Origin: Deltaproteobacteria bacterium
GTDB lineage: Bacteria; Desulfobacterota; Desulfarculia; Adiutricales; Adiutricaceae
Direction of reading: 5' to 3'
Assembly (NCBI GenBank): GCA_031264145.1
Contig: JAISEK010000127.1
Location: 1-64,000, forward strand
DNA: 64,000 nucleotides
Part shown: piece after piece, positions 1 to 64,000 of the stretch
Position numbering within the stretch: the stretch's first letter is position 1
Layout: each line of letters starts with the position of its first letter
Notes under the pieces: generated by a model
What the model saw: the letters and a program-made list of their open reading frames with translations, nothing else
What the model was told of the DNA's origin: nothing
Database searches by the model: none
Program-made: the position numbers and the translations under genes

Positions 1-23
1 GCTCCATGAGTACCCATGACAAC

Positions 24-59
24 ATAAAAAACGAAAACCCCATGTAAACCATGGGGTTT
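24..59 (-). terminator. Rho-independent terminator after tRNA-Thr
   Basis: A 10-bp perfect stem (AAACCCCATG pairing with CATGGGGTTT, loop of 5) is followed on the minus strand by TTTTCGTTTTTT. It lies directly downstream of the tRNA-Thr gene and so probably ends the pnp/tRNA transcript. The two bases interrupting the U-tract are the only weakness. Confidence 0.75.
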
Positions 60-101
60 AGGAAGAACTGGCAAGACATGAAAACTGGCCAAAAAACGTG
101 C

Positions 102-177
102 TGGAGCCGGCAATGGGACTTGAACCCGCAACCCCCTGATTACAAATCAGGTGCTCTGCCAATTGAGCTATGCCGGC
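102..177 (-). tRNA. tRNA-Thr (anticodon UGU)
   Basis: The minus strand starts GCCGGCA and closes with TGCCGGC, giving a 7-bp acceptor stem. The D-arm (AGCTCAATTGGCAGAGC), the anticodon arm CCTGA-TTTGTAA-TCAGG and the T-loop TTCAAGT are all present. The anticodon at loop positions 34-36 is TGT, which reads ACA threonine codons. The gene encodes its own 3' CCA (102-104), with U as discriminator base. It sits about 135 bp downstream of pnp on the same strand, and no promoter of its own is visible between them. Confidence 0.95.
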
Positions 178-195
178 TCGAGGGAGGGCCCGCTG

Positions 196-230
196 GGCAA
201 GCACCTGATTTGTAATCAGGAGTGCTTGCC
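196..230. repeat. Hairpin carrying an inverted copy of the tRNA-Thr anticodon arm
   Basis: The sequence GGCAAGCAC-CTGATT-TGT-AATCAG-GA-GTGCTTGCC folds into a 15-bp stem with a 2-nt bulge. Its central 21 bases (200-220, AGCACC...TCAGG) are identical to the tRNA-Thr anticodon arm but lie on the opposite strand. In a pnp-to-tRNA precursor this segment would therefore be complementary to the anticodon arm just downstream. It has no adjoining U-tract on the minus strand, so it is not a standard terminator. Confidence 0.7.
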
Positions 231-311
231 GCAGGCCATTATTTAGCATTTTTTTGGGCCTGGCGCAAATGGTTTCTCGCGGGCCAGGGAACTTTGGGCC
301 TATTGCAAGGC

Positions 312-2384
312 CTATTCAAGGACGGCCCGGCGGGAAAGACGGATCTTGCCCTGCTTGTCGATGCCCAGGACCTTGACGTCGATGATGTCGCCCTCCCTGA
401 CCACGTCCGAGACCCTCTGGACGCGCTCGTTGGCCAGCTGGGATATGTGGACCAGGCCATCGGTGCCTGGCAGGATCTCTACGAAGGCGCCGAACTCGAG
501 GACCTTGACCACCTTGCCGGTGTAGACCTTGTCGATCTCGGGGGACTGGGTGTAGCGCCTGACGGCCTCGGCGGCCGCCTCGGCCTTCTCGGCGTTGGGG
601 GCGTAGATGGTGACCTTGCCGCTGTCCTCGACCTCGACGCGGGACTCGGTCTCGGCCTGGATGCTCTTGATGATCTTGCCACCTGGGCCGATGACGTCCT
701 TGATCTTCTCGGGGTTTATCTCCATCATGTAGGTCTTGGGGGCGTACTGGGAGATCTCGGTCCTGGGGGCCCTGATGGACTTGCTCATGCACTCAAGGAT
801 GTGGAGCCGCGCGTCCTTGGCCTGGGCCAGGGCCCTGGTCATGATGTCCCTGGTGACGCCCTTGATCTTGATGTCCATCTGGACGGCGGTCACCCCGGTC
901 ATGGTCCCGGCGACCTTGAAGTCCATGTCGCCCAGGTGGTCCTCGTCGCCCAGTATGTCGGTGAGGACGACCACGTTGTCGCCCTCGACCACCAGGCCCA
1001 TGGCCACGCCCGCCACCGGGGCGCTGATGGGGACGCCGGCGTCCATCAGGGCCAGGGTGCCGGAGCAGACCGAGGCCATGGAGGATGAGCCGTTGGACTC
1101 CAGTATCTCGGAGACCAGCCTGATGGTGTAGGGGAATTTGTCCCTGGACGGCAACACGGTCCGTAGGGCCCGCTCGGCCAGGGCCCCGTGGCCAATCTCG
1201 CGGCGGCCGGGGGCGCCAAGCCTCTTGACCTCGCCGGTGCAGTAGGGCGGGAAGTTGTAGTGGAGCATGAACGACTTCGAGGTGTCGCCTATGACCGTGT
1301 CCAGCCTCTGGTCGTCGTAGCTGGTGCCCAGGGTGGCCACGCCCAGGCTCTGGGTCTCGCCCCTGGTGAAGAGGGCCGAGCCGTGGGCCCTGGGCAGGTA
1401 CCCGACCTCGCAGTCGATGGGCCTGACCTGGGTCAGGGTCCGGCCGTCGATGCGCCGTCCCTCGGAGAGGATCGAGCCCCGGAGGATCTCGGCCTCGAGC
1501 TGGTGGATGGCGCTGGAGATGTCGGCGCCGCCCTCGGGGTGGGCCTCGGCTAGCTCGGCCTTGGCCCTGGCCTTGAGGGCGGAGACCTGGGCATGCCTGG
1601 GCATCTTCTCCTTGACCGTCAGGGCCTGGCGCATGTCCTCGCGGTAGGCGTTCTTGACCTTCTCGATGAGGGCCTGATCGACCGTGATCTCAGGGACGGG
1701 CCTCTTGGGCTTGCCCAGGGCCTTCCGGAACTCCAGCTGGATGTCCAGCAGAGGCCGCACGGCCTCCTGGGCCACGAAGATGGCGTCCAGGAGAACCGAC
1801 TCGGGGACCTGGTGGGCCCCGCCCTCGACCATGACCACGGCCTCGGGGCTGGAGGAGACGATAAGGACCAGGTCGGCCTCGGCCAGCTGCGCCTGCACGG
1901 GGTTCACGACCAGGCCTCCGCCGACCCTGGCCACCCTGGTGCCGGCGATGGGGCCATCGAAGGGTATGTCGGAGACGGTCAGGGCGGCCGAGGCGGCCAG
2001 CATGGCCAAAAGGTCGGGGTCGTACTTGTCGTCAACCGACAGGGCCTGGGCGATGACCTGGGTCTCGTAGGTCCAGCCCTTGGCTATGAGGGGCCGGCAG
2101 GGCCGGTCGATGAACCTGGAGGTGAGGGTCTCCTTCTCGGTGGGCCGCCCGATCTCGCGCCGGAAGAAGTTGCCCGGGATGCGCCCGACCGAGTAGAAGC
2201 GCTCCTGGTAGTCCACGGTCAAGGGCAGGAAGTCGATGCCCTCCCTCTTGTCGTTGGAGGCCTGGGCCGTGGCCAGGACGACCGTCTCGCCCAGGGTCAC
2301 CAGGACGGATCCGCTGGCCTGCTTGGCTATTTTTCCCGACTCGATTGACAGCGTGGCCTCGCCAAACTTGGTTTCGATTTTCAT
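312..2384 (-). CDS. pnp: Polyribonucleotide nucleotidyltransferase (PNPase)
   Basis: The product (690 aa, normal for the family) is a phosphorolytic 3'-5' exoribonuclease that forms a trimer and works in mRNA decay. Two RNase PH-like cores are present, with the conserved acidic segments GDMDFKVAGT and QMDIKIKG in the second. They are followed by a KH domain (DVIGPGGKIIKSI) and a C-terminal S1 domain (GAFVEILPGTDGLVHISQL). The chosen start is MKIETKFG, preceded by GGAAGGGAACAAGGAA; the ORF track runs 40 codons further upstream into spacer. It is the last protein gene of the rimP-to-pnp cluster, after rpsO, as in many bacteria. Confidence 0.97.
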   Translation of the reverse strand: MKIETKFGEATLSIESGKIAKQASGSVLVTLGETVVLATAQASNDKREGIDFLPLTVDYQERFYSVGRIPGNFFRREIGRPTEKETLTSRFIDRPCRPLIAKGWTYETQVIAQALSVDDKYDPDLLAMLAASAALTVSDIPFDGPIAGTRVARVGGGLVVNPVQAQLAEADLVLIVSSSPEAVVMVEGGAHQVPESVLLDAIFVAQEAVRPLLDIQLEFRKALGKPKRPVPEITVDQALIEKVKNAYREDMRQALTVKEKMPRHAQVSALKARAKAELAEAHPEGGADISSAIHQLEAEILRGSILSEGRRIDGRTLTQVRPIDCEVGYLPRAHGSALFTRGETQSLGVATLGTSYDDQRLDTVIGDTSKSFMLHYNFPPYCTGEVKRLGAPGRREIGHGALAERALRTVLPSRDKFPYTIRLVSEILESNGSSSMASVCSGTLALMDAGVPISAPVAGVAMGLVVEGDNVVVLTDILGDEDHLGDMDFKVAGTMTGVTAVQMDIKIKGVTRDIMTRALAQAKDARLHILECMSKSIRAPRTEISQYAPKTYMMEINPEKIKDVIGPGGKIIKSIQAETESRVEVEDSGKVTIYAPNAEKAEAAAEAVRRYTQSPEIDKVYTGKVVKVLEFGAFVEILPGTDGLVHISQLANERVQRVSDVVREGDIIDVKVLGIDKQGKIRLSRRAVLE

Positions 2385-2539
2385 TTCCTTGTTCCCTTCC
2401 CTTTTCCTTTGCCTCTCCCAACCATTTCCTGAATTGGGTTTTGGGGTCTCCCCGCCCTGCGCGGGGGCCGCCCCGGTAGACTCGTGTTTTTCCTTTGACC
2501 GCATGGGGCCAGGCTCACGCCGGGGATAACCACGGCGGG

Positions 2540-2564
2540 GCTGCCGGCGCTTTCGTCCGGCAGC
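2540..2564 (-). promoter_or_regulatory. Hairpin in the rpsO-pnp spacer
   Basis: An 8-bp GC-rich stem (GCTGCCGG pairing with CCGGCAGC, 9-nt loop) lies just after rpsO and about 155 bp before the pnp start. There is no U-run, so it is not a clear terminator. In E. coli the equivalent spacer holds an RNase III processing hairpin used in PNPase autoregulation. A similar role here is inferred from position only. Confidence 0.35.
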
Positions 2565-2586
2565 CGCTCTGGGGGCGGCCCCGGGC

Positions 2587-2856
2587 CTACTTGCGCAGGC
2601 CCAGCTTGCCGATAAGGACGCGGTAGCGGCCTATGTCCTGCCTTTTCAGGTAGCTCAGGAGCCGGCGGCGTTGGCCGACCAGCTTGAGAAGGCCCCTCCT
2701 GGAGGTGTGGTCCTTGTGGTGGGTCTTGAAGTGTTCCGTCAGGTTGACGATCCTCTCGGTCAACAGGGCCACCTGGACCTCGGTGCTGCCGGTGTCGGTC
2801 TCGTGCTGGCGGAACGTTCCTATAAGCTCGACGGTTTTCTCTGGGGTGATGGACAT
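2587..2856 (-). CDS. rpsO: 30S ribosomal protein S15
   Basis: This 89-aa protein matches the usual S15 length and pattern: [12 protein letters not shown] at the start, [14 protein letters not shown], then [19 protein letters not shown] and the RRRLLSYLK segment. S15 binds 16S rRNA early in assembly of the small-subunit platform. The start is supported by AGGGAT a few bases upstream. The ORF track lists a much longer ORF (317 aa), but everything before MSITPEKT is a shadow of truB. The first 37 bases overlap the end of the truB frame, which suggests tight translational linkage. Confidence 0.97.
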
Positions 2857-3833
2857 CTTTGATCCCTGCCTTGTTCGGTGTTGGCGCCGGGCCAGGATGC
2901 GGCCGGCATGAATACCCGCAGGGGCCGCAAGAAAGGCCCCCGGGGCTTCCCATGGCTGGCGTCGTCGTCGCCTGGGAGGAAATTTTCGGCCAGGGCGGCC
3001 AGTCGTCCGCACGGGGCTATGATCTTGTGCAGCCCAGTTGGCGCCTGGGGCGGGGCCGGGAGACCGAGGCCGGAGCACAGGCGCCTCAGGGCCTCCGGTG
3101 GGAGCTCCAGCTCCGGCAGGTGGCCCAGGGCCTGGCGGGGGGGCATGACCCTGGCCAGGAGTTCCTCCCTGGACGAGGGGAGGGTCAGGGCCCCGTCGAG
3201 CCCGAAGTCGCCTATCGAGAGGCGGCGGAGGGCCGAGAGGGCCCCGCCGCCCAGGCCCAGGGCCAGGCCCAGGTCCCTGGCCAGCGACCTCACGTAGTAG
3301 CCGGAGGAGACCTGGGCCTCCAGGGTCAGGAGGGGCGGCCTGTAGTCGAGAAGCCTGAGGCTGAAGGCCGTGACCGCCCGTGGCGGCAGCTCGACGGGTC
3401 GCCCGGCGCGGGCCTCCCTGTGGGCCGTCCTCCCGGCCACCTTGATGGCCGAGATGGCCGGCGGGACCTGGAGGCCAGGGCCCTCCAGGGTGTCCAGGGC
3501 CATGGCGGCCTCGGAAGGGCCGGGCCAGGGACCGGGCCACTCGGAGAGCGTCCGGCCGGTGACGTCGAGGCTGTCGGTGGAAAGGCCCAGGCGGACCGTG
3601 GCCAGGTAGGACTTCCGGGACTTGACCAGCCAGGGTTCTAGGCGCGTGGCGGAGCCCAGGAGGATGGCCATCAGCCCCGTGGCCATGGGGTCCAGTGTCC
3701 CGGCGTGGCCGACCCTTTTCTGGCCGGCTATCCTCCGGACCTGGTTGACCAGATCGTGGCTGGTGAGGCCGCCGCCCTTGTCGACCAAAAGGAGCCCGTC
3801 AATCGCGGGGGGGGCCTGGCCTTGTCCGGTCAA
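2820..3833 (-). CDS. truB: tRNA pseudouridine(55) synthase
   Basis: The enzyme converts U55 of the tRNA T-loop to pseudouridine. With a TTG start that overlaps the nrnA stop (TTGA) and is preceded by GGGGAAGGAC, the product is 337 aa. The catalytic motif [12 protein letters not shown] places the nucleophile at Asp48, the same position as in E. coli TruB. Further family segments are [20 protein letters not shown] and [12 protein letters not shown]. The C-terminus carries a PUA-like region and then a proline/arginine-rich tail that continues 37 bases into rpsO, making the protein somewhat longer than average. The N-terminal 150 residues of the listed 491-aa ORF are a shadow of nrnA. Confidence 0.93.
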
Positions 3834-4870
3834 CCGTCCTTCCCCTGGGGCAGCAAGGGAAGCACGATGGGGAGCAGCCGGGCCAGGGCCGTGGCCGGCC
3901 GGGGGCTGTCGTCGAGGTAGGCGGCGGCCTGTCTGTGCCCGCCGCCGCCCTGCGACCTGGCCAGTTCCCTGACGTCCACGGCGGGCCTGGAGCGCAGGCT
4001 TACCCTGGTCTGGCCATGGCCGTTGACCTTCAGGAGGGCGGCCACGTCGACCCCTGACAGGAGCAGGGGGTACTCGACCAGGCCCTCGGCCTCGTCCAGG
4101 CTTGAGCCGGTGCGGTCCAGCATTTCCTGGGTCAGGAGCATCGAGGCCATCCGGCCGTCGTGGTGAAGGGCCAGGGTGGCCAGGGACTCGCTCAGGAGGC
4201 GCATCCTGGTGGTGGACCAGTTGCGCCTGAGATACTGGTTGATGTGCTCTATGTCCCCGCCCAGCGAGACCAGCACCGAGGCCTGCCTCAGGCACTCGCT
4301 GGTGGCGTTGCCCTGGCTGAAGGAGCCGGTGTCACTGATCAGGGCCGCCAGCAGGGCCTCCACGATCGGCGGGCTGAACTCCGCCCCCAGGGCCTCTATG
4401 ACCTTGAAGACGAGCTCGCCCGTGGCCGAGGCCAGGTGGTCGATGAAGCCGGCCCTGTAGTTGACCGGGGCCTGGCCGGAGTGGTGGTGGTCGATGGCCA
4501 CGTAGGGCGGGAAGGCCTCGGGCCGGCAGTCCTTGGCCTCCGGCCAGACCCTGGACGGGGAGAGGCAGTCGACCAGGACCATGAGGTCGAACCGCTGGGC
4601 CAAATCCGGGCCGAGGTCCAGGCTGGAGACGAATTTCTTCCCCCTGGTCAGGAAATCGAGGCTCTTGGCCACCATCCCCGTCAGGCCCACGGTCACCTCC
4701 CGGCCCGGCCCGTCCAGGGCCAGGGCCAGGGCCAGGGCCGAGCCCAGGGCGTCACCGTCGGGGTTCTGGTGGCCGACGATCAGAACCCTCCGGGCCACCC
4801 TGAGCATGGCCAGGAGACTCTCGGGCGGTTGGCTGACGTTGTCGCTGGTTTCGGTGGCCTTGGCGGTCAT
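3830..4870 (-). CDS. nrnA: DHH-family phosphoesterase, NrnA-like (oligoribonuclease / pAp phosphatase)
   Basis: The 346-aa product has the DHH catalytic series in order: HQNPDGDALGS, an aspartate in VLVDCLS, DHHHSG and ALISDTGSF. A DHHA1 domain with the glycine-rich GGGGHRQAA follows near the C-terminus. NrnA proteins degrade nano-RNAs and dephosphorylate pAp, using manganese. The start MTAKATE is preceded by AAGGAG; the longer ORF-track start would run into rbfA. It lies between rbfA and truB, the usual place for this gene in Desulfobacterota and Firmicutes. Which of the two activities dominates cannot be read from the sequence. Confidence 0.93.
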   Translation of the reverse strand: MTAKATETSDNVSQPPESLLAMLRVARRVLIVGHQNPDGDALGSALALALALDGPGREVTVGLTGMVAKSLDFLTRGKKFVSSLDLGPDLAQRFDLMVLVDCLSPSRVWPEAKDCRPEAFPPYVAIDHHHSGQAPVNYRAGFIDHLASATGELVFKVIEALGAEFSPPIVEALLAALISDTGSFSQGNATSECLRQASVLVSLGGDIEHINQYLRRNWSTTRMRLLSESLATLALHHDGRMASMLLTQEMLDRTGSSLDEAEGLVEYPLLLSGVDVAALLKVNGHGQTRVSLRSRPAVDVRELARSQGGGGHRQAAAYLDDSPRPATALARLLPIVLPLLPQGKDG

Positions 4871-4934
4871 CGGGGCTCCTTGGGGGGCCTGGGGAGGGGG
4901 GTGGGGCCGGAAATCGGGGGGCGCGCGGGCGGCA

Positions 4935-5345
4935 TCAGGGAAGGCCGCCTTCACCGGCATCGCCGTCGTCCTCGCCGCACTGGGAGTCGGGGGGGGCGGC
5001 CTGGTCCATCAGGCCCAGCTGGCCGAGAATCTGGCCCACGTGCTGGGCGTACTCAAGGTTCCGGTCATGCTCGAAGATGACCTTCGGGGCGTACTTGAGA
5101 TCCAGGTTGGCGGCAAGGTACGAGCGCACGAAGCCGGAGGCCTTCTCCAGGGCCGTCCTGGCCTCGTCCAGGCGCCCGGAGTCAAGAAGGCTGTAGAATA
5201 TCCTGGCCGTCTGGAGATTGCCGCTTATTATGGCCCGGGTGACCGTCACCCCCCTGAGCCGCGGGTCCTTGCTTTTGGTGAGGATAAGCTCGTTGACCGT
5301 GGAGCTTATCAGGCTGTTCATTCTCTCGAGTCGCTGGCGGCTCAT
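4935..5345 (-). CDS. rbfA: 30S ribosome-binding factor A
   Basis: A 136-aa protein with the RbfA core: RLERMNSLISSTVNELI, SKDPRLRGVTVTRAIIS, the ARIFYSLL strand and RSYLAANLDLKYAPKVIFEHD (KH-type fold). It helps mature the 5' end of 16S rRNA and is needed for cold adaptation in other bacteria. The ATG is preceded by GAGGAAC at good spacing. The last 15 residues are an acidic, probably disordered tail (GEDDGDAGEGG). It lies between ylxP and nrnA in the operon. Confidence 0.95.
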   Translation of the reverse strand: MSRQRLERMNSLISSTVNELILTKSKDPRLRGVTVTRAIISGNLQTARIFYSLLDSGRLDEARTALEKASGFVRSYLAANLDLKYAPKVIFEHDRNLEYAQHVGQILGQLGLMDQAAPPDSQCGEDDGDAGEGGLP

Positions 5346-5412
5346 GGATTGTTCCTCGGGGCCAAGGCCGGCCTTCGGCTAGGGCGCCGGGGTGACGGCC
5401 GGGGACGCCCTT

Positions 5413-5745
5413 TCACGGCCGCCCGTCTTCCGGCGCAAAGTCGTCGACCTGGTCGGAGTAGATCGGGCAGATGATCTCCGAATCGACCACCTCGGCATCG
5501 GCGTGGTCATCGACGAAATTGAGTATGTGGTCAAGCACCCGGTTCAGCAGGCGGGCGTCCGAGCCCATGACCGAAAAGCCGATCACGGCCGTCTCGTGGC
5601 GGTCCTGGCCGCCGACCTCCGAGGCCGAGGCGTTGAAGCGGGCCTTGACCCGGCCCAGGATGCTCTTCACCACCCGGCGCTTTTCCTTGAGGCTGGAGTT
5701 GCCCTCTAGGAAGAGCGTTACCAGAAGGATGCCGACGACGGCCAT
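5413..5745 (-). CDS. ylxP: DUF503 (YlxP-like) family protein
   Basis: A 110-aa protein starting MAVVGILLVTLFLEGNSSLKEKRRVVKSIL, the recognisable DUF503 beginning, followed by KARFNASASEVGGQDRHETAVIGFSV. The family has a ferredoxin-like fold. Its role is not firmly known, though its constant place between infB and rbfA points to ribosome maturation or initiation. Only two bases separate the infB stop from this start. The listed 170-aa ORF includes 60 shadow residues from infB. Confidence 0.92.
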   Translation of the reverse strand: MAVVGILLVTLFLEGNSSLKEKRRVVKSILGRVKARFNASASEVGGQDRHETAVIGFSVMGSDARLLNRVLDHILNFVDDHADAEVVDSEIICPIYSDQVDDFAPEDGRP

Positions 5746-5747
5746 CT

Positions 5748-8700
5748 CTAGCCCAGGTTGCCGGCCCCGGTCTGGGCGGAATCGGCCTTGCTGGCCGCCT
5801 CGGCCGCGGCCCGCTCCACGGCCTCGTTTATCAGGTCGACCGTGGCCGCCGTCTCCTCGATCTGGTAGACCTCCAGGCGGTCGCCCTCCCTGACGTCGCT
5901 GTGGCCGTCGAGGCTCAGGCCGCACTCATAGCCGGCCAGGACCTCCCGGACGTCGTTCTTCTCCCTCTTGAGGGAGGCCACCCGTCCGTCGTAGATGGCC
6001 TCCTTGTCCCTGATGAGCTTGACCCTTGACCCGCGGGCCACCTTGCCCTCGGAGACGTAGCAGCCGGCCACCTGGCCCACCTTGGTGATGAAGAAGATGG
6101 CCCTGACCTCGATCTGGCCCACGATCTTGACGTTCTTGATGGGATCCAGCAGCCCGGCCATGGCCTCCTTGATGTCGTCGAGGAGACGGTAGATGACGTC
6201 GTAGTAGCGGACCTGGACCTGCTCGGCCTCGGCCACCTCCTGGACCTTCGAGATCGGCGGCTTGACCCCGAAGCAGATGATCAGGGCCTTTGAGGCCGAG
6301 GCCAGCATGATGTCGGTCTCGGTGACCACGCCGATGGAGGAATGGATGACGGTGATCTTGATCTCGGGGGTGGAGAACTTGGCCACGGCGTCGAGGATGG
6401 CCTCCAGGGAGCCCTGCACGTCGGCCTTGAGGATGAGGTTCAGGCCCTTGACGGCGCCGGCCTTGATATGGTCGAAGAGGTTCTCCAGGGTGAGCTTGGA
6501 GGTCTTGACCAGGACCGACTCGCGCTGCTTGAGGAGGCGGTGCTGGCTGACCTGCTTGGCCTGCTTGTCGTCCTCCATGACGATGAACTCGTCCCCGGCC
6601 TGGGGGACGCCGCTGATGCCCTGGATCTCCACGGGCATGGCCGGCCCGGCCTCCTCGACCTTCAGGCCCTGGTCGTTGAACATGGCCCGGACCTTGCCGT
6701 GGAAGACCCCGCAGACGTAGGTGTCGCCCTGCCTGAGGAGCCCCTCGCCCACCAGGACGGTGGCCATGGCCCCGCGGCCCTTGTCCAGGCGGGCGTCGAT
6801 GATGCGGCCCCTGGCCGGGCCATCGGAGCGGGACTTGAGCTCCAGGAGGTCGGCCTGCAGCAGGATCATGTCGAGTAGCTCGTCCACGCCCTGGCCGGTC
6901 TTGGCCGAGATGTCGACGAAGACCGTGTCGCCGCCCCAGGACTCCTGGGTCAGGCCCAGCTCCATCATCTGGCGGCGGATGCGCTCGGGGTCCGCCCCGG
7001 GCTTGTCGATTTTGTTGACGGCCACGATGATGGGCACCTTGGCCGCCTTGGCGTGGTCCGCCGCCTCCCTGGTCTGGGGCATGACCCCGTCGTCGGCGGC
7101 CACTATGAGGATGACGATGTCCGTCACCTGGGCGCCCCTGGAGCGCATGGCCGTGAAGGCCTCGTGGCCGGGGGTGTCCAGGAAGGTGATGTAGCGCTCG
7201 CCGACCTTGACGTGGTAGGCCCCGATGTGCTGGGTGATGCCGCCGGCCTCGCCCTCCTGGATCTTGGTCTTGCGGATGTAGTCCAGAAGGGAGGTCTTGC
7301 CATGGTCGACGTGGCCCATGATGGTCACCACCGGGGAACGGGTGGACAGGGGATACTTCTCGCCGACGTCGGGGAGGGGGAGGAAGTCGCCCTCGTCGAA
7401 GGCCGACTTCTCCACGTCGTAGCCGAACTCGGCGGCCACCAGGGTGGCCGTGTCGAAGTCGAGCGACTGGTTGAGGCCGGCCATGACCCCCAGGGACATG
7501 AGCTTCTTGATGATGTCCCCGGCCTTGAGCGACAGGCGGTGGGCCAGCTCGGAGACGGTGATGACCTCGTCGACCTTTATGCGCCGCTTGATGGCCTTGG
7601 GGACCGTAATCTCGGTCTTGGACTGGGTTTTCTTGGACGACTTGGGCTTCTTCCTGGATCTCTCCCAGGTGCCCTCGGAGTAGAGATCGGTCCTCTCGAC
7701 CAGCTCCCGGCGCCTGGTGTTCCGGTTGTCGGCCGGTCCGCGGTCGGCAAAGCCGCCCTTCTTCTTGCGGTCGCCGCGCTTTCTCGTCGCGTCGGAGGAC
7801 GAGGGGGGAGGCCCGGCGTCCGGGCGGCCCCCGCCTGGGCGGGGCGGGCCGCCACCTGGCCTGGGCGGGCCACCTGGCCTGGGCGGGCCTCCGGGGCGGA
7901 GCCCGACGGGCTTGCCCGGGAAACGGGGCGGGCCGCCTGGCCCGCTGCCGGGGGCCCTGTCGCGCTCGGTCATCCAGGGCTTGGCCACGCCGACGACCCT
8001 GGCGGGCTCGTTCTGGCCGGCGAACCTGGGGCCGGTCGGCCCCAGGTTTCGGCCGGTCGGGCGGCCCTGGGAAAGCTCGCGGGTCACCCGTCCGCCACCG
8101 CCGGGACGGTCGCTGCGGGGAGGCCTGGCGTCCTGGCCGTCCGTCCTGGGGCCGGCCGCCTGGTCGGCGGCGGCCATTGGTGCCGCCTCGATGGCCTGGG
8201 GGGCGTCGGCCGTCTGGGGCGCTCCCGCCGGGGTGGCCTCGGCGGCCGGCTGGCCCGGGAGGCCCTCGGGCGTCGGCTGGGTCGGGAACAGTTTGAGGAA
8301 ATCGGGGACCTGGTTCTTCTCGGACGCTATGGAGGGCACTTTGCCTTGGCCTCTGGAGTCTGGTGACTTTATGGTCTGCTGTATGCCGACGATGGTGGCC
8401 TTGTCGAACTTTCCGCCCGCTATCCTGATCGGTTTCGGCCTGGGCTCGGGGTCAGGCGCCTGGCCCTTCTGGCCTCCCTCGGCGCCGGTCTCGGGCGTCT
8501 CCTGGGAGGGGGAGCCGTCAGGGGCTCCCGCCCCGGCCTGCGCGGACCTGGGCTCGTCGCCGTCGGGAAGGCCGGCGGCCTCCTGGGCCTCGGGCCCGTC
8601 GCCGGCCTTCTTGCGGCGCCTGACTACCGGCTTGGGGCCGGAGGAGGCCATGAGGTCGGCGATCTTGCTCTTGATCTCCTCGGCCACGCTCTCCTCTACG

Positions 8701-8819
8701 CTGTGGGATGGCCCAAACTTGTTCCCGGGCATGATCGACAGATCGGCCATGCGCTGCAGAAGCTCTGTGCTGGTCATCGACAGTTCCTTGGCCAGTTCGT
8801 GAATCCTTTTTTTACCCAT
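5748..8819 (-). CDS. infB: Translation initiation factor IF-2
   Basis: A long IF-2 (1023 aa). The N-terminus has the small helical IF2_N motif (KRIHELAKELSMTSTELLQRM). A long, probably disordered Pro/Gly/Ala-rich linker follows (about residues 65-400, with repeated RPGGPP units), then a second IF2_N-like segment (VITVSELAHRLSLKAGDIIKKLM). The GTPase domain begins near residue 500: GHVDHGKTSLLD (G1), GGITQHIGAY (switch I), DTPGHEAF (G3), NKIDKP (G4) and SAKTG (G5). Domains II to IV follow. It delivers fMet-tRNA to the 30S subunit. The start is preceded by AAAGGG. The expanded linker is typical of high-GC deltaproteobacteria. Confidence 0.97.
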   Translation of the reverse strand: MGKKRIHELAKELSMTSTELLQRMADLSIMPGNKFGPSHSVEESVAEEIKSKIADLMASSGPKPVVRRRKKAGDGPEAQEAAGLPDGDEPRSAQAGAGAPDGSPSQETPETGAEGGQKGQAPDPEPRPKPIRIAGGKFDKATIVGIQQTIKSPDSRGQGKVPSIASEKNQVPDFLKLFPTQPTPEGLPGQPAAEATPAGAPQTADAPQAIEAAPMAAADQAAGPRTDGQDARPPRSDRPGGGGRVTRELSQGRPTGRNLGPTGPRFAGQNEPARVVGVAKPWMTERDRAPGSGPGGPPRFPGKPVGLRPGGPPRPGGPPRPGGGPPRPGGGRPDAGPPPSSSDATRKRGDRKKKGGFADRGPADNRNTRRRELVERTDLYSEGTWERSRKKPKSSKKTQSKTEITVPKAIKRRIKVDEVITVSELAHRLSLKAGDIIKKLMSLGVMAGLNQSLDFDTATLVAAEFGYDVEKSAFDEGDFLPLPDVGEKYPLSTRSPVVTIMGHVDHGKTSLLDYIRKTKIQEGEAGGITQHIGAYHVKVGERYITFLDTPGHEAFTAMRSRGAQVTDIVILIVAADDGVMPQTREAADHAKAAKVPIIVAVNKIDKPGADPERIRRQMMELGLTQESWGGDTVFVDISAKTGQGVDELLDMILLQADLLELKSRSDGPARGRIIDARLDKGRGAMATVLVGEGLLRQGDTYVCGVFHGKVRAMFNDQGLKVEEAGPAMPVEIQGISGVPQAGDEFIVMEDDKQAKQVSQHRLLKQRESVLVKTSKLTLENLFDHIKAGAVKGLNLILKADVQGSLEAILDAVAKFSTPEIKITVIHSSIGVVTETDIMLASASKALIICFGVKPPISKVQEVAEAEQVQVRYYDVIYRLLDDIKEAMAGLLDPIKNVKIVGQIEVRAIFFITKVGQVAGCYVSEGKVARGSRVKLIRDKEAIYDGRVASLKREKNDVREVLAGYECGLSLDGHSDVREGDRLEVYQIEETAATVDLINEAVERAAAEAASKADSAQTGAGNLG

Positions 8820-8853
8820 CCCTTTGACACCTGTCCCTGTGAATTGACGCTGT

Positions 8854-9141
8854 TCAGCCCCGCCCCAGGGCTGAGAGATCCGGATTGGCGATCTTGAGGG
8901 CCCGAGCCAGGCGGCCCTTCTGGGTGGCTTTCTCCAAGCAGCCCGGGTCGTCGTGGCAGACCCAGGCCCCGCGGCCAGGCAGCCTTCGGCAGGGGTCCGG
9001 GACCACCCTGGCCCGATCCAGGCCGGGGGCCAGGGCCAGCCGGCGAAGCTCGGCGGCCGGGCGGCGGCGGCGGCAGCCCAGGCAGGTCCTGACCGGGCCG
9101 GGGACCGTCGGCTCCCCGCCGCCCCCGTCAGAGGGCCTCAT
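8854..9141 (-). CDS. ylxR: YlxR (DUF448) family protein
   Basis: A 95-aa basic protein with the family signature RTCLGCRRRRP, then the arginine-rich middle and GRGAWVCHDD-type strand, ending with a KATQKGRLARALK helix. YlxR proteins are small RNA- or nucleoid-binding proteins always found between nusA and infB. The ATG overlaps the end of nusA by 14 bases, suggesting coupled translation. The Shine-Dalgarno before it is weak. The upstream 70 residues of the listed ORF are a shadow of nusA. Confidence 0.88.
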   Translation of the reverse strand: MRPSDGGGGEPTVPGPVRTCLGCRRRRPAAELRRLALAPGLDRARVVPDPCRRLPGRGAWVCHDDPGCLEKATQKGRLARALKIANPDLSALGRG

Positions 9142-10528
9142 CGGGCCCGTCGGCCGGGGTCTCGCCAATCGCGGCCGCCCCGGGCTCCAGGGCCTCGGGG
9201 GCGGCCGGGGCCTCCCGCTCGGCCTTCTGGGAGAAGAAGTCCTTGGCCATGGCCTCCCTGGCCGCCTCCTCGGCGTCCTCGCGGGCCAGGTTGTCGACGT
9301 AGTCCTTGGCCGCGTCCCAGATCTGCTTGGCCTTGCCCTGTGGCAGGCCATCGATCATCGACAGCTGCTCCGGCTCGACCTCGATTATGTCCTTGGCCGA
9401 GCCATAGCCGGCCTCGAACAGGAGGTCGGCCGTGACCTCGCCGACGCCGGGGAGGCGCAGGAGGGACTGGTAGCCGTCCTTGAGGGCCCGCTGGTACTTG
9501 CTCTCGTTCTTGACGTCGATGCGCCAGCCCACCAGCCTGGAGGCCAGACGGACGTTCTGTCCCTTGCGCCCGATGGCCAGCGACAGCTGCTCGTCCGGGA
9601 CGATGACCTCAAGGGAGCGGACGTCCTCGTCGACCACCACGCGGATGACCCCGGCCGGGGCCAGGGCGCTGGCCACGTAGTGGGCGATGTCGGCGCTGTA
9701 CGGTATGATGTCGATCTTCTCACCCTTGAGCTCCTGGACCACGCTCTGGACCCTGGAGCCCCGGAGGCCCACGCAGGCCCCGACCGGGTCTATCTCGTTG
9801 TCGGAGGTGGTCACGGCTATCTTGGCCCGGCTGCCTGGCTCCCTGGCCACGGACACTATCTTGACTATGCCCTCGGAAATCTCGGGCACCTCGGCCTCGA
9901 AGAGGGCGGCCAAAAAGTCCGGGTGGGTGCGGGAGAGGATGATCTGGGGACCGCGGCTGACCAGCTTGGCGTCGATGATGAGGGCCCTGAGCCTCTCGCC
10001 ACGGTGGTAGTAGGTCTCCCTGGGAATCTGCTCGGAGGATGGCAGAAGGGCCTCGGACCGGCCCAGGTTCAGGATGATGTTGCCCTTGTCGACCCGCTGG
10101 ATGATGCCGTTGACTATCTCGCCGACCCGATCCTTGTACTCGTCGAAGATGAGGTCCCGCTCGGCGTCCTTCATCCGCTGGATGATGACCTGCTTGGCCG
10201 ACTGGGCGGCGATGCGCCCGAAGTTGGAGGCGTCGAGCTTGACGCCCAGCTCCTCGCCGAGGGCCGACTCGGGGTCCAGCTTCTTGGCCTCCTCCAGGGA
10301 AATCTGGGTCCCGGGGCTGGTGACCTCCTCGACCACCTCCTTGAAGTGGAAGACGTCGATTTCCCCGGTCTCCTCGTTGAAGGTGACCTCGAAGTTGTCG
10401 CTGAGACCGTACTTGCGCTTGGCGGCCGACCTGATGGCCTCCTCCAGGGTGATGATCAGGACCGAGCGGTCCAGGCCCTTGTCGCGGCAAATCTGGTCAA
10501 TGATTCTCTTAAGTTCCTGATTGTTCAT
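9128..10528 (-). CDS. nusA: Transcription termination/antitermination factor NusA
   Basis: A 466-aa protein with the full NusA order: N-terminal RNA-polymerase-binding domain ([32 protein letters not shown]), an S1 domain around residues 135-200, KH1 with [20 protein letters not shown] and KH2 with [20 protein letters not shown]-terminal helix-hairpin-helix region ([26 protein letters not shown]) and a short acidic tail close the protein. It controls pausing, termination and rRNA antitermination. It lies after rimP, as is standard; the 249-bp spacer before it holds no confident gene. Confidence 0.97.
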
Positions 10529-10777
10529 GTAAACAACCCGAAAAGGCCTTTGGCCGTGGCCAAAGGCGGCTAGCAGGTTCGATTTGGCTCAAACCGGGGT
10601 TTCTTGAGGACCGGCCCCTGTCCCAATTCAGGCCGGGCGTTACGTCCGGCGCAAGGTCCCTCACGTCTGGAAAAATATCTAGCGTCAGGCCGGAAACTGC
10701 GTTCTCTCTGGTTGGCTCCCCCCTTGGGTCCTGGTCTTTCATGGCCGGTCCCGCCCAGGCTGGCCGGGGCGGCCGTC

Positions 10778-11320
10778 CTAAATCTCCGGCACCAGCCAGG
10801 CGCTCACGACCATGTCCAGGCTGAAGGGCACCTCGCCCTGGCCGGTGACCAGCCTGAGGGGGCCAAGCTCCAGGCGGCCAGTGTGGCGGGAGCTTTTGCC
10901 GTCCCTGTTGAGCCTTAGCTTGACCAGGCTGCCCCGGAAGCGCTCGAAGTCGGCCTGGCCGCGAAGGGGCCTGTCTAGGCCGGGACTTGAGACCTCCAGC
11001 ATGTACCCGGGGCCTGGTCCCGGGTCCAGCTCGTCCAGAAGGATGGATATCGTCCTCGAGACGGCGGCGCAGTCGTCCAGCGTCACCGGGGAGCGGCTGC
11101 CCCCGGGGGCGTCCCCGGCCCAGGGCTTGTCGATGGTGAACCTGGCCACCAGCCCGTGGCCGGACGCGGCCAGGCCGACATCGACCAATTCCAGGCCCAA
11201 GTTCTCTAGATGAGGTGCCAGCCTGGGCCCCAGGAGCCCCAGAACTTCCCTCAGCTCGGCCCTGTCCCGGCTGGAGGGGCCGGCGGCCCTGGCCGTCTTT
11301 TTCGCTGGGCCTGGTCCCAA
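10778..11320 (-). CDS. rimP: Ribosome maturation factor RimP
   Basis: The conserved body is LREVLGLLGPRLAPHLENLGLELVDVGL, then CAAVSRTISILLDELDPGPGPGYMLEVSSPGLDRPL, the diagnostic RimP motif, and a C-terminal SH3-like domain (FRGSLVKLRL...GRLELGPLRLV). RimP is needed for 30S subunit assembly. The start is uncertain. The ORF track begins at 11434, but the family usually has about 150-160 residues. A TTG at 11320 preceded by GGGGGAG gives 180 aa and is preferred here. It is the first gene of the operon, downstream of the promoter at 11627-11655. Confidence 0.85.
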   Translation of the reverse strand: MGPGPAKKTARAAGPSSRDRAELREVLGLLGPRLAPHLENLGLELVDVGLAASGHGLVARFTIDKPWAGDAPGGSRSPVTLDDCAAVSRTISILLDELDPGPGPGYMLEVSSPGLDRPLRGQADFERFRGSLVKLRLNRDGKSSRHTGRLELGPLRLVTGQGEVPFSLDMVVSAWLVPEI

Positions 11321-11626
11321 TGACTCCCCCAAATGACCCGACTGCAAAGCTGGTTTCTGGAAAACCCCGGATCCATGCCGCCTTGCGGCCAGCCAGATGG
11401 CCCGTTCAACTGAGGGCGGGCCAAAAAAAAACAAAGCGGGCTAGGGCCCACTTTCTTATGAAGAGGGTTTGGTTGTAGGGGCCCCCGAGAGGGGGCCGAG
11501 GGGCCGAGGGGAGGCCCGGTTCCCCTTCCAGTCCAAGGGCGCGGAAGGGGAAAGCCCCGAGGGGCGGCCAGGCCCGCCGGCCAGGGACCGCGGGGCGGCC
11601 ATTGGGGCGGAATCCAAGCTGGCCGT

Positions 11627-11655
11627 AAAATACACTAACATACACCGCATGTCAA
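11627..11655 (-). promoter_or_regulatory. Sigma70-type promoter for the rimP-pnp operon
   Basis: On the minus strand TTGACA (11650-11655) is separated by exactly 17 bases from TATTTT (11627-11632). The -35 box matches the consensus fully and the -10 box at four of six positions. It lies about 300 bases upstream of rimP and is the only convincing promoter found before this operon. Confidence 0.7.
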
Positions 11656-12165
11656 GCATTTTGTGAGGCCAGCCGCTATTTTTTAGGCGGCCGGGGCCAA
11701 AATTGCCTCAGAGGGCCTGTCGGACGGGCCGTCATTGGCCTGTTTGTTGCCATTGGCTGGACCGCAGGGGCCAAGAGTTGGTTTTAGGATCCATAGAGTG
11801 TGGCATATATCGATAAATTATGCCCAAAAAAATTCCCTGCCGTCGTCGTGGTGGCCCCGGCGACGGCTACCCTTTCCCCGCGGGGAGGGAGGTCGCTTTC
11901 GCCGAGCGCGGGCCGGGGAGGGAAGACCCATATGGTCCCCGCCTTTGACGCCCAGGGGCGGCCGAGCTTCTGGCCTATATAGTATAGTCGCCGGCGAGAC
12001 GGCCCACTGGGAGGCTCCCAGGCGGGGCGGGGCAGTGGGGAGACAGGCCGGGGGCAAGGTAGTGCCGGCCAGATGGTGCGCCTGGGGCCATGGATGGTGG
12101 CGAGGCCGGGAGCGGGACGGTCCCGGCTGGGCGGGGCGGGTGCCAGGAGACATGGCCCCTGATGG
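11656..12165. other. GC-rich intergenic region without a supported gene
   Basis: This stretch between the rimP promoter and the feoA terminator has open frames on both strands, but none shows a recognisable protein or a good ribosome-binding site. It includes short AT-rich spots (GCATATATCGATAAATTATG near 11805 and CTATATAGTATAG near 11975) that resemble -10 boxes without a matching -35. No RNA gene was recognised. Confidence 0.5.
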
Positions 12166-12206
12166 AAAAAGGACCCGGGCGGCCAGCTGACTGGCCACCC
12201 GGGTCC
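12161..12206 (-). terminator. Rho-independent terminator of feoA
   Basis: GGACCCGGGxGGCCAG pairs with CTGGCCxCCCGGGTCC to make a 15-bp stem with a single mismatch and a 4-nt loop. On the minus strand it is directly followed by TTTTTCC. It lies 56 bases beyond the feoA stop, so it should end that transcript. Confidence 0.88.
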
Positions 12207-12261
12207 CAAAAGACTCTTGCCTTCCGGCCTCCGGCCCCGCGCGGGCACCCAAGTGGTTCCC

Positions 12262-12489
12262 CTACAGGACCTCCACGCTTATCCCCTGGGCCTCCTGGCT
12301 GTTGACGGCCAGGGTGGCCTCGCGGGCCTGGATCAGGAGCGGCATGCCGCCGCCGGCCTGCTTGATGCGCACCCTCGTGCCGGGCGTCAGGCCCTGGGAA
12401 AAGATGCGGGACAGGAACCCGGGCTCACCGTTAATCTCCCGGATGACGCATGACTGTCCTTTTTTGGCCTTGGCCATGTTGATGAACAT
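12262..12489 (-). CDS. feoA: FeoA-domain protein
   Basis: A 75-aa single-domain protein with the FeoA SH3-like pattern: VIREINGEPGFLSRIFSQGLTPGTRVRIKQ, then PLLIQAREATLAVNSQEAQGISVEVL. FeoA proteins assist the FeoB ferrous iron transporter. No feoB is present in this window, so the gene stands alone with its own promoter and terminator. The ATG at 12489 has GAGGT six bases upstream; a second in-frame ATG lies four codons later. A free-standing FeoA domain could instead be a regulator of the same fold. Confidence 0.85.
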   Translation of the reverse strand: MFINMAKAKKGQSCVIREINGEPGFLSRIFSQGLTPGTRVRIKQAGGGMPLLIQAREATLAVNSQEAQGISVEVL

Positions 12490-12602
12490 AGGGCGACCTC
12501 GCTTGGGATGGCGTCACCTTGCCTGGCCCGACGTCGGGGGGGCCGGGTTGGCGGGGGCTGGAAGTCTCCTCCGGCGGCCGGGCGATGCGCTGTGCCGATA
12601 CA

Positions 12603-12631
12603 ATACTATGGCAACTTTGTCGCAATTGCAA
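12603..12631 (-). promoter_or_regulatory. Likely feoA promoter
   Basis: TTGCAA (12626-12631) and TAGTAT (12603-12608) on the minus strand are spaced 17 bases apart. The predicted start gives a leader of about 108 bases before feoA. No palindrome resembling a Fur box was identified around it. Confidence 0.5.
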
Positions 12632-12720
12632 GAAGTATTTTGGGGTCCAGGGCCAGGCCTGGGCCTGATTTACCGGTGGACCAGGCCAAAATAGGACTTA
12701 TGTGGTTGACAACAGAGGGA

Positions 12721-12757
12721 TAAAAATAAAAAGAGCCCCTTTTTTGGGGGCTCTTTT
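12721..12757 (-). terminator. Rho-independent terminator after the SPOR gene
   Basis: AAAAGAGCCCC pairs with GGGGCTCTTTT (11 bp, 7-nt loop) and is followed on the minus strand by TATTTTTA. It ends the transcript that contains the SPOR-domain gene, about 140 bases beyond its stop, and separates it from the feoA unit. Confidence 0.88.
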
Positions 12758-12896
12758 GCGGGCACAAGGGTATAGATGGCCGATGGGAATTCAGCGATCC
12801 CGATATCTGCCAGCCGGACAGATATCCGCCGCCATCAAGCCAAAGACTCGCCTTCGGCTGTCGTCATGCCGGCCATATGGACGCTTTCCCCAGGGC

Positions 12897-14645
12897 CTAT
12901 TTCCTCCCGTTGGCCTCGAGCTCGTCCTGGGTGGGCCTGACGGCCCAGGGCTGCCCGATGCGGGACTGGGCCAGCGAGGCCGCCCCGGCCAGCTCGCGGC
13001 CGGCGGCCACGGCCTGTGCGTCTGTCTCGAAGAAGCCCAGCCTGATGCGGAATTGCCTCGTCTCGCCGACCACGGTCTCGTAGCGGTAGAGGGACAGGCC
13101 CGCCAGGCCTGGGGCCCTTCGGTCTTCCAGCCCGGCCAGGGCCCCGGTGGCCCGCTCCAGGGCAGACCAGACGGAGTCCGATTCCTCGCGGCTGGGGCTG
13201 GACGAGATGTTCACGGCCCAGAGGTCGGCCAGTTTCACCGTGTTGTGCCCTCGCTCCTCCGAGACGGTGGGCTGTACCGCCCAGGGCGTGCCCAGGCCGG
13301 CCTTTTTGGCCATGGCCGCGCCAGCGGCCTCGGCGGCTGCCCGGTCACCGAAGAATCCGAGCCGCAGGCGGTGCTGGTTGGTCCCACCGACCACGGTCTC
13401 ATAGCGGTAGAGGACGTTGGTCCCTTCCTGCCCCCGCAGGCGTCCCCAGGCCGCGTCGGCCTCGGCCTGGCTGGGCGTGGACAGCAGGTTGGCCACCCAG
13501 AGCTTGGAGATGGCCTCGCTCGGGGCTGGCTCCGGCCCTGTCGCCGTGGCCGGGGAGGCAGGTTCCCTGGGAGGCCCAGTGGCCGGGGTGGCTGACTCCC
13601 TGGGTGGCCCAGTGGCCGGGGTGGCTGACTCCCTGGGTGGCCCAGTGGCCGGGGAGGCAGGTTCCCTGGGATGCCCAGTGGCCGGGGTGGCTGGCTCCCT
13701 GGGTGGCCCAGTGGCCTGGGAGGCCTGTTCCCTGGGAGGCCCAGTGGCCGGGGTGGCTGGCTCCCTGGCCTGGCTTGTGGCTGGGTTTTCGTAGGCTTCG
13801 TCTGGGCCAGGGGCGTCTGCGGCGTCCCCGTCGTCCAGGCCAGTGGCGGAGGCCCCGTCATTGGCCAGGACTATCTGGGGGATTGGCTGGCCCGGGGGCG
13901 ACGAGACGGGCGTCGTTTCCTGGTCGGTCATAATCTCGGAGACCAGGGGCAGGTCCCCGTCCTCTGGCTGGTCGGCGGCCGTGGGGGCCACGATTAGGCT
14001 GCCGGAGTCGTTGGCCTCGATGACCGTGACCTCGGGGTCTGGTTCATCGTCAGTCTGGACGGGACCCAGGTCGGCGATCCTGGGATCCTGGGGCTGGGGC
14101 TCTGGGGCCATGGCCGGCTCTGGGGGCGGGGAGAAGTTCCAGCCTCCAGGGATCGTGGAACTGGGATCGACCCGCGTGGTCAGTATTTCCTCAGGAGGCC
14201 CACCTTGTGGCGCGGTGCCGGCGTTGGCCCCCAGGCCGACCTCCACCGGCCCAAAACCGAGTTCTGACAAGGCGTCGTCCCCCTCATCCTGTGCCTGGGC
14301 GACAGGGGGCTCGGCCGTTAGGGGAATGTCCGGTGGCGGCGCGGGGGGCGCCGGTTTGTCGTCGCGCAGGAACCAATAGCCAAGGGCCACGATGAGGGCG
14401 GCCGCCAGGACCACCAGGGCGTACCTGAGTCCTGGGCCAGGGGTGTCCAGTACCGGCAGCCTTTCCTCCGGTATCCCCTCGTCCTGACCGTTCCAGTCCT
14501 GGCCCTTGTCCAGTGGGCCTGCCCCGGCCCCGTCAAGGTCAAGTCCGGGCCCGTTGGGGATATCGTCCAGGCCGTCATCGGCAGGAAGTCCTTCGGTCTT
14601 GGGCTCGTCCCCGTCGCTCTGAACGTTTCTCGGATCGTCTTCCAT
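12897..14645 (-). CDS. Membrane-anchored protein with two C-terminal SPOR domains
   Basis: A 582-aa protein with an acidic cytoplasmic N-terminus and one membrane span at about residues 75-93 (YALVVLAAALIVALGYWFL). A long low-complexity periplasmic linker follows, then two related SPOR-like domains (about 385-465 and 473-575), each with an RYETVVG strand and a R(L/I)RLGFF strand. SPOR domains bind denuded septal peptidoglycan, so a cell-division role is likely. The linker holds about eight tandem 9-11-residue units of the type EPATPATGPPR, encoded by near-identical DNA. It lies downstream of a TPR membrane protein. The specific family (FtsN- or DamX-like) cannot be decided. Confidence 0.82.
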   Translation of the reverse strand: MEDDPRNVQSDGDEPKTEGLPADDGLDDIPNGPGLDLDGAGAGPLDKGQDWNGQDEGIPEERLPVLDTPGPGLRYALVVLAAALIVALGYWFLRDDKPAPPAPPPDIPLTAEPPVAQAQDEGDDALSELGFGPVEVGLGANAGTAPQGGPPEEILTTRVDPSSTIPGGWNFSPPPEPAMAPEPQPQDPRIADLGPVQTDDEPDPEVTVIEANDSGSLIVAPTAADQPEDGDLPLVSEIMTDQETTPVSSPPGQPIPQIVLANDGASATGLDDGDAADAPGPDEAYENPATSQAREPATPATGPPREQASQATGPPREPATPATGHPREPASPATGPPRESATPATGPPRESATPATGPPREPASPATATGPEPAPSEAISKLWVANLLSTPSQAEADAAWGRLRGQEGTNVLYRYETVVGGTNQHRLRLGFFGDRAAAEAAGAAMAKKAGLGTPWAVQPTVSEERGHNTVKLADLWAVNISSSPSREESDSVWSALERATGALAGLEDRRAPGLAGLSLYRYETVVGETRQFRIRLGFFETDAQAVAAGRELAGAASLAQSRIGQPWAVRPTQDELEANGRK

Positions 14646-14708
14646 GTTAGCCGGACCTCAGTCAGGAAAGTTGGTTCGCCTGTGGCTGCCCGTCCTTGGC
14701 CGTTGGCC

Positions 14709-15647
14709 TTAGTCGGCCGGGTGGTCGTGCCCCTCGTGGTTGTCCTGGGTCTCGGGGCCGGGTGCTGCGGCCTGGGTGCTTTCGCCCGCGTCTGCGCCGT
14801 CGGCCTGGGTGCCTTCGCCCGCGTCTGCGTCGTCGGCCTGGGCGCCGTCGCCCGCGTCAGCGCCGTCGGCCTGGGCGCCGTCGCCCGCGTCAGCGCCGTC
14901 GGCCGGGGTGCCGTCGCCCGCGTCAGCGCCGTCGGCCGGGGTGCCGTCGCCCGTGACGGTCCCGGAGAGCTGGGCCAGCCTGACCTGGGCCGTGTAGGCC
15001 CTGAAGCTGCTGGGGGCCAGGAACACTATGTCCTCGTAGGCCTTCCTGGCCTCTTCTGCCTGGCCGGCGGCCAGGGCCACCCGTCCCAGCGAGGAGTAGA
15101 GCTCGGCCAGGAACTCTGAGCTGGCCCCAGGCTCGCCCTGGCCGGAACCGGCCAGGGCGATGGCGGCCTTGTATTGGACCATGGCCTCGTCGGCCAGGCC
15201 TGCCTGCTCAAGGAGACCGGCCTTGGTAGCCAAGAGGAGCGGCCGGAGGCTTTCCTCGGCCGGGGTGATGTTCATAGCAAGCTCGTCGAGGAGGGGCAGG
15301 GCCTCGCCGGTGTCGGACTGGGCCAGGTAAATGCCCAAAAGGGCGTAGAGTGCCTGGCGGGCGGCCGGGGTGCCGGAATAGTCCCGGCCCACCGCCATGA
15401 AGGCATCGTTCTGCCCCTCCCCGGGGGGGAGCTCCTGGGCCAGGTGGAAGGCGTCGAGGGCCTTGGCGAGCCTGGAGTCATGCACGGCCCTGACGATGAG
15501 GACGGCTATGACCGCGGCCGCGGCCAGGCCGACGACCAGGGCTATCTTCTTGGTGTTGGCCTGGACGTAGAGCCAGATTTTTTCTGAACTGGTAAGGAAT
15601 GCGTCATTGGTACGTAAAAGGGTTTTGATAGGGACCTTTTTAGACAT
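14709..15647 (-). CDS. Membrane-anchored TPR protein with a repetitive acidic tail
   Basis: A 312-aa protein with an N-terminal membrane span (about residues 35-54, KIALVVGLAAAAVIAVLIVRAV) and TPR-like helices, in the manner of YfgM-type or YbgF/tol-associated proteins. The last 80 residues are tandem 10-residue units of the form GDGTPADGADA, ending in a histidine-rich tip (NHEGHDHPAD). The repeats are in frame and their DNA is nearly identical, so unit number may vary between strains. The SPOR gene follows 63 bases later on the same strand. YfgM-like proteins act in periplasmic folding; that role here is inference. Confidence 0.72.
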   Translation of the reverse strand: MSKKVPIKTLLRTNDAFLTSSEKIWLYVQANTKKIALVVGLAAAAVIAVLIVRAVHDSRLAKALDAFHLAQELPPGEGQNDAFMAVGRDYSGTPAARQALYALLGIYLAQSDTGEALPLLDELAMNITPAEESLRPLLLATKAGLLEQAGLADEAMVQYKAAIALAGSGQGEPGASSEFLAELYSSLGRVALAAGQAEEARKAYEDIVFLAPSSFRAYTAQVRLAQLSGTVTGDGTPADGADAGDGTPADGADAGDGAQADGADAGDGAQADDADAGEGTQADGADAGESTQAAAPGPETQDNHEGHDHPAD

Positions 15648-15788
15648 AATCTCTACTAAGTGGCCAGCTGGCTATGCAGGATGGCTCGGGTTTGGGGTGG
15701 CGGCGTCTTGCCCTGGAAGACGGGGGGACCGAAGATAGGAAAGTACCAAAAATGGCCCCTGGAATGCAAATCAAAGTTTGGCTTGGGG

Positions 15789-16595
15789 CTACTTCCCAAA
15801 AACCCTCCGCAGGGCCCTCTCCACGGCCGCCTCGATCAGCCCGGCCAGCTCCGCGGCCTGGAGATCGGCCACGCTCTGGCCCTGGCCGCCGGGGGCAGGA
15901 CCGTCGATCTCGTCGATCAGGTCGATGACCTCGTTGGCCCTTTCCAGGCTGGGCATGGCCACCTTGTCGGTCAAAAGGAGGGTGTCGCTTGGCTCCAGGG
16001 CCGGGGTCCTGGGGACAGGGACTGGGGATCGGGCCGTGAGGACCGGCCGGGCGGCCCTTGGGACCGGTCCCGCCTGGGACGGGCCAGCGGCGGCGGGGGC
16101 CGGCTGGCCGAAATCGGGCCCCAGGCTGGGGGAGAGTCCCGGCTGCTGGGCAGGGAAGAACCGCTGGCCCTGGGTGGCCGGGCCGGGTCCGAATGATGAT
16201 GGTGCCCCCTGGCCAGTAAGCGGGTACCCAAAGGGAACCTGGCCGAGGCTTTGGTCAGCCTGGGACCGCATCGGGAACTGGGCGTGGTCCTGGCCATTGA
16301 TGGCCAGCGCTGCCTGGGGGGCCTGGGCAGGGCCCTGGACGAACTGTCCGCCTGGGAAACTGGGCTCCGGGGGGGCCTGGGCGGGGCCCTGGACGAACTG
16401 TCCGCCTGGGAACAGGGGGTCAGGGGAGGCCTGGGCGGGGCCCTGGCCAGGATCCAGGGCGCTGACCTCGTCTAGTTCCCTTATGATTTCCTTCATCTCG
16501 CTGTCGAGGCCCATATCGTCCAGGAAAGGGTCCTGGACGGCCTGGGGCCCGAAGGGCTGGTTTTTCTTGTAGTCGTCGCTAGCCGTCATGGCCAC
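15789..16595 (-). CDS. Proline/glutamine-rich protein with a conserved-looking C-terminal helix
   Basis: I do not recognise a firm family. The 268-aa product begins with an acidic helical segment (MKEIIRELDEVSAL). A long linker rich in Pro, Gln and Gly contains two near-identical PGGQFVQGPAQAPPE-type units. It ends with EVIDLIDEIDG and an amphipathic helix (AAELAGLIEAAVERALRRVFGK). That layout is reminiscent of PopZ/DUF2497-type polar scaffolds, but the similarity is only architectural. No signal peptide or membrane span is seen. It lies upstream of the TPR/SPOR pair on the same strand. Confidence 0.6.
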   Translation of the reverse strand: MAMTASDDYKKNQPFGPQAVQDPFLDDMGLDSEMKEIIRELDEVSALDPGQGPAQASPDPLFPGGQFVQGPAQAPPEPSFPGGQFVQGPAQAPQAALAINGQDHAQFPMRSQADQSLGQVPFGYPLTGQGAPSSFGPGPATQGQRFFPAQQPGLSPSLGPDFGQPAPAAAGPSQAGPVPRAARPVLTARSPVPVPRTPALEPSDTLLLTDKVAMPSLERANEVIDLIDEIDGPAPGGQGQSVADLQAAELAGLIEAAVERALRRVFGK

Positions 16596-16691
16596 ACCGG
16601 CATAAGGGCCCTTAAAGCCGGCCTTGGGGGCCGGGGCCCTGGGGATATGGTTGCGTCGTAAGTTTTGGCTTCGGCGTCCTGGCGCCAGGCC

Positions 16692-17597
16692 CTAGAGTTC
16701 GACCCTGGAGAAGCCGGCGGGCACGAGGGGCAGGAACATGCCGGACTGGGCCGGGAACCCCAGGCGCACCTCGTCGTAGCGGATCAGGAGTTTTTTCTCC
16801 CGGCCCCAGGACAAGTCGAGGCGGTGGGGAAAATCGACCCTGAGGCCGGCGTCCTCGACCGGCAGGACGGCGAACTGGCCGTAGCCGGCCACGAGTGGCG
16901 GGCCGTCGGCCATGGTCGCCGTGAAGCCGTCAATCCTCTGGCCGTTCTCGGCGGGCGATAGGCTGACCTTCCAGGAGGCCCCGGACCAGAAGCCGCCCGG
17001 GAGGATCCTGAGGGTCTGGCCGTTCCTGGGGCCGGGATCCAGGGCCGCGGCCTCAGGCTCGGGGACCAGGGTGCCAGAGAGGAGCGAGATGAAGTCCTCG
17101 GCCCGGAGGCCCAGCGGCAGGAACCGGCCCAGCGAGCCCGGATCGGCCGGCCCGACGGTGGCCTCGCGGGCCCCGTACTGGAGGGCCACGAACCGGCTCC
17201 CGTCTGAGATGACCCTCATGGCCGGGCGGCCCAGCGGGTCGAGGACGGTGAACTGGAAATTGCCCGGCCTCTGGGACAGCAGCTCGAAGCGGAAGAAGTG
17301 GTTCGAGCCGTCGGCCGAGTACTCGACCGAGCCCCTGGCGGCGAAGGAGCCGATGGACTCCCCCCCGCGCCTGAGGCCCAGGGCCAGGTCCATGGCCGGG
17401 CCCTGGGCCTCAGGCTGGCCGCCGCCCGGGCGCCCGGCCGAGGAGGCCAGGCAGGCTGGGAGAAGGAGCGGGGCCAGTACCAGAAGGGCGCAAAGGACCT
17501 GGAACGGGAACGGGGACAGGGGCACCAGCCCCGTCGCGCCAGGTACACAGGGCGCGGGGAAGGCCGTCTCAGTTTTCGATGCCTTGGAGCTTATCAT
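16692..17597 (-). CDS. LolB/DUF4292-like outer-membrane lipoprotein
   Basis: A 301-aa protein with a hydrophobic N-terminal segment ending in a lipobox (LLLPAC), so it is probably lipidated. The rest is beta-rich with a LolB-like pattern: GSFAARGSVEYSADGSNHFFRFELLSQRPGNFQFTVLDPLGRPAMRVISDGSRFVALQ. LolB-type proteins receive lipoproteins at the outer membrane. The listed start overlaps the end of the upstream TPR gene by 29 bases and would give an unusually long n-region. A GTG about 24 residues before the lipobox cysteine is a good alternative. The pair TPR lipoprotein plus LolB-like protein is common in deltaproteobacteria. Confidence 0.72.
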   Translation of the reverse strand: MISSKASKTETAFPAPCVPGATGLVPLSPFPFQVLCALLVLAPLLLPACLASSAGRPGGGQPEAQGPAMDLALGLRRGGESIGSFAARGSVEYSADGSNHFFRFELLSQRPGNFQFTVLDPLGRPAMRVISDGSRFVALQYGAREATVGPADPGSLGRFLPLGLRAEDFISLLSGTLVPEPEAAALDPGPRNGQTLRILPGGFWSGASWKVSLSPAENGQRIDGFTATMADGPPLVAGYGQFAVLPVEDAGLRVDFPHRLDLSWGREKKLLIRYDEVRLGFPAQSGMFLPLVPAGFSRVEL

Positions 17598-19281
17598 TGA
17601 TCATTCCCGGATGCTCGTGCCCCTTTTCCAGGGCCCTGGCGTAGGCCTGCCTGGCCTCGGCCGCCCGGCCGATGTCGGCCAGGACGTCGCCAAGGTGTTC
17701 CAGGACCACCGGGTCCTCGTCCGAGAGCCTGGCGGCCCGCTCAAGGAGGGGCAGGGACTTTAGGGCCTCGCCCTGGCGGAAGTATATCCAGGCGACGGTG
17801 TCGATTATGTAGCCGTTGTCGGGCTTGATGGAGTCGGCCTTCAGGGCCATCTTCAGGGCCTCGTCAAGGTTCTGGTCCATCTCGGCCCAGGTGTAGGCAA
17901 GGTAGTTGAGGGCCTCGGCGTGGTTGGGGTCAAGCTCGATGGTCTGGCGCATGGCCCTTATGCAGGCCGACTTGTTGCCGAGCTTGTCCTCGACGAAGCC
18001 CAGGCGGAACCTAATCTCGGCCACCTTGGGGAACTTGTCCAGCGACTTCGCGTAGATGTCCCTGGCCTCCTTGAAGTCCCCGCCCTCCTCGTGGAGGGTG
18101 GCGTGGGCCAGCAGGAGCTGCGGCGAGTTGGGGGCCTCCGCGCGGGCCCTGGCCAGCGTGGCCAGGGCGGCCGGCCTCTGGTCCTGGAGCAGCTGGATGG
18201 AGCACAGGAGAAGCTTAGCGTCCACGAAGTACTCGCTGGCAGGCTGGATGGCCTCCAGGAGCGAGGCCGCCCTGGCGCGGTCGCCGAGCTCCGAGAGGAC
18301 CGAGGCCAACAGGTACCTCACGGTGTCGTTGCCCGGGCTCTGGGCCAGGGCAATCTCGAACTCGTCGGCCGCCTCCCTGAACATGCCCTCGTCGATGTAG
18401 GCCAGCCCGACGACGATGGAGGCATGTATGGAGTCCTTGGAGGCAGGGAGTATCTGGCTCATCCGCTTGAGGATTTCCACGGCCTGGGACTTGCGGCCTG
18501 TCTTCAGGAGGATGTGCGCCAGCCGGGCCTGGGGCACGGTCGACTCTGGCTGGAGCTTTATGAGCTGGCGGTAGGAGGACTCGGCCTCCCTGAGCCTGTT
18601 CTCCTGCTCGTAGACCAGGGCCAGCTCGGCCAGGGCCGCCGTGAAGGACGGGTTCTTCCTCAAGGCCTTCCTGAAGTGGCTGATGGCCTCCTTGGGCCGG
18701 CCCCGCTTCTGGGCCAGGCGGCCCAGGTAGTAGTCTGGCAGGAACAGGTCCGGCGACTGCTGGCCCAGCCTGGTGAAGGAGGCCACGGCCTCGTCCATGC
18801 GGTCGCTCTCGGCGTAAAGGGCCCCCAGGTAGGAAAGGGCCTCCTCGTTCAGGGGGTCGATCCTCAGGACCTCGGCGTACTGGCTCTCGGCGGACGCCCA
18901 GTCGGAGTTGCCGGCGGCCAGCCAGGCACCCAGTAGCCTGGCCTCCACGTTGCCCGGATCGTTGGCGATGGCTTTTTGGATGAAGGCCTTGGCCTCGTCG
19001 GTCCGGCCGATGCGGCTCATGAGCTTGGCCGCCTCCAGGTTGAGGTAGGCCGAGCCCTCGTCAGCCTCCACGGCCTTGACCATCGAGTCTACGGCCTCCT
19101 TGTCCCTCATGAGGAGCTCCTCGTACTGGGATCGCAGGAAGTAGTAGTAGCTGTCGGCCACCGGCGAGGGGGAGCCGGCCAGGGTGGCGTCGCAGCCAGT
19201 AAGGAACGGGCCCAGGACCAGGATGGCCAGGAAGATGGCCGGTGAGCGGGATTTGGATAAGGCCATTAGGTTTGGGACCAT
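17569..19281 (-). CDS. TPR-repeat lipoprotein
   Basis: A 570-aa protein with a signal peptide ending in the lipobox FLTGC, followed by roughly a dozen tetratricopeptide units (for example NEEALSYLGALYAESDRMDEAVASF and HAEALNYLAYTWAEMDQNLDEALKMAL). It is probably anchored in the outer membrane facing the periplasm as a protein-interaction scaffold. The start MVPNLMAL is preceded by GGCGGAGAC; the longer ORF adds 30 non-signal-like residues. A promoter lies about 90 bases upstream. The LolB-like gene overlaps its 3' end, suggesting a joint envelope function. Confidence 0.85.
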   Translation of the reverse strand: MVPNLMALSKSRSPAIFLAILVLGPFLTGCDATLAGSPSPVADSYYYFLRSQYEELLMRDKEAVDSMVKAVEADEGSAYLNLEAAKLMSRIGRTDEAKAFIQKAIANDPGNVEARLLGAWLAAGNSDWASAESQYAEVLRIDPLNEEALSYLGALYAESDRMDEAVASFTRLGQQSPDLFLPDYYLGRLAQKRGRPKEAISHFRKALRKNPSFTAALAELALVYEQENRLREAESSYRQLIKLQPESTVPQARLAHILLKTGRKSQAVEILKRMSQILPASKDSIHASIVVGLAYIDEGMFREAADEFEIALAQSPGNDTVRYLLASVLSELGDRARAASLLEAIQPASEYFVDAKLLLCSIQLLQDQRPAALATLARARAEAPNSPQLLLAHATLHEEGGDFKEARDIYAKSLDKFPKVAEIRFRLGFVEDKLGNKSACIRAMRQTIELDPNHAEALNYLAYTWAEMDQNLDEALKMALKADSIKPDNGYIIDTVAWIYFRQGEALKSLPLLERAARLSDEDPVVLEHLGDVLADIGRAAEARQAYARALEKGHEHPGMINDKLQGIEN

Positions 19282-19367
19282 AAAGTCTCCGCCAAGGGAC
19301 TTCTGACCTTCGTCAGGGGAATACGGCCTGCCCGTCTTGCGGGCCGGGGGCGACCAAGGCAAACGGA

Positions 19368-19396
19368 ACACTAGAACAAAACGCGGCTTTTTTCAA
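19368..19396 (-). promoter_or_regulatory. Promoter for the TPR/LolB-like unit
   Basis: TTGAAA (19391-19396) and TAGTGT (19368-19373) on the minus strand are 17 bases apart. They lie in the spacer between the rpoH stop and the TPR lipoprotein gene. Both boxes are moderate matches. Confidence 0.5.
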
Positions 19397-19431
19397 TAAG
19401 AGGGGACGGGCAGGGGGATCCCGGCCCGGCC

Positions 19432-20388
19432 TCAGCGGTCCTCAAGCTCCGGCAGCTCCTGGAGCAGATACTTGCGCAGGGACTTCTTCAGCCGCTCCTC
19501 AACCTGCCTTATGCGCTCCCGGCTGACCCCAAACTCCTCGCCCAGCTCCTGGAGCGTGATCGGGTCCTCGGTCATGAGCCGGCGCTCCAGGATGATGAGT
19601 TCCCTCTCGTCGAGGGTGTCCTTGAAGCGCTCCAGCTTGTCGGCGACCATCTCCCGGATCTGGGCGTCCGCGAGGATGTTGTCGGCGCCTTCCTCGGCAT
19701 TGGGGATCAGGCTTATCTGGGACTGGCTGGAGTCGGGCCCCACGGGGGCGTCCAGGGAGATCTCCCTGCCGGAGGACATGCGCATGTCCATCTCCCTGAT
19801 GGCCTGCTCGCTGACCCCCAGGCGCTCGGCCAGGAGGCCCGAGGCCGGCTCCAGGCCTTCCCTGGCCAGCTTGTCCTGCTCCTTCTTGAGGTTGTAGAAG
19901 AGCTTCCGCTGGGCCTGGGTGGTGCCAACCTTGACCAGGCGCCAGTTCTCCATGATGTACTTGAGCATGTAGGCCTTGATCCAGTAAGAGGCGTAGTAGC
20001 TGAACTTGACGCCCCTGGTCGGATCGAACTTCCTGAGGGCCTGCATGAGACCCATGTTGCCCTCCTGCACCAGGTCCTGCAGGTTGTTGAGCCAGTGGCT
20101 CTGGAACTCCATGGCGATCTTCACCACCAGCCTCAGGTTGGCCGTGACAAGGCCCTGGGCCGCCTCGGGGTTGCCGGTGCGCTTGTAGTCGTCCAGGAGG
20201 GCCTCCTCCTCGCCCGGGGTCAGCAGCTTGAAGCGCCTTATCTCGGCCAGGTAGGCGCTGAAGGAATCGGAGCTGGCCGGGGCCGGCGGCTGGGGCTTCT
20301 CCTTCCTGGCCGGGGGCAGGGCCTTGGGCCGCCTGGCCGGGACCGGGGCCGGGGTCCTTTCTATGGGTGGTTGGAAACTTGTGTCCAT
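19432..20388 (-). CDS. rpoH: RNA polymerase heat-shock sigma factor (sigma-32)
   Basis: A 318-aa sigma70-family factor. Regions 1.2-2.4 run from FSAYLAEIRRFKLLTPGEEEAL to DLVQEGNMGLMQALRKFDPTRGVKFSYYASYWIKAYM. The segment AQRKLFYNLKKEQ corresponds to the RpoH box, which separates it from RpoS/RpoD types. Region 4 closes the protein with LTLQELGEEFGVSRERIRQVEERLKK-like sequence. The first 40 residues are a proline-rich lead-in. It directs transcription of heat-shock genes in other Proteobacteria. It stands alone with a long upstream spacer. The Shine-Dalgarno (TGGAA) is weak, so translation may be regulated. Confidence 0.92.
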   Translation of the reverse strand: MDTSFQPPIERTPAPVPARRPKALPPARKEKPQPPAPASSDSFSAYLAEIRRFKLLTPGEEEALLDDYKRTGNPEAAQGLVTANLRLVVKIAMEFQSHWLNNLQDLVQEGNMGLMQALRKFDPTRGVKFSYYASYWIKAYMLKYIMENWRLVKVGTTQAQRKLFYNLKKEQDKLAREGLEPASGLLAERLGVSEQAIREMDMRMSSGREISLDAPVGPDSSQSQISLIPNAEEGADNILADAQIREMVADKLERFKDTLDERELIILERRLMTEDPITLQELGEEFGVSRERIRQVEERLKKSLRKYLLQELPELEDR

Positions 20389-21491
20389 GGGGTTTTCCAG
20401 CTGCCGGCTTGGTTGGCTGGCCAGGGGAATGCCCCGGCCTTGACCTTTGGTCGCTTTAAAACGATTTCTTTGGCTTTTGGCTAAAAAAGCATGCTGTTTT
20501 GGTGTACAGGGACAAAAAAGACAGAAACTGGCTTACGGAATCTGGGCCGGGATCAAAAAAATAGGCCCACCCGTCCAGGGATCCAGGGCCCGAAGGACAA
20601 GTTATATTACATCACGGTCCGGGCAAAGTCCACACGGCCAGGCCAAACCCAGGCCCATGGCCCAGCCTGGCGGCCTATTCGCCGGCCGACGCCAAGGGCC
20701 CGGGCCCAGAGGGGACGACCATGCGGGGCCGATCGCCGTCTCGCCGGGCCGGACGGCCGCAAGGGACGATATCCGGCTTATTTGAGGCTAGACGGAAACG
20801 CGCGCCGATAGGGCGGCGGGCCGCGCCCATCTCCGGGGGCGCATGGACATCGCCGGGGATCCTGCCTGGAGGCCAAGGCCTCGGGGCGCCGTCGTAGGCC
20901 CCAGGCCGTGGCGAGGCAAGGACCAGGCAAGCCAGCGGGGCCATGGGTCTGCCGGCGGCCAACAGGACCAGCTATGCCCGGCCCATCAGGGGACCGGCCC
21001 CATGTGTCCGGACGGCCACGGCAAGAGGGCCTCCCTGGGGTCAAGGGACGCCAAGGCCCCTTCCTCCAAGACCCCGGGGCCAAGTTACCGGCCAAATCGT
21101 TCCCGACGGGACCGCCCTGGCGGCCAAGCCGGGGCAAAGGCACCGCCTGGCCGTCCTGTCCATGCTGGCGGCCAGGAAGGAGGTCCTCCCGGCATTTTCC
21201 CATGCCGCGCCGCCTGTGGCGATCCAGGGAATGGCATGGCCGATCACCTGCCCATGGCCAGCGCCCCCTGGTGACCATGGGCCCACTGGCCTGACGCCTG
21301 GATTCGTCCGACTGCCCAGACGTTCTGGGCAATATCGTCGGCTCTCCGTCATTGCCCCATCGGCGCCTCGCCGGCGACGATGATAGCCCGCTGGTCCCGG
21401 GGTGCGAGTTGGCCTGCCCCGCATGAGGCCGCCATGGTCTGGGGATTTCCGGGGCCAGGGGCTAGGGGCTCCCCCAGGGGCTCTTTCCCGA
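20389..21491. other. Long GC-rich spacer without a supported gene
   Basis: About 1.1 kb separate rpoH from the Rpn-type gene. Many overlapping frames are open on both strands, but their products are low-complexity (Arg/Pro/Gly-rich) and none has a good start region or a recognisable motif. A -10-like TAATAT with a TGGACT 17 bases upstream lies near 20600-20635 on the minus strand and might serve rpoH. Otherwise nothing is seen. Confidence 0.5.
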
Positions 21492-21520
21492 CTGACATTC
21501 AGGCACATTTGTGCTACACT
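21492..21520 (+). promoter_or_regulatory. Promoter for the Rpn-type gene
   Basis: CTGACA (21492-21497) and TACACT (21515-21520) are spaced 17 bases apart, 31 bases before the ATG of the following gene. The close fit in spacing and position makes this a likely promoter. Confidence 0.6.
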
Positions 21521-21550
21521 AGGAGCTTAATATATTGCGAGGTATGCCGA

Positions 21551-22488
21551 ATGACCAAAACTGCCCCAGAACGACCAAGGCGAAAAACGGAAGTCGCCTT
21601 CATGTCCCCTTTGGCCTATCCTGTCGCGGATGAGCTTTTCAAGAACGAACAAATCGCCGGCCTGGCCGCATCTAGCCTCATCTACGCGGTGTTGGCCCCA
21701 CGCGATGAAAAGTTCGGCGACGTCGCTTCCCTAACGGTCCAGCAGCATGTGTCCAGACTCTTCAGGCGCAGCTGCCGCATCGACATCGTCGCCAAAAACG
21801 GAGCCGGCGAGACAGCGATCTTTGAGGTACGGCTCTATCACGACAAAAATATTCTCCAGCGCAATCTTCTGGAAGCCTCCCATATCTTCATCAGCACGGC
21901 GAGAAAGGGGACCACCCCCGCGGAGATGGCTTCCGAGATGCCCAGAGTCATCGTGATCAACATCTTCGGGAGCGAGAGCGACTGCCGGGATGACAACAGG
22001 GAACTCCTTCAGCCCATCGCGTTTTCGTTCAAGAAGATACCCAACCGCGCCGCATCGGACGATTATGAGGTCTTCAACGTACAGCTGCCCTATTTTCCAG
22101 AGGAGCCGGAGAACTACCCGGACCCGTTTTACTGCTGGTGCAAGCTTCTTTATGAAATGCACTTCAACGGCAAGCTACCTGAGGAGATATTCGCCATGGA
22201 ACCAAGACTGAAGAGATTCGTGTCTATGACGACAGAGGGGCGGAGCAGTTCGTGAACCGATACAGCGAGGTCATCTCAAGCCCCGAGGTGCAGGAAGCGT
22301 TCAAGGCCTGGATCTCTGATTTTCATGACAACAGCGTTCTGGCGGGGGAACGCGCGGCAGGGATGGAAGAAGGGATGGAAAAAGGGATGGAAAAAACCGC
22401 AAAAAATATGCTTGAAATCGGACTTGACACTGACACCATCGTAAAAGTAACTGGATTCACTAAAGAGAAGATTGATTCCATGCGCTGA
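21551..22488 (+). pseudogene. Rpn-family recombination-promoting nuclease / PD-(D/E)XK 'transposase', frameshifted
   Basis: The first part (MTKTAPERPRRKTEVAF, 234 aa) has the Rpn-type layout: SPLAYPVADELFKNEQ, then RIDIVAKNGAGETAIFEVRLY, which carries the D...ExK-type catalytic core with Arg after EV. The frame ends at 22255. The rest of the protein (NRYSEVISSPEVQEAFKAW...ERAAGMEEGMEKGMEKTAKNMLEIGL, the typical Rpn tail) continues in another frame from about 22240 to 22488. Adding one G to the GGGG run near 22237-22240 would restore one ORF. It is either a decayed gene or a slippage site. The start has GAGG upstream and its own promoter. Confidence 0.82.
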
Positions 22489-22562
22489 CAGTTTTTTGGG
22501 CGGCAATTTCTGTCATTTTCTGTTCCATCTGAAGGAACTGAATGATTTTGTCTGGCCTGGCT

Positions 22563-22693
22563 CAATGTCAACAATTTAAGACGCTCTGCCCTCAGATATG
22601 AGAAAAATGGTTCTCGTTCATGGCCTGCTCACTGGAGAGCAAGACGTTTGGTTTTTGTACCTGGCACTGAGACTGCCTAAGCTGCTGACATTG
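22563..22693 (+). repeat. Inverted-repeat-bounded element, copy A (131 bp)
   Basis: The element begins CAATGTCAACAATTTAAG and ends CTAAGCTGCTGACATTG, giving imperfect terminal inverted repeats of about 17-18 bp. The interior aligns along its full length with the reverse complement of 43081-43225 (shared blocks include GATATGA, TCGT.CATGG and TTTTTGTA). No clear target-site duplication is visible. It resembles a MITE or the remnant of an insertion element. Confidence 0.65.
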
Positions 22694-22714
22694 ATTGGAC
22701 ATGGTGAAGCTTAG
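22598..22714 (+). CDS. Possible 38-codon ORF spanning repeat copy A
   Basis: ATG at 22598 opens a frame reading MRKMVLVHGLLTGEQDVWF and ending in KLLTLIGHGEA. Copy B of the repeat keeps the same frame over KVLVHG.LT.EQ and over the terminal LKLLTL, apart from one missing base and one stop. Shared coding-like structure suggests a fragment of a once-longer gene or a small protein. No ribosome-binding site is seen, and the function is unknown. Confidence 0.25.
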   Translation: MRKMVLVHGLLTGEQDVWFLYLALRLPKLLTLIGHGEA

Positions 22715-22884
22715 TTTATCAATATATAATTTTTAAAATTTTATAAATAATAAATTATTTATAAAACCATATAGTATTATTTTAAAATATATGTATAAAT
22801 AATTTAATATTATCTTAAATGTTATAGAATAAGTATATCTAAAAATATAAATAGAATATGATTTATTTTTTAAACGATCTTCTC
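22715..22884. other. AT-rich spacer
   Basis: This region is nearly all A and T, in sharp contrast to the GC-rich surroundings, and lies between repeat copy A and the end of the DUF4143 ATPase gene. No gene or clear terminator is seen. Confidence 0.6.
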
Positions 22885-24105
22885 TCAGTATGACGAGGCC
22901 AGCAAAAAGTCTCTAATGTTCATGTGTCTGATGCCATCGCGACTCATGTCGAATTCATCCATGGAGACGACATACTTGGGGAAATTATCTGGGACTTCGT
23001 AATAGACCCCGAACTCCCTTTCTATGGTCTCCTCGCTGGCGAGCAGATAGCAAACCTGGACGTAGACGCGTTCGCCTTGGTGGGCGCAGACAAAGTCGAT
23101 TTCCCTGTCGAGAACGCGCCCGACCGTGATCTCGTATCCTCGTCTCGACATTTCCAGGCAAACAATGTTTTCGAGCACCAGCCCGATGTCCCGCTCGTTG
23201 TGCCCATAAACCGCCTGGCGCAGACCATGATCCGCCACGTAGTATTTTTCATCGACTTTGAGCATCTTTTTGCCCGACACGTCGAGACGGCGTACCCTGT
23301 GGATAAGATAGGCTTCCTCGCAGGCCTTCATATAATTCAGGACCGTCTCAGGAGCCACCTTGCGTCTTTCATTTTTGAAATACCTGGAGATCCCGGAAGC
23401 CGAGAGGCTTTTGCCCACATTGGCCAGGAGATAGGCGACGATCCTCTCCAGAAGATCCACATCCCGGAAATTATTTCTCCTCATGACGTCCTTGATGACG
23501 ATTGAGGAAAAGATGTCCCGCATATATTGCCTGGAATCGGTTTCGGAAAGGCCAAGGCTGGCCAGAAAAGGCATTCCCCCCTGCTCCAGGTATCGCCGAA
23601 ACAGTTGGCTGTCCGATATTCCAGGCGTCCTGTCCCTGAAGGCGAGGCAAAACTCCTTGAACGAAAAAGGAAACATCCGTATCTCAACATACCTGCCAGC
23701 TAGCAGCGTCGCCAGTTCCCCCGTCAGCATTTTGGCGTTGGAGCCAGTCACGTAGATATCCGCGTCGGAGTTGACCCGCAGCGAATTGACGCAGGCTTCC
23801 CATTTATGCACCTCCTGAACCTCGTCCAGGAAGAGATAGGCCCGGCCGCCCACTGTTCGAATTTTGGACAGTATATGGTCATGCAGCTTTCTGGGATCTC
23901 TTAAGTCCCAAAGATTCATGTCCTCGAAGTTTAGACTGATCAGCTGGTCCTGTGGGACGCTGCGATTCAAAAGCTCTCGCCGTATCAGTTCCAGCATGAC
24001 CGATTTGCCGCTTCGGCGGAGGCCGGTTATGACTTTGACAATCTCGGGCTGGTCGATGAAGCCTTCAATCTTGTTCATATAAATTTCTCGTTGAATCATG
24101 TTCAC
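22885..24105 (-). CDS. AAA ATPase with DUF4143 domain
   Basis: A 406-aa protein with an N-terminal P-loop ATPase (GLRRSGKSVML as Walker A, AYLFLDEVQEV as Walker B, then IYVTGSNAKML). A winged-helix-like middle follows (MPFLASLG...YLLANVGKSLSASGISRYF), and then the DUF4143 nuclease-like C-terminus with DREIDFVCAHQGERVYVQVCYLL. The family is abundant in gut bacteria and archaea; its role is not established. The best start is the GTG at 24105, with GGAGGAGG five bases upstream; an ATG follows two codons later. The listed start at 24138 is a TTG without a site. Its base composition is lower in GC than the core genes, so transfer is likely. Confidence 0.85.
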   Translation of the reverse strand: MNMIQREIYMNKIEGFIDQPEIVKVITGLRRSGKSVMLELIRRELLNRSVPQDQLISLNFEDMNLWDLRDPRKLHDHILSKIRTVGGRAYLFLDEVQEVHKWEACVNSLRVNSDADIYVTGSNAKMLTGELATLLAGRYVEIRMFPFSFKEFCLAFRDRTPGISDSQLFRRYLEQGGMPFLASLGLSETDSRQYMRDIFSSIVIKDVMRRNNFRDVDLLERIVAYLLANVGKSLSASGISRYFKNERRKVAPETVLNYMKACEEAYLIHRVRRLDVSGKKMLKVDEKYYVADHGLRQAVYGHNERDIGLVLENIVCLEMSRRGYEITVGRVLDREIDFVCAHQGERVYVQVCYLLASEETIEREFGVYYEVPDNFPKYVVSMDEFDMSRDGIRHMNIRDFLLASSY

Positions 24106-24139
24106 CGAAACCTCCTCCAGCCGCCTTGACAGATTCAAG

Positions 24140-24900
24140 ATGAATTATGGGCGTAGGGCCGAAAGCCCTCGACAGATTGGCAACTGTCTGCTTAATCTAG
24201 TATTATCATAAGATTATCATTACAACTTGAAAAAGGCAAAACATTCGCAGACTAAAAGACTATAACAAGACTTTATCGAAAAAATCAATATTCCGGCAGT
24301 TACAACTGACGCCAAGCTTATTTTCCAATAGAAGTGCAAGTATATATTTCTAGTTTTCTGAATTTTGCGCTTATCGTGGAGTTATGTCAGTTTTAGCGGC
24401 CATCCTTCTGAGACCAGCGTCAGGATTGATGTTCATGATGGAACTGAATTTGCAAAATGCTTGCCAATATGGTATAAAATAAACATAGTCAAAGCTATAT
24501 CGCTGAACTTTACTTATGTAAAGTTGTGAAGGCTAGAATATTTTTTTAATGACATAACTATATATTAAATAATATTTAAAATTTAATATATTATATAAAT
24601 TATAAAATCAATTTAATTCGCAATCAAATATTTTTAAATATAACATATTTATTTGATTACTATATAATAATTAATTATATATTATCAATATTCACAAATA
24701 TATTAATAAAATATTTATATGAAAATATTTATTGTATAAATATATATAGTTACTAAAACATAGATAGTTTAATTGAAAAATTTATTAATTATTATATATA
24801 GGTATATTATACTGTAAAAAATAAATAGATAATAAATTTTAGACTTATACCGTGTATAATAAATAAAATATCATTAAAATGACAGTAATTAAAAAATTTG
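24140..24900. other. Large AT-rich spacer
   Basis: About 760 bases between the DUF4143 gene and the (CT)n locus. From about 24530 onward the sequence is almost purely A and T with no credible ORF. Near 24195-24225 the minus strand has repeated GATAAT motifs that could include the DUF4143 promoter. TGTATAAT near 24853 could be a -10 box for the short transcription unit that follows. Nothing else is seen. Confidence 0.5.
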
Positions 24901-24920
24901 TCCTGGAGGGTTTTGGAACA

Positions 24921-24971
<51 letters not shown>

Positions 24972-25026
24972 TAAGTAGTTTTCACATTTCCTCGTGTTCC
25001 TTATGGATCACGGAGGTTATTCCAAG

Positions 25027-25065
25027 GCCTAACGCCAAAGAGTTTCTTTGGCGTTAGGCTTTTTT
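25027..25065 (+). terminator. Strong Rho-independent terminator after the (CT)n micro-ORF
   Basis: GCCTAACGCCAAAG pairs perfectly with CTTTGGCGTTAGGC (14 bp, loop AGTTT) and is followed by TTTTTT. It lies 55 bases after the micro-ORF stop and 230 bases before the restriction gene. It implies a short transcript beginning somewhere in the AT-rich region upstream. Confidence 0.92.
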
Positions 25066-25295
25066 GTTGAGTTTAGGTCCAATGAAATAAACATCACATC
25101 TTGAATCTGAAGATATCTGATCAATTGAATAATTAATTATTAATATATTTTTAATATAAAAATTTATATAATTATTTTTATTATAGTTAATTATGAGTAT
25201 ACAATAACCCATATATTGTATGACTCGTATGTCCAATCATCATCAGAAATGTATTCCTACCGTAAACCTTGCTTTAGAGAGAAAAAGGTCACTAC

Positions 25296-28200
25296 ATGGA
25301 TTTCCAGGACATACTGCGCAAGTATCGCGCTGAAGCGTTCAGCCAGCGGGACAAGGGCGACCACTTCGAAAGGCTCATGGCCAACTTTTTGAGGACATAT
25401 CCTCCTTACGAGGGGGAGTTCGCCAAGATCTGGCTTTGGAAGGACTGCCCATTCCACAAGAGTATCAGCCCGTCCGGCAAGGACATCGGGATCGACCTCG
25501 TTCTGAGGAACGTGGACGGCGGATACTGGGCCGTCCAGTGCAAGTGCCTTGTCGAGGACGCCTATGTGAACAAACAGGCGGTCGACAGCTTTCTTGGGGC
25601 CAGCGGCAAGCGTTTCAGGGATGAGGCTGGACGAGAGTCCGTCTTCTCGAACCGTCTGTGGATCGCCACGACCGACAACTGGTCAGCCGAGGCCGAGCGC
25701 GAGTTGGACAACCAGACCCCCTCTGTCAACAGGATTGGCCTGGCCAACCTTGACGCGGCGGACGTTGACTGGGACAAGCTTGATCGGGGTCTCCACGGAC
25801 GAGAGGCCAGGCCTCCCCGCAAAACCTTGATGGAGCACCAAAGTATCGCCCTGGAGAAGGCCGTGGAGCACTTCAAGGAGCATGACCGGGGCCAGCTCAT
25901 CATGGCTTGCGGGACGGGCAAGACCTTCACCTCACTCAAAATAGCTGAGGAACTGACCAAAGGACGGGGACTGGTCCTGTTTCTGGTCCCCTCCATCGCC
26001 CTGATCGGCCAGACACTTAGGGAATGGACGGCTAACGCCAATAGTCACTTCCATGCTGTGTGCGTCTGCTCCGATGCCGAGGTATCCAAAGGCAGTGAAA
26101 AAATAATGAACGACCGCGACATGTCATCGGTGGTCGATCTGGCCCTGCCGGCCACTACCGATCCTCTACAAATACTGAGACAGTTGGAGCATGGCCGACT
26201 AAAATCGCCTCAACGCCTCAATGTAATATTTTCCACCTACCATTCAATAGAGCGGGTGGCTCAGGCACTCAAGACCGGCAAGCATGTCGTGGATCTTATT
26301 GTGTGCGACGAGGCCCACCGGACCACCGGGGTGATCTCGCCCGACGACGAGGAGAGCCATTTTGTCAAGGTCCACGACCCAGGTTTCATAATAGCGAAGA
26401 AACGCATGTACATGACGGCCACCCCAAGGATTTTCGCTGACATGGCGAAAAAAAAGGCCGAGAACTGCTCGATGGCCCTCTGTTCAATGGACGATGAAAG
26501 CCTGTACGGCCCAGAAATCTACCACCTTGGTTTCGGAGAGGCCGTTGACCGGGGACTTCTCTCCGACTATAAGCTTCTTGTCCTGACTGTTAACCGGCTG
26601 GCAGTCCCTGAGGAGCTCCAGGCCGTGGCCGCCGAGGGGAAAAAAGAGATCGATACCGATGCCGTCACCAAGCTCGTTGGCTGTCTAAACGCCTTGTCCA
26701 AAAACATGGACTATGAGCACAAAATCCTAAGCGAGGTTGACCCTGGCCGCATGCGCAAGGCGGTGGCCTTCTGCCAGACCATACCTAATTCTATGGCCAT
26801 AACGGGAAGGCTCAACCGGCTCAATGGTGACTTGGCAAGCAAGTTAACCAATGATGAGCTGGAGAGACTGGTCGATGTCAGCGCAATGCACATAGATGGG
26901 CGCATGGGGGCAACGGAACGGGACAGGCTGATGTCCTGGCTGAAAGCCGAGTCCGGCAACCAGAATGACTGCCGGGTACTCACCAATGTCAGATGCCTGA
27001 GTGAAGGAGTCGACGTACCCACATTGGACGCAGTTCTGTTCATTTCGCCCAAGAACTCCCAGATTGAGGTGGTCCAGTCAGTAGGCCGCGTAATGCGCAG
27101 GGCCCCTGGCAAGAAATTTGGATACATCATCATCCCTGTGATAGTGCCTTCTTACGTGGAAGGAGAAGCTGCCCTGGATGAAAACAAGGAATACGAGGTG
27201 CTCTGGACAGTCTTGAATGCGCTGAAGGCCCATGATGACCGCTTCAAAGCCATAATCAACAAGATAGAGTTCAACGTGGACCAGACTGATGGCAAGGGAA
27301 AATTCATAATAGGAGGAATAGCCGGTTCAGTAGAGGAAACCAAGCACTTGGCTATCCAAAAGGCCAAGGCCCAGGATCTCCTGGCCAAGGTCAGGGAAAA
27401 GGAACTACTCCTTCACAACGCAATATACGCCAAGATTGTAAAAAGGATGGGCAGCAAGCACGACATGATGCGGTGGGCGATGGATGTCGCTAAGATTGCC
27501 GATGGCTTCAAGAAGAGGATCGCCACAGTCGTCGGACAGGATGGCCCACACAAAATCGAGTTTGAAAATTTCCTTGAAAGCCTCAGGCAAACCCTCAATC
27601 CCTCGATCAATGACGCCGAGGCCATTGAAATGCTGGCTCAACACCTGATAAGTAAGCCAGTTTTCGAGGCTCTGTTCGACGACTATTCCTTCGTCAAGAA
27701 CAATCCTGTCTCAAGGTCCTTAGAGGCCATGATTGACGTCCTGGAAGATCAGGGCCTTGAGAAGGACAAAATCATCCTTAGCCGGTTCTACAAGACTGTC
27801 AGGGATGAGGTCGCCGGTATCGACAATCCCGCCGCCAAGCAGAAGATCATGGTCAACCTCTACGAGAATTTCTTCAGGCTGGCCATGCGCAAGACGGTTG
27901 ACAGGCTGGGCGTGGTCTATACCCCGATAGAGGTGGTCGACTTCATAAACCATTCGGTGGCCAAGGTCCTGAGGAGCGAGTTTGGCCGGGACATCTCGGA
28001 TCCTGAAGCCCACATTCTTGACCCATTCGCCGGAACCGGGACCTTCATCGCCAGGCTGATCCAGACGGGGCTTCTGGGGGAGGGCGACAGGCTGGCATAC
28101 AAATACGCTAACGAGCTTCATGCCAACGAGATGGTTCTGTTGGCCTATTACATAGCCAGCGTCAATATTGAGAACGCCTATCATGCGGCCATGGGCGAGC

Positions 28201-30155
28201 CGACCGACTACCACCCCTTTGACGGCATATGCTTGACCGATACTTTTCAACTTTTTGAAAACAACACGACAGATATCTTAAAAGATCAACGCCTAAAGCA
28301 AAATATTGAACGTGTTAATACTCAAACGTTAATTCCAATAACGGTTATAATTGGCAATCCTCCGTATTCCGTAGGCCAAGGCGATGCCAACAAAAATGCC
28401 AAAAATCAATTTTACCCCTTATTGGAACAGCAAATAAACTTGACTTATGGTCATGAATCTGTCTCGGCTAATGTGAAATCATTGTACGACTCATATATCA
28501 AAGCCATACGATGGGCTTCCAATAGGCTAGAATTGGAAGGTTGCGGGGTTGTGGCCTTTGTATCAAACGCCGGATGGCTGGACGGCAACGCCATGGACGG
28601 CATGAGGAAATGCCTCGCCGAGGACTTCAGCAAGATATATATCTTCAACTTGAGAGGCAATCAAAGGACTTCAGGGGAATTATCAAGAAAGGAAGGTGGC
28701 AAGATTTTTGGGTCTGGCAGCCGGACGCCCATAGCCATCACCATACTGATAAAGAACCCGGCCCATAAAGGCCAGGCTGAAATCTATCATCATGACGTCG
28801 GCGACTATTTGTCTCGAGAAGACAAGCTGGCTATATTGGCCAAGGCACATGACCTGTATAATCCAGGTTTGGCCTGGGAAAAGATTGAACCTAATGAAGC
28901 CGGTGATTGGTTAAATCAAAGAAGTGATACGTTCAAAAAATTCTATCTTATTGGTAAAAAAAATTACTTTTTAACTATTTTTAAAGATATTTATTCTTAT
29001 GGAATTACGACAAATAGAGATATATGGAATTATAATTACTCTAAAAATAATTTACTCGAAAATATAAATAATTTAATATCTTTTTATAATTTTCAAAGAA
29101 AAAAATATAATAAAATAAAATTAAATAATGATTTAACAAATATAAATTCAATAATTGAATATGATAATTGTAAAATAAGTTGGTCAAGATCTTTAATTAA
29201 GAATATTGAAAGAAATATACAACTAAAATTTGATAGCAAAAATGCTGCTATATCATTATATAGACCTTTTTTAAAACAACATTTATATTTTGATAAAAAA
29301 TTAATAGAATATATTTATACAATACCTCAGTTATTTCCAACCCAAAATCACCACAATTTAGTCATTTGTGTTTCTGGGATTGGCGTAAACAAAGAATTTT
29401 CTACAATAATGACCAATATTCTTCCTGACTTAGAATTAATTGGAAAGTCCCAATGTTTCCCCCGCTACCACTATGAGGATCTCAAGACTGAGGGCGGGAC
29501 CCAAAAGAGGACCCTTTTTGACTCGGGTACGATAATTGACGGCCACAAACGCCATGACGCCATAACGGACTACATTCTTGAGGAGAGCCGGGCCAGGTAT
29601 GGCTCAAAGGTCAACAAGGACGCCATCTTTTATTACGTGTATGGCTTTCTTCATTCAGAGGACTACAGGGCAGCGTTCTCGGCCGACCTGAAAAAGTCGC
29701 TGCCCAGGCTGCCCCTGGTGGACAAACCGGAGGACTTTTGGGCCTTCTCCAAGGCCGGCCGGGACCTGGCCGAGCTTCACCTCAATTATGAGACGGTCAA
29801 GCCTTACGGCCAGGCCAAGGTCACCGGCGAGGACAGGGGCGACTTCATCGTCGAAAAGATGCGCTTCGCCGGCAAGGACGACAGGACGGCCATCCTGTAC
29901 AACCAGTCCATCACCGTCAGCGGCATCCCCCCGGAGGCCTACGATTACGTGGTCAATGGCCGATCGGCCATCGAGTGGGTCATGGACCGCTACCAGGTCA
30001 AGGTCGACAAGGACAGCGGCATCAAAAACGATCCCAACGACTGGGCCAGGGAGCACGGCCAGCCCAGGTACATCCTGGATCTCCTGCTTGGCCTCATAAC
30101 CGTCAGCCTGGAGACCATGAAGATCGTGAAGGGCTTGCCAAAGTTGGAGTTTTGA
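25296..30155 (+). CDS. Type ISP restriction-modification enzyme (nuclease-helicase-methyltransferase fusion)
   Basis: A single 1619-aa polypeptide with the LlaGI-type order. A Mrr-like PD-(D/E)XK nuclease comes first (GKDIGIDLVLRNVDGGYWAVQCKC, residues 61-84). A superfamily 2 translocase follows (GTGKTF near 206, CDEAHRT near 336, VQSVGRVMRRAPGKK), then a coupler. The N6-adenine methyltransferase has DPFAGTGTF near 908 and GNPPYSVG near 1020, and the C-terminal target recognition domain comes last. It should both methylate and cut at one asymmetric site. Codons around 1200-1385 (28920-29450) are strikingly AT-rich, while the flanks are GC-rich, which points to exchange of the recognition domain. 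The start has AAAGGT upstream. Confidence 0.93.
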   Translation: MDFQDILRKYRAEAFSQRDKGDHFERLMANFLRTYPPYEGEFAKIWLWKDCPFHKSISPSGKDIGIDLVLRNVDGGYWAVQCKCLVEDAYVNKQAVDSFLGASGKRFRDEAGRESVFSNRLWIATTDNWSAEAERELDNQTPSVNRIGLANLDAADVDWDKLDRGLHGREARPPRKTLMEHQSIALEKAVEHFKEHDRGQLIMACGTGKTFTSLKIAEELTKGRGLVLFLVPSIALIGQTLREWTANANSHFHAVCVCSDAEVSKGSEKIMNDRDMSSVVDLALPATTDPLQILRQLEHGRLKSPQRLNVIFSTYHSIERVAQALKTGKHVVDLIVCDEAHRTTGVISPDDEESHFVKVHDPGFIIAKKRMYMTATPRIFADMAKKKAENCSMALCSMDDESLYGPEIYHLGFGEAVDRGLLSDYKLLVLTVNRLAVPEELQAVAAEGKKEIDTDAVTKLVGCLNALSKNMDYEHKILSEVDPGRMRKAVAFCQTIPNSMAITGRLNRLNGDLASKLTNDELERLVDVSAMHIDGRMGATERDRLMSWLKAESGNQNDCRVLTNVRCLSEGVDVPTLDAVLFISPKNSQIEVVQSVGRVMRRAPGKKFGYIIIPVIVPSYVEGEAALDENKEYEVLWTVLNALKAHDDRFKAIINKIEFNVDQTDGKGKFIIGGIAGSVEETKHLAIQKAKAQDLLAKVREKELLLHNAIYAKIVKRMGSKHDMMRWAMDVAKIADGFKKRIATVVGQDGPHKIEFENFLESLRQTLNPSINDAEAIEMLAQHLISKPVFEALFDDYSFVKNNPVSRSLEAMIDVLEDQGLEKDKIILSRFYKTVRDEVAGIDNPAAKQKIMVNLYENFFRLAMRKTVDRLGVVYTPIEVVDFINHSVAKVLRSEFGRDISDPEAHILDPFAGTGTFIARLIQTGLLGEGDRLAYKYANELHANEMVLLAYYIASVNIENAYHAAMGEPTDYHPFDGICLTDTFQLFENNTTDILKDQRLKQNIERVNTQTLIPITVIIGNPPYSVGQGDANKNAKNQFYPLLEQQINLTYGHESVSANVKSLYDSYIKAIRWASNRLELEGCGVVAFVSNAGWLDGNAMDGMRKCLAEDFSKIYIFNLRGNQRTSGELSRKEGGKIFGSGSRTPIAITILIKNPAHKGQAEIYHHDVGDYLSREDKLAILAKAHDLYNPGLAWEKIEPNEAGDWLNQRSDTFKKFYLIGKKNYFLTIFKDIYSYGITTNRDIWNYNYSKNNLLENINNLISFYNFQRKKYNKIKLNNDLTNINSIIEYDNCKISWSRSLIKNIERNIQLKFDSKNAAISLYRPFLKQHLYFDKKLIEYIYTIPQLFPTQNHHNLVICVSGIGVNKEFSTIMTNILPDLELIGKSQCFPRYHYEDLKTEGGTQKRTLFDSGTIIDGHKRHDAITDYILEESRARYGSKVNKDAIFYYVYGFLHSEDYRAAFSADLKKSLPRLPLVDKPEDFWAFSKAGRDLAELHLNYETVKPYGQAKVTGEDRGDFIVEKMRFAGKDDRTAILYNQSITVSGIPPEAYDYVVNGRSAIEWVMDRYQVKVDKDSGIKNDPNDWAREHGQPRYILDLLLGLITVSLETMKIVKGLPKLEF

Positions 30156-30381
30156 GTGCGGAGGGGCATCATCGGCCGAATTGCCGCCATATTGGCTGGG
30201 CGCCCGGGTTTGGGTCGGGACTCGTCGGGAATGGGGAGGCTGGGTACCGGCGGCCTTCCGCCGAGAGGACGCTGGCGACGCATACGTGGCGTCCGCGGCG
30301 GGCAGGCTCAATCGGTCATTGTCAGGCTGTTTTGGGGGACGGACGGCTTTTGCGCTGGCCCTAGGCGGCGGCGTTGACCAG
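29466..30381 (+). repeat. Direct repeat copy 1 (3' end of the Type ISP gene plus downstream spacer)
   Basis: This 0.9-kb segment recurs, slightly diverged, at 34549-35427. It runs from the codons for YEDLKTEGGTQKR to the spacer after the stop, and ends with a sequence matching the last codons of the gene at 35407. Copy 1 keeps an intact reading frame. The two copies bracket the IS element and cargo genes. Confidence 0.9.
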
Positions 30382-30546
30382 AGCGTTTTGTGCGCCCATG
30401 GCTTAGCGGATATTCGCGCGATGCACATATATTAGAACTTTCCCAATAGCTTGTACTATACACTGAACCAGTATCGCTCAACTCAGACGATAAATTGTTG
30501 TATTCAAAAGAATTATTTTTATAAATCACCCCGAAAAAAAACTTCC

Positions 30547-30581
30547 GTATAGTCTTATAATGCCGTATAATTAGACTATAC
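30547..30581 (+). promoter_or_regulatory. Palindrome with two -10-like boxes upstream of the transposase
   Basis: GTATAGTCT (30547-30555) and AGACTATAC (30573-30581) form a perfect 9-bp inverted repeat. The spacer between the arms contains two TATAAT hexamers. It lies about 25 bases before the transposase ATG and could be its promoter with a binding site for the transposase or another regulator. No good -35 box is present. Confidence 0.4.
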
Positions 30582-30604
30582 ATCCGGGAAAGGGGGGATC
30601 TGTA

Positions 30605-32104
30605 ATGCCTATACCTCAGGATATTCTCTCGGTCGAAAGGCCAACGAACACCGTGGTAACCGCTTACGGAAAAAACAAAAACCTCTATGCCGTGAGGAAA
30701 CGGACGGGCTGCAGATACGTTGGCGGAAGGCGCGTGCCGATTAACGGCCCAACAATAGGGCATATCATCGACGGCATGTTCGTGCCGATAGACTCCGCCG
30801 CTCCGGGGAATGTATCCGTGTCGCCGGCGGATCTGAAAGACTGGGCAAACGTCGTGTTATGCGACGATGTCAACAAAGACATGATCGACGAGCTCTGTCA
30901 AGTCTATGGCAGAGCGGACGCCTTGAAGATTTATTGCGTGTCGACGCTTCGCGTCTGCGATCCGGGAATAAAAGACCATGAACTCAAAAATGCCTATGAC
31001 GCCAGCTTTTTGTCAGAGATTTATTCGGGAGTCGCCTTATCAAAGAACGCCGTGTGCGATTTTCTGAACGATCTTGGAAGAACCTGTTCCCGCATCGTCT
31101 CGTTTATGAGGAACAGGACAGCCGCCGTCGATATGAGCCATCACCTCCTGATAGACGGGACGTTGAAATCCGATGAGTCAAAAGTCAATTCTTTATCGGA
31201 CTTCTCAAGGAAGGCACGCGCGAAAAGGACGCGGGACATATCGGTATTGTACGCGTTTGACCTTGAGTCGATGGAGCCCATCTGTTCCAAATGCTTTCCG
31301 GGGAACATGCCCGACATGACTTCCTACGAGGCGTTCATATCGGAAAACCGCATCACTAAAGGCGTGATCGTCGCCGATAAAGGATTCCCGGCTTCCGCGG
31401 CGGGGGAATATTTCCGAAATCACCCGGATTTGCACTATCTTAATCCGATCAAGAGAAACGCGAAGGTGATAGATGATTTACGGCTTTTGGATTTCACCGA
31501 TATCCTCGATGGGTATGATGGCGTCACCTACGTCAAGAAAGAGCACGCCAGACAGGGCAAATGGCTGTATTCTTACCGTGACGCCCACAGGGCCGCCAAG
31601 GAGGAGCAGGACTGGCTGCGGCGCGCCAAAAAAAAAGGGAACTTTGATTATATCGAGCTACAGGGCAAACAGCGGGTATTCGGGACAATGGTGTTGGAGT
31701 GTGACCTTGACCTGTCGGCGGGGATCATCTACAAGGCGTATGAGAAACGATGGGAAATCGAGATCGTGATGCGGTATTACAAGTCAGCCCTTGAGTTCGA
31801 CGAGACGCGTGTCCATGACGATTATTCCGTGATGGGCAGCGAATTCTGTGATTTCCTCTCGACCGTGTTGACTTTTAAGCAGCTCAGACGGTTTGATAAG
31901 GTCAAAATTCTTGAAAAATACACATATAAGAAAATCATGTCCGTACTTACAAGGGCAAAAAAGGTGAGGCTTGATGGGGATAACTGGAATCTCATTAAAA
32001 TCAATCCGTCTTACGAAGAGATGCTGAAAGATTTGGGTATCCTGCCAAAACCGGACGAACTGCCCAAACAAAAAAGAGGAAGGCCTCGGAAAACCGATGT
32101 ATAG
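30605..32104 (+). CDS. IS4-superfamily DDE transposase (IS1634-like)
   Basis: A 499-aa transposase. The DDE core is visible as LLIDGTLKS (first Asp), VIVADKGFP (second Asp) and the signature YEKRWEIEIVMRYYK, which fits the Y-2-R-3-E-6-K rule of the IS4 superfamily and supplies the catalytic Glu. The C-terminus is basic (KQKRGRPRK). The ATG is preceded by AAGGGGGGATC. The gene is intact, so the element may still be active. Confidence 0.93.
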   Translation: MPIPQDILSVERPTNTVVTAYGKNKNLYAVRKRTGCRYVGGRRVPINGPTIGHIIDGMFVPIDSAAPGNVSVSPADLKDWANVVLCDDVNKDMIDELCQVYGRADALKIYCVSTLRVCDPGIKDHELKNAYDASFLSEIYSGVALSKNAVCDFLNDLGRTCSRIVSFMRNRTAAVDMSHHLLIDGTLKSDESKVNSLSDFSRKARAKRTRDISVLYAFDLESMEPICSKCFPGNMPDMTSYEAFISENRITKGVIVADKGFPASAAGEYFRNHPDLHYLNPIKRNAKVIDDLRLLDFTDILDGYDGVTYVKKEHARQGKWLYSYRDAHRAAKEEQDWLRRAKKKGNFDYIELQGKQRVFGTMVLECDLDLSAGIIYKAYEKRWEIEIVMRYYKSALEFDETRVHDDYSVMGSEFCDFLSTVLTFKQLRRFDKVKILEKYTYKKIMSVLTRAKKVRLDGDNWNLIKINPSYEEMLKDLGILPKPDELPKQKRGRPRKTDV

Positions 32105-32133
32105 TCCAACTGATTGGGAAAGTTCTAATATAT

Positions 32134-32236
32134 GGTCTCAATTCCGATAAACAATTTCTGCGCAGTGGCTTTTAGGACACAATCCTTGCTTCATCAATGC
32201 AGCGACCTCCAGTTCACGCTTGCTCAGTTTTCGCAT
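32134..32236 (-). pseudogene. Remnant of a LuxR-type helix-turn-helix regulator
   Basis: The minus strand reads MRKLSKRELEVAALMKQGLCPK, the start of a LuxR/GerE helix-turn-helix. A one-base shift then gives a more family-like continuation (KATAQKLFIGIE). The fragment is cut off by the IS right end and lacks an N-terminal domain. It is only about 33 codons long and is most likely decayed. Confidence 0.55.
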
Positions 32237-32347
32237 GGCTGCTTCTCACATTTGTGTTGTTGGATATTGGAGGACTTTTATACGGAAAGTGCCCGCCAAG
32301 GGCGCAGGCGCTGGTAGAGGTTACATGGCTCATGAATGGCGCGGTCA

Positions 32348-32908
32348 TTATTCAAAGAAGCGCACCTCATTACCCTCGATAGCCTTTTTTTCTAGCCGGT
32401 CAACCACCTTACTACCCACAGCCACCGAGCAGTATACATTGTAATCGCTAGGGATATTTATTTTTCTTCGAAATTCCTCCGCCCTTGGTCCATGAAAAGC
32501 GAATAATGTAAAATTGATCCAGCATGCTCCGAGGCCGAGCGATTCCGCGGCGATCAGCATGTTCTGATTGGCTGCGGCGCAGTCCGCCTCAATCATAGGC
32601 TTATTGCTATCACCAGCCACAATGACAAGAACGGGAGCTCCATAAAACACATTATATTCCTTGATGTTACCAATGCGACGATAGAATTCTTCATTGCGGG
32701 TGGCGGCAACTTCTTTGACGGCAACGTTGAATTCCTTAAGGAGATGTTCATTCTGAACCACCACGAAAAGGCGAGCTTGACGGCCCATGGCGCTTGGAGC
32801 GGAGCGTCCGGCTTCGACGATAGCCCGGACGACGGCCTCATCTGGCATGTCAGGTAAAAACTTTTTCGCACTTCTCCGCCGAGAAATAATGCGCAGTGTT
32901 TCATTCAT
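32348..32908 (-). CDS. Nitroreductase-family flavoprotein
   Basis: A 186-aa member of the nitroreductase family, which uses FMN and NAD(P)H to reduce nitro compounds, quinones or enones. Family features are the RRSAKKFLPDMPDEAVVRAIVEAGRSAPSAMGRQ N-terminus (FMN contacts), the ADCAAANQNMLIAAESLGLGACWI core and a C-terminal SVAVGSKV segment. The ATG has AGGAGGGG upstream. It lies in a cargo block with a methyltransferase and a TetR regulator. Its codon use is less GC-rich than core genes, suggesting transfer. The substrate is unknown. Confidence 0.9.
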   Translation of the reverse strand: MNETLRIISRRRSAKKFLPDMPDEAVVRAIVEAGRSAPSAMGRQARLFVVVQNEHLLKEFNVAVKEVAATRNEEFYRRIGNIKEYNVFYGAPVLVIVAGDSNKPMIEADCAAANQNMLIAAESLGLGACWINFTLFAFHGPRAEEFRRKINIPSDYNVYCSVAVGSKVVDRLEKKAIEGNEVRFFE

Positions 32909-33025
32909 GCTTTTCCCCTCCTAAGTAATGATTCCCCCAATGATCAATCATAATACAAGACATTCAAGGGAACACAAGATAATTACACCTGGCAACATGG
33001 CTGTCCATGATATTTTAGCAACATT

Positions 33026-33682
33026 TCAGCCGAGCTTCAGGGACAACTCAACGTCCTCAGCGGCAGGTATTGATATATACTTGACTGACGAGCGCACATA
33101 CGACAGATACTCAGGGCTGCGGTCGGCGTCGTCGGCAATTACCAGCGCTCCCGGCCTGAGGCGGTTTTCCGCCATAGCCAGGACTTCGAGGTACAGCGCT
33201 TTGGAGCCGTCAAGCAGAAGTAGGTCTATGGAGTCAGGCAGATCGACACTCAAGGTTTGCAGCGCGTCCCCTTCCCGAACTTCCACCAGATCAATGAGGC
33301 CACCCGTTTTCAGGTGTTCTTTGGCTTTTGCCACTTTTGACGGTTCGAACTCGCTGGTGATCAGGCGTCCGCCTCCATTGTCACGCAAGGCGGCGGCAAG
33401 GAACAGCGTCGAGACACCGAAGGATGTGCCGAATTCGACAACTTCCCGTGCCCGGCAAGCGCGCGCCAGTACATAGAGCAGCGAGCCTGTCACCCGCGAA
33501 ACTGCGAGCGGAAAATCCTTCAACCTCCCGTAAAGGATACGATACTCAGTTTTGCTTTGTAGAAGGCGTTCAAACTCCTCATTGGAAAAAGAAAGATCTC
33601 CGATTCTTGCGTCAGATGCCGCATCCTCTTTGAGCAATGAATCCAGTAGCGGGGCCAAAGGAACGCTCGCTAATGTGTTCAT
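33026..33682 (-). CDS. O-methyltransferase family protein (class I SAM-dependent)
   Basis: A 218-aa protein related to the catechol/caffeoyl-CoA O-methyltransferase group. SAM-binding motif I is VVEFGTSFGVSTLFLAAAL. It is followed by the acidic strand RLITSEFEPSKVAKAKEHL, then SIDLLLLDGSKALYLEVLAM and the late motif GALVIADDADRS. It probably methylates a small aromatic molecule, but no substrate can be read. It is transcribed divergently from the TetR gene across a 103-bp spacer with an inverted repeat, so it is the likely target of that regulator. Confidence 0.88.
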   Translation of the reverse strand: MNTLASVPLAPLLDSLLKEDAASDARIGDLSFSNEEFERLLQSKTEYRILYGRLKDFPLAVSRVTGSLLYVLARACRAREVVEFGTSFGVSTLFLAAALRDNGGGRLITSEFEPSKVAKAKEHLKTGGLIDLVEVREGDALQTLSVDLPDSIDLLLLDGSKALYLEVLAMAENRLRPGALVIADDADRSPEYLSYVRSSVKYISIPAAEDVELSLKLG

Positions 33683-33731
33683 AGGTATTCTCCTATGTTG
33701 CTTGATGGTAATTTTCTTTAGGGCTATAATA

Positions 33732-33759
33732 CGACTAATTATTCATATTTCGCTAGTCG
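33732..33759. promoter_or_regulatory. Candidate TetR operator in the divergent spacer
   Basis: CGACTA (33732-33737) and TAGTCG (33754-33759) form an inverted repeat with 16 bases between the arms. It lies between the divergent methyltransferase and TetR genes, right after a TATAAT (33725-33730). TetR-type regulators usually bind such palindromes next to their own gene. Confidence 0.4.
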
Positions 33760-33785
33760 CATTGGCGCACAACTATTATAAAACT

Positions 33786-34451
33786 ATGTCGGAACGCAAA
33801 ACCCTCCAAATTTCTTTACGAAAACAGCCCAAGCAAGCCCGTTCAACTGAACTTGTCGCAAGCATCATGTCCGCTGCTGCTCAGGTTTTAGGAAAGGAGG
33901 GCGCGGGCCGTTTTACAACAGCGCTGGTTGCGGAGAGAGCCGGGGTGAGCATTGGCTCGCTGTACCAGTATTTTCCCAGCAAAGCGGCGATTTTGTTTCA
34001 GCTCCAGAGCGATGAATGGCGGCAGACAACCAAAATGTTGCGAAACTTGCTTGAGGATGCGCAAAAACCGCCGCTTGGACGGTTGCGCGCCCTGGTTCAT
34101 TCTTTCATTCGATCAGAATGCGAAGAAGCCGAGATGCGGGTGGCGCTTGATGATGCCGCGCCGTTGTACCGGGATGCGCCCGAGGCGCTGGAGAAAATAA
34201 CTGAGGGAGAGTACGTCTTTCGAGAGTTCATGCTTAAAGTGCTGCCTCATATTACGGAAGAAACGCGTGTATTGGCTGGCAACCTTATCATGACGACGCT
34301 TTCTTCGGCAGGAAAGCGTTTTTCGGAAAGCCCGCGAACTACGGTGGAAATTGAAGCCTACGCCGAGGCCATGTCTGATATGTTTTGCGCCTATCTTAAA
34401 AGCCTCACGTCTGAATTGTCCGTGTCCACAAGCAGGACATTCCGCTCCTGA
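33786..34451 (+). CDS. TetR/AcrR-family transcriptional regulator
   Basis: A 221-aa regulator. The N-terminal TetR helix-turn-helix is clear: RSTELVASIMSAAAQVLGKEGAGRFTTALVAERAGVSIGSLYQYFPSKAAILFQL. The rest is the variable ligand domain. The start MSERKTL was chosen because the DNA-binding domain follows at the usual distance; the longer ORF reads through the divergent promoter region. The last 20 or so codons (34391-34451) overlap, antisense, a ParA-type gene fragment, so the natural C-terminus may have been replaced at a recombination junction. Confidence 0.88.
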   Translation: MSERKTLQISLRKQPKQARSTELVASIMSAAAQVLGKEGAGRFTTALVAERAGVSIGSLYQYFPSKAAILFQLQSDEWRQTTKMLRNLLEDAQKPPLGRLRALVHSFIRSECEEAEMRVALDDAAPLYRDAPEALEKITEGEYVFREFMLKVLPHITEETRVLAGNLIMTTLSSAGKRFSESPRTTVEIEAYAEAMSDMFCAYLKSLTSELSVSTSRTFRS

Positions 34452-34540
34452 TTCAGCAGATAATCCAGCAAGGCAAAGAGAACAAGATTTTTGTCCACGC
34501 CACCCTTGCTGCCGTCAACATAATACATCGGAATATTCAT
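34391..34540 (-). pseudogene. N-terminal fragment of a ParA/MinD-like plasmid ATPase
   Basis: The minus strand reads MNIPMYYVDGSKGGVDKNLV and continues LFALLDYLLNQERNVLLVDTDNSD before a stop at 49 residues. This matches the start of ParA-like P-loop ATPases found on plasmids and conjugative elements, where the deviant Walker A would be KGGVGKS or similar. Here it reads KGGVDKN, losing the key glycine. The rest of the gene is absent. It is therefore a dead fragment that marks a recombination end. It is missing from the ORF track. Confidence 0.7.
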
Positions 34541-34548
34541 GATTATAG

Positions 34549-35190
34549 TACTACTATGAGGATCTCAAGATTGAGGGCGGGACCCAAAAGAGGAATCTTT
34601 TTGAATCGGGCACGATAATTGACGCCCACAAGCGCCATGACGCCATAACGGACTACATTCTTGAGGAGAGCCGGGCCAGGTATGGCCCAAAGGTCAACAA
34701 GGACGCCATCTTTTATTACGTGTATGGCTTTCTTCATTCGGAGGACTACAGGGCAGCGTTCTCGGCCGACCTGAAAAAGTCGTCGCCCAGGCTGCCCCTG
34801 CTCCAAGGCTGGCCGGGACCTGGCCGAGCTTCGCCTCAATTATGAGACGGTCAAGCCTTACGGCCAGGGTAAGGGCACCGGCGAGGACAGGGGCGACTTG
34901 ATCGTCGAAAAGATGCGCTTCGCCGGCAAGGACGACAGGACGGCCATCCTGTACAACCAGTCCATCACCGTCAGCGGCATCCCCCAGGAGGCCTACGATT
35001 ACGTGGTCAATGGCCGCTCGGCCATCGAGTGGGTCATGGACCGCTACCAGGTCAAGGTCGGCAAGGGCAGCGGCATCAAGAACGATCCCAACGACTGGGC
35101 CAGGGAGCACGGCCAGCCCAGGTACATCCTGGATCTCCTGCTTGGCCTTATAACCGTCAGCCTGGAGACCATGAAGATCGTGAAAGGCTA
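34549..35190 (+). pseudogene. Truncated second copy of the Type ISP gene 3' end
   Basis: The sequence repeats the last 230 or so codons of the restriction gene (YEDLKIEGGTQKRNLFESGTIIDAHKRHDAI...). It differs by scattered substitutions and a deletion of about 37 bases near 34798, which shifts the frame. The open part in the ORF track (34898-35191) starts after the shift. The stop also differs (TAG in GGCTAGCC, against GGCTTGCC in copy 1). It cannot make a working enzyme. Confidence 0.88.
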
Positions 35191-35427
35191 GCCAAAATTG
35201 GAGTTTTTAGTGCGGAGGGGCATCATAGGCCGAATTGCCCGGGCGTCCGGGTTTGGGCCGGGACTCGTCCGGGAATGGGGAAGCTGGGCACCGGCGGCCT
35301 TCCGCCGAGAGGACGCTGGCGACGCATATGCGCCGTCCCGCGGGCGGGCAGGCTCAATCGGTCATTGTCAGGCTGTTTTGGCGGAAGGACGGCTTTTGCG
35401 CTGGCCCTAGGCGACGGCGTTGACCAG
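34549..35427 (+). repeat. Direct repeat copy 2
   Basis: This is the counterpart of 29466-30381, including the ISP 3' end and the downstream GC-rich spacer (GTGCGGAGGGGCATCAT...). It continues into the 3' end of the gene at 35407, where copy 1 breaks off. The copies share long exact blocks, but copy 2 carries one internal deletion. Confidence 0.9.
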
Positions 35428-36099
35428 GTTGCCGGAAGGGGCGTTCAGGAAGGCGGCGGCGGAGGGGAAGGGCCGATGGCCTTGGACGTAGCTTTGGAAG
35501 AGCCTGGCCTGAGCCGGGGAGCCCTGGGAGGCGTCTTGGCTGGCGGCCGCCCGGCCATCGCTGTCGGTTTCCGGATCGTCCAGGCGGGAGAAGGTCCTCT
35601 TGGCCTGCTCCAGCTTCTGGTAGGCCGTGGGGTTGTCCCTGGCCGCCTGGGCCGCCTCGGCGAAAAACGACTCGACCGCCAGCCCGACCTGGTCGGGCCC
35701 GGCCGATCCGTCGGTGGCCACCAGGACCCTGTTCATGAACTCGTTGGCCTTGGCCTGGCCCAGGGAATCGCCGATCTGGGAGGCCTCGGAGACAAGCTTC
35801 TCGATCTCGATGGAAGCGGCCACGGGGTCGTATTTTCCGGACTGGCCGATCCTGTCCTCCAGCCGCTCGCCGAAGCGCTCAAGGACGCCCTTCTTTTTCT
35901 CGGAGAGCGTCCCCTGGTCCTGGTCCGGAAGGGTGGCCGGCCCGGACCTGGCCAGTGCCTGGCCCTCCGCGGCCTCCTGGGCGGCAGGGACCGCCGCCGC
36001 CTCCTGGTCGGCCCAGGCGGCCGGCCGGCAACTGGCCCGCTGGGCCAGAAGGCCCTGGGAATAGCTTCCCAAAAGGAGGTTGAGGTTCAAGGAAGTCAC
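35407..36099 (-). CDS. Uncharacterised alanine-rich protein
   Basis: I do not recognise a family. The 230-aa product starts MTSLNLNLLLGSYSQGLL (GTG start, GGGGGA upstream). It is rich in Ala, Gln and Ser and predicted mostly helical, with an acidic/basic middle (EKKKGVLERFGERLEDRIG...ASIEIEKLVSEASQIGDSL). No signal peptide or membrane span is seen. The N-terminus resembles that of some flagellar or secretion-associated proteins of this lineage, but this is a weak impression. It converges on the restriction-gene remnant, and its last codons are duplicated at 30365-30381. Confidence 0.65.
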   Translation of the reverse strand: MTSLNLNLLLGSYSQGLLAQRASCRPAAWADQEAAAVPAAQEAAEGQALARSGPATLPDQDQGTLSEKKKGVLERFGERLEDRIGQSGKYDPVAASIEIEKLVSEASQIGDSLGQAKANEFMNRVLVATDGSAGPDQVGLAVESFFAEAAQAARDNPTAYQKLEQAKRTFSRLDDPETDSDGRAAASQDASQGSPAQARLFQSYVQGHRPFPSAAAFLNAPSGNLVNAVA

Positions 36100-36206
36100 T
36101 GGCGCGTCCCCCGGAGAGGCTGGCCTCCACGATGGTTGTGGAGGCTTCCCTTGTCTTATCGGCGGCCGCCGGGAGGGGCTTTAATTTTTCTTGGGGGAGG
36201 CGGCCC

Positions 36207-36965
36207 CTAGGCCTTGGCCCTCTGGGAATCGGACCTGGGCGCCGGCTTGCCCCTGGGCGGTTCCTGGCTGGGCGAGAGGGGCCTGGGGGGCTTTCTGGCC
36301 GGGGCCGGGTCGTCATCGGGCAGGGCCTTGGGCTCGGGGCGGGTCTCTGGGGGCCTGGCCCTGGGCGGCGTCTCGGCCCTTGGCTCCGGCCGGGGCGGCA
36401 GGTCGCGCTGGGCCAGGTATCTTTGGCCATGGGAGAGGGCCAGGAGGCCGTTCTTCTGGGCCAGGAACTCGGTCTCGGTCAAGGCTCCCCGATCCCTCAG
36501 GGCGGCCAGGCGTTCCAGCTGGTCGATGACGTCCCCGGGCTTGTCCTGGTGCCCGGCGGCGCCAGGGCCGGAGGCCAGGGCCTCGCAGATGATGGCCGAG
36601 ACCTGGGCCGCGCATTTCCTGTTGACCGACTCCAGGACTATGGTCCCGGCCCCGGTGTCGATGAATATGGTCCCGAAGGCGAGGCCCGTCTTGTAGCTCA
36701 CGCTCTTTATCTTCGCCAGCGGCACCTCCAGCTGCCTGTGGCCGAAGGCCAGGCCCTTGTTCAGGAGGACCACCCGGCTGTCGGTCAGGGCCATGATCCA
36801 CCAGCGGTGGTCCACCGAGCCCCTGGTCAGGGCCAGGACGTTCTCCCGGTCGGGGAGCATCTCGGCCAGGAACCTCAGCTCCCTCTTGATCCCGAAGGTC
36901 CTGAGGCGGCCGAGGAACGAGTTCTCCAGCAGATGGTCGGGGATGTCGTTGTCGTAGGGGCTCAT
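36207..36965 (-). CDS. Bacterial PH-domain protein with SHOCT motif
   Basis: A 252-aa protein. Residues about 25-130 have the bacterial PH-like pattern (RFLAEMLPDRENVLALTRGSVDHRWWIMALTDSRVVLLNKGLAFGHRQLEVPLAKIKSVSYKTGLAFGTIFI). A short SHOCT-type helix pair follows (DVIDQLERLAALRDRGALTETEFLAQKNGLL). The remaining 75 residues form a Pro/Arg-rich disordered tail. No membrane span is present, so it is probably cytoplasmic. The function is unknown. It lies upstream of the alanine-rich gene on the same strand. Confidence 0.78.
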   Translation of the reverse strand: MSPYDNDIPDHLLENSFLGRLRTFGIKRELRFLAEMLPDRENVLALTRGSVDHRWWIMALTDSRVVLLNKGLAFGHRQLEVPLAKIKSVSYKTGLAFGTIFIDTGAGTIVLESVNRKCAAQVSAIICEALASGPGAAGHQDKPGDVIDQLERLAALRDRGALTETEFLAQKNGLLALSHGQRYLAQRDLPPRPEPRAETPPRARPPETRPEPKALPDDDPAPARKPPRPLSPSQEPPRGKPAPRSDSQRAKA

Positions 36966-37037
36966 GAGCTAAAACCTTAAGCCTTTGCGCGGAAAAGGGA
37001 CGGCCTGGCCCACCCGGGCCTGGGCCAGGGCCAGGGG

Positions 37038-37682
37038 CTACACGAGGGGCACGAAGCGGCAGCCCTCCAGGATCCGGCGGCGCTGGCCGCCGTCGGCATC
37101 CTTGGAAATCAGGACCAGCCTCTGGTTGTCCTCCGGGCCCAGGGGGATGACCAGGCGGCCGCCGACCGAGAGCTGGTCGAAGAGCTTCTTGGGCAGGGCC
37201 TCGGAGAAGGCGGCCACCAGGATGCCCTGGAAGGGGGCGAACTCCGGCCAGCCCTGGCGCCCGTCCCCCAGCCTCATGGAGACGTTGGAGAGGCCCAGCC
37301 TGGAGAGGGTCGCGAGGCTTCTGTCCCTCAGGGGGGCCAGAATCTCGACGGCGTGGACCGTCCCGGCCAGGCAGGCCAGGATCGCCGTCTGGTAGCCGCA
37401 GCCGGAGCCGATCTCCAGGATCCTGTCGGTTGGCTTGGGGGCCAGGGCCTGGGTCATGGAGGCGACCATGTAGGGCTGGGATATGAACTGCCCGTGCCCG
37501 ATCGGGATGGGGCTGTCGTCATAGGCCCTCAGGGCCAGGGCCTCCTCGACGAAGATGTGCCTTGGGACGGCCCCCATGGCCTCGAGGACCCTGGGGTCGG
37601 ATATGTCGCGGGCCTTGAGCTGCCGCTCGACCATGTTGGCCCGGGGCCTGGCCATTTCCTTGGAGAAGTCAGGGAGAGCCAC
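37038..37682 (-). CDS. pcm: Protein-L-isoaspartate O-methyltransferase
   Basis: A 214-aa enzyme that methylates isoaspartyl residues to start repair of aged proteins. The family pattern is complete: MVERQLKARDISDPRVLEAMGAVPRHIFV, PIGHGQFISQPYMVASMTQAL, the SAM motif ILEIGSGCGYQTAILA, RLGDGRQGW and the ending RFVPLV. The GTG at 37682 lies three bases after the upstream stop, suggesting coupled translation; an ATG nine codons later is an alternative. The extra 130 residues in the listed ORF are a shadow of the SprT-like gene. Confidence 0.93.
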   Translation of the reverse strand: MALPDFSKEMARPRANMVERQLKARDISDPRVLEAMGAVPRHIFVEEALALRAYDDSPIPIGHGQFISQPYMVASMTQALAPKPTDRILEIGSGCGYQTAILACLAGTVHAVEILAPLRDRSLATLSRLGLSNVSMRLGDGRQGWPEFAPFQGILVAAFSEALPKKLFDQLSVGGRLVIPLGPEDNQRLVLISKDADGGQRRRILEGCRFVPLV

Positions 37683-37684
37683 GG

Positions 37685-38887
37685 TCAGGCCCCTGGTCCC
37701 AGATAGCCGGAAACTGAGCCGCCGCGGCCGCCATCCTGGCCGATGGGTGAATAGATGTCCAGCTCCTCCCCGGCCTTGCGGCCGGCGTTGGCGGAGTATG
37801 GGGCCCGGACAAGCCTCGAGGGGCCCCTGGCTCGGGTCAGCTTCACGTAGTTGTAGTCGGCGAACCTCTGGAGGCCCTCGTCCCTCTGGAGGACGAGATC
37901 GCTCGTCAGTGGCCGTCGGCCGCCGGCCAGGGGAGGGGATTCCCTCCCGCGGTCCCTGGCCGCCAGGCTGAGTTTCTGGTCGAGGCTGGACAGGAGGTTG
38001 GCGATGAAGGCCCCCTTGGCCCCCCGCCCCTTCTCCCCGAGCGAGGCGGCCACGGGCCTGTGCCTGTCCCACAGGGTCTCGGTGCGCTCCGTCAGGTAGT
38101 GGAAGACGTGGCTGGCCATGCCCAGGTTGATCGGGCGGCCCAGGAGGTCAAACGTGCGTACGGGCCTGTTGGTCGCGGCGTCGTATGAGCGGCTGAAGAC
38201 CACCTTGGCGAAAAAGTGGTTCTGTATGATGTTGGCGAGAAGGTGGGTCCTCCTGTCGAGCCTGTTGGACGGCAGGGGAATGCGCCAGAGCTCGAACTCC
38301 TCGGGGCCGCCAAGGTCGTTGATCGCGTCGATGTTGTGGCGGGTCATCAGCTCGCTGGCCTTGGCCAGGGCCGCCTCGGCCTCGCGAGGCTCGGGTGAGC
38401 CGGAGAGGGCCAGCAGCTTCTTGATCCTGGCCAGGAGGGGGTTTTCCTTGAGGTTGGCCTCCTGGGGCCCGAAGGGCGACGGCGGCGGGCCGTTCTCGGT
38501 CAGATCGATCCTGGCCTGGCGGAAGACGCGGTGGAGCCTGATTCTCTCGCAGAAGCTCTGGAAGCTGGGGCCGTGGGGAGGCTCGTTCCTGGCCGCTTGG
38601 GGCGAGAGGCTGGAGACCAGCTCGTGGGCCACCTCATGGCCCAGGACGCCCAGGGCCACCTCCCAGGGATGTTTCAGGATGAGCTCGCTGTTTATGCCGA
38701 TATGCCTGGTCTCCTGATTGAAGAACCCCCAGCAGGAGGAGCCGTCGAAGATATCGACGTGGCTCCACGGCCAGTCTCGTTCCCAGTCCACCAGATCAAG
38801 GAGTCTCTTGCGGGCGCGCATGAGCTCAATCGCCCAGTTGTCCCTGAGCCTTAACCTGATGTCCCGCATTCTTTGGTCGAAGTCCAT
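37685..38887 (-). CDS. SprT-like zinc-metalloprotease domain protein with DUF2786
   Basis: A 400-aa protein. Its N-terminal half contains a SprT-like zinc site, VLGHEVAHELVSSL (HExxH), with nearby GINSELILKHPWEVAL and later HGPSFQSFCERI. A DUF2786 segment follows (LLARIKKLLALSGSPEPREAEAALAKASELMTRHNIDAI) and then a long C-terminal half shared with such fusions. The chosen start MDFDQRMRDIR has GAGAGG upstream; the listed N-terminal 30 residues have no site. Pcm follows three bases after the stop, so the pair may handle damaged proteins. That link is inference from position. Confidence 0.82.
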   Translation of the reverse strand: MDFDQRMRDIRLRLRDNWAIELMRARKRLLDLVDWERDWPWSHVDIFDGSSCWGFFNQETRHIGINSELILKHPWEVALGVLGHEVAHELVSSLSPQAARNEPPHGPSFQSFCERIRLHRVFRQARIDLTENGPPPSPFGPQEANLKENPLLARIKKLLALSGSPEPREAEAALAKASELMTRHNIDAINDLGGPEEFELWRIPLPSNRLDRRTHLLANIIQNHFFAKVVFSRSYDAATNRPVRTFDLLGRPINLGMASHVFHYLTERTETLWDRHRPVAASLGEKGRGAKGAFIANLLSSLDQKLSLAARDRGRESPPLAGGRRPLTSDLVLQRDEGLQRFADYNYVKLTRARGPSRLVRAPYSANAGRKAGEELDIYSPIGQDGGRGGSVSGYLGPGA

Positions 38888-39011
38888 AAAAAGCGCCTCT
38901 CTTTTCTGGATGGCCAGGGGGAACCTGGGCGGCGTCCCGGAAAATGGACGGCTGGCCCAGGGCCTTACTTTGGGCACGCGGGGGAGGGGCCAGGCCGGAA
39001 GCCGGCAGGCC

Positions 39012-39713
39012 CTAGACCAGGCGCCAGCGGAAGGGGTTCAGGCTCGTTCCGGCATCGACGGCGTCCAGGCCCTCGGCTTCCTTCAGCCGCCTGGAGAAAT
39101 AAAGGGTGGCCGGCAGAAGGATTATCTCGAAGCCCACCTTGTAGACGTAGTTGGAGACGACCAGGGTCAGCCAGAGCCTTGCGTCGAGGAGCCCCAAAAA
39201 CGCTATTGAGGCGAAAATCAGTGTATCGAGGCTCTGGCCGAAGATGGTGGAGACTACGAAGCGCCGGCCGGGGCCGTTGTCGCCCCTGGCCTTCATCCTG
39301 GAAAGGGTCATGGAGTTGGCGAACTCCCCGGCCAGATAGGCGACCAGGCTGGCCAGGGCAATCCGGGGCGTCAGGGCCAGGGCCTGGTCCCAGGCCTGGG
39401 AAGCCGCGTGTCCGGCCGGGGCAGGGAAGAGGGAGGCCACGAGGAGGCAGGCGGTGGCGACGAAAAGCGTCAGAAAGCCGGTCCAGATCACACGCCTGCT
39501 CCTGGCGAACCCGTAGACCTCGGTCAAAAGATCGCCGAATACGTAGGTCAGGGGGAACATCAGCGTCCCGGCGTCGAATTCCAGCGGCCCCATGGTGATG
39601 AGGCGGTTGGAGCAGATGTTGGAGATGACGAGAAGCCCTGCAAAGAGCCCGGTTATGGGCTCAAGGAAGCGGGTGGGCGCTGGGGTGGCGGCTGAGGTCA
39701 AGGTCTTCTCCAT
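39012..39713 (-). CDS. Queuosine precursor transporter (YhhQ/DUF165 family)
   Basis: A 233-aa membrane protein with about six spans and the family pattern: LLVISNICSNRLI, FDAGTLMFPLTYVFGDLLTEVYGFARSRRVIWTGF, SLVAYLAGEFANSMTLSRMKAR, RFVVSTIFGQSLDTLIFASIAFLG, VVSNYVYKVGFEIILLP. YhhQ proteins import preQ0/preQ1 or queuine for the tRNA wobble modification queuosine. The start MEKTLTS gives the usual length. Neither it nor the longer start has a clear Shine-Dalgarno. No preQ1 riboswitch was recognised upstream. Confidence 0.9.
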   Translation of the reverse strand: MEKTLTSAATPAPTRFLEPITGLFAGLLVISNICSNRLITMGPLEFDAGTLMFPLTYVFGDLLTEVYGFARSRRVIWTGFLTLFVATACLLVASLFPAPAGHAASQAWDQALALTPRIALASLVAYLAGEFANSMTLSRMKARGDNGPGRRFVVSTIFGQSLDTLIFASIAFLGLLDARLWLTLVVSNYVYKVGFEIILLPATLYFSRRLKEAEGLDAVDAGTSLNPFRWRLV

Positions 39714-39891
39714 TGGGGTTGGGCTAGCGGATGTCAGGCGGTCTGGGGAGGGGCCGGCGGCCCGGCCTGAAAGAATCATAATTATTTTTGGCCAAAAATC
39801 AAGGGCCAGGGCCGGAAAAACGTGATGCCAGGGGGGCCGCCGCGAGGGCCGAGGAGGCTCCCTCCCCCGGCCCTCCGGAGAAGGCGACGGT

Positions 39892-41154
39892 CTAGCCGGC
39901 CGGCCCCGGCGAGGCCTGTTCCCTGGGGCCGGCCGTCCCTCGCCGTATAAGGGCCCTGAGCATGAAAAGGCCGGGGAGGGTCATGAAGGCCCCCAGGAGG
40001 TAGAAGCAGGGCCAGCCCAGGTGGTCGACCAGCCAGCCCGAGGGGCTGGAGAGAAGGCTCCTGGGCAGGGCCATGAGGCTGGTCAGGAGGGCGTACTGGG
40101 TGGCCGTGTAGCTCACGTTGGTCTGGGAGGCCAGGAAGGCCACGAAGACGGTCGACCCCGCCCCCACGACCAGGTGGTCGAGGGTGATGAAGAGGGCCAG
40201 CCAATAGCCTTTGGCCGGCAGAAGCCAAAGGGCCGTCAGGCAGGCGTTGTTGGCCAGCTGGAGCCAGCCGAAGCCCCAGAGGCAGGGGACCAGGCCCCTG
40301 AGCTTGACCATGTAGCCGGAAAGGGCGACCCCGGCCAGGGTGCCGGCCAGGCCGAAGGCCTTGACGATTAGGCCGATCTGGATCTTGGAGTAGCCGGCGG
40401 CCATGAAGAAGGTGGTGTTCAGGCTGCCGATGAGCTGCTCGCCGAACTTGTAGAAGAGGATGAAGGCCAGCAGGAGAAAGGGGTCTCTCTGGGAGAAGAA
40501 GTCCTTCATGGGCCCGGCCACGCTCTCCCGGATGGTCCTGGGGGGGCCATGGGGCACGTCCGGCTCGGGGCTGAAGAGAAGGGTCAGGGGCCCGACCAGG
40601 ATGAGGCCGGCCGCGATCCTGAAGGCCACGGCCCAGCCCAGCCGGTCGGCGACGACGAGGCCGCCGCCGGCCACGGCCACCATGCCCAGCCTGTAGCCCC
40701 AGATGTAGGCGGCCGAGCCGGCGGCCAGCTCGTGGTACAGGAGATCCTCACGCCGGTAGGCGTCGACGGCGATGTCCTGGGTGGCCGACCAAAAGCTGAC
40801 CGAGGCGGCCAGGAGGACCACCCTGGGCACGTCCAGGGGGCTGGCCATCGAGAGGCCGACGAGGGACATGATGAGGCAGGCCTGGCTGATGACGAGCCAG
40901 CTCTGGCGCCGGCGGCCGAGGGGGGCGAAATAGTCCAGGTAGGGGGCCCACAGGACCTTCAGGCTGTAGGGGAGGCTGACCAGGGTCAGGAGGCCTATGG
41001 TCGTCAGATCCAGGCCGCCATCCTTGAGCCAGGCCTGGACTAGGGTGATGACCACCACCAGCGGGACCCCGGAGACGAAGCCCATCAGGAAGCTGGTGGC
41101 CAGGGGCCGGGTCCTGGCCCCGGCTAGTTCTTTACCGCGTCTTCCTTCAGCCAT
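39892..41154 (-). CDS. ampG: AmpG-like major facilitator permease
   Basis: A 420-aa, twelve-span transporter. The N-terminal region SFLMGFVSGVPLVVVITLVQAWLKDGGLDLTTIGLLTLVSLPYSLKVLWAPYLDYF and the segment SATQDIAVDAYRREDL are strongly AmpG-like. AmpG imports anhydro-muropeptides for cell-wall recycling and feeds beta-lactamase regulation in Gram-negatives. The ATG overlaps the end of the ExeA-like gene by 31 bases. No other recycling genes are in the window, so substrate assignment rests on family only. Confidence 0.85.
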   Translation of the reverse strand: MAEGRRGKELAGARTRPLATSFLMGFVSGVPLVVVITLVQAWLKDGGLDLTTIGLLTLVSLPYSLKVLWAPYLDYFAPLGRRRQSWLVISQACLIMSLVGLSMASPLDVPRVVLLAASVSFWSATQDIAVDAYRREDLLYHELAAGSAAYIWGYRLGMVAVAGGGLVVADRLGWAVAFRIAAGLILVGPLTLLFSPEPDVPHGPPRTIRESVAGPMKDFFSQRDPFLLLAFILFYKFGEQLIGSLNTTFFMAAGYSKIQIGLIVKAFGLAGTLAGVALSGYMVKLRGLVPCLWGFGWLQLANNACLTALWLLPAKGYWLALFITLDHLVVGAGSTVFVAFLASQTNVSYTATQYALLTSLMALPRSLLSSPSGWLVDHLGWPCFYLLGAFMTLPGLFMLRALIRRGTAGPREQASPGPAG

Positions 41155-42887
41155 AGCTCAGCCACGATCAGCCACTCGTTGGAGCGGTTCTTTTCCAGGA
41201 TAAGGGTTCTGAGGCCTATGTTGTGGCGGAGCTTCGAGTCGTACTTGAGGGTGAACACTGCCCAGGCCCGGCCATGGTCGGTGGGGTCGAGCATGATGAG
41301 GGGATCGGAGATGGCCAGCGTGACCTCGCCAGCGCCCATGGCCTCGGACTCCAGGGTGAGCCGGAAGTTCCGGCGGGAGATGGAGACCGGCTTGCGGCCT
41401 GGCTCGAAGAAGGAAAAGCTCTCGGCGTAGAGGGCGGCCATGTCCTCGGACCGCTTGAGCCTTTGGGCGACGGTCCATTTGTCCAAAAGCGCCGCAAGGC
41501 TGGAGGCGGGCCTCTGGGGCACCGGCTCGGCCAGGTCCTGGGGCCGGCCTATCACCAGGGGCAGGACGTCCTGGGGCAGCATCGACTCGACCTGCTGCCA
41601 CAGCTTGTCGGCCGCGGCCTTGGGGACGTCGTTTTCCGGGGGATAGCGGAAGATGATGGGGGTCCGGCTCCTGGGACGGCCCACCAGGTAGAGGCCCGGC
41701 TCCCTGATGTCAGGGGCGGCTATCTCGGCCTTGAGGCCAGGGCCGGAGAGGCCTCCCTGCCAGAGGCGGGCCATCCTCTGCCCGCTCTCGACGACCAGGG
41801 CCACCGTGCTCTGGGGCAGCCGAAGGATGGTCGTCGGCAGCGACGGCAGGCCCATGGACCCCTCGTCGGCCGGGTCGGCCGCCGGGGTGGCCTCGGGGCC
41901 CACTGGCTGGGGCCCGGCATCGCGGATTTCCTCGGCGGCCACGGTCTCCTCGGCCCCGTCGGGGGACGGCCACAGGAGCCAGACCATGGCCCCGACGATC
42001 AGGACAGCGGCCATGAGGGGCGGCCAGGAGCGGCCGGCCGCATGGTGGCGCTCCCGGCCCGAGCCGGCGGCGACCTTGGCCGCCCTGGTGTCGACGGTCA
42101 GGGGGTTGTCCAGGCTGGCCTTGGCCTGGATGACGTGGTTGTTGGATATCTGGCTCTTGCCGGCCGCCCAGGCGGTCATGAGGGCCTTGTCGGCCAAGGC
42201 GTTTATTTGACCAGCCAGGCCGTGGCTGTAGCTCTGGAGGGTCGTCAGGGCCTCGGTGGAAAACAGGTCCCTAGTGGCCCCGGCGGCGCCCAGGCGGAAG
42301 CGGACATAGTCCATGGTCTCGTTGAGCCCGAAGGGGACCAGCTCCACAACCTGGCCCAGCCCCTGGAGCGCCGGCGGCGGCCAGTCCCCGGCCGGGCCGG
42401 CCAGCATCAGGGAAACCCGCCCCCGCCAGCCGGGCTCGAGGCTGGCCAGGGCCATGAGGTCGGAAGTGGTCTCCCCGTCAAGGTCCTGGGCCTCGTCCAC
42501 GGCCAGCACCAGGCCCAGGCCCTGGCCCACGTACTCGGAGACGGCGTTCTGGAAGAAGCCTATCAGCTCCTCCTCCCGGGCCGATGGAGGACACTTGAAG
42601 CCCAGGCCCAGGAAATTCAGGGCCTCCCTCAGGATGTCGCCCAGCCTGGGGGAGGGGTCAAGGACCGGGGCCATCCTGGTCGCGTCCCTGACCGCCTGGG
42701 GCAGCCTCCTGACCAGGGTGCTCTTGCCAGAGCCCTGATGGCCCCTCAGGAGCAGAAGACCAGGCAGCCTGGGGCCGGAGAGGATTTGGCAGAGATTTTC
42801 AAAGACAGTCCCCCTGTAGAAGAATTTGGCTTCCAATGTGGCCTTGAAGGGACGATCGTTTAGCTTGAAAAACTCTTCGTAATCCAT
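41124..42887 (-). CDS. ExeA/GspA-like AAA ATPase with a membrane span and NTF2-like C-terminus
   Basis: A 587-aa protein. The N-terminal half is an ExeA-type ATPase: DYEEFFKLNDRPFKATLEAKFFY, Walker A LLRGHQGSGKSTLV, Walker B LVLAVDEAQDLDGE. A membrane span (about residues 295-312, WPPLMAAVLIVGAMVWLLW) leads to a periplasmic region ending in a fold resembling the NTF2-like Cds6 domain (LLDKWTVAQRLKRSEDMAALYAESFSFF...AWAVFTLKYDSKLRHNIGLRTLIL). ExeA proteins help insert secretin through peptidoglycan. The start MDYEEFF is used because a promoter lies over the earlier ATG. No secretin gene is nearby. Confidence 0.8.
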   Translation of the reverse strand: MDYEEFFKLNDRPFKATLEAKFFYRGTVFENLCQILSGPRLPGLLLLRGHQGSGKSTLVRRLPQAVRDATRMAPVLDPSPRLGDILREALNFLGLGFKCPPSAREEELIGFFQNAVSEYVGQGLGLVLAVDEAQDLDGETTSDLMALASLEPGWRGRVSLMLAGPAGDWPPPALQGLGQVVELVPFGLNETMDYVRFRLGAAGATRDLFSTEALTTLQSYSHGLAGQINALADKALMTAWAAGKSQISNNHVIQAKASLDNPLTVDTRAAKVAAGSGRERHHAAGRSWPPLMAAVLIVGAMVWLLWPSPDGAEETVAAEEIRDAGPQPVGPEATPAADPADEGSMGLPSLPTTILRLPQSTVALVVESGQRMARLWQGGLSGPGLKAEIAAPDIREPGLYLVGRPRSRTPIIFRYPPENDVPKAAADKLWQQVESMLPQDVLPLVIGRPQDLAEPVPQRPASSLAALLDKWTVAQRLKRSEDMAALYAESFSFFEPGRKPVSISRRNFRLTLESEAMGAGEVTLAISDPLIMLDPTDHGRAWAVFTLKYDSKLRHNIGLRTLILEKNRSNEWLIVAELWLKEDAVKN

Positions 42888-42940
42888 CGGTTGTTTTCCA
42901 TGGCGGCTTGGTTGGCCATAGTATTCGTTAAAATCGTTAT

Positions 42941-42969
42941 ATTTTAGCATGAATTAGAAGTCTTTTCAA
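42941..42969 (-). promoter_or_regulatory. Promoter of the ExeA-like gene
   Basis: TTGAAA (42964-42969) and TAAAAT (42941-42946) on the minus strand are 17 bases apart. The expected start point near 42934 lies downstream of the first listed ATG (42950), which supports the start at 42887. Confidence 0.65.
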
Positions 42970-43080
42970 TTTTAGATTTAACACCACGGAAATTCTAAAC
43001 ATATGAAAAACTTTATGTTTTTAGTTGGTTAAAAATGACCCACTATTTTTGGCGCCCATGGGCCAGATCCTGTCTTTTGG

Positions 43081-43225
43081 CAATGTCAACAACTTAAGCC
43101 AATCTTGGCATCCAGTCTCGGTATCAATTACAAAAAATCAGGCGTATTGCTCCACAGTTAGCTGACCATGGACGAGCACCTTTTTTTCATATCCGAGGGT
43201 TGGACACCTTAAGCTGTTGATATTG
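43081..43225 (-). repeat. Inverted-repeat-bounded element, copy B (145 bp)
   Basis: It begins CAATGTCAACAACTTAAG and ends CTTAAGCTGTTGATATTG, so its termini are inverted repeats of 18 bases with three mismatches. Its reverse complement aligns with copy A at 22563-22693 over the whole length, with one 6-base indel near the right end and single-base gaps. The reading KKVLVHGQLTVEQYA corresponds to KMVLVHGLLTGEQDV in copy A. It lies in the spacer upstream of the ExeA-like gene, with no gene on either immediate side. Confidence 0.65.
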
Positions 43226-43465
43226 CGCCTCCAGCGGTTGACCTGGCGCGGACGATGACCCGGCCTTCGGCGTCAGGCTGGGCGACAATGGCGCCAAAGT
43301 CTCTTGGCCGCCCTAGCCTGGCTATGGGTGCCCCTGGCCTGGCCGCACATCTGCGGTGGCTGGTGGCCGTTCCCAGGGCGCTGGCCATGGTTTCCGGGCG
43401 ACACTTCCAGGGGAAAGGCCGCCCGGCGTTTCCATTCCCGCCGGGCGGCCACTGGGGGTGGGCCG
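43226..43465. other. GC-rich spacer between repeat copy B and the small conserved gene
   Basis: About 240 bases with open frames on both strands but no recognisable product. An inverted repeat GGCCGCCCGGCG...CGCCGGGCGGCC (near 43421-43450) could form a hairpin downstream of the small gene at 43466 and may act in termination, though it has no U-tract. Confidence 0.4.
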
Positions 43466-43720
43466 TCAATCCGGCTGCGTCTCGGGATCCTGCCTGCCTT
43501 TGGCCTCGCGGAGCCGCTTCCGCGCCGACTTCTCCCGTCGCCTGGCGTCAATCTCGCGCAGCCAGGCCTTGACCGGGGCCTTCCACGGCTCGCTCCTGCT
43601 AGGGATGTTCTTGATGAGGTTCCGGGGGTTCAGGCCTAGCCGTCTCGCCAAGGCCAGGTCATCCTCGTTGAGGCGGCACTTGCGCTTTGCCTCCTGCCAA
43701 AGTTCCTCGCTGTGGGCCAA
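43466..43720 (-). CDS. Small conserved basic protein
   Basis: An 84-aa protein reading MAHSEELWQEAKRKCRLNEDDLALARRLGLNPRNLIKNIPSRSEPWKAPVKAWLREI and ending in a basic tail. The text WQEAK...L..EDL.LA..LGLNP..LIKNIP....WKAPVK looks like a known conserved short protein of unknown function. The TTG start is supported by GAGGAG eight bases upstream; the ORF track only shows a longer out-of-context ORF. The strongly basic C-terminus suggests nucleic-acid contact. It follows the uncharacterised gene at 43821 on the same strand. Confidence 0.72.
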   Translation of the reverse strand: MAHSEELWQEAKRKCRLNEDDLALARRLGLNPRNLIKNIPSRSEPWKAPVKAWLREIDARRREKSARKRLREAKGRQDPETQPD

Positions 43721-43820
43721 TAGTCTTACTCCTCGCGGCGAGTCCGGCCAGGACTGCGGTGCCCGGCCGCACTGTGGCGCAAATGGGATAACCCCTGTCG
43801 GGGACGGCCTGCAAAGGCTC

Positions 43821-44630
43821 TCAGGGAGCCTCGTCCCCGGCTGGCCCGCCGTCCCCCGGCGTCCTTTTCCGCGGGGCCGACGGTTTCCCGAATGGCCGCA
43901 TCCTGGCAATACCGTCCACCCGGCGGACGAAGGTGAACCCGGCCAGCCTGGCCAGTCCGGCCCCCGGTCCCCTGACGGGCATGAACGAGCGGCCGTCGAC
44001 GTCGACGGCGTACCCGTCGATGGCCTCGAATCCCTGGTCGGCGGCAAAGGACCTGAACTGGGCTAGCGGGAACCTGTCGTCGCGGCCGGGCATCAGATCG
44101 ATGGCCACCTCGTGGCAAGTGCCGTCCAGATCCAGGCCGGGCCCGAGCTTTTCCTCCGGCTCCTCGACCCTGACGATCTCGACCGAGTTCGCCTGCCACA
44201 GGGCCTGGAGGCCCAGGCCGCCGACCAGCGCCTCCGCGCCGTCCAGGCTGGCCGCGTCGATGGCCCCGCTGACCGCGAGGAATTCCCTGGAGGCGCCGCC
44301 TGGGCCGGCCGCCCTGGGGATCCTTTCCAGGAGCCGGCTGCCCAGCCGGTTCAGCCCCAGATCCTTGAAAAGGGTCTCGGGGAAGAGGCCGGGGAACGGG
44401 CACTCCCTGGGCAGGACGACCTCCAGCAGGGCCAGATTGCCTGGACAGGCCCCTGGCGGCAGGGTCAGTATCCTGGCCCTGGCCGCCAGGAGGTCCCCCC
44501 TGAGGATGCCTCTCGGCCGCTCGGGGTCGAAGTCAGGGCCAGGGGCTGGCGGGAAATCGGGGGTGATTTCCTCTGTCTCGGGCAGCAGGGTGGCCTGGCC
44601 AACGATGATGTCGCCTATCTTGTCGTCCAT
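43821..44630 (-). CDS. Uncharacterised cytoplasmic protein
   Basis: I do not recognise a family. The product (269 aa) begins MDDKIGDIIVGQATLL with GAGGAG seven bases upstream, so the start is well supported; the 108 extra residues in the ORF track belong to the next gene's shadow. Notable segments are LALLEVVLPRECPFPGLFPETLFKDLGLNRLGSRLLERIP and the C-terminal AVDVDGRSFMPVRGPGAGLARLAGFTFVRRVDGIARMRPF. No signal peptide, membrane span or P-loop is visible. It lies between a DUF1703 protein and the small conserved gene. Confidence 0.65.
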   Translation of the reverse strand: MDDKIGDIIVGQATLLPETEEITPDFPPAPGPDFDPERPRGILRGDLLAARARILTLPPGACPGNLALLEVVLPRECPFPGLFPETLFKDLGLNRLGSRLLERIPRAAGPGGASREFLAVSGAIDAASLDGAEALVGGLGLQALWQANSVEIVRVEEPEEKLGPGLDLDGTCHEVAIDLMPGRDDRFPLAQFRSFAADQGFEAIDGYAVDVDGRSFMPVRGPGAGLARLAGFTFVRRVDGIARMRPFGKPSAPRKRTPGDGGPAGDEAP

Positions 44631-44697
44631 GGGCTCCTCGGGGAGGATGGGGGAAAACGTGTCCCGGCTGTCCCCGGGCAGGCGCGGCCAGGAGGCG

Positions 44698-46380
44698 TCA
44701 CGTCCCTTGACGGTGCCTGGGGGATGGCCTGGCGGGCGGGGCCCATAGCCCCGAGACCGGCCGCCCGAAGGAAAGCTTGACCTGGTCGCGGCCGTAGATG
44801 GCCAGGCCGACAGGGAAAATCTCCTTGGCCTTGGCCAAGAACGGGCCAATGTAGCCCCGTCCCCTAATCTGTTCCAGAGCCTCCTCGACCGCTCCCAGCT
44901 GAAGCCGCCCCATCTCGCCGGGATCGAGGTCGGCCTTGCTCGTCCTTGGGACATACTTCAGCTCGATGACCGCGTAGACCTTGCCGGGCAACGAAAGGAC
45001 CAAATCCGAACGGCCTTCGGCCGAGTTCGACTCCGAGGCCACGTCAAGATTCATGGAGAAAAGGAGGCCATGGATGGCCCCGTGGTAGAATGCCTCCGAT
45101 GGCTGGTGAAGAAGGCTTGGGATTGAGGAGAGCAGTGAGTGGATGCAGGTCTCAAGCCACTCGGCGTCCCGATCCCGGAAGGCTTTGTTGAGTTTATTGG
45201 CCAAGTCCTTGTGCTCGGTGTTTTTGAAGCAAAAAAAATCTTTTTTTAGAGCTAAATTATAAGCTTTTCTGACTTCTTTGTTTGGCAATTTAAAATGGAA
45301 AGTTTTTTCATCGCCGTCATTGGTCACTTTGTCTATCGTGATGTAGCCGGTTTGGAATAACATGGGAGCGACATTTATATTGACGATATCAAGTTGCCTG
45401 AGCAGGGACTCGTCGTGCCCCGTCAACAGGACGTTCAGGAATTCCGATGGTTGCCTGTTCATCAGCTGCGACAAAAAAGTTGACGGTCCTGAGTCAAGCC
45501 AATAATTGTCAAATTTGCAGTAAGTGAAAAAGTTGATGATGGAAAACGGGTTCAGAACCTGCCGCCTGCCGCCAAAGTTGTACCCATCATACCAGTCAAT
45601 GATCATTTTGCGCAAACCGGCCACCGTCTTGGGCTGGTCATTGGAATCTCCCGATAGGTTCATGAGAGTTTCCTTGTAGCGGTCCGCGAAAAGCCGGTCA
45701 ACGTCAGCCATGGTGAAGCCGCAGATTTCGGCAAAGGCGCGGTCCAGGGACAGGTCGACGAGGTTGCTGACGCTTTGGCCCATGGCTTTTCTGGCCAGCT
45801 GGGAGATTCCGGTGACGAAGGAGAACTGGATGGCGCTGTCGACGTCCTTCAGGGAGCGGTAGAACCCGTGGAGTACCTCGAGATTGGCCTGGGCCTGGGC
45901 CGGTTGGGTGATTTTGTCCAAAATTGGGGCGTCATATTCATCAATAAGTATGACTACTTTATTTTTATGTTTCTTGTGAAGTTCGTTGATCAAAGATTTT
46001 AAAGCGCTTCCTGGCGTGGTTGTGTTAATTTTGATATTTTCAGAGTTAGAAATATAGCATAAATCATCAATAATAAGTTTTTTTAATATATTATGATCTG
46101 AAACATCATCATAGGCCATGCTAAGCTTAATAATAGGATATTTTATAAATTTATAGTCAGTAGAACCAATATAAAGATTATTAAAAAAGTTTTTATTGCC
46201 TAAAAAAACATGGTTCATGGTATCAAGTAATAGTGATTTGCCAAAACGGCGTGGGCGGCTTAAAAAATAAGTCTGTGGTTTTTTTAATAAATCGTATATA
46301 AATTTTGTCTTATCAGCATATATCATATTGTTATTAATTATTTTTTCAAAAGATTGGGTTATTGTTGTTAATTTTTTCAT
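44698..46380 (-). CDS. AAA-ATPase-like / DUF1703 (PD-(D/E)XK) protein
   Basis: A 560-aa protein. The N-terminal AAA-like domain starts SFEKIINNNMIYADKTKFIYDLL and has a P-loop variant RPRRFGKSLLLDTM and a Walker B VVILIDEYDAPI. The C-terminal DUF1703 part carries a nuclease-like motif (EGRSDLVLSLPGKVYAVIELKYV, the D...ExK pattern). The family is greatly expanded in gut and symbiotic bacteria; its biological role is not settled. The first 350 or so codons are AT-rich and the last 190 GC-rich, so the gene is a composition mosaic. The final 20 residues (PARPSPRHRQGT) read as extra tail. Confidence 0.88.
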   Translation of the reverse strand: MKKLTTITQSFEKIINNNMIYADKTKFIYDLLKKPQTYFLSRPRRFGKSLLLDTMNHVFLGNKNFFNNLYIGSTDYKFIKYPIIKLSMAYDDVSDHNILKKLIIDDLCYISNSENIKINTTTPGSALKSLINELHKKHKNKVVILIDEYDAPILDKITQPAQAQANLEVLHGFYRSLKDVDSAIQFSFVTGISQLARKAMGQSVSNLVDLSLDRAFAEICGFTMADVDRLFADRYKETLMNLSGDSNDQPKTVAGLRKMIIDWYDGYNFGGRRQVLNPFSIINFFTYCKFDNYWLDSGPSTFLSQLMNRQPSEFLNVLLTGHDESLLRQLDIVNINVAPMLFQTGYITIDKVTNDGDEKTFHFKLPNKEVRKAYNLALKKDFFCFKNTEHKDLANKLNKAFRDRDAEWLETCIHSLLSSIPSLLHQPSEAFYHGAIHGLLFSMNLDVASESNSAEGRSDLVLSLPGKVYAVIELKYVPRTSKADLDPGEMGRLQLGAVEEALEQIRGRGYIGPFLAKAKEIFPVGLAIYGRDQVKLSFGRPVSGLWAPPARPSPRHRQGT

Positions 46381-46832
46381 GATATTTGCCGGATTACAGA
46401 TAAAAAAATAAGTACAGACAGGATGGCTTTGCGCAACGTGACGGCCAACTTCCTTGGTTCTTCCTTATGTCCCCTCGAACGAGGGGAACCGGGGGCAAGC
46501 CCTGGGCCCGGGGTGTCTTCCCTCGGCGCCCAATCCATCAGGCAGCCAAAGCCAGGCAGGCTCGTGTGGGACAGCATACCATCGGGGGCCGGAAAATGAC
46601 AGGTTCCCCAGGCGTCCAGCGGCCATGTCCGGGACGGGGAGGCGGCGCCCTGGCCAGCGGCCCGATGAGGGGCCTGGGGACATGCCGCCGGGGACAAGGG
46701 GAGCGGGGTCGTCTTGCCTTGCTGGCGTCTTCTGGGGCGGGGAGGGGGAAATACTGGCCGGCTGGCTCTTCTCGCTGGCCCTGGCCGCCGTGGCCGGGCA
46801 GGGGGTTTTCGCGGGGCCCCTGGGAGCTGGGC
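46381..46832. other. GC-rich spacer without a supported gene
   Basis: The 450 bases between the DUF1703 gene and the first radical SAM gene show only shadow-type open frames. No promoter with good spacing, terminator or RNA gene was recognised. Confidence 0.5.
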
Positions 46833-47858
46833 TCAGAGCGCCCCCGACAGGGCGCATTCCCGGCAAGGGCCGGGGAGTCGGCCCCCGAGGTGCGCCGCCC
46901 GCAGGACGGAAAGCCCATCCGAGCCCCAGATGGACGCCACATCCAGGCTCGCGGCCGAGAGGCCCAGGAGGCCCTGGCCGTACCAGCTGCAGCAGGGCCA
47001 GGCCAGTCCCAGGTGGTCCAGGCCGAGCCGCTGCCAGGGCTGGGGGCAGACTGCCTGGCCGGGATTTGGGCCCGCCGGAGGGGGGCCTGTTGGTGGGGAA
47101 GGCTTTTCCAGCCTCGAGCCAGGGAACCAGATGGGCCGCTGGATGGCGACCATGTCGGCGGCCTGGCCCCAGCGCGCCAGAAAGAGGGGGAGCTGGCCCC
47201 GGTTGCCGGGCAGCTCCAGGAAGCTCAGGCGCAGGAGCGGCCACGTGAGGCCCCTGGCCGCCCGGCGCTCTAGAAAGAGGTCGATGGCCCCGGTTACCCG
47301 GGAAAACGACCCGCCCTGGCGGATCCCCTGGTAGGTCGCCCCGTCGGCGGCGTCGAGGGAGATTTCCAGGCGCGTCAGGCCGCTGTCGAGGATCTGGTCG
47401 ATGGCCGGCCCGTCCAGGGCCTGGCCGTTGGTCCCCAGGCGGATGTCCATGATCCCGGCCCGGTCGGCCAGGGAGGCGTAGCGGGCGGCCGCGGGGTTCA
47501 GCAGGGGCTCGCTGGCCAGGCCCAGGGTCAGGGCCGGCAGGGCCCGCTCGCGGGCCTGGGCCATAAGGCCCAGGAACAGGCCCTCGTCCATGGGCTCGTA
47601 GCGGCGGGCCGCCGGCCTGGAGGGGAGGGGGCACATCAGGCAGGAAAGCTGGCAGCCGGAGTTGATGGCCAGATCGAGGCTCAGGGGAAAGGGGCCGGGA
47701 TCCTGGCGCAGCGAGGCCCGGTCCCAGGCCGCCCGGTAGTCCAGGAAGCGCCGCCCGAAGCGGCCGGCGAGCAGATCGTGGTAGCGGCCTCGGTTCTCGA
47801 AGAGGCTGGCCTGGCCGCCGGGGGAACCGTGGACCAGGGCCAGGGGGCCTGGGCTCAT
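46833..47858 (-). CDS. Radical SAM/SPASM-type protein
   Basis: A 341-aa enzyme with the radical SAM cluster motif CQLSCLMC (CxxxCxxC) near residue 69, followed by radical SAM barrel features (LGTNGQAL, RLEISLDAADGATYQGIRQGGSF). The C-terminal region has a SPASM-like set of cysteines (CPQPWQRLGLDHLG..PCCSWYG...CREC), which hold auxiliary iron-sulfur clusters. Such enzymes modify peptides or sugars. The ATG overlaps the stop of the LytR_C gene (ATGA), so the two are co-translated. The substrate cannot be read. Confidence 0.85.
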   Translation of the reverse strand: MSPGPLALVHGSPGGQASLFENRGRYHDLLAGRFGRRFLDYRAAWDRASLRQDPGPFPLSLDLAINSGCQLSCLMCPLPSRPAARRYEPMDEGLFLGLMAQARERALPALTLGLASEPLLNPAAARYASLADRAGIMDIRLGTNGQALDGPAIDQILDSGLTRLEISLDAADGATYQGIRQGGSFSRVTGAIDLFLERRAARGLTWPLLRLSFLELPGNRGQLPLFLARWGQAADMVAIQRPIWFPGSRLEKPSPPTGPPPAGPNPGQAVCPQPWQRLGLDHLGLAWPCCSWYGQGLLGLSAASLDVASIWGSDGLSVLRAAHLGGRLPGPCRECALSGAL

Positions 47859-49339
47859 CTGATTATGACCACGGCGTCGGCGGGGAGGGGCTCCTGGCTG
47901 GCGACCAGCTGCCTGGTCCCGGGGAGGCGGCGGGCCAGGGCCCTGGCCTGGGCCTGGCGGCCGGCAGCGAAGGCGATGACGGTCTGGCCGGCGTTCCCGC
48001 TGGGCTGGCGGTCGGAGACGGACACGATCCTGTAGCCTATCTGGCTCAGGACAGCCCGATAGTCCTCGCCGACCTGGGGCCGCCCGGTCTCGTTGACCAG
48101 GGCCAGGCTCAGGCTGGGCCTGGCCGGGGCGGGCGCCTGGGCCTGGCTGGGGCCGCTGGCCTTACGGCTGCCCTGCCCTTGGCCTTTGGCGGCCTGGCCC
48201 GTGGCCGCGGTCCTCCTGCCCTCGGCCTTTTTGCCCGGCTGGCCTCTGGCTGGCCTGCCCGTCGCGTCCTGGCCCGGCGAGGTGTCCAGGATGGCCGCCG
48301 AGCCCACCTTGGGCCGCATGCCGTGCTCGGCCAGGAGGGCGCCGGCCCTGGCTATGGCCAGGCTCTCGCCAGGCTCGGCCGGGCCGGCAACCTCCACTGA
48401 CGGTGGCGGCAGGGCCACTGCCGTCTGGGCGGCCGGGGGCGGCGGGGGGGACAGTGGCTCCCTCACGGAGGCGGGGGTGGCCGGAGGCGGGGACAGGGGG
48501 GCGTTGGCCGAGGCGGTGTTGGCCGGCGGTGGGGCCAAGACCCCGTTGGCCGTGGGTGAGGACGCCAAGGGCTCGGCCGGTTCCGGGGTCGGGGGAAGGA
48601 GATCCTGGAAGAGCTGTCTCACGGCCGCCCGCTCCTCGCTCTCGGCGGGCATGGCCGGCGGGGCGGCGGCGTCAGGCCCTGAGGCTGCCGAGTCCTGGGC
48701 CACGTCGGCCAGGGGGGCGTCCGGCAGGGAGTTGCGGGGCCGGTCGAACTGGCCCACCTCCATCTGCTGCCAGCGGCCCTGGCTGGGGTCAAAATCCGGC
48801 AGCGGCCCGCTGGCTGAGGGAGTGCCCGAGGACTCCCGCGACTCGCGGCGCCAGGGCGGGGGAGGAGGGGCCACCACCTGGCCCCGCAGGTCCGGGGAGG
48901 CTGGCGCGGCCAGGGCGTCCGGGGAGGCCTGGGCGGCGGGATCGGCCGCGTCGGCCCCGATGTCCATGGAATCCGGCGGGAAGGCCGGGCCACCGTCGCT
49001 CAGGTCCTCGAAGGGATCGTCGAGGATCCCCTCGTCTGATTCATCCAGCGGGTCGGCGGCGGCCTGGGGCGTGGGAGCCAGCTCGTAGGGCGAGGACTGG
49101 CCGGCGGCAGCTCCCAGGCTGGACGGGGCCGGGAGGGTCCCTGGACCCTCGGCGGGCGGCGGGGGCGGCGCGGCCAGGGGCGGCGGCTGTGGCAGGGCAG
49201 ACGGGCTGCTGGCCGCCCCGTCATCCTCGGAGTAGAGGGAGGTCAGATCGCTGTCGTCCTGGGCCGCCAGGGGCCTGGGCGCAAGGACGGCCAGGAGCAG
49301 GATGGCCAGGGCCATGATTTTTGTCGGGAGTTTCGGCAT
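47855..49339 (-). CDS. Exported proline-rich protein with C-terminal LytR_C-type domain
   Basis: A 494-aa protein with a signal peptide (PTKIMALAILLLAVLAPRPLAAQ). A very long Pro/Ala/Ser-rich, probably disordered region follows, and the last 85 residues resemble the LytR_C domain (LSLALVNETGRPQVGEDYRAVLSQIGYRIVSVSD...GQTVIAFAAGRQAQARALARRLPG). LytR_C domains occur in cell-wall proteins. The start MPKLPTK has GGGGGA upstream; the listed ORF adds 28 residues without a site. The radical SAM gene overlaps its stop, which makes this protein a candidate substrate or partner. Confidence 0.72.
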   Translation of the reverse strand: MPKLPTKIMALAILLLAVLAPRPLAAQDDSDLTSLYSEDDGAASSPSALPQPPPLAAPPPPPAEGPGTLPAPSSLGAAAGQSSPYELAPTPQAAADPLDESDEGILDDPFEDLSDGGPAFPPDSMDIGADAADPAAQASPDALAAPASPDLRGQVVAPPPPPWRRESRESSGTPSASGPLPDFDPSQGRWQQMEVGQFDRPRNSLPDAPLADVAQDSAASGPDAAAPPAMPAESEERAAVRQLFQDLLPPTPEPAEPLASSPTANGVLAPPPANTASANAPLSPPPATPASVREPLSPPPPPAAQTAVALPPPSVEVAGPAEPGESLAIARAGALLAEHGMRPKVGSAAILDTSPGQDATGRPARGQPGKKAEGRRTAATGQAAKGQGQGSRKASGPSQAQAPAPARPSLSLALVNETGRPQVGEDYRAVLSQIGYRIVSVSDRQPSGNAGQTVIAFAAGRQAQARALARRLPGTRQLVASQEPLPADAVVIIR

Positions 49340-49474
49340 CTGGTCCCCCGGTCCGGCCACGAAGGCGCCTTCGGCCGGCCGCTGCCAGGGCGCCGGCCGG
49401 AGGTCACTGGAGTCTTGGCCCATTTCGGCCAGGGAGTATTTCGCCCCGGCCAGTCGCTATCCGACGGCCAACCG

Positions 49475-49873
49475 CTACAGCAACATGATGAGCGAGTCGA
49501 CGTCGACCACGGTGCCGTCCCAGTCCTTGTCGATTTCGCCGCTGATCTCGATGGTGTCCTCTGGGGTCACGTTGAGGCCTTGCCACCTGTGGTGGTCGAT
49601 GTCGATGGCAATCTCCCCGGAAGAGTCCCTGAAAAGGTATTTATCGCCGCCTAGGTGGCGGACTATGTTGCCCCTCAGGGTGACCGGGGAGTCATCCCGC
49701 AGCCGGAGGGCCTGCCGGACGGTGGACGGCTCGATCCCTGGGCCGGAGAAGCCGCCTCCCGCCTGGCCCGCCGTGGGCTGCCCCTGGAAGCCGTCCTGGG
49801 CTGAGGCCGCCGCGTAAGGCCAAAAAAAGAGCGCGAAGGCCAGGAGCAAGGCTGAAATGATTGGATTTCTCAT
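49475..49873 (-). CDS. YgiW/YdeI-type OB-fold exported protein
   Basis: A 132-aa protein with a signal peptide (LLLAFALFFWPYAAASAQ). An OB-fold with the family pattern follows: TVRQALRLRDDSPVTLRGNIVRHLGGDKYLFRDSSGEIAIDIDHHRWQGLNVTPEDTIEISGEIDKDWDGTVVDVDSL. Family members (bacterial OB-fold, BOF) are periplasmic and linked to stress tolerance. The ATG is preceded by GAGGAC. It stands just upstream of the LytR_C gene on the same strand. Confidence 0.9.
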   Translation of the reverse strand: MRNPIISALLLAFALFFWPYAAASAQDGFQGQPTAGQAGGGFSGPGIEPSTVRQALRLRDDSPVTLRGNIVRHLGGDKYLFRDSSGEIAIDIDHHRWQGLNVTPEDTIEISGEIDKDWDGTVVDVDSLIMLL

Positions 49874-50892
49874 GTTGGTTGTCCTCAGTTTAAGGGCCGT
49901 CGGGCCGTCCCTCGGTCAAAGCTGGTGATAACGCAAGATTCGGGCCGTCTTTTCCTGGCCGCCGGCGGGCAGGACCGGCCATGGGCCGTGGAAGAGAATC
50001 ATTTTCGGCGACTTAAGGGGGGCCAATGGGCACGGTGCCAAAAATGAAACGAGATGGACTGACAAAAAATTAATAATTTCTGATATTTATATAATATATA
50101 TGGCTAATATTAATGATTATACGTTATATATCTTGATAATTGTTTAATCAATGCAGTAAATGTGAAATAAAAATTATAAATTAAGGCAAATAAAATATTT
50201 AATAGCCAAATTTATGTTTTTATATTTAATGAGTTTAAGATGGGAATCTGGCTTCCCTGGACATCCTTTTTGGCGAGAGGTGATGGGGAACCAGCCGGCA
50301 GAACCCTGTCTGGCCGTTGAAAAACGTGGCCCCAACAAACCCCCCTGATAGCCTCGCTTTCCATGGCCAAGAGCGCGGTTTGGATCTAGTTTTGGCGCTC
50401 GCCCCTGAAGAGGGGGGTGAACTTGCCAAGCTTCTTTCCCATTTGGTTCCCCGAGGTCGACTTCCGGGGCGACTTTGGGAGAAACGGAGCAATGGGTGAT
50501 ATCAGAGAGCCGGGTGGTCCTTGCCTGGAGTCTTTTATGGGCAGGCCTTTACCCGCGGCGGTCAGTTCCATGGCGCCGCCAGCCTTGGTGTCATGGCCGG
50601 CGGCCAGACCATATGCGGTATCCAGGAGCCAAGGCTGTTGCCTCGGTCACATATATTGAGCAGCGTGGCGCTCCCCCCAATAGTACAATTATGCATATCG
50701 CGGGAGTTCATGCCAAGTTCAAAAAGTTGGCGGGCGGTTTTATTTGAGCTGGTCGCAATCATGGCCGTTTTTGGACGCCATTATGCTGGTGATGGAATTG
50801 GGGATGATTGGGTTGCCTCTAATTCGAGTCGCCATGGCCCATCAAGCCTGGGTGACATGCGTGGCCGGGCACCCAGCGAGCATGGCCCTGAA
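49874..50892. other. Mixed spacer, AT-rich core (about 50060-50240), no supported gene
   Basis: A block near 50060-50240 is nearly all A and T. The rest is GC-rich. Three short minus-strand frames (50235-50492, 50386-50571, 50562-50762) follow one another in different phases and could be the remains of a decayed gene, but no motif is recognised. Confidence 0.45.
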
Positions 50893-51357
50893 TCACATTC
50901 CCTTGAATGGCCTCTGGGCGGCGCCGGTGGCCAGAATTTGCCCGTCGGGCCCGACGGCGGTGATCTTGAACACGTAGTCGTGGGTCGAATTTCGGGGAGG
51001 ATATGGGCCTTTGTATCTTCTTGTCAGGGCCCCGGCCGGGATAGTCGCCTCGCCCTGGAGCTCATAGACGCCGCCGCCATGCCTAAAGTTAGGCTTATTG
51101 AGGTCGCTGAGCTCGGCCTCGAGTCTGGCGGTGCCGTCAGGGATGCCCTTGACCATGATCGCCGGGCTTGGGCCCCTGGGGCCCCTGTTCCCTGGCCCGA
51201 ACTCGAAAGACACCTCCAGCGCCGGGTTCTCGGCCGCGGCAAGCCCCGAGGGATGGCCTAGGAGTATGGCGGGGCCGAGGATGGCAAGGATGGCGGCCAT
51301 GGACAGAAGGAGTCCGGGCGCTGGCCGGACGGCTTTGGGAGGAACCCTGTCTGGCAT
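50893..51357 (-). CDS. Exported PEBP-like (YbhB/YbcL-type) protein
   Basis: A 154-aa protein with a signal peptide (GLLLSMAAILAILGPAILLGHPSGLAAA). The mature part has a PEBP-like pattern: SPAIMVKGIPDGTARLEAELSDLN, then YKGPYPPRNSTHDYVFKITAVGPDGQILATG. The usual PEBP anion-site residues (DP and the GxxHW region) are not clear, so this may be a divergent member. The chosen ATG has a perfect AGGAGG upstream; the 46 extra residues in the listed ORF are not needed. It stands alone. Confidence 0.68.
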   Translation of the reverse strand: MPDRVPPKAVRPAPGLLLSMAAILAILGPAILLGHPSGLAAAENPALEVSFEFGPGNRGPRGPSPAIMVKGIPDGTARLEAELSDLNKPNFRHGGGVYELQGEATIPAGALTRRYKGPYPPRNSTHDYVFKITAVGPDGQILATGAAQRPFKGM

Positions 51358-51614
51358 GTGAAAACCTCCTGTAAGATGAGAGAGTAGAGTGGATGCGCCC
51401 AACAGAAGCGGGAATGATAGGCCGTGGCCTATCAACCGAGACAAGAAAGGCTGTCCAATAAGATTGGCCCGAGGTCTCTTCACCGGCCAAAACAAGGAAA
51501 AACAAAGCCCCAGCGTCCTGTCAAGCGGCCAATTGCGCCCTGCGATGGCTCATTCTGGCACCCCCGCTCGCGGTTCCAGACGCGTCAACTCATAGTTGGC
51601 CGCTCGACACGATC

Positions 51615-53111
51615 TTAGAAGAAAACCAGGGACAGGACCACGAACAGGGGCACCAATATGCCGCACGACCACAGGAGGTAGCCAAAGAAGCTGGGCATCC
51701 TGACCCCCCTCTCCTCGGCGATGGAGCGGACCATGAAGTTTGGGGCATTGCCGATGTAGCTGTTGGCCCCCATGAAGACGGCCCCGCAGCTGATGGCGGC
51801 CAGGGTCTGGGGGACCTGCCCCATCATGAAGGCGGCCGGCCCGGCGTTGTTGCCCACGGCCGTGTTGAAGAAGACCAGGTAGGTCGGCGCGTTGTCCAGG
51901 AAGCTCGACAGGGCCCCGGTCAGCCAGAAGTAGGCCATGTTGACGGGCGAGCCGTCGGCTGAGTTGGTCACCAGGGAGATGACGGGGGCCAGGGTCCCGT
52001 CGGTGCCGGCCCTCAGGATGGCTATGGCCGGGATCATGGTTATGAAGATGCCGAAGAAAATCTTGGCCACCTCCTTGATCGGTCCCCAGGTGAAGTTGTT
52101 GCCGGCCCTGGTGGACCTTGGCGTGATGATGACCGTCAGGAGGGTGAGGGCCAGGAGGCCCAGGTCCCTGGCCAGGTCGGAGAAGAGGTAGCTGATGTCC
52201 CCCCAGACGCGGATCTGGCCCTGGCTGTGCCAGAGGCCGCTCAGGAGGACCAGCCCGACCACGGCCAGGAGGAGGAAGAAGTTGCGCGAGCCCTCAAGGC
52301 CCAGCTTTTCCGTGGAGGGGACGGTCGGCCGGCCCTCCCTGGCGTAAAGGAGCGTGTCAACGACGTAGTGGATGGCCAGAAGGGCCGCCGCCATGCTTAG
52401 TGTCTGGGGCCAGATGTTGGCGGTGGTCCAGAAGAAGTCGATGCCCTTCAGGAAGCCCAGGAACAGGGGAGGGTCGCCCAGGGGGGTCAGGGAGCCGCCG
52501 ATGTTGGAGACCAGGAAGATGAAGAAGACGATGGTGTGGACCCTGTGGCGGCGGTGGGCCGAGGCTGAGATGTAGGGCCTTATCAGAAGCATCGAGGCCC
52601 CGGTGGTCCCCATGACGCTGGCCAGGACCGTCCCGATGGCCAGGAAGGCCAGGTTCATGCCCGGGGTGCCGCTCAGGCTGCCCTTGACCCTTATGCCCCC
52701 GGCGATTGCGAAGAGGGCCAGCAGGAGAATGATGAAGGGCACGTATTCGGACACGATGGTGTGGACGACCGAGTACAAGGACAAAAGTGTCCCCAGAGCG
52801 AGGACCGAGGGGACGACGAAGGCCAGGGCCCAGAAGATGGCCACCTTGCCGAAGTGCCGCTCCCAGAAGTGGGGCGCCAGGAGGGGGAACAGGGCGATCG
52901 ACAGGAGCATGCCCACGAAGGGGAGGACCCACTGTATGCCCAGCGAGGCACCGTCGATGTGGGGCGGCCCGCCCCCGTGGGTGCCGGCGGCCGTCTCCAG
53001 GGCCATGGCCGGGCAGCTCTTTGACAGGACGGCCAGGAAGGCGGCCCCGGCCAGACAAAGGGCGACCTTGACGGGGGCGGCAGGGAAATGTGGACGGATT
53101 ATGGGCGGCAT
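51615..53111 (-). CDS. nhaD: NhaD-type sodium/proton antiporter
   Basis: A 498-aa membrane protein with about 12-13 spans. Family features are GTLLSLYSVVHTIVSEYVPFIILLLALFAIAGGI, VMGTTGASMLLIRPYISA, FLVSNIGGSLTPLGDPPLFLGFLKG and TGALSSFLDNAPTYLVFFNTA. These match NhaD/ArsB-superfamily antiporters rather than citrate carriers. It should exchange Na+ for H+ and help keep sodium homeostasis. The N-terminus reads like a cleaved leader (FLAVLSKSCPAMALE). It is preceded by fliI on the same strand, which may be incidental. Confidence 0.9.
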   Translation of the reverse strand: MPPIIRPHFPAAPVKVALCLAGAAFLAVLSKSCPAMALETAAGTHGGGPPHIDGASLGIQWVLPFVGMLLSIALFPLLAPHFWERHFGKVAIFWALAFVVPSVLALGTLLSLYSVVHTIVSEYVPFIILLLALFAIAGGIRVKGSLSGTPGMNLAFLAIGTVLASVMGTTGASMLLIRPYISASAHRRHRVHTIVFFIFLVSNIGGSLTPLGDPPLFLGFLKGIDFFWTTANIWPQTLSMAAALLAIHYVVDTLLYAREGRPTVPSTEKLGLEGSRNFFLLLAVVGLVLLSGLWHSQGQIRVWGDISYLFSDLARDLGLLALTLLTVIITPRSTRAGNNFTWGPIKEVAKIFFGIFITMIPAIAILRAGTDGTLAPVISLVTNSADGSPVNMAYFWLTGALSSFLDNAPTYLVFFNTAVGNNAGPAAFMMGQVPQTLAAISCGAVFMGANSYIGNAPNFMVRSIAEERGVRMPSFFGYLLWSCGILVPLFVVLSLVFF

Positions 53112-53224
53112 TGGGGCACCTGGCGGCCGAAGGGCCGCATTGTAGTTTTTTGGGCGCTGAAGGCCAAGTCAGGAAACGTGGTCGCGGCCCGACGGTGTCT
53201 GGCCGGTCTTCCGGGAGGGGCCGG

Positions 53225-54568
53225 TCAGCGGGCCGGGCCGGCCTGGGCCCCCGGCAGGGGGGCGGTGACGCCGAACAGGGCCTCCCGGGCCATCTCCAGC
53301 GTTGCCGGCTGGTTGAAGGGCTGCCTGAGAAAGTCCATGAACCTGGGGTAGTAGGCGATCGACTGGTCGACCTCGGGGCTGGAGCCCTTCTGGTAGGCGC
53401 CTATGTTTATCATGTCCTCGTTGTGCTGGTAGACCGACAGGATGTCCTTGAACCTGGCGGCCGCCGACAGCTGGGAGTCGTCGGCCAGGTCGACCATCAG
53501 GCGGCTTATGCTGGAGAGGACGTCCAGGGCCGGGTACTGGTTCCTGGCGGCCAGCTCCCTCCTCAGGACCAGGTGTCCGTCCAGGATGGAGCGCATGGCG
53601 TCGGCCACTGGCTCGTTCATGTCGTCGCCCTCCACCAGGACGGTGTACAGGCCCGTGATGCTGCCCCCCGGCCAGGCCCCGGCCCTCTCCAGGAGCTGGG
53701 GCAGCATGGCGAAGACCGACGGGGTGTAGCCCCTGGTGGTGGCCGGCTCGCCTATGGACAGGCCAACCTCCCTGGCGGCGTAGGCGAAGCGGGTGGCCGA
53801 GTCCATCATGAGGATCACGTTGTGGCCCCGATCGCGGAAGTACTCGGCGATTGACGTGCCCACGTAGGCCCCCCTCATGCGGACCAGGGCCGGCTGCTCG
53901 GAGGTGGCGGCCACGACCACGCTTCTGGCAAGGCCCTCGGGCCCCAGATCCTTCTCTATGAACTCCCTGACCTCGCGGCCTCGCTCGCCGATTAGGGCGA
54001 TGACGTTGACGTCGGCCTTCATGTGCCTGGCGATCATGCCCATGAGGGTGCTCTTGCCGACCCCGCTGCCGGCGAAGATGCCCACCCTCTGGCCCTGGCC
54101 CAGGGTCAGCAGCGCGTTTATGGCCCGCACGCCCACGTCGATGGGCTTGGAGATGCGCTGGCGGGTCAGGGGGTTGCCGGGGCGGGTCTTGAGGGGGTAG
54201 CTGGCCTCGATCTCGACTGGCGGCTTCTGGTCCATGGGCATGCCCCGCCCGTCCAGGACCCGGCCCAAGAGGCCCGGCCCGACGTCCACGGTGGGCTGGC
54301 GGCCGCTGGCCATGATCCGGCTGCCCGGGGTGAGGCCAGTCATGTCCCCAATGGGCATCAGCTGGATGGTCTTGTCCCTGAAGCCGACCACCTCGGCCTC
54401 CAGCCAGGCGTCGTCTGGAAGCTGGATGCGGCAGACCTCGCCCACGGAGGCCGCTGGCCCGTCGCCCTCGATGACCAGGCCGGAGACCTTGGTGACGCGG
54501 CCCTCCAGGGCCAGGGGCGGGGCCTTCCTCAGGGCCGCAAGGAGGTTTTTGAAGTTCTGGCTCTGCAT
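53225..54568 (-). CDS. fliI: Flagellar/type III secretion-type ATPase FliI
   Basis: A 447-aa member of the FliI/YscN family with the full set: Walker A FAGSGVGKSTLMGM (about residue 170), ALIGERGREVREFIEKDLG, Walker B VILMMDSATRFAYAAREVGLSIGEPATTRGY and the C-terminal RRELAARNQYPALDVLSSISRLM. It energises export of flagellar or injectisome substrates. No flagellar, fliH or chaperone genes are in the window, so the gene stands apart from its usual partners. Family type (flagellar or T3SS) cannot be settled. A promoter is visible upstream, with a leader of about 94 bases. Confidence 0.92.
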   Translation of the reverse strand: MQSQNFKNLLAALRKAPPLALEGRVTKVSGLVIEGDGPAASVGEVCRIQLPDDAWLEAEVVGFRDKTIQLMPIGDMTGLTPGSRIMASGRQPTVDVGPGLLGRVLDGRGMPMDQKPPVEIEASYPLKTRPGNPLTRQRISKPIDVGVRAINALLTLGQGQRVGIFAGSGVGKSTLMGMIARHMKADVNVIALIGERGREVREFIEKDLGPEGLARSVVVAATSEQPALVRMRGAYVGTSIAEYFRDRGHNVILMMDSATRFAYAAREVGLSIGEPATTRGYTPSVFAMLPQLLERAGAWPGGSITGLYTVLVEGDDMNEPVADAMRSILDGHLVLRRELAARNQYPALDVLSSISRLMVDLADDSQLSAAARFKDILSVYQHNEDMINIGAYQKGSSPEVDQSIAYYPRFMDFLRQPFNQPATLEMAREALFGVTAPLPGAQAGPAR

Positions 54569-54668
54569 CTATTTTGGTCTTCCAGGAAAAAAGAAATAAA
54601 GTGATTTTATGGGCCTATGAGCAAAAATATATTGGTGATGTTCATCGCCTCCAGGGCGGCCTGGCCTT

Positions 54669-54697
54669 ATTATATAGGCGTGGGCATCCTTAAGCAA
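54669..54697 (-). promoter_or_regulatory. Promoter of fliI
   Basis: TTGCTT (54692-54697) and a perfect TATAAT (54669-54674) on the minus strand are 17 bases apart, between rluB and fliI. It looks like a housekeeping sigma70-type promoter rather than a sigma28 or sigma54 flagellar one. Confidence 0.65.
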
Positions 54698-54749
54698 CCT
54701 GGCCACCTGCCCCGGTGGGCGGTCCCAGCCCGGCCGGGCCAAATGGCCC

Positions 54750-55505
54750 TCAGGGCGTTTGGGCCCCGGCCGGGCCCAGGCCGACCGCGTTCCTTAGCCT
54801 GTCGACCTGGGCCCTGGTGAGCTGGCGGATTTGGCCCCAGGGGAGGTCCCCTGGGAGGGCGATGCCGCAGTAGGCCACCCTCTTGAGCCTGACCACCTTG
54901 TGGCCGATGGCCGAGCACATGCGCTTGACCTGTCGGTGGCGGCCCTCGGTCAGGGTCAGCTCCAGCCAGCCCCTGTCGGGGCCCGAGGCCAAGATTTGGG
55001 CCTTGGCCGGGGCGGCCGGCCTGTGGTCGATTATGAGGCGGCCCCGGCGCATCCTCTCGAGGTCCCCCTCGTCGGGGACGCCCTGGACCAGGACCCGGTA
55101 GACCTTGGGGATCAGGGACGAGGGGTGCATGAGCCTTTTTCCCAGCTCCCCGTCGTTGGTGAGGATCAAGAGGCCCGAGACGTCCATGTCCAGACGGCCC
55201 ACCGGGAAGACCCTGACCGTCAGGCCCTCCAGGAACGGCCTGACTGTCGGGCGGCCCTGGGGGTCGTGGAAGGAGGTCAGGAAGCCGGCCGGCTTGTGGA
55301 ACATGAAGTAGCGCAGATCCTGGATCCCGGCCACCGTCCGGCCGTCAACCTCCACCCTGGCCTTGTCCGGGTCAATCTTGCGGCCCACGTCCAGGGCGGG
55401 AACCCCATCGACCAGGACCCGTCCCTGGCGCATCATGTCCTCGGCCGCCCTCCTGGAGCAGACGCCGGCGGCGGAGAGGAATTTCTGGAGCCTCACCTCA
55501 GACAT
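54750..55505 (-). CDS. rluB: 23S rRNA pseudouridine synthase (RluB/RsuA family)
   Basis: A 251-aa enzyme with an N-terminal S4 domain (VRLQKFLSAAGVCSRRAAEDMMRQGRVLVDGVP) followed by the catalytic core with the RsuA-type motif FPVGRLDMDVSGLLILTNDGEL, which contains the catalytic Asp (GRLD). The segment LTEGRHRQVKRMCSAIGHKVVRLKR is also diagnostic. It modifies a uridine in 23S rRNA. Which site is modified is inferred from overall similarity to RluB. The ORF start MSEVRLQ is used. Confidence 0.92.
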   Translation of the reverse strand: MSEVRLQKFLSAAGVCSRRAAEDMMRQGRVLVDGVPALDVGRKIDPDKARVEVDGRTVAGIQDLRYFMFHKPAGFLTSFHDPQGRPTVRPFLEGLTVRVFPVGRLDMDVSGLLILTNDGELGKRLMHPSSLIPKVYRVLVQGVPDEGDLERMRRGRLIIDHRPAAPAKAQILASGPDRGWLELTLTEGRHRQVKRMCSAIGHKVVRLKRVAYCGIALPGDLPWGQIRQLTRAQVDRLRNAVGLGPAGAQTP

Positions 55506-55862
55506 GTTTCCTGGGCGCCCCAGGCGGGGTCGAAGCGATCATGTGGTTTGGGCCTCGTAGGGAAAGGCGAGAGTCATTTGCCAATATCCGGTGCCTGGCG
55601 TCTTGGTGCCATTCGCGAGAGTAGGCTATGTTATATGTTTAGGTATTAATGACTCTGCCATGGCATGTTTAAGCGTGTTTATATTAGGCAAATATAGCTA
55701 ATTTATAGGACTATGGCCCTGCCTTCATCTTGGGCCGGGGCCCCTTCCAGCCGGGCCATGGGCCTTGGCGAGAAGGCCGGGGCCCCGCCGGGGCCGGCTC
55801 GACACGTGGCCGCGCCGGCGGCAGCCTCGCCGGGGGGCCTTGCCCCATGGGGGCCAGGCGGC
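55506..55862. other. Spacer between recO and rluB without a supported gene
   Basis: About 360 bases. The 55600-55705 part is moderately AT-rich (TTATATGTTTAGG) and the rest is GC-rich with only low-complexity frames. No terminator with a U-tract was identified downstream of recO. Confidence 0.5.
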
Positions 55863-56669
55863 TCATCTCCCTGCCAGGAGCTCGTAGAGGACCTTCCTGC
55901 TCTTGAAGGCGCGGCCGGCATGGAGGCTGGCCAGGCTCTGGAAGAAAAGCTCGGCCGCCAGGAGCTGGGCCTCGTCCAGCTGCGGGCAGCCGTCGTGGGC
56001 GCTGGTTGCCCTCAGGGCGGCCAGGAGCCCCTCCGGCATCCTGGCCGTGCCCCGGTTCATCATGTCCTGGCAGTCCTGGCAGACGACGCCGCCGATGACC
56101 GGGTCCCAGTGCCAGATGTCCGAGGACGTCCGGCCGCACAGGTGGCAGACGTCCAGGGACGGGGCGAAGCCGGACAGCTCCAGGTAGCACTTGGAGAAGC
56201 CGAGGGAGAGCCTCCGGGGCTCCAGGGCCGGCGGTCTGAAGTCGGCTGTCCTGGCCAGGGCCGCCAGGTGCCTGAGGAGGAGGCTGACGGAGGCCGAGGC
56301 CGGGTTCCCGTGGACCTCGAAGGCCCTGGCCAGCTCCAGGGCCCAGGCGGCCAGGGCAGAGCAGATTGGGTCGGAGGGCAGGGCCGGGGAGAGGGGGTTG
56401 GCCTCGCCCCGCTCGACGAAGGCCAGATCCCGGCCTGGCCTCTGGCGGAAATAGTACCAGGCGGCCATGCCGGGGCTCAGGAGGTTGCCGCCGAAGCGGC
56501 GTACGCTCTGGCGGGCGTTCTTGGCCAAGGCCGTGATCAGGCCCTGATCCCTGGTAAGGAAGGTGACCACCAGGTCAGAATCCCCCCGGCTGGCCCGGGA
56601 CAGGACCACGGCCCCCAGGCGGCTGGGGGGCGGCTGGCCGGGACGGGTGAGGGATTTCCGGCGCCTCAT
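55863..56669 (-). CDS. recO: DNA repair protein RecO
   Basis: A 268-aa protein. The N-terminal OB-fold is RLGAVVLSRASRGDSDLVVTFLTRDQGLITALAKNARQSVRRFGGNLLSPG. The C-terminal part has four cysteines (CHLCGRTSS...GGVVCQDC) forming the expected zinc site, then GFSKCYLELSGFAPSLD. RecO works with RecR to load RecA on SSB-coated DNA. The ATG overlaps the upstream radical SAM stop (ATGA). The listed ORF is much longer and includes shadow sequence of that upstream gene. Confidence 0.92.
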   Translation of the reverse strand: MRRRKSLTRPGQPPPSRLGAVVLSRASRGDSDLVVTFLTRDQGLITALAKNARQSVRRFGGNLLSPGMAAWYYFRQRPGRDLAFVERGEANPLSPALPSDPICSALAAWALELARAFEVHGNPASASVSLLLRHLAALARTADFRPPALEPRRLSLGFSKCYLELSGFAPSLDVCHLCGRTSSDIWHWDPVIGGVVCQDCQDMMNRGTARMPEGLLAALRATSAHDGCPQLDEAQLLAAELFFQSLASLHAGRAFKSRKVLYELLAGR

Positions 56670-57733
56670 ATGAAATCGCGGGTCCTGAGGCGCTCCAGGT
56701 TCCCCAGGAGCCGGTTGTACTTGGTCATGCGGCACTGGGGGCAGTGGCTGAGGCAGTACTCGCCCCTGGCGGCCAGCCTGGCCTGGGCCAGGCGCCTGGT
56801 CCCCCGCCAGACCTCCCTGAAAGGGGCCTCGATGATGTTGCCCATGCTGCCGGTGGCCGGGTCGTCGTTCAGGCGGCCGCAGAGAAAGACCGAGCCGTCG
56901 GCCGTTATGACCGCCGAGAGGCTGTGGGCCAGGCAGGGCAGGCCGTCGTTGCCCTGTCCCTTGTTGTCGGTGAGGGCCCCGGAGTTGACCGAGAAGGAGC
57001 CGGTCTCCAGGCCGGAGAGATCGGCGGGCGGCCTGTGGCTGGACATCTCCGGGTGGTCGACAACGGGCCTCAGGTGGAGGTAGTCGGCCCCCAGGTCCCG
57101 GACCCTGGCGGCCAGGTCGCGGAGGGCCGCTGGGTCGTCGTTGAGCGACGTGAGGACGTAGCCAACCCCCAGGGTCGGGGCCGGTCTGAGGGAGGCCAGG
57201 GCCGAGAGGCCTTCCAGGACCCGGCCGAAAAAGTCTCCCCCCTTCAGCTCCCGGTACTGGCCGGGGCCGGTGGCGTCCAGGCTGAGCCTTATCCACTGGA
57301 AGATGGAGTAGAACCCCGGGTCGATGGACGGGGGGAAGAGGTTGGTGCCGTTGGTTATCAGGCCGACCGAGAGGCCGTTGGCGACGGCCAGCCTGGACGC
57401 CTCGGCGAAGTCCGGCCACAGGGTCGGCTCCCCGCCGCCCTCTATGGTCACCCCCCTGGTGCCGCCGGCGGCCAGGTCCCGGAAGAGCCCGTCCAGGACG
57501 CCGAGATCGAGCCTGTCCCGGCACAGGGCCCGGGACTTGAGATCCGAGCACCAACGGCAGGCGATGTTGCACGCGCTGGTAAGGCTCAGCTCCACCGAGA
57601 CCGGGTAGAGGCCGTCGACCCCCAGGCGGTTGTCCCCCAGGCCGGCCAATTTCTCGGGGAAGAGGAGGATCTTCTCCAGGCCTATCTCGTCTGGCCCCCT
57701 GGAGGGGCCAGGGATCGGGGTCGCGGCGGGCAT
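56666..57733 (-). CDS. Radical SAM/SPASM-type protein (second)
   Basis: A 355-aa enzyme with the cluster motif SACNIACRWC near residue 55, a GGGEPTLW-type segment (VTIEGGGEPTLWPDFAEA), and NGTNLF / IRLSLDATGPGQYRELKGG barrel features. The C-terminus has SPASM-like cysteines (FLCGRLND, CLSHCPQC). It resembles peptide-modifying or tRNA/sugar radical SAM enzymes; the substrate is unknown. The start MPAATPIPG has GAAGAG upstream and lies 8 bases after the Sel1 stop. It overlaps recO by 4 bases, so it is part of the map-sel1-recO transcript. Confidence 0.85.
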   Translation of the reverse strand: MPAATPIPGPSRGPDEIGLEKILLFPEKLAGLGDNRLGVDGLYPVSVELSLTSACNIACRWCSDLKSRALCRDRLDLGVLDGLFRDLAAGGTRGVTIEGGGEPTLWPDFAEASRLAVANGLSVGLITNGTNLFPPSIDPGFYSIFQWIRLSLDATGPGQYRELKGGDFFGRVLEGLSALASLRPAPTLGVGYVLTSLNDDPAALRDLAARVRDLGADYLHLRPVVDHPEMSSHRPPADLSGLETGSFSVNSGALTDNKGQGNDGLPCLAHSLSAVITADGSVFLCGRLNDDPATGSMGNIIEAPFREVWRGTRRLAQARLAARGEYCLSHCPQCRMTKYNRLLGNLERLRTRDFI

Positions 57734-57740
57734 GGTCTCT

Positions 57741-58397
57741 TCAGGCGGGCACGGGGGGGTGGAGCTTGGCCATGTCGCCGTAGTATTCGGCCATGCGCTT
57801 GGCCAGGAGGTCAAAGGCCTCCTGGGCCGAGATGCGGCCCAGGTTCAGGGAGAGCCAGGTGTCGAATTCCCTGTGGTCGTCCCCGTTCCGGGCCGGATCC
57901 AGGAAATTCGGGATGAAGCGGTGCTGCCGTCGGGTCAGCCGCCGCCGGAGGTCCTTTTCCTGGTCCTCCAGGGCCCTCGAGAGGTTGGGGTAGATCCGGA
58001 TGAGCTCGGACTTCAGCTTCCGCCTCAGCTCCAGGGCCTCGGGGAGGACGGCCACGTCCCGGCGGGAGAGCAGGCAGTGGGCCAGGGACCAGTCCTTCTC
58101 GACCCCCAGGCCCTGGGCGTAGATCTGGGCCAGGTAGTAGGCGGCCAGCTGGTCCCCCTGGTCGGAGGCCAGGGTGAGCCATTTGCGGGCCAGGGCGAAG
58201 TCCTTGGGCAGGATGTCGCCGTCGAGGTACATGACCCCAAGCAGCCGCTGGGCCGGCGAATAGCCCAGGGCGGCGGATTTCCCGAAGTACTCCAGGGCCA
58301 GGGCCGGATCCATCTCCCGTCCCGGGCCTGACACGTAGAACCGCTTGCCCATCTCAAAAAGGCTTTGGGCCGATTCACCCGGATTGGCAGAGGACAT
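57741..58397 (-). CDS. Sel1-like repeat protein
   Basis: A 218-aa protein with three Sel1/TPR-like units at the N-terminus (PALALEYFGKSAALGYSPAQRLLGVMYLDGD, ALARKWLTLASDQGDQLAAYYLAQIYAQGLGV). A charged C-terminal helical region follows (LSRALEDQEKDLRRRLTRRQHRFIPNFL). There is no signal peptide, so it should be cytoplasmic. Sel1 repeats mediate protein contacts. It lies between map and the second radical SAM gene in one transcript and may be its helper; that is inference. Confidence 0.82.
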   Translation of the reverse strand: MSSANPGESAQSLFEMGKRFYVSGPGREMDPALALEYFGKSAALGYSPAQRLLGVMYLDGDILPKDFALARKWLTLASDQGDQLAAYYLAQIYAQGLGVEKDWSLAHCLLSRRDVAVLPEALELRRKLKSELIRIYPNLSRALEDQEKDLRRRLTRRQHRFIPNFLDPARNGDDHREFDTWLSLNLGRISAQEAFDLLAKRMAEYYGDMAKLHPPVPA

Positions 58398-58504
58398 GGC
58401 GATGATACCTTATGGGCGGGGGCCTGGGCCGTCCGCGCCCCTGATTTGACTTCGTTGCCGGGGGCCGGCGGGAAAGGCAAGGCCGGCCCCGCCTGGCCCC
58501 GGCG

Positions 58505-59269
58505 TCAGGACAGCGTGAGGATGTCCGCCCCGTCGCCCGTGACGGCCAGGGTATGCTCGAACTGGGCCGAGAGCTTGCCGTCGGCGGTGACCGTCGTCCA
58601 GCCGTCGGGCAGTATGTCGATGCCGAAGACGCCCTCGTTGATCATCGGCTCCACGGTGAAGACCATGCCGCTGCGGATCCTTTGGCCCCGGCCCCTCTGC
58701 CCATAGTGGGGGACGCAGGGGTCCTCGTGGAAATGGATGCCCACCCCGTGGCCCACGAAATAGCGGACCACGGAGAAGCCCTGGGCCTCGACGTGGGTCT
58801 GGATGGCATGGCCCACGTCGCCCAGCCTGGACCCGTCCCTGACCTCCTTGATGCCCAGGTACATGGACTCCTCGGTGGCCTTGCACAGGCGGACCCCCAC
58901 CTCGGGGACCTGGCCGACCAGGAAGGAGCGGGCCGTGTCGCCGAAGAAGCCGTCAAGGATGGTGGTGACGTCGATTTTCACCAGGTCCCCGTCGTTGACG
59001 ACCCTCCCGTTGGGGATGCCGTGGACGACCACCTCGTTTATGGAGATGCAGCAGCTGGCCGGAAAGGGGATGGTCCCCTTGGAGCCCTTGTAGCCCAGGG
59101 TGGCCGGGATGGCCCCGTGCTTGAGGATGAAGTCGTGGACCAGGTCGTCGAGTCGCTTCGTCGTCACCCCGGGCCTTAGGTGCTCGGAGACCATGTCTAG
59201 GGTTCTGGAGGCCAATTGGCCGCTTTTCCTGATTTTCTCAATCTGCTGGGCGTTTTTGATGTAGATCAC
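58505..59269 (-). CDS. map: Methionine aminopeptidase, type I
   Basis: A 254-aa enzyme that removes the initiator Met. Metal ligands are visible: DGDLVKIDVTTILDGFFGDTARSF (two Asp), GHGVGIHFHEDP (His), TVEPM (Glu) and AQFEHTLAV (Glu). The usual GHGIGRxFHE is changed to GHGVGIHFHE, a small variation. The N-terminus MIYIKNAQQIEKIRKSGQLASRTLD is typical. The gene heads the sel1-radical SAM-recO run and follows the FxLYD lipoprotein gene by 39 bases. Confidence 0.94.
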   Translation of the reverse strand: MIYIKNAQQIEKIRKSGQLASRTLDMVSEHLRPGVTTKRLDDLVHDFILKHGAIPATLGYKGSKGTIPFPASCCISINEVVVHGIPNGRVVNDGDLVKIDVTTILDGFFGDTARSFLVGQVPEVGVRLCKATEESMYLGIKEVRDGSRLGDVGHAIQTHVEAQGFSVVRYFVGHGVGIHFHEDPCVPHYGQRGRGQRIRSGMVFTVEPMINEGVFGIDILPDGWTTVTADGKLSAQFEHTLAVTGDGADILTLS

Positions 59270-59308
59270 TTTTTCCTGGGACCTCTAGCTTTCGATTGCC
59301 AGCCTGGG

Positions 59309-59740
59309 TCAGTACCCGGCAAGGGGCCGGGCGATGGTGACGAGGCGGGTGGCCTTCAGGCCGCGCTCCCTCTTGGCCAGGGCCGTGAACTCGAAGGTCC
59401 CCGTGGCCCCGGGGTTCAGGTAGGTCGGGGCCACGTAGGACTCGCCGAAGGCTATCGGGGCGCCATTCTGGTCGTGGAGGGTGGCGTACAGGCTGACGCC
59501 CTGGATGGGGACCCCGGAATTGTTGACCACGTTGCCGGAGACGCGGATGTGGGTGTTGCCGGTCAGATAGCTCCAGCTGTAGTCGGTCACGTCGACCTTC
59601 AGGCTCCCCGGGCCGGTCTCGGCCACGTCGACGGACGTTGGGGCCTGCCTCTCGCCGGGCACGGTCACGCAGCCGGCCACCAAGAGGGCGGCCGCCGCCA
59701 GCAGGAGCAGCGCCAGGGCGCGATAGGACTGTCTGTTCAT
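59309..59740 (-). CDS. FxLYD-domain lipoprotein
   Basis: A 143-aa lipoprotein: signal peptide LALLLLAAAALLVAGC with a clear lipobox, then a beta-sandwich of FxLYD type (HIRVSGNVVNNSGVPIQGVSLYATLHDQNGAPIAFGESYVAPTYLNPGATGTFEFTALAKRERGLKATRLV). Such domains occur in envelope-associated proteins of unknown function. The start MNRQSY has GCGAGAA upstream; the 52 extra residues in the listed ORF have no signal character. It is the first gene of the map transcript. Confidence 0.85.
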   Translation of the reverse strand: MNRQSYRALALLLLAAAALLVAGCVTVPGERQAPTSVDVAETGPGSLKVDVTDYSWSYLTGNTHIRVSGNVVNNSGVPIQGVSLYATLHDQNGAPIAFGESYVAPTYLNPGATGTFEFTALAKRERGLKATRLVTIARPLAGY

Positions 59741-60431
59741 TTCTCGCTCTTCCATCCGCCAGTCGGGCCACATACACCGTATCGGCCAGATACGGCCAAG
59801 GGATGAGCCCGGTAAACAGGCTGGCTTGTTTTTGGGTCGGGGCCACGCCGGGGCCCTGGGCTGGCCGTGCCCTGGATCGGGCACACTTGCCTTCAATCTT
59901 TAAATTTCCATCTAAGGCTGACTAATAGAATCAATTGATAGTACTTTATTTAACCAATTTAACATTATAGCCCATGACCCATTGACTTTCAAGGGCCGGG
60001 AAAAGCTAAAAACAGGGTCCAGACCTAAGGGACGGACGACGTCTGAAGAAGCAGAAAGATAAATATAGACCTACGCAATTGGGAGCACTCGACGATTTTG
60101 ATGAACGAACTTTGTAGACTTGGTTTCAGTTCTGACTACACTACGGCACAAAATCTATCTTTAACAAAGCATTATTTTTCAATCAATTAACTAGCAATAA
60201 GATAGTTATTTATAAATATATTAAGTTTAAAACAAATATAAATACATTTTAAATAATAAATTATAATAATTATTATGATTTAATCTAAGTAATATAATTA
60301 AAGATGCATAAGATCGCATTTTTGAACAAGTCTCACCAGCCAAGGTCCTTCCGCTATACAGGACAAGCCCAAGAATCCATCCTGGGTTACCCAACATTTG
60401 AATAGAAAAATCATTGTGTTAGAAAAATATA
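59741..60431. other. Divergent spacer with AT-rich core, no supported gene
   Basis: The stretch at about 60140-60310 is nearly all A and T. The part at 59990-60130 is of mixed composition and looks neither coding nor like a known RNA gene. The region separates the minus-strand lipoprotein gene from the plus-strand hisI. Confidence 0.5.
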
Positions 60432-60460
60432 TTGCCCAACTCGGTTTCCGCATCTATAAT
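60432..60460 (+). promoter_or_regulatory. Promoter of hisI-hisG
   Basis: TTGCCC (60432-60437) and a perfect TATAAT (60455-60460) are 17 bases apart. The expected start is about 22 bases before the hisI ATG, leaving a very short leader with AAGGAG. Confidence 0.75.
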
Positions 60461-60489
60461 ATTTGGATCGTTACTTTCAAGGAGACCGT

Positions 60490-60858
60490 ATGTCCGAGAC
60501 CGCCAAGACAGAGAAGATGGAGCCGGATTTCGACAAGTCCGGCGGACTGCTGCCGACCGTGGCACAGGACGCCGAGACGGGGGAGATCCTCATGCTGGCC
60601 TACATGAACCGCGAGTCCTTCCAAAAGACCCTGGAGACCGGCCAGGTCCATTACTGGAGCCGTTCCCGGAAGGAACTCTGGCACAAGGGCGATGGCTCGG
60701 GCCATGTACAGATCGTCAAGAGTATCTATCTAGACTGCGATCAGGATGCCATAGTGGTAAAGATTGAGCAGGTGGGTGGGGTGGCCTGCCATACCGGACA
60801 AAGATCCTGCTTCCATTTCAGGCACGTCTCGGGGAACGACTATGAAGTCATCGACTAG
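60490..60858 (+). CDS. hisI: Phosphoribosyl-AMP cyclohydrolase
   Basis: A 122-aa single-domain enzyme for the third step of histidine biosynthesis (opening of the PR-AMP ring). The core is complete: [54 protein letters not shown], then [27 protein letters not shown], which holds the conserved metal-binding Asp and Cys residues. The start MSETAKTEK has AAGGAG seven bases upstream. No HisE domain is attached. It overlaps hisG by 17 bases. Confidence 0.95.
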
Positions 60859-61867
60859 CAAGCCCAAGGCAGCGGCCGCCCCCAAAAAGTCAGCCAGTGG
60901 TGTGGCCCCCAAGTCGGCCTCCAAGCCGGCCCCCAGGAAGGTCACCAAGCCTGCCCAAGGGGCGAAGGCTGGCCGGGCTGGTCATGGGAACACCAGGGGG
61001 ATTCTGCGGTTGGGCCTCCCGAAGGGTTCCCTGGAGCAGTACACGCTGGGACTATTCGCCCGCTCCGGCTGGCGCATCAACATAGGCTCCCGAAACTACT
61101 TTCCCGGCATCGACGACCCCGAGATAGAGTGCACCCTTTCCCGGTCCCAGGAGATGAGCCGCTACGTGGAGCAGGGCGTCCTGGACTGCGGGCTGGCCGG
61201 CAAGGACTGGCGGCTGGAGAACCAGAGCCGGGTCGAGGTCGTCTCCGAGCTGGTCTACTCCAAGGCCACCCCGACCAGCGCCCGCTGGGTCCTGGCCGTG
61301 GCCGGCGACGGCCCCTACGCCAGGGCCGAGGACCTGGAAGGGAAGAAGGTGGCCACGGAGCTTCCCGGGGTCACCAGGCGCTGGTTCGAGGAAAGGGGCA
61401 TCAAGGTCGACGTGGAGTTTTCCTGGGGGGCCACCGAGGCCAAGGTCGTTTCCGGGCTGGCCGACGCCATCGTCGAGGTCACCGAGACCGGCAGCACCAT
61501 CAGGGCCCATGGCCTGAAGATCATTGACGAGATTCTGGTCACCCATACCGAGCTGATCGCGAACTCGAAGGCCCTGGCCGATCCCTTCAAGAAGGGCAAG
61601 ATCGGGCAGCTGGCCCTCCTCCTCAGGGGAGCCCTGGACGCCGAGGGCCTGGTGGGCCTCAAGATGAACGTGAGGGAAGGGGACGTGGAGAAAGTCGTCG
61701 GGATACTGCCGAGCCTGAACGCCCCGACCGTCGCCCACCTGTACAATTCCAGCTGGCTCAGCGTGGAGACGGTCGTCTCCTCCAAGATGGTCAGGGATCT
61801 TATCCCGCGCCTTCTGGAAAACGGGGCCGAGGGCATCATCGAATATCCGCTCAACAAGGTCATATAA
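60842..61867 (+). CDS. hisG: ATP phosphoribosyltransferase (long form) with a basic N-terminal extension
   Basis: A 341-aa long-form HisG (first step of histidine synthesis). The core starts at [25 protein letters not shown] and includes [46 protein letters not shown] and a C-terminal regulatory domain. Before it is an unusual 55-residue tail rich in Lys, Ala and Pro ([19 protein letters not shown]...). The ATG used overlaps hisI. A TTG preceded by AGGGGGA at the core start (LGLPKG) is an alternative that would remove the tail. Confidence 0.92.
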
Positions 61868-62013
61868 GTGTTTATGACGCTTCCATGGGCCGGCCAGCCT
61901 GTCCCTCTTATCTCGTGCCGTGGCCGCCTTTGGGCCCATGGCGTCTTCTGGCCGTCCTATGCCTGGGCCGCTTCCCCATCCAGGGACACGGCCCCATCCC
62001 GGAGGTACTCCCC

Positions 62014-62802
62014 ATGAGCTGCCGCATTCCCCTTAGGCTGAGCCTGATGCTGGTGGGATTGGTTTGGCTTTTCGGCTGCGGTGTCGGCCAAGAGTCCGGC
62101 GACATCCGCCCCGGCACCCCGGAGCAGCAGTTGGAGGCCTTCACCAACCTGGGACGGGTTCTGCTGCTTCAGAATGAGGTGGCCGGGGCCCTCTCGGAGC
62201 TCTCCAAGGCCGAGCAGATCGATCCCAACAACGTCGAGGTCCTGACCTATCTCGGCCTGGCCTACTACAGCCGCCAGGACTATCCCAAGGCCGCCGCCTA
62301 TTACCAGAAGGCCTTGTCCATCGAGCCTTCCAAGACCGACATCCACAACAACCTGGGCCTGGTCTACATGGATCAGCAGCAGTATGCCCTGGCCAAGGCG
62401 GAGTTTGAGATCTGCCTCAACGATCCCACCTACGCCAGGCCATGGCTGCCGCAATTCAACCTTGGGGTCATCGAGCAGCTTCAGGGTCACGACAAGGAGG
62501 CCGAGGCCATCTACCAAAGGCTCCTGACCCTAAGCCCGCAGTATTCGCCCACCTATTACAGGCTGGGGCAGATATATTTCGATGGTGGCGACTCCCAGAA
62601 GGCCGTCGATTACCTCATGAGCGCCGTCCGGCTCGATCCCAGCTACTCCGACGCCTACTTTCTCCTTGGCCAGGCCTACGAGAAGGTTGGGAACAAGGAC
62701 GAGGCCGCCGAGGCCTTCGGGCAGGTGGTCGTCCTGAGCCCCAACACCCCCAGGGCCATCGAGGCCCAGAGAAGGGCCAGGCAGGTCCTTGGGTTCGAAT
62801 GA
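62014..62802 (+). CDS. TPR lipoprotein (PilF/PilW-like)
   Basis: A 262-aa protein with a signal peptide and lipobox (LVGLVWLFGC), followed by about five TPR units (for example NNVEVLTYLGLAYYSRQDYPKAAAYYQKALSIEP). Layout and size match PilF/PilW-type pilus biogenesis lipoproteins, but no pilus genes are near, so a general TPR lipoprotein is equally possible. The start MSCRIPLRL has a GGAGG upstream. It is followed without gap by the aminotransferase gene (TGA overlapping ATG). Confidence 0.8.
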   Translation: MSCRIPLRLSLMLVGLVWLFGCGVGQESGDIRPGTPEQQLEAFTNLGRVLLLQNEVAGALSELSKAEQIDPNNVEVLTYLGLAYYSRQDYPKAAAYYQKALSIEPSKTDIHNNLGLVYMDQQQYALAKAEFEICLNDPTYARPWLPQFNLGVIEQLQGHDKEAEAIYQRLLTLSPQYSPTYYRLGQIYFDGGDSQKAVDYLMSAVRLDPSYSDAYFLLGQAYEKVGNKDEAAEAFGQVVVLSPNTPRAIEAQRRARQVLGFE

Positions 62803-63989
62803 TGCCGCGAAGCCAGGAATCGTCGGGCCTTGGTCTGGCCGGCCGGGCACTTTCCGTCTCGCCGTTCATGGTCATGGAGGTCATGGACGCCGCCCAGCGT
62901 CTGGAGGCCGCCGGCCGGCACGTCATCCACATGGAGGTCGGCGAGCCGGATTTCAGGACCCCGGCGGTCATCGTCGAGGCCATGGGCAGGGCCCTGGCCG
63001 ACGGTGCCTTCAAGTACGGGCACTCCCAGGGCGATCCCGCCCTGAGGGAGTCACTTTCCTGGCACTACAGGACCCGCTACGGGGTCGACGTCCACCCGGA
63101 CCGCTTCCTGGTCTGCCCTGGGACCTCCCCTGGCCTCCTTTTGCTGTTCGGGGCCATGCTGGAGCCAGGGGACGGGGTCCTGATGGCCAACCCGTCCTAC
63201 AGCTGCTACCCCAACCTGGTCCGCTTCTTTGGCGGCCGGCCTGTCTATACCCCGGTCAGGGAAAGCGAGGGCTTCCGCCTGTGCCCCGATGAGCTCAGGG
63301 GCCGGCTTGGCCCCGAGATCAAGGCCATCCTGATCAATTCCCCGGCCAACCCCACGGGGGCGGTCCTGGGCCCGGATCGCCTGGAAGGCCTGGCCGGGTT
63401 GGGGAAGACCATCGTCTCCGACGAGATCTACCATGGCCTGAGCTACCGCCCGGAGCGGGACCACACGATTCTGGAGTACACCGACAGGGCCGTGGTCGTA
63501 GGCGGCTTTTCCAAGGCCTTCGCCATGACCGGCTGGCGGGTTGGTTTCCTGATCCTGCCCCCGGACATGGTCCGCCCGCTCCTGAGCATGTCCCAGAACT
63601 TCGTCATCTCCGTCAACGCCGCCGCCCAGAAGGCCGCTTCCGTGGCCCTTATGGAAGCCTGGCCCGAGGTCGAGGCCATGAGGGCCGTCTACGACCGCCG
63701 CCGGAGGCTCCTCATAGACGGCCTTAGGGCCCTGGGCCTGGGCATAATGGCCGAGCCGGACGGGGCCTTCTACGTCCTGGCCAGGGCCTCCCACCTGAAC
63801 CAGGATTCCAGGGCCCTGGTCTTCGAGATTCTTGAGGAGGCCGGGGTGGGCCTGGCCCCGGGCATCGAGTTCGGCAGCGGGGCCGAGGGCTTCCTCCGCT
63901 TTTCCTACGCCACCAGCGAGGAGAACATCTCCGAGGGCCTCGGCAGGCTCTCCGCCTTCATAGCCCGCCGCTCCCAGCGGGGCGGCTGA
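62799..63989 (+). CDS. PLP-dependent aminotransferase, class I/II
   Basis: A 396-aa fold-type I aminotransferase. The N-terminus has GRALSVSPFMVMEVMDAAQRLEAAGRHVIHMEVGEPDF. Other family marks are NSPANPTGAV, VSDEIYHGL and VGGFSKAFAMTGWRVGFL, the last containing the PLP lysine and the SKxxxMTGWRxG pattern. The C-terminal FLRFSYATSEENI contains the substrate-carboxylate arginine. Specificity (Asp, aromatic or other) cannot be read. The ATG overlaps the TPR stop. Its own stop overlaps a further ATG at 63989 (ATGGCC...), so another gene probably starts at the window edge. Confidence 0.92.
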   Translation: MMPRSQESSGLGLAGRALSVSPFMVMEVMDAAQRLEAAGRHVIHMEVGEPDFRTPAVIVEAMGRALADGAFKYGHSQGDPALRESLSWHYRTRYGVDVHPDRFLVCPGTSPGLLLLFGAMLEPGDGVLMANPSYSCYPNLVRFFGGRPVYTPVRESEGFRLCPDELRGRLGPEIKAILINSPANPTGAVLGPDRLEGLAGLGKTIVSDEIYHGLSYRPERDHTILEYTDRAVVVGGFSKAFAMTGWRVGFLILPPDMVRPLLSMSQNFVISVNAAAQKAASVALMEAWPEVEAMRAVYDRRRRLLIDGLRALGLGIMAEPDGAFYVLARASHLNQDSRALVFEILEEAGVGLAPGIEFGSGAEGFLRFSYATSEENISEGLGRLSAFIARRSQRGG

Positions 63990-64000
63990 TGGCCGTCCAC

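What the first reader, a model, noticed from the sequence alone, without database searches (positions are those of the whole stretch)
22563..22693. Two-copy element with terminal inverted repeats and a shared short reading frame (copies at 22563 and 43081)
Both copies start with CAATGTCAACAAxTTAAG and end with its imperfect inverse. Copy B is in opposite orientation (145 bp against 131 bp). The interior is similar along the whole length, and the copies share a coding-like reading (K.VLVHG.LT.EQ), even though one copy has a frameshift and a stop. It may be a MITE, or a fossil of a transposon gene whose reading frame included the inverted end.
Basis: seen in the sequence. Interest (0 to 1): 0.6.

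Follow-up and report, generated by a model that had tools for sequence, protein, structure and literature searches.

The report
IS4-family miniature transposon (MITE), many copies
The two repeats are old copies of a small gene-less mobile element that occurs dozens of times in this bacterium and is probably moved by the enzyme of a larger IS4-type insertion sequence; the kind is ordinary, though the same 18-letter ends recur on unrelated small elements in distantly related bacteria.

Summary
Copies A (22563-22693) and B (43081-43225, reverse) align along their length far above shuffles. They are not just a pair: the 4.0-Mb genome has 119 matches to the 18-bp terminal repeat (control: 1). I paired 48 elements of 121-148 bp: 33 of the window type, plus 11 and 4 of two other types with unrelated interiors but the same ends. 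Of the 48, 11 have perfect 10-bp and 4 perfect 9-bp target duplications; none are perfect at 5-8 or 11-15 bp. These are transposition products: MITEs.

The probable partner is an IS4-family element with the same ends. The genome holds its transposase 3' end (C158) and apparent 5' end (C23); a sister genome has a 254-bp element joining sequences like both; a complete 1407-bp IS with identical ends is in a rumen Clostridiales genome. The window MITE's own interior does not significantly match this IS.

The "coding-like" reading is not a gene: 14 of 33 copies are shifted, the consensus has a stop, Pfam finds nothing. Both window copies lack target duplications.

The same end with 10-bp duplications bounds 17 further unrelated groups of small elements in Deltaproteobacteria, Synergistaceae and Clostridia. 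New families of a known kind.

The parts
22563..22693 (+). MITE copy A, 131 bp, short form of the cluster-3 subfamily (lacks about 14 bp near the 3' end)
   Evidence: no TSD (10 of 10 mismatches); shares its left flank with a paralogue at G000:C198:8347-8478 through a segmental duplication
22563..22580 (+). left TIR of copy A (CAATGTCAACAATTTAAG)
22676..22693 (-). right TIR of copy A, 2 mismatches to the search pattern (CAATGTCAGCAGCTTAGG)
43081..43225 (-). MITE copy B, 145 bp, long form of the cluster-3 subfamily, opposite orientation
   Evidence: no TSD
43081..43098 (+). TIR of copy B, perfect to the family consensus (CAATGTCAACAACTTAAG)
43208..43225 (-). TIR of copy B (CAATATCAACAGCTTAAG)

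Best explanation
Both repeats are decayed copies of one non-autonomous miniature element (MITE). It has 18-bp terminal inverted repeats and no gene of its own, and was mobilised in trans by a DDE transposase of an IS4-family insertion sequence with the same ends, which leaves 10-bp (sometimes 9-bp) target duplications. Shown: the copies, the ends, the target duplications, an IS4-family transposase fragment next to the same TIR in the same genome, a sister-genome element joining sequences like both IS ends, and three unrelated interiors sharing one TIR. Inferred: that this transposase moved them, and that the window subfamily arose by internal deletion of, or sequence capture between, ends of such an IS.
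For: 119 TIR matches (<=3 mismatches) vs 1 in the control. 48 paired elements; perfect direct repeats only at 10 bp (11, 16 with <=1 mismatch) and 9 bp (4), none at 5-8 or 11-15. Three interiors with common TIRs. C158:1-693 is the C-terminal 230 aa of a transposase with the IS4 YREK motif (YFRRWPIETLYSKVK; Pfam DDE_Tnp_1, NCBIfam IS4_1 2e-19), followed by a perfect TIR. C23:1-235 is the apparent 5' end of the same IS. In sister genome G003 a 254-bp TIR-bounded element (L104) aligns to both the C23 and C158 ends and has an 8/10 TSD. Complete 1407-bp IS with perfect TIRs and a 456-aa transposase over the IS4_1 cut-off in L195. E. coli IS4, ISPa1635 and a Desulfosarcina IS4 have related ends.
Against: The interior of the window subfamily does not significantly match the known IS ends (best p=0.038 uncorrected over 12 comparisons), so its own origin by deletion is not shown. 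The IS in this genome is split over contig ends, so an intact active copy is not shown. The two window copies have no recognisable target duplications.
Confidence: 0.93

Rival explanations
1. The copies are fossils of a transposon (or other) protein-coding gene whose frame ran into the inverted end, later broken by a frameshift and a stop.
For: One frame of the consensus is open except for a single TGA over 48 codons, the third codon position is slightly more variable (0.218 vs 0.176 and 0.154; permutation p=0.048) and the synonymous fraction is highest in that frame.
Against: 14 of 33 copies are shifted in the centre, the frame is no longer than in shuffles, no Pfam match, and other MITE types with the same TIR have unrelated interiors.
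Confidence: 0.03
2. The repeat is an RNA-level or regulatory element (structured RNA, outward promoter) kept by selection, not a mobile relic.
For: The whole element can fold as a hairpin through its TIRs, and 67 of 96 outward ends carry TTGACA.
Against: No compensatory pair in 32 predicted pairs. -10-like hexamers at 16-18 bp spacing are no commoner than at control spacings (1 of 96 with >=5 matches; 10% vs 12% with >=4). The target duplications show transposition.
Confidence: 0.02
3. A variant of the best explanation: the window subfamily derives from a different, unsampled IS4 relative or from host DNA captured between two TIRs, with the resident IS only mobilising it in trans.
For: Interiors match neither end of the resident IS, nor any of 36 other genomes of the family apart from a 28-bp hit. 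Elsewhere many unrelated interiors share these ends.
Against: The sister-genome element L104 shows that simple internal deletion does occur in this IS lineage.
Confidence: 0.5

Closest known systems
IS4 family (ISfinder; Pfam DDE_Tnp_1 PF01609, NCBIfam NF033592)
   Same: Transposase of the same-ended IS scores over the curated IS4 cut-off (L195, 161 vs 115 bits); YREK motif; TIR related to E. coli IS4 (TAATGCC....CAGTTAAG), ISPa1635 (CAATGTCATCAACTT) and a Desulfosarcina IS4 (CAATRTCATTAACTT); TSD of 9-10 bp.
   Different: The window elements carry no transposase.
IS4-derived MITE of Haloquadratum walsbyi (ISHwa2; 237 bp, 34 copies, IR 17, DR 5; PMC3852290 table 4)
   Same: Non-autonomous, tens of copies, short TIRs, attributed to IS4.
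   Different: Listed direct repeat 5 bp against 10 bp here; archaeal host. TIR and interior sequences were not compared.
Other bacterial MITEs (Coxiella PMC5896051, Porphyromonas PMC4596501)
   Same: Same kind of element: gene-less, TIR-bounded, multi-copy (from titles and abstracts).
   Different: Sequences not compared; parent IS families may differ.

Membership tests
MITE | Short (under about 500 bp), multi-copy | tested here: met
   48 paired elements of 121-148 bp
MITE | Terminal inverted repeats exactly at the element ends | tested here: met
   18-bp TIRs; copies end at the TIRs
MITE | Target site duplication | tested here: met
   10-bp (11 exact) or 9-bp (4 exact) in the family; the two window copies themselves show none
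MITE | No transposase gene | tested here: met
   No coding support
MITE | Autonomous partner with the same TIRs | tested here: met
   Same-genome C158 3' end (partial) and C23 5' end; complete in L195
IS4 family (the partner) | DDE transposase with YREK motif | tested here: met
   the C158 fragment alone is below the NCBIfam cut-off (69.8 vs 115 bits), as only 230 aa are present
IS4 family (the partner) | TIR and TSD of IS4 type | tested here: met
   TIR compared with three IS4 members; TSD 9-10 bp
IS4 family (the partner) | Mobilises the window MITE in trans | not testable with these tools
   Needs a transposition assay

The most novel reading that the evidence does not exclude
A guild of miniature elements in gut and related bacteria of several phyla is defined by one almost invariant 18-bp IS4-type end, while each host species builds its own interiors. 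IS4 transposases of this group would then mobilise, across phyla, anything that falls between two such ends.
Probability: 0.35. Interest if true: 0.4.

Novelty: new member of a known kind. Interest (0 to 1): 0.22.

Why it matters
It adds three MITE families and their probable IS4 parent to an uncultured Deltaproteobacteria genus. It also shows one 18-bp transposon end, with the same 10-bp duplication, shared by sequence-unrelated miniature elements in Deltaproteobacteria, Synergistaceae and Clostridia. That makes these elements annotatable and gives a simple test of how much sequence outside the end an IS4 transposase needs. Otherwise it is ordinary mobile-element biology.

Tried and rejected
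Coding test in six frames, codon-position variability, Pfam at E<=10: no gene. RNA structure by RNAalifold: no covariation. Outward hybrid promoter from TTGACA in the TIR: no enrichment of -10 hexamers. Origin of the interior from the resident IS ends: not significant. Empty sites in the genus: only the gene beside copy B is conserved, not the flanks across the insertion; nothing useful for copy A. IMG/VR viral contigs: no exact TIR. The intact IS4 on C99 as parent: rejected, its TIR is CAATACTGTTCA. Paper search for the TIR sequence and for termite gut + MITE + IS4: no hit.

Full report
Observation. Copies A (22563-22693, +) and B (43081-43225, -) are present as described. They align end to end with a score of 134 against at most 47.6 in 300 shuffles; GC is 47% and 43% against 62% for the window.

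Copy number and ends. The window lies on contig C68 of a 4.01-Mb, 198-contig draft genome. DNA searches with A and B return several dozen places. The 18-bp end CAATGTCAACARYTTAAG with up to three mismatches matches 63 + 56 times, against 0 + 1 for the reversed control pattern. I paired 48 elements of 121-148 bp. Direct repeats flanking them are perfect at 10 bp in 11 and at 9 bp in 4, and in none at 5-8 or 11-15 bp. That is the signature of transposition and fixes the ends at the TIR. The two window copies have no such duplication, so they are old or rearranged (inference).

Subfamilies. Clustering gives three groups: 33 elements of the window type (a long form of about 145 bp and a short form of about 131-135 bp; B is long, A is short), 11 of a second type (131-134 bp) and 4 of a third (143-146 bp). 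Their interiors are unrelated; only the ends are shared. The window type was not found in 36 other genomes of the same family, apart from one 28-bp match.

The partner. Two contig ends carry the same TIR next to low-GC DNA. C158:1-693 encodes the last 230 aa of a transposase with the IS4 motif YFRRWPIETLYSKVK (Pfam DDE_Tnp_1; NCBIfam IS4_1 at 2e-19, the fragment being below the whole-protein cut-off), and a perfect TIR follows at 723-740. C23:1-235 has the TIR, AT-rich DNA and an open frame at the contig edge. In sister genome G003 a 254-bp TIR-bounded element (L104) aligns with the C23 end at 72% over about 195 bp and with the last 45 bp of C158 at 84%, and has an 8/10 duplication. That element is what an internal deletion of such an IS would leave, and it links the two contig ends. 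A complete IS with the same perfect TIRs (1407 bp, 456-aa transposase, 161 bits against a cut-off of 115) is in a rumen Clostridiales genome (L195). Ends of E. coli IS4, ISPa1635 and a Desulfosarcina IS4 are of the same type. The one IS4 transposase of the own genome that passes the cut-off (C99) has different ends, CAATACTGTTCA, with a perfect 10-bp duplication.

Interior of the window type. It does not significantly match either end of that IS (best p=0.038 uncorrected over 12 comparisons), so whether it arose by deletion of an unsampled relative or by capture of other DNA between two ends is open.

The reading frame. The consensus of the 33 copies reads NVNNLRCPTLRYEKMVFVHGPLTEEQDV*FFVLGTETGCRDWLKLLTL. 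It contains a stop, is shifted in 14 of 33 copies, is no longer than chance, and matches no Pfam family at E<=10. A weak codon-phase signal (p=0.048) does not outweigh this. No covariation supports an RNA, and outward TTGACA boxes in the TIRs are not followed by -10 hexamers more often than at control spacings.

Where the copies sit. A lies downstream of a PD-(D/E)XK nuclease-family gene (Pfam PDDEXK_2) inside a segmental duplication shared with C198:6923-8479 at 81%, whose MITE copy is at the same place. A and that copy therefore probably descend from one insertion. B lies upstream of an AAA ATPase gene (41124-42950, -).

Wider distribution. Among 148 genomes (own plus relatives), 13 have the TIR with at most one mismatch, mostly in the same family. 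I believe from memory that this MAG series is from termite guts; I did not check it. I scored 38 short elements from 17 other hosts whose 10-bp duplications have at most two mismatches (28 perfect). Their interiors fall into 17 unlinked groups, nearly all private to one host or close relatives; with the window genome's three there are 20. This count depended on the duplication filter and on interiors hitting each other at E<=1e-3, so very short or AT-rich interiors could be split.

Verdict. The elements are new families of a known kind, with an identified probable IS4 partner. The only mildly surprising point is the shared end across phyla. IS4-derived MITEs are already on record (PMC3852290).

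Noticed in passing
L195:165-1571 (ONHJ01000006.1, uncultured Clostridiales RUG299): Complete 1407-bp IS4-family element with two perfect CAATGTCAACAACTTAAG ends; its flanks show only a 6/10 direct repeat.
   Followed up: partly
G000:C99 (L289:1170-2705): Intact-looking 1536-bp IS4-family element with different ends (CAATACTGTTCA) and a perfect 10-bp duplication TGGCTAGGAG.
   Followed up: partly
G000:C198:1662-8479 (L063): Tandem segmental duplication carrying several copies of a PD-(D/E)XK nuclease-family gene with (E/K)GM(E/K)KGM repeats, also present in the window at about 21113-22694; one copy ends in a truncated MITE end at 5390-5407.
   Followed up: partly
window 25296-30155 (+): 1619-aa single-chain Type ISP restriction-modification enzyme (Mrr_cat_2, ResIII helicase, coupler, Type_ISP_C).
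   Followed up: no
window 30605-32104 (+): 499-aa ORF matching the IS4_1 transposase profile weakly (42.8 bits, below cut-off); no clear flanking inverted repeat found.
   Followed up: partly
JAISFS (Gx485_bin53) loci, e.g. L155:92-193: 102-bp elements with the same TIR and mostly perfect 10-bp duplications; that genome (G034) has 125 TIR matches with at most one mismatch, more than the window's genome (71).
   Followed up: partly

Follow-up and report, generated by a model that had tools for sequence, protein, structure and literature searches.

A 143-bp mobD remnant fused antisense to a tetR 3′ end within an acquired low-GC island

The locus and its island

The window analysed here is a stretch of 64,000 nucleotides from a deltaproteobacterial draft genome (198 contigs), in which an open frame of 49 codons crosses the tetR 3′ end on the opposite strand (Table 1). 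Translated on the minus strand, the frame reads MNIPMYYVDGSKGGVDKNLVLFALLDYLLNQERNVLLVDTDNSDVRLLR followed by a stop; it shares 61 bases with the tetR frame, which stops at 34451, and its P-loop is GGVDKN where GGVGK(S/T) is expected. Frame, P-loop and overlap had been described in the original prediction, and all three are seen in the translation and the coordinates. The frame is composite: its first 45 codons (34406-34540) represent the beginning of a mobD gene, within a remnant that reaches 34548 and measures 143 bp in all, and antisense tetR rather than mobD supplies its final residues, RLLR, and the stop.

Table 1. Features at and around the mobD remnant (positions in the window)
Feature	Position	Strand	Remarks
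Full-length type ISP restriction-modification gene	25296..30155	+	1619 aa
IS1634-family insertion sequence	30433..32127	+	6-bp target duplication ATATAT at 30427-30432 and 32128-32133
Nitroreductase-family protein	32348..32908	-	Divergent nitroreductase/tetR pair kept in G011 and G035
O-methyltransferase-like protein	33026..33682	-	Between nitroreductase and tetR; missing from that position in G011
TetR-family regulator (TetR_N + TetR_C_18)	33786..34451	+	Residues 208-221 (TSELSVSTSRTFRS) and stop from antisense mobD
49-codon frame	34391..34540	-	Final 4 codons and the stop read from antisense tetR
tetR/mobD junction	34405..34406	.	Placed to within a few bases; common to G011 (L020)
mobD-type (ParA/MinD superfamily) 5′ remnant	34406..34548	-	45 codons and 8 bases upstream of the ATG; from comparison with L017, L035 and L036
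Junction of mobD stub and duplicated type ISP tail	34548..34549	.	
Second, decayed copy of the type ISP gene's 3′ end and downstream region	34549..35427	+	91% to 29466-30381; internal 29-base deletion

These features lie in an island of about 15 kb, at about 20.4-35.4 kb (20389-35427), whose GC content is 45-50% except in the type ISP tails (60%), compared with 65-67% on either side. The island is flanked by a sigma factor gene (19432-20388) and a gene at 35407, which in a genome of the same genus (G002) stand about 0.7 kb apart with the island absent; low GC and absence from this relative together place the stub in acquired DNA. No tRNA was found at the island edge, and the only direct repeat in a search of the edges, a 15-bp match at 20154/35646, lies outside both putative edges and so was not used.

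The cargo of the island comprises the type ISP restriction-modification gene, an AAA-type ATPase gene, the IS1634 element and the nitroreductase/methyltransferase/tetR block. In G011 and G035, nitroreductase and tetR are direct neighbours, with no O-methyltransferase-like gene between them. The IS1634 element was considered as the maker of the junctions described below and rejected, since its own target duplication and intact ends mark an independent insertion; related copies lie on contigs C162, C132 and C35.

Identity of the fragment

An open frame of 49 codons is uninformative by length alone, so homology has to decide, and the similarity found is far beyond chance. A protein search with the 49 residues, which the original prediction had proposed as a check on its ParA-type assignment, did return ParA-like matches. 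The only relative in a scan of genome contigs was a mobD copy, itself truncated, in a Desulfovibrio MAG (L017; 67% at the amino-acid level, E 4e-15; 78% of nucleotides over 112 bp, E 3e-22), and mobD of a Xanthomonas citri plasmid that carries a MOBP relaxase and type IV secretion genes matched at 52% (E 4e-6). Viral contigs searched with the fragment held no relative. With the query extended to the L017 copy, intact homologues of 234-236 residues were found in a Desulfovibrio-like genus, so called by inference from its similarity to the L017 MAG. There mobD is intact in L035, L036 and L037, and in L035 and L036 it lies beside a relaxase gene, in the order relaxase, a 123-residue protein ending YYTPD.PD.EL, mobD (234-236 residues) and a protein of 201-202 residues.

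For the fragment, the Pfam CbiA/ParA match stays below threshold (E 0.004); an intact homologue matches clearly (E 6e-9) and falls into CbiA/MinD/ParA, and the neighbouring relaxase is MobA/VirD2 by Pfam; by NCBIfam the relaxase is MbeA-like and intact MobD a weak TraL match. Among plasmid genes, the best records matched intact MobD at about 46% across 99% of the protein, and 170 of the 232 matching plasmids are typed mobilizable; a search of the PDB with the same protein returned nothing at E 0.001.

We assign the fragment on sequence grounds to the MobD/TraL/StbB group, the ParA-like ATPases of mobilization operons, and not to partition ParA (parABS), as its best matches are mobD genes beside relaxases. 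The original prediction was thus right in seeing a truncated gene of the ParA superfamily and is amended as to the family, which points to mobilization and not to partitioning. MobD of pTF-FC2 and TraL of RP4 have been classed as StbB-like proteins with the motif KGGXXK[T/S] (PMC3098194), and mobD and mobE are reported to boost mobilization without being essential for it (PMC4785139). Of the features of this family, the fragment retains homology over the nucleotide-binding N-terminus; it lacks the deviant Walker A motif KGGxxK[T/S] (PMC3098194; the window has KGGVDKN), the full length of ~230 residues and a position beside relaxase or mob genes, its neighbours being tetR and the ISP gene tail. 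Compared with MobD of IncQ-like/IncP-6 mobilizable plasmids (pTF-FC2, the Rms149/p10265-KPC group), the N-terminal 45 residues, the Walker A region and the VLLVDTD segment are alike, but in the window all except the first fifth of the gene is gone, the P-loop is mutated and no other mob gene adjoins. The conjugation ATPases StbB (R388) and TraL (RP4) are ParA-like too, and KGGVDKN breaks their motif. Closest are the Desulfovibrio-like mobD genes (L035, L036, L037 and the truncated L017), which have a similar start context, the window copy differing in being truncated and in lying beside tetR.

Two junctions and the state of the remnant

The fragment aligns with MobD proteins from the start codon through the DV of the N(P/S)DV motif. 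When full-length Desulfovibrio-type MobD was matched to the window, only residues 1-49 aligned, at 34540-34406 (E 6.5e-12), and the rest of the gene was absent from the window. In the other direction mobD similarity ends at 34548: CTATAATC precedes the ATG in the window and CTTTGATC is its counterpart in L035, and the 8 bases ahead of the ATG perhaps look like the last bases of the preceding operon gene, although they are too few to be firm evidence. A genome search found this single mobD place and no further pieces. The possibility that the tetR block had been inserted into a mobD gene whose other half lies on the far side was rejected, as no 3′ half was found in the window or genome. A relaxase like P0007 was not found in the genome either, in a search that had no positive control and shows little. 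Both negative results weigh against the reading proposed below.

At 34548/34549 the stub adjoins the second type ISP copy, which lacks its 5′ part. The genome has no fewer than three copies of the type ISP 3′ end (29466-30381, 34549-35427 and contig C116 of G000, 3475-4140), so that this junction sits at a repeat, a classical site for an assembly misjoin. We nevertheless regard an artefactual edge as unlikely, because the copies of the ISP tail differ by 9-12% and the ISP match begins exactly where mobD homology stops, as expected of a true breakpoint.

The junction with tetR can be dated by comparison. The window TetR ends FCAYLKSL-TSELSVSTSRTFRS, in which the 14 extra residues, like the stop, are read from antisense mobD. 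Four TetR homologues (L021-L024) lack this tail: three, all of the same family, end no more than a few residues from the common C-terminus (L022 FCAYLREIA, L024 GAYLKELGAEI, L023 RRFLEG), and in L021 an unrelated tail follows FCAYLREI. The closest homologue, with 88% identity, comes from another genus (G011, L020) and ends FCAYLKSF-TSDVPLSVSTSRTFRQ; its last residues, SVSTSRTFRQ, have SVSTSRTFR in common with the window. Read antisense, the G011 tail gives RNVLLVDTDSGTSEV, with RNVLLVDTD opposite SVSTSRTFRQ, and further upstream it diverges into other DNA.

Because the G011 homologue has SVSTSRTFR and hardly any mobD beyond it, one could read these residues as the native TetR C-terminus, with a chance antisense resemblance to ParA and a mobD fragment joined there later. 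This reading is largely refuted and, in our judgement, very improbable: the four other homologues are without the tail, 24/28 bases of the G011 tail agree with L017 mobD at the homologous position where the best of 300 shuffles reached 19/28, and in the window the mobD match is continuous through the tail. Since G011 shares the tail and the tail is antisense mobD at the homologous position, we take the junction at about 34405/34406 to be real, present in both genera and older than the insertion at this locus. The recombination junction of the original prediction is therefore borne out; the comparison of TetR C-termini that it had suggested yields four homologues without the tail and one with it; the latter, a partial instance of what it had named as refuting, dates the junction rather than refuting it.

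We judge the stub to be dead, a remnant and not a working MobD, from its GGVDKN P-loop, the two codons lost within the TDTDNPDV segment of the alignment and the absence of ~80% of the gene (45 of about 234 codons remain). That the open frame, which has a start codon and a short counterpart in the mobD 5′ stub of Desulfovibrio L017, is expressed as a small ParA-like protein such as a dominant-negative or regulatory mini-ATPase is extremely improbable, as substitutions have removed the second P-loop glycine, ahead of the lysine, and the Ser/Thr that follows the lysine, the frame closes in foreign antisense DNA, the L017 stub has a different end, and N- and C-terminal mobD fragments of other sizes occur, which fits decay.

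Proposed history and its implications

Very probably, the locus holds a dead 143-bp mobD 5′ stub that was recombined antisense onto tetR and derives from a MOBP-type mobilization operon of Desulfovibrio-like bacteria. In the history we propose, the source would have been the gene of the ParA-like accessory ATPase in an operon of the order relaxase, small protein, mobD, membrane protein, carried on a plasmid or on an integrative mobilizable element. Recombination, probably non-homologous, would have put the stub tail-to-tail and antisense at the tetR 3′ end, in an ancestor either common to this and a second genus of the family or transferred to that genus. The tetR frame would then have read on into the stub, gaining its last 14 codons and stop, and the block would have come to adjoin the duplicated ISP tail within the low-GC island. 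The order of these steps and the type of recombination are what we infer from the arrangement.

The dN and dS values between the window and the G011 genus (0.066 and 0.225 for the tetR core, 0.073 and 0.402 for the nitroreductase) fit purifying selection acting on the block, of which the tail is too short for such a test. There is a slender chance that the 14-residue tail, found in two genera, may now be part of a working regulator that gained a new C-terminus by antisense fusion to a mobile-element gene.

The remnant is a small, clean record of gene transfer, in which a piece of a Desulfovibrio-type mobilization operon is joined to tetR and the joined gene now occurs in two genera that belong to a different class within the same phylum-level group. 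The position of the remnant shows that mobilization DNA was once adjacent, and does not show that the nitroreductase/methyltransferase/tetR block was on a plasmid; of the plasmid or conjugative origin first proposed for the cargo, a mobile-element origin holds for the fragment, whereas adjacency alone suggests a plasmid origin for the cargo as a whole. The remnant matters mainly for annotation: the frame at 34391-34540 should not be called a gene, and the TetR tail should be trimmed in alignments.

In the Desulfovibrio-like genus, as in the L017 genome, broken mobD genes are frequent, some of them N-terminal and some C-terminal, and such remnants are therefore ordinary; the stub is an ordinary gene remnant and a trace of past gene transfer, and no new system. 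Selection for a recurring N-terminal mobD stub was considered and rejected, because the Desulfovibrio-like genus has internal and C-terminal fragments as well. The Desulfovibrio MAG G063 carries three broken mobD copies of differing extent (L017 3983-4213, L052 around 690, and L045), one of them directly behind relaxase-region genes.
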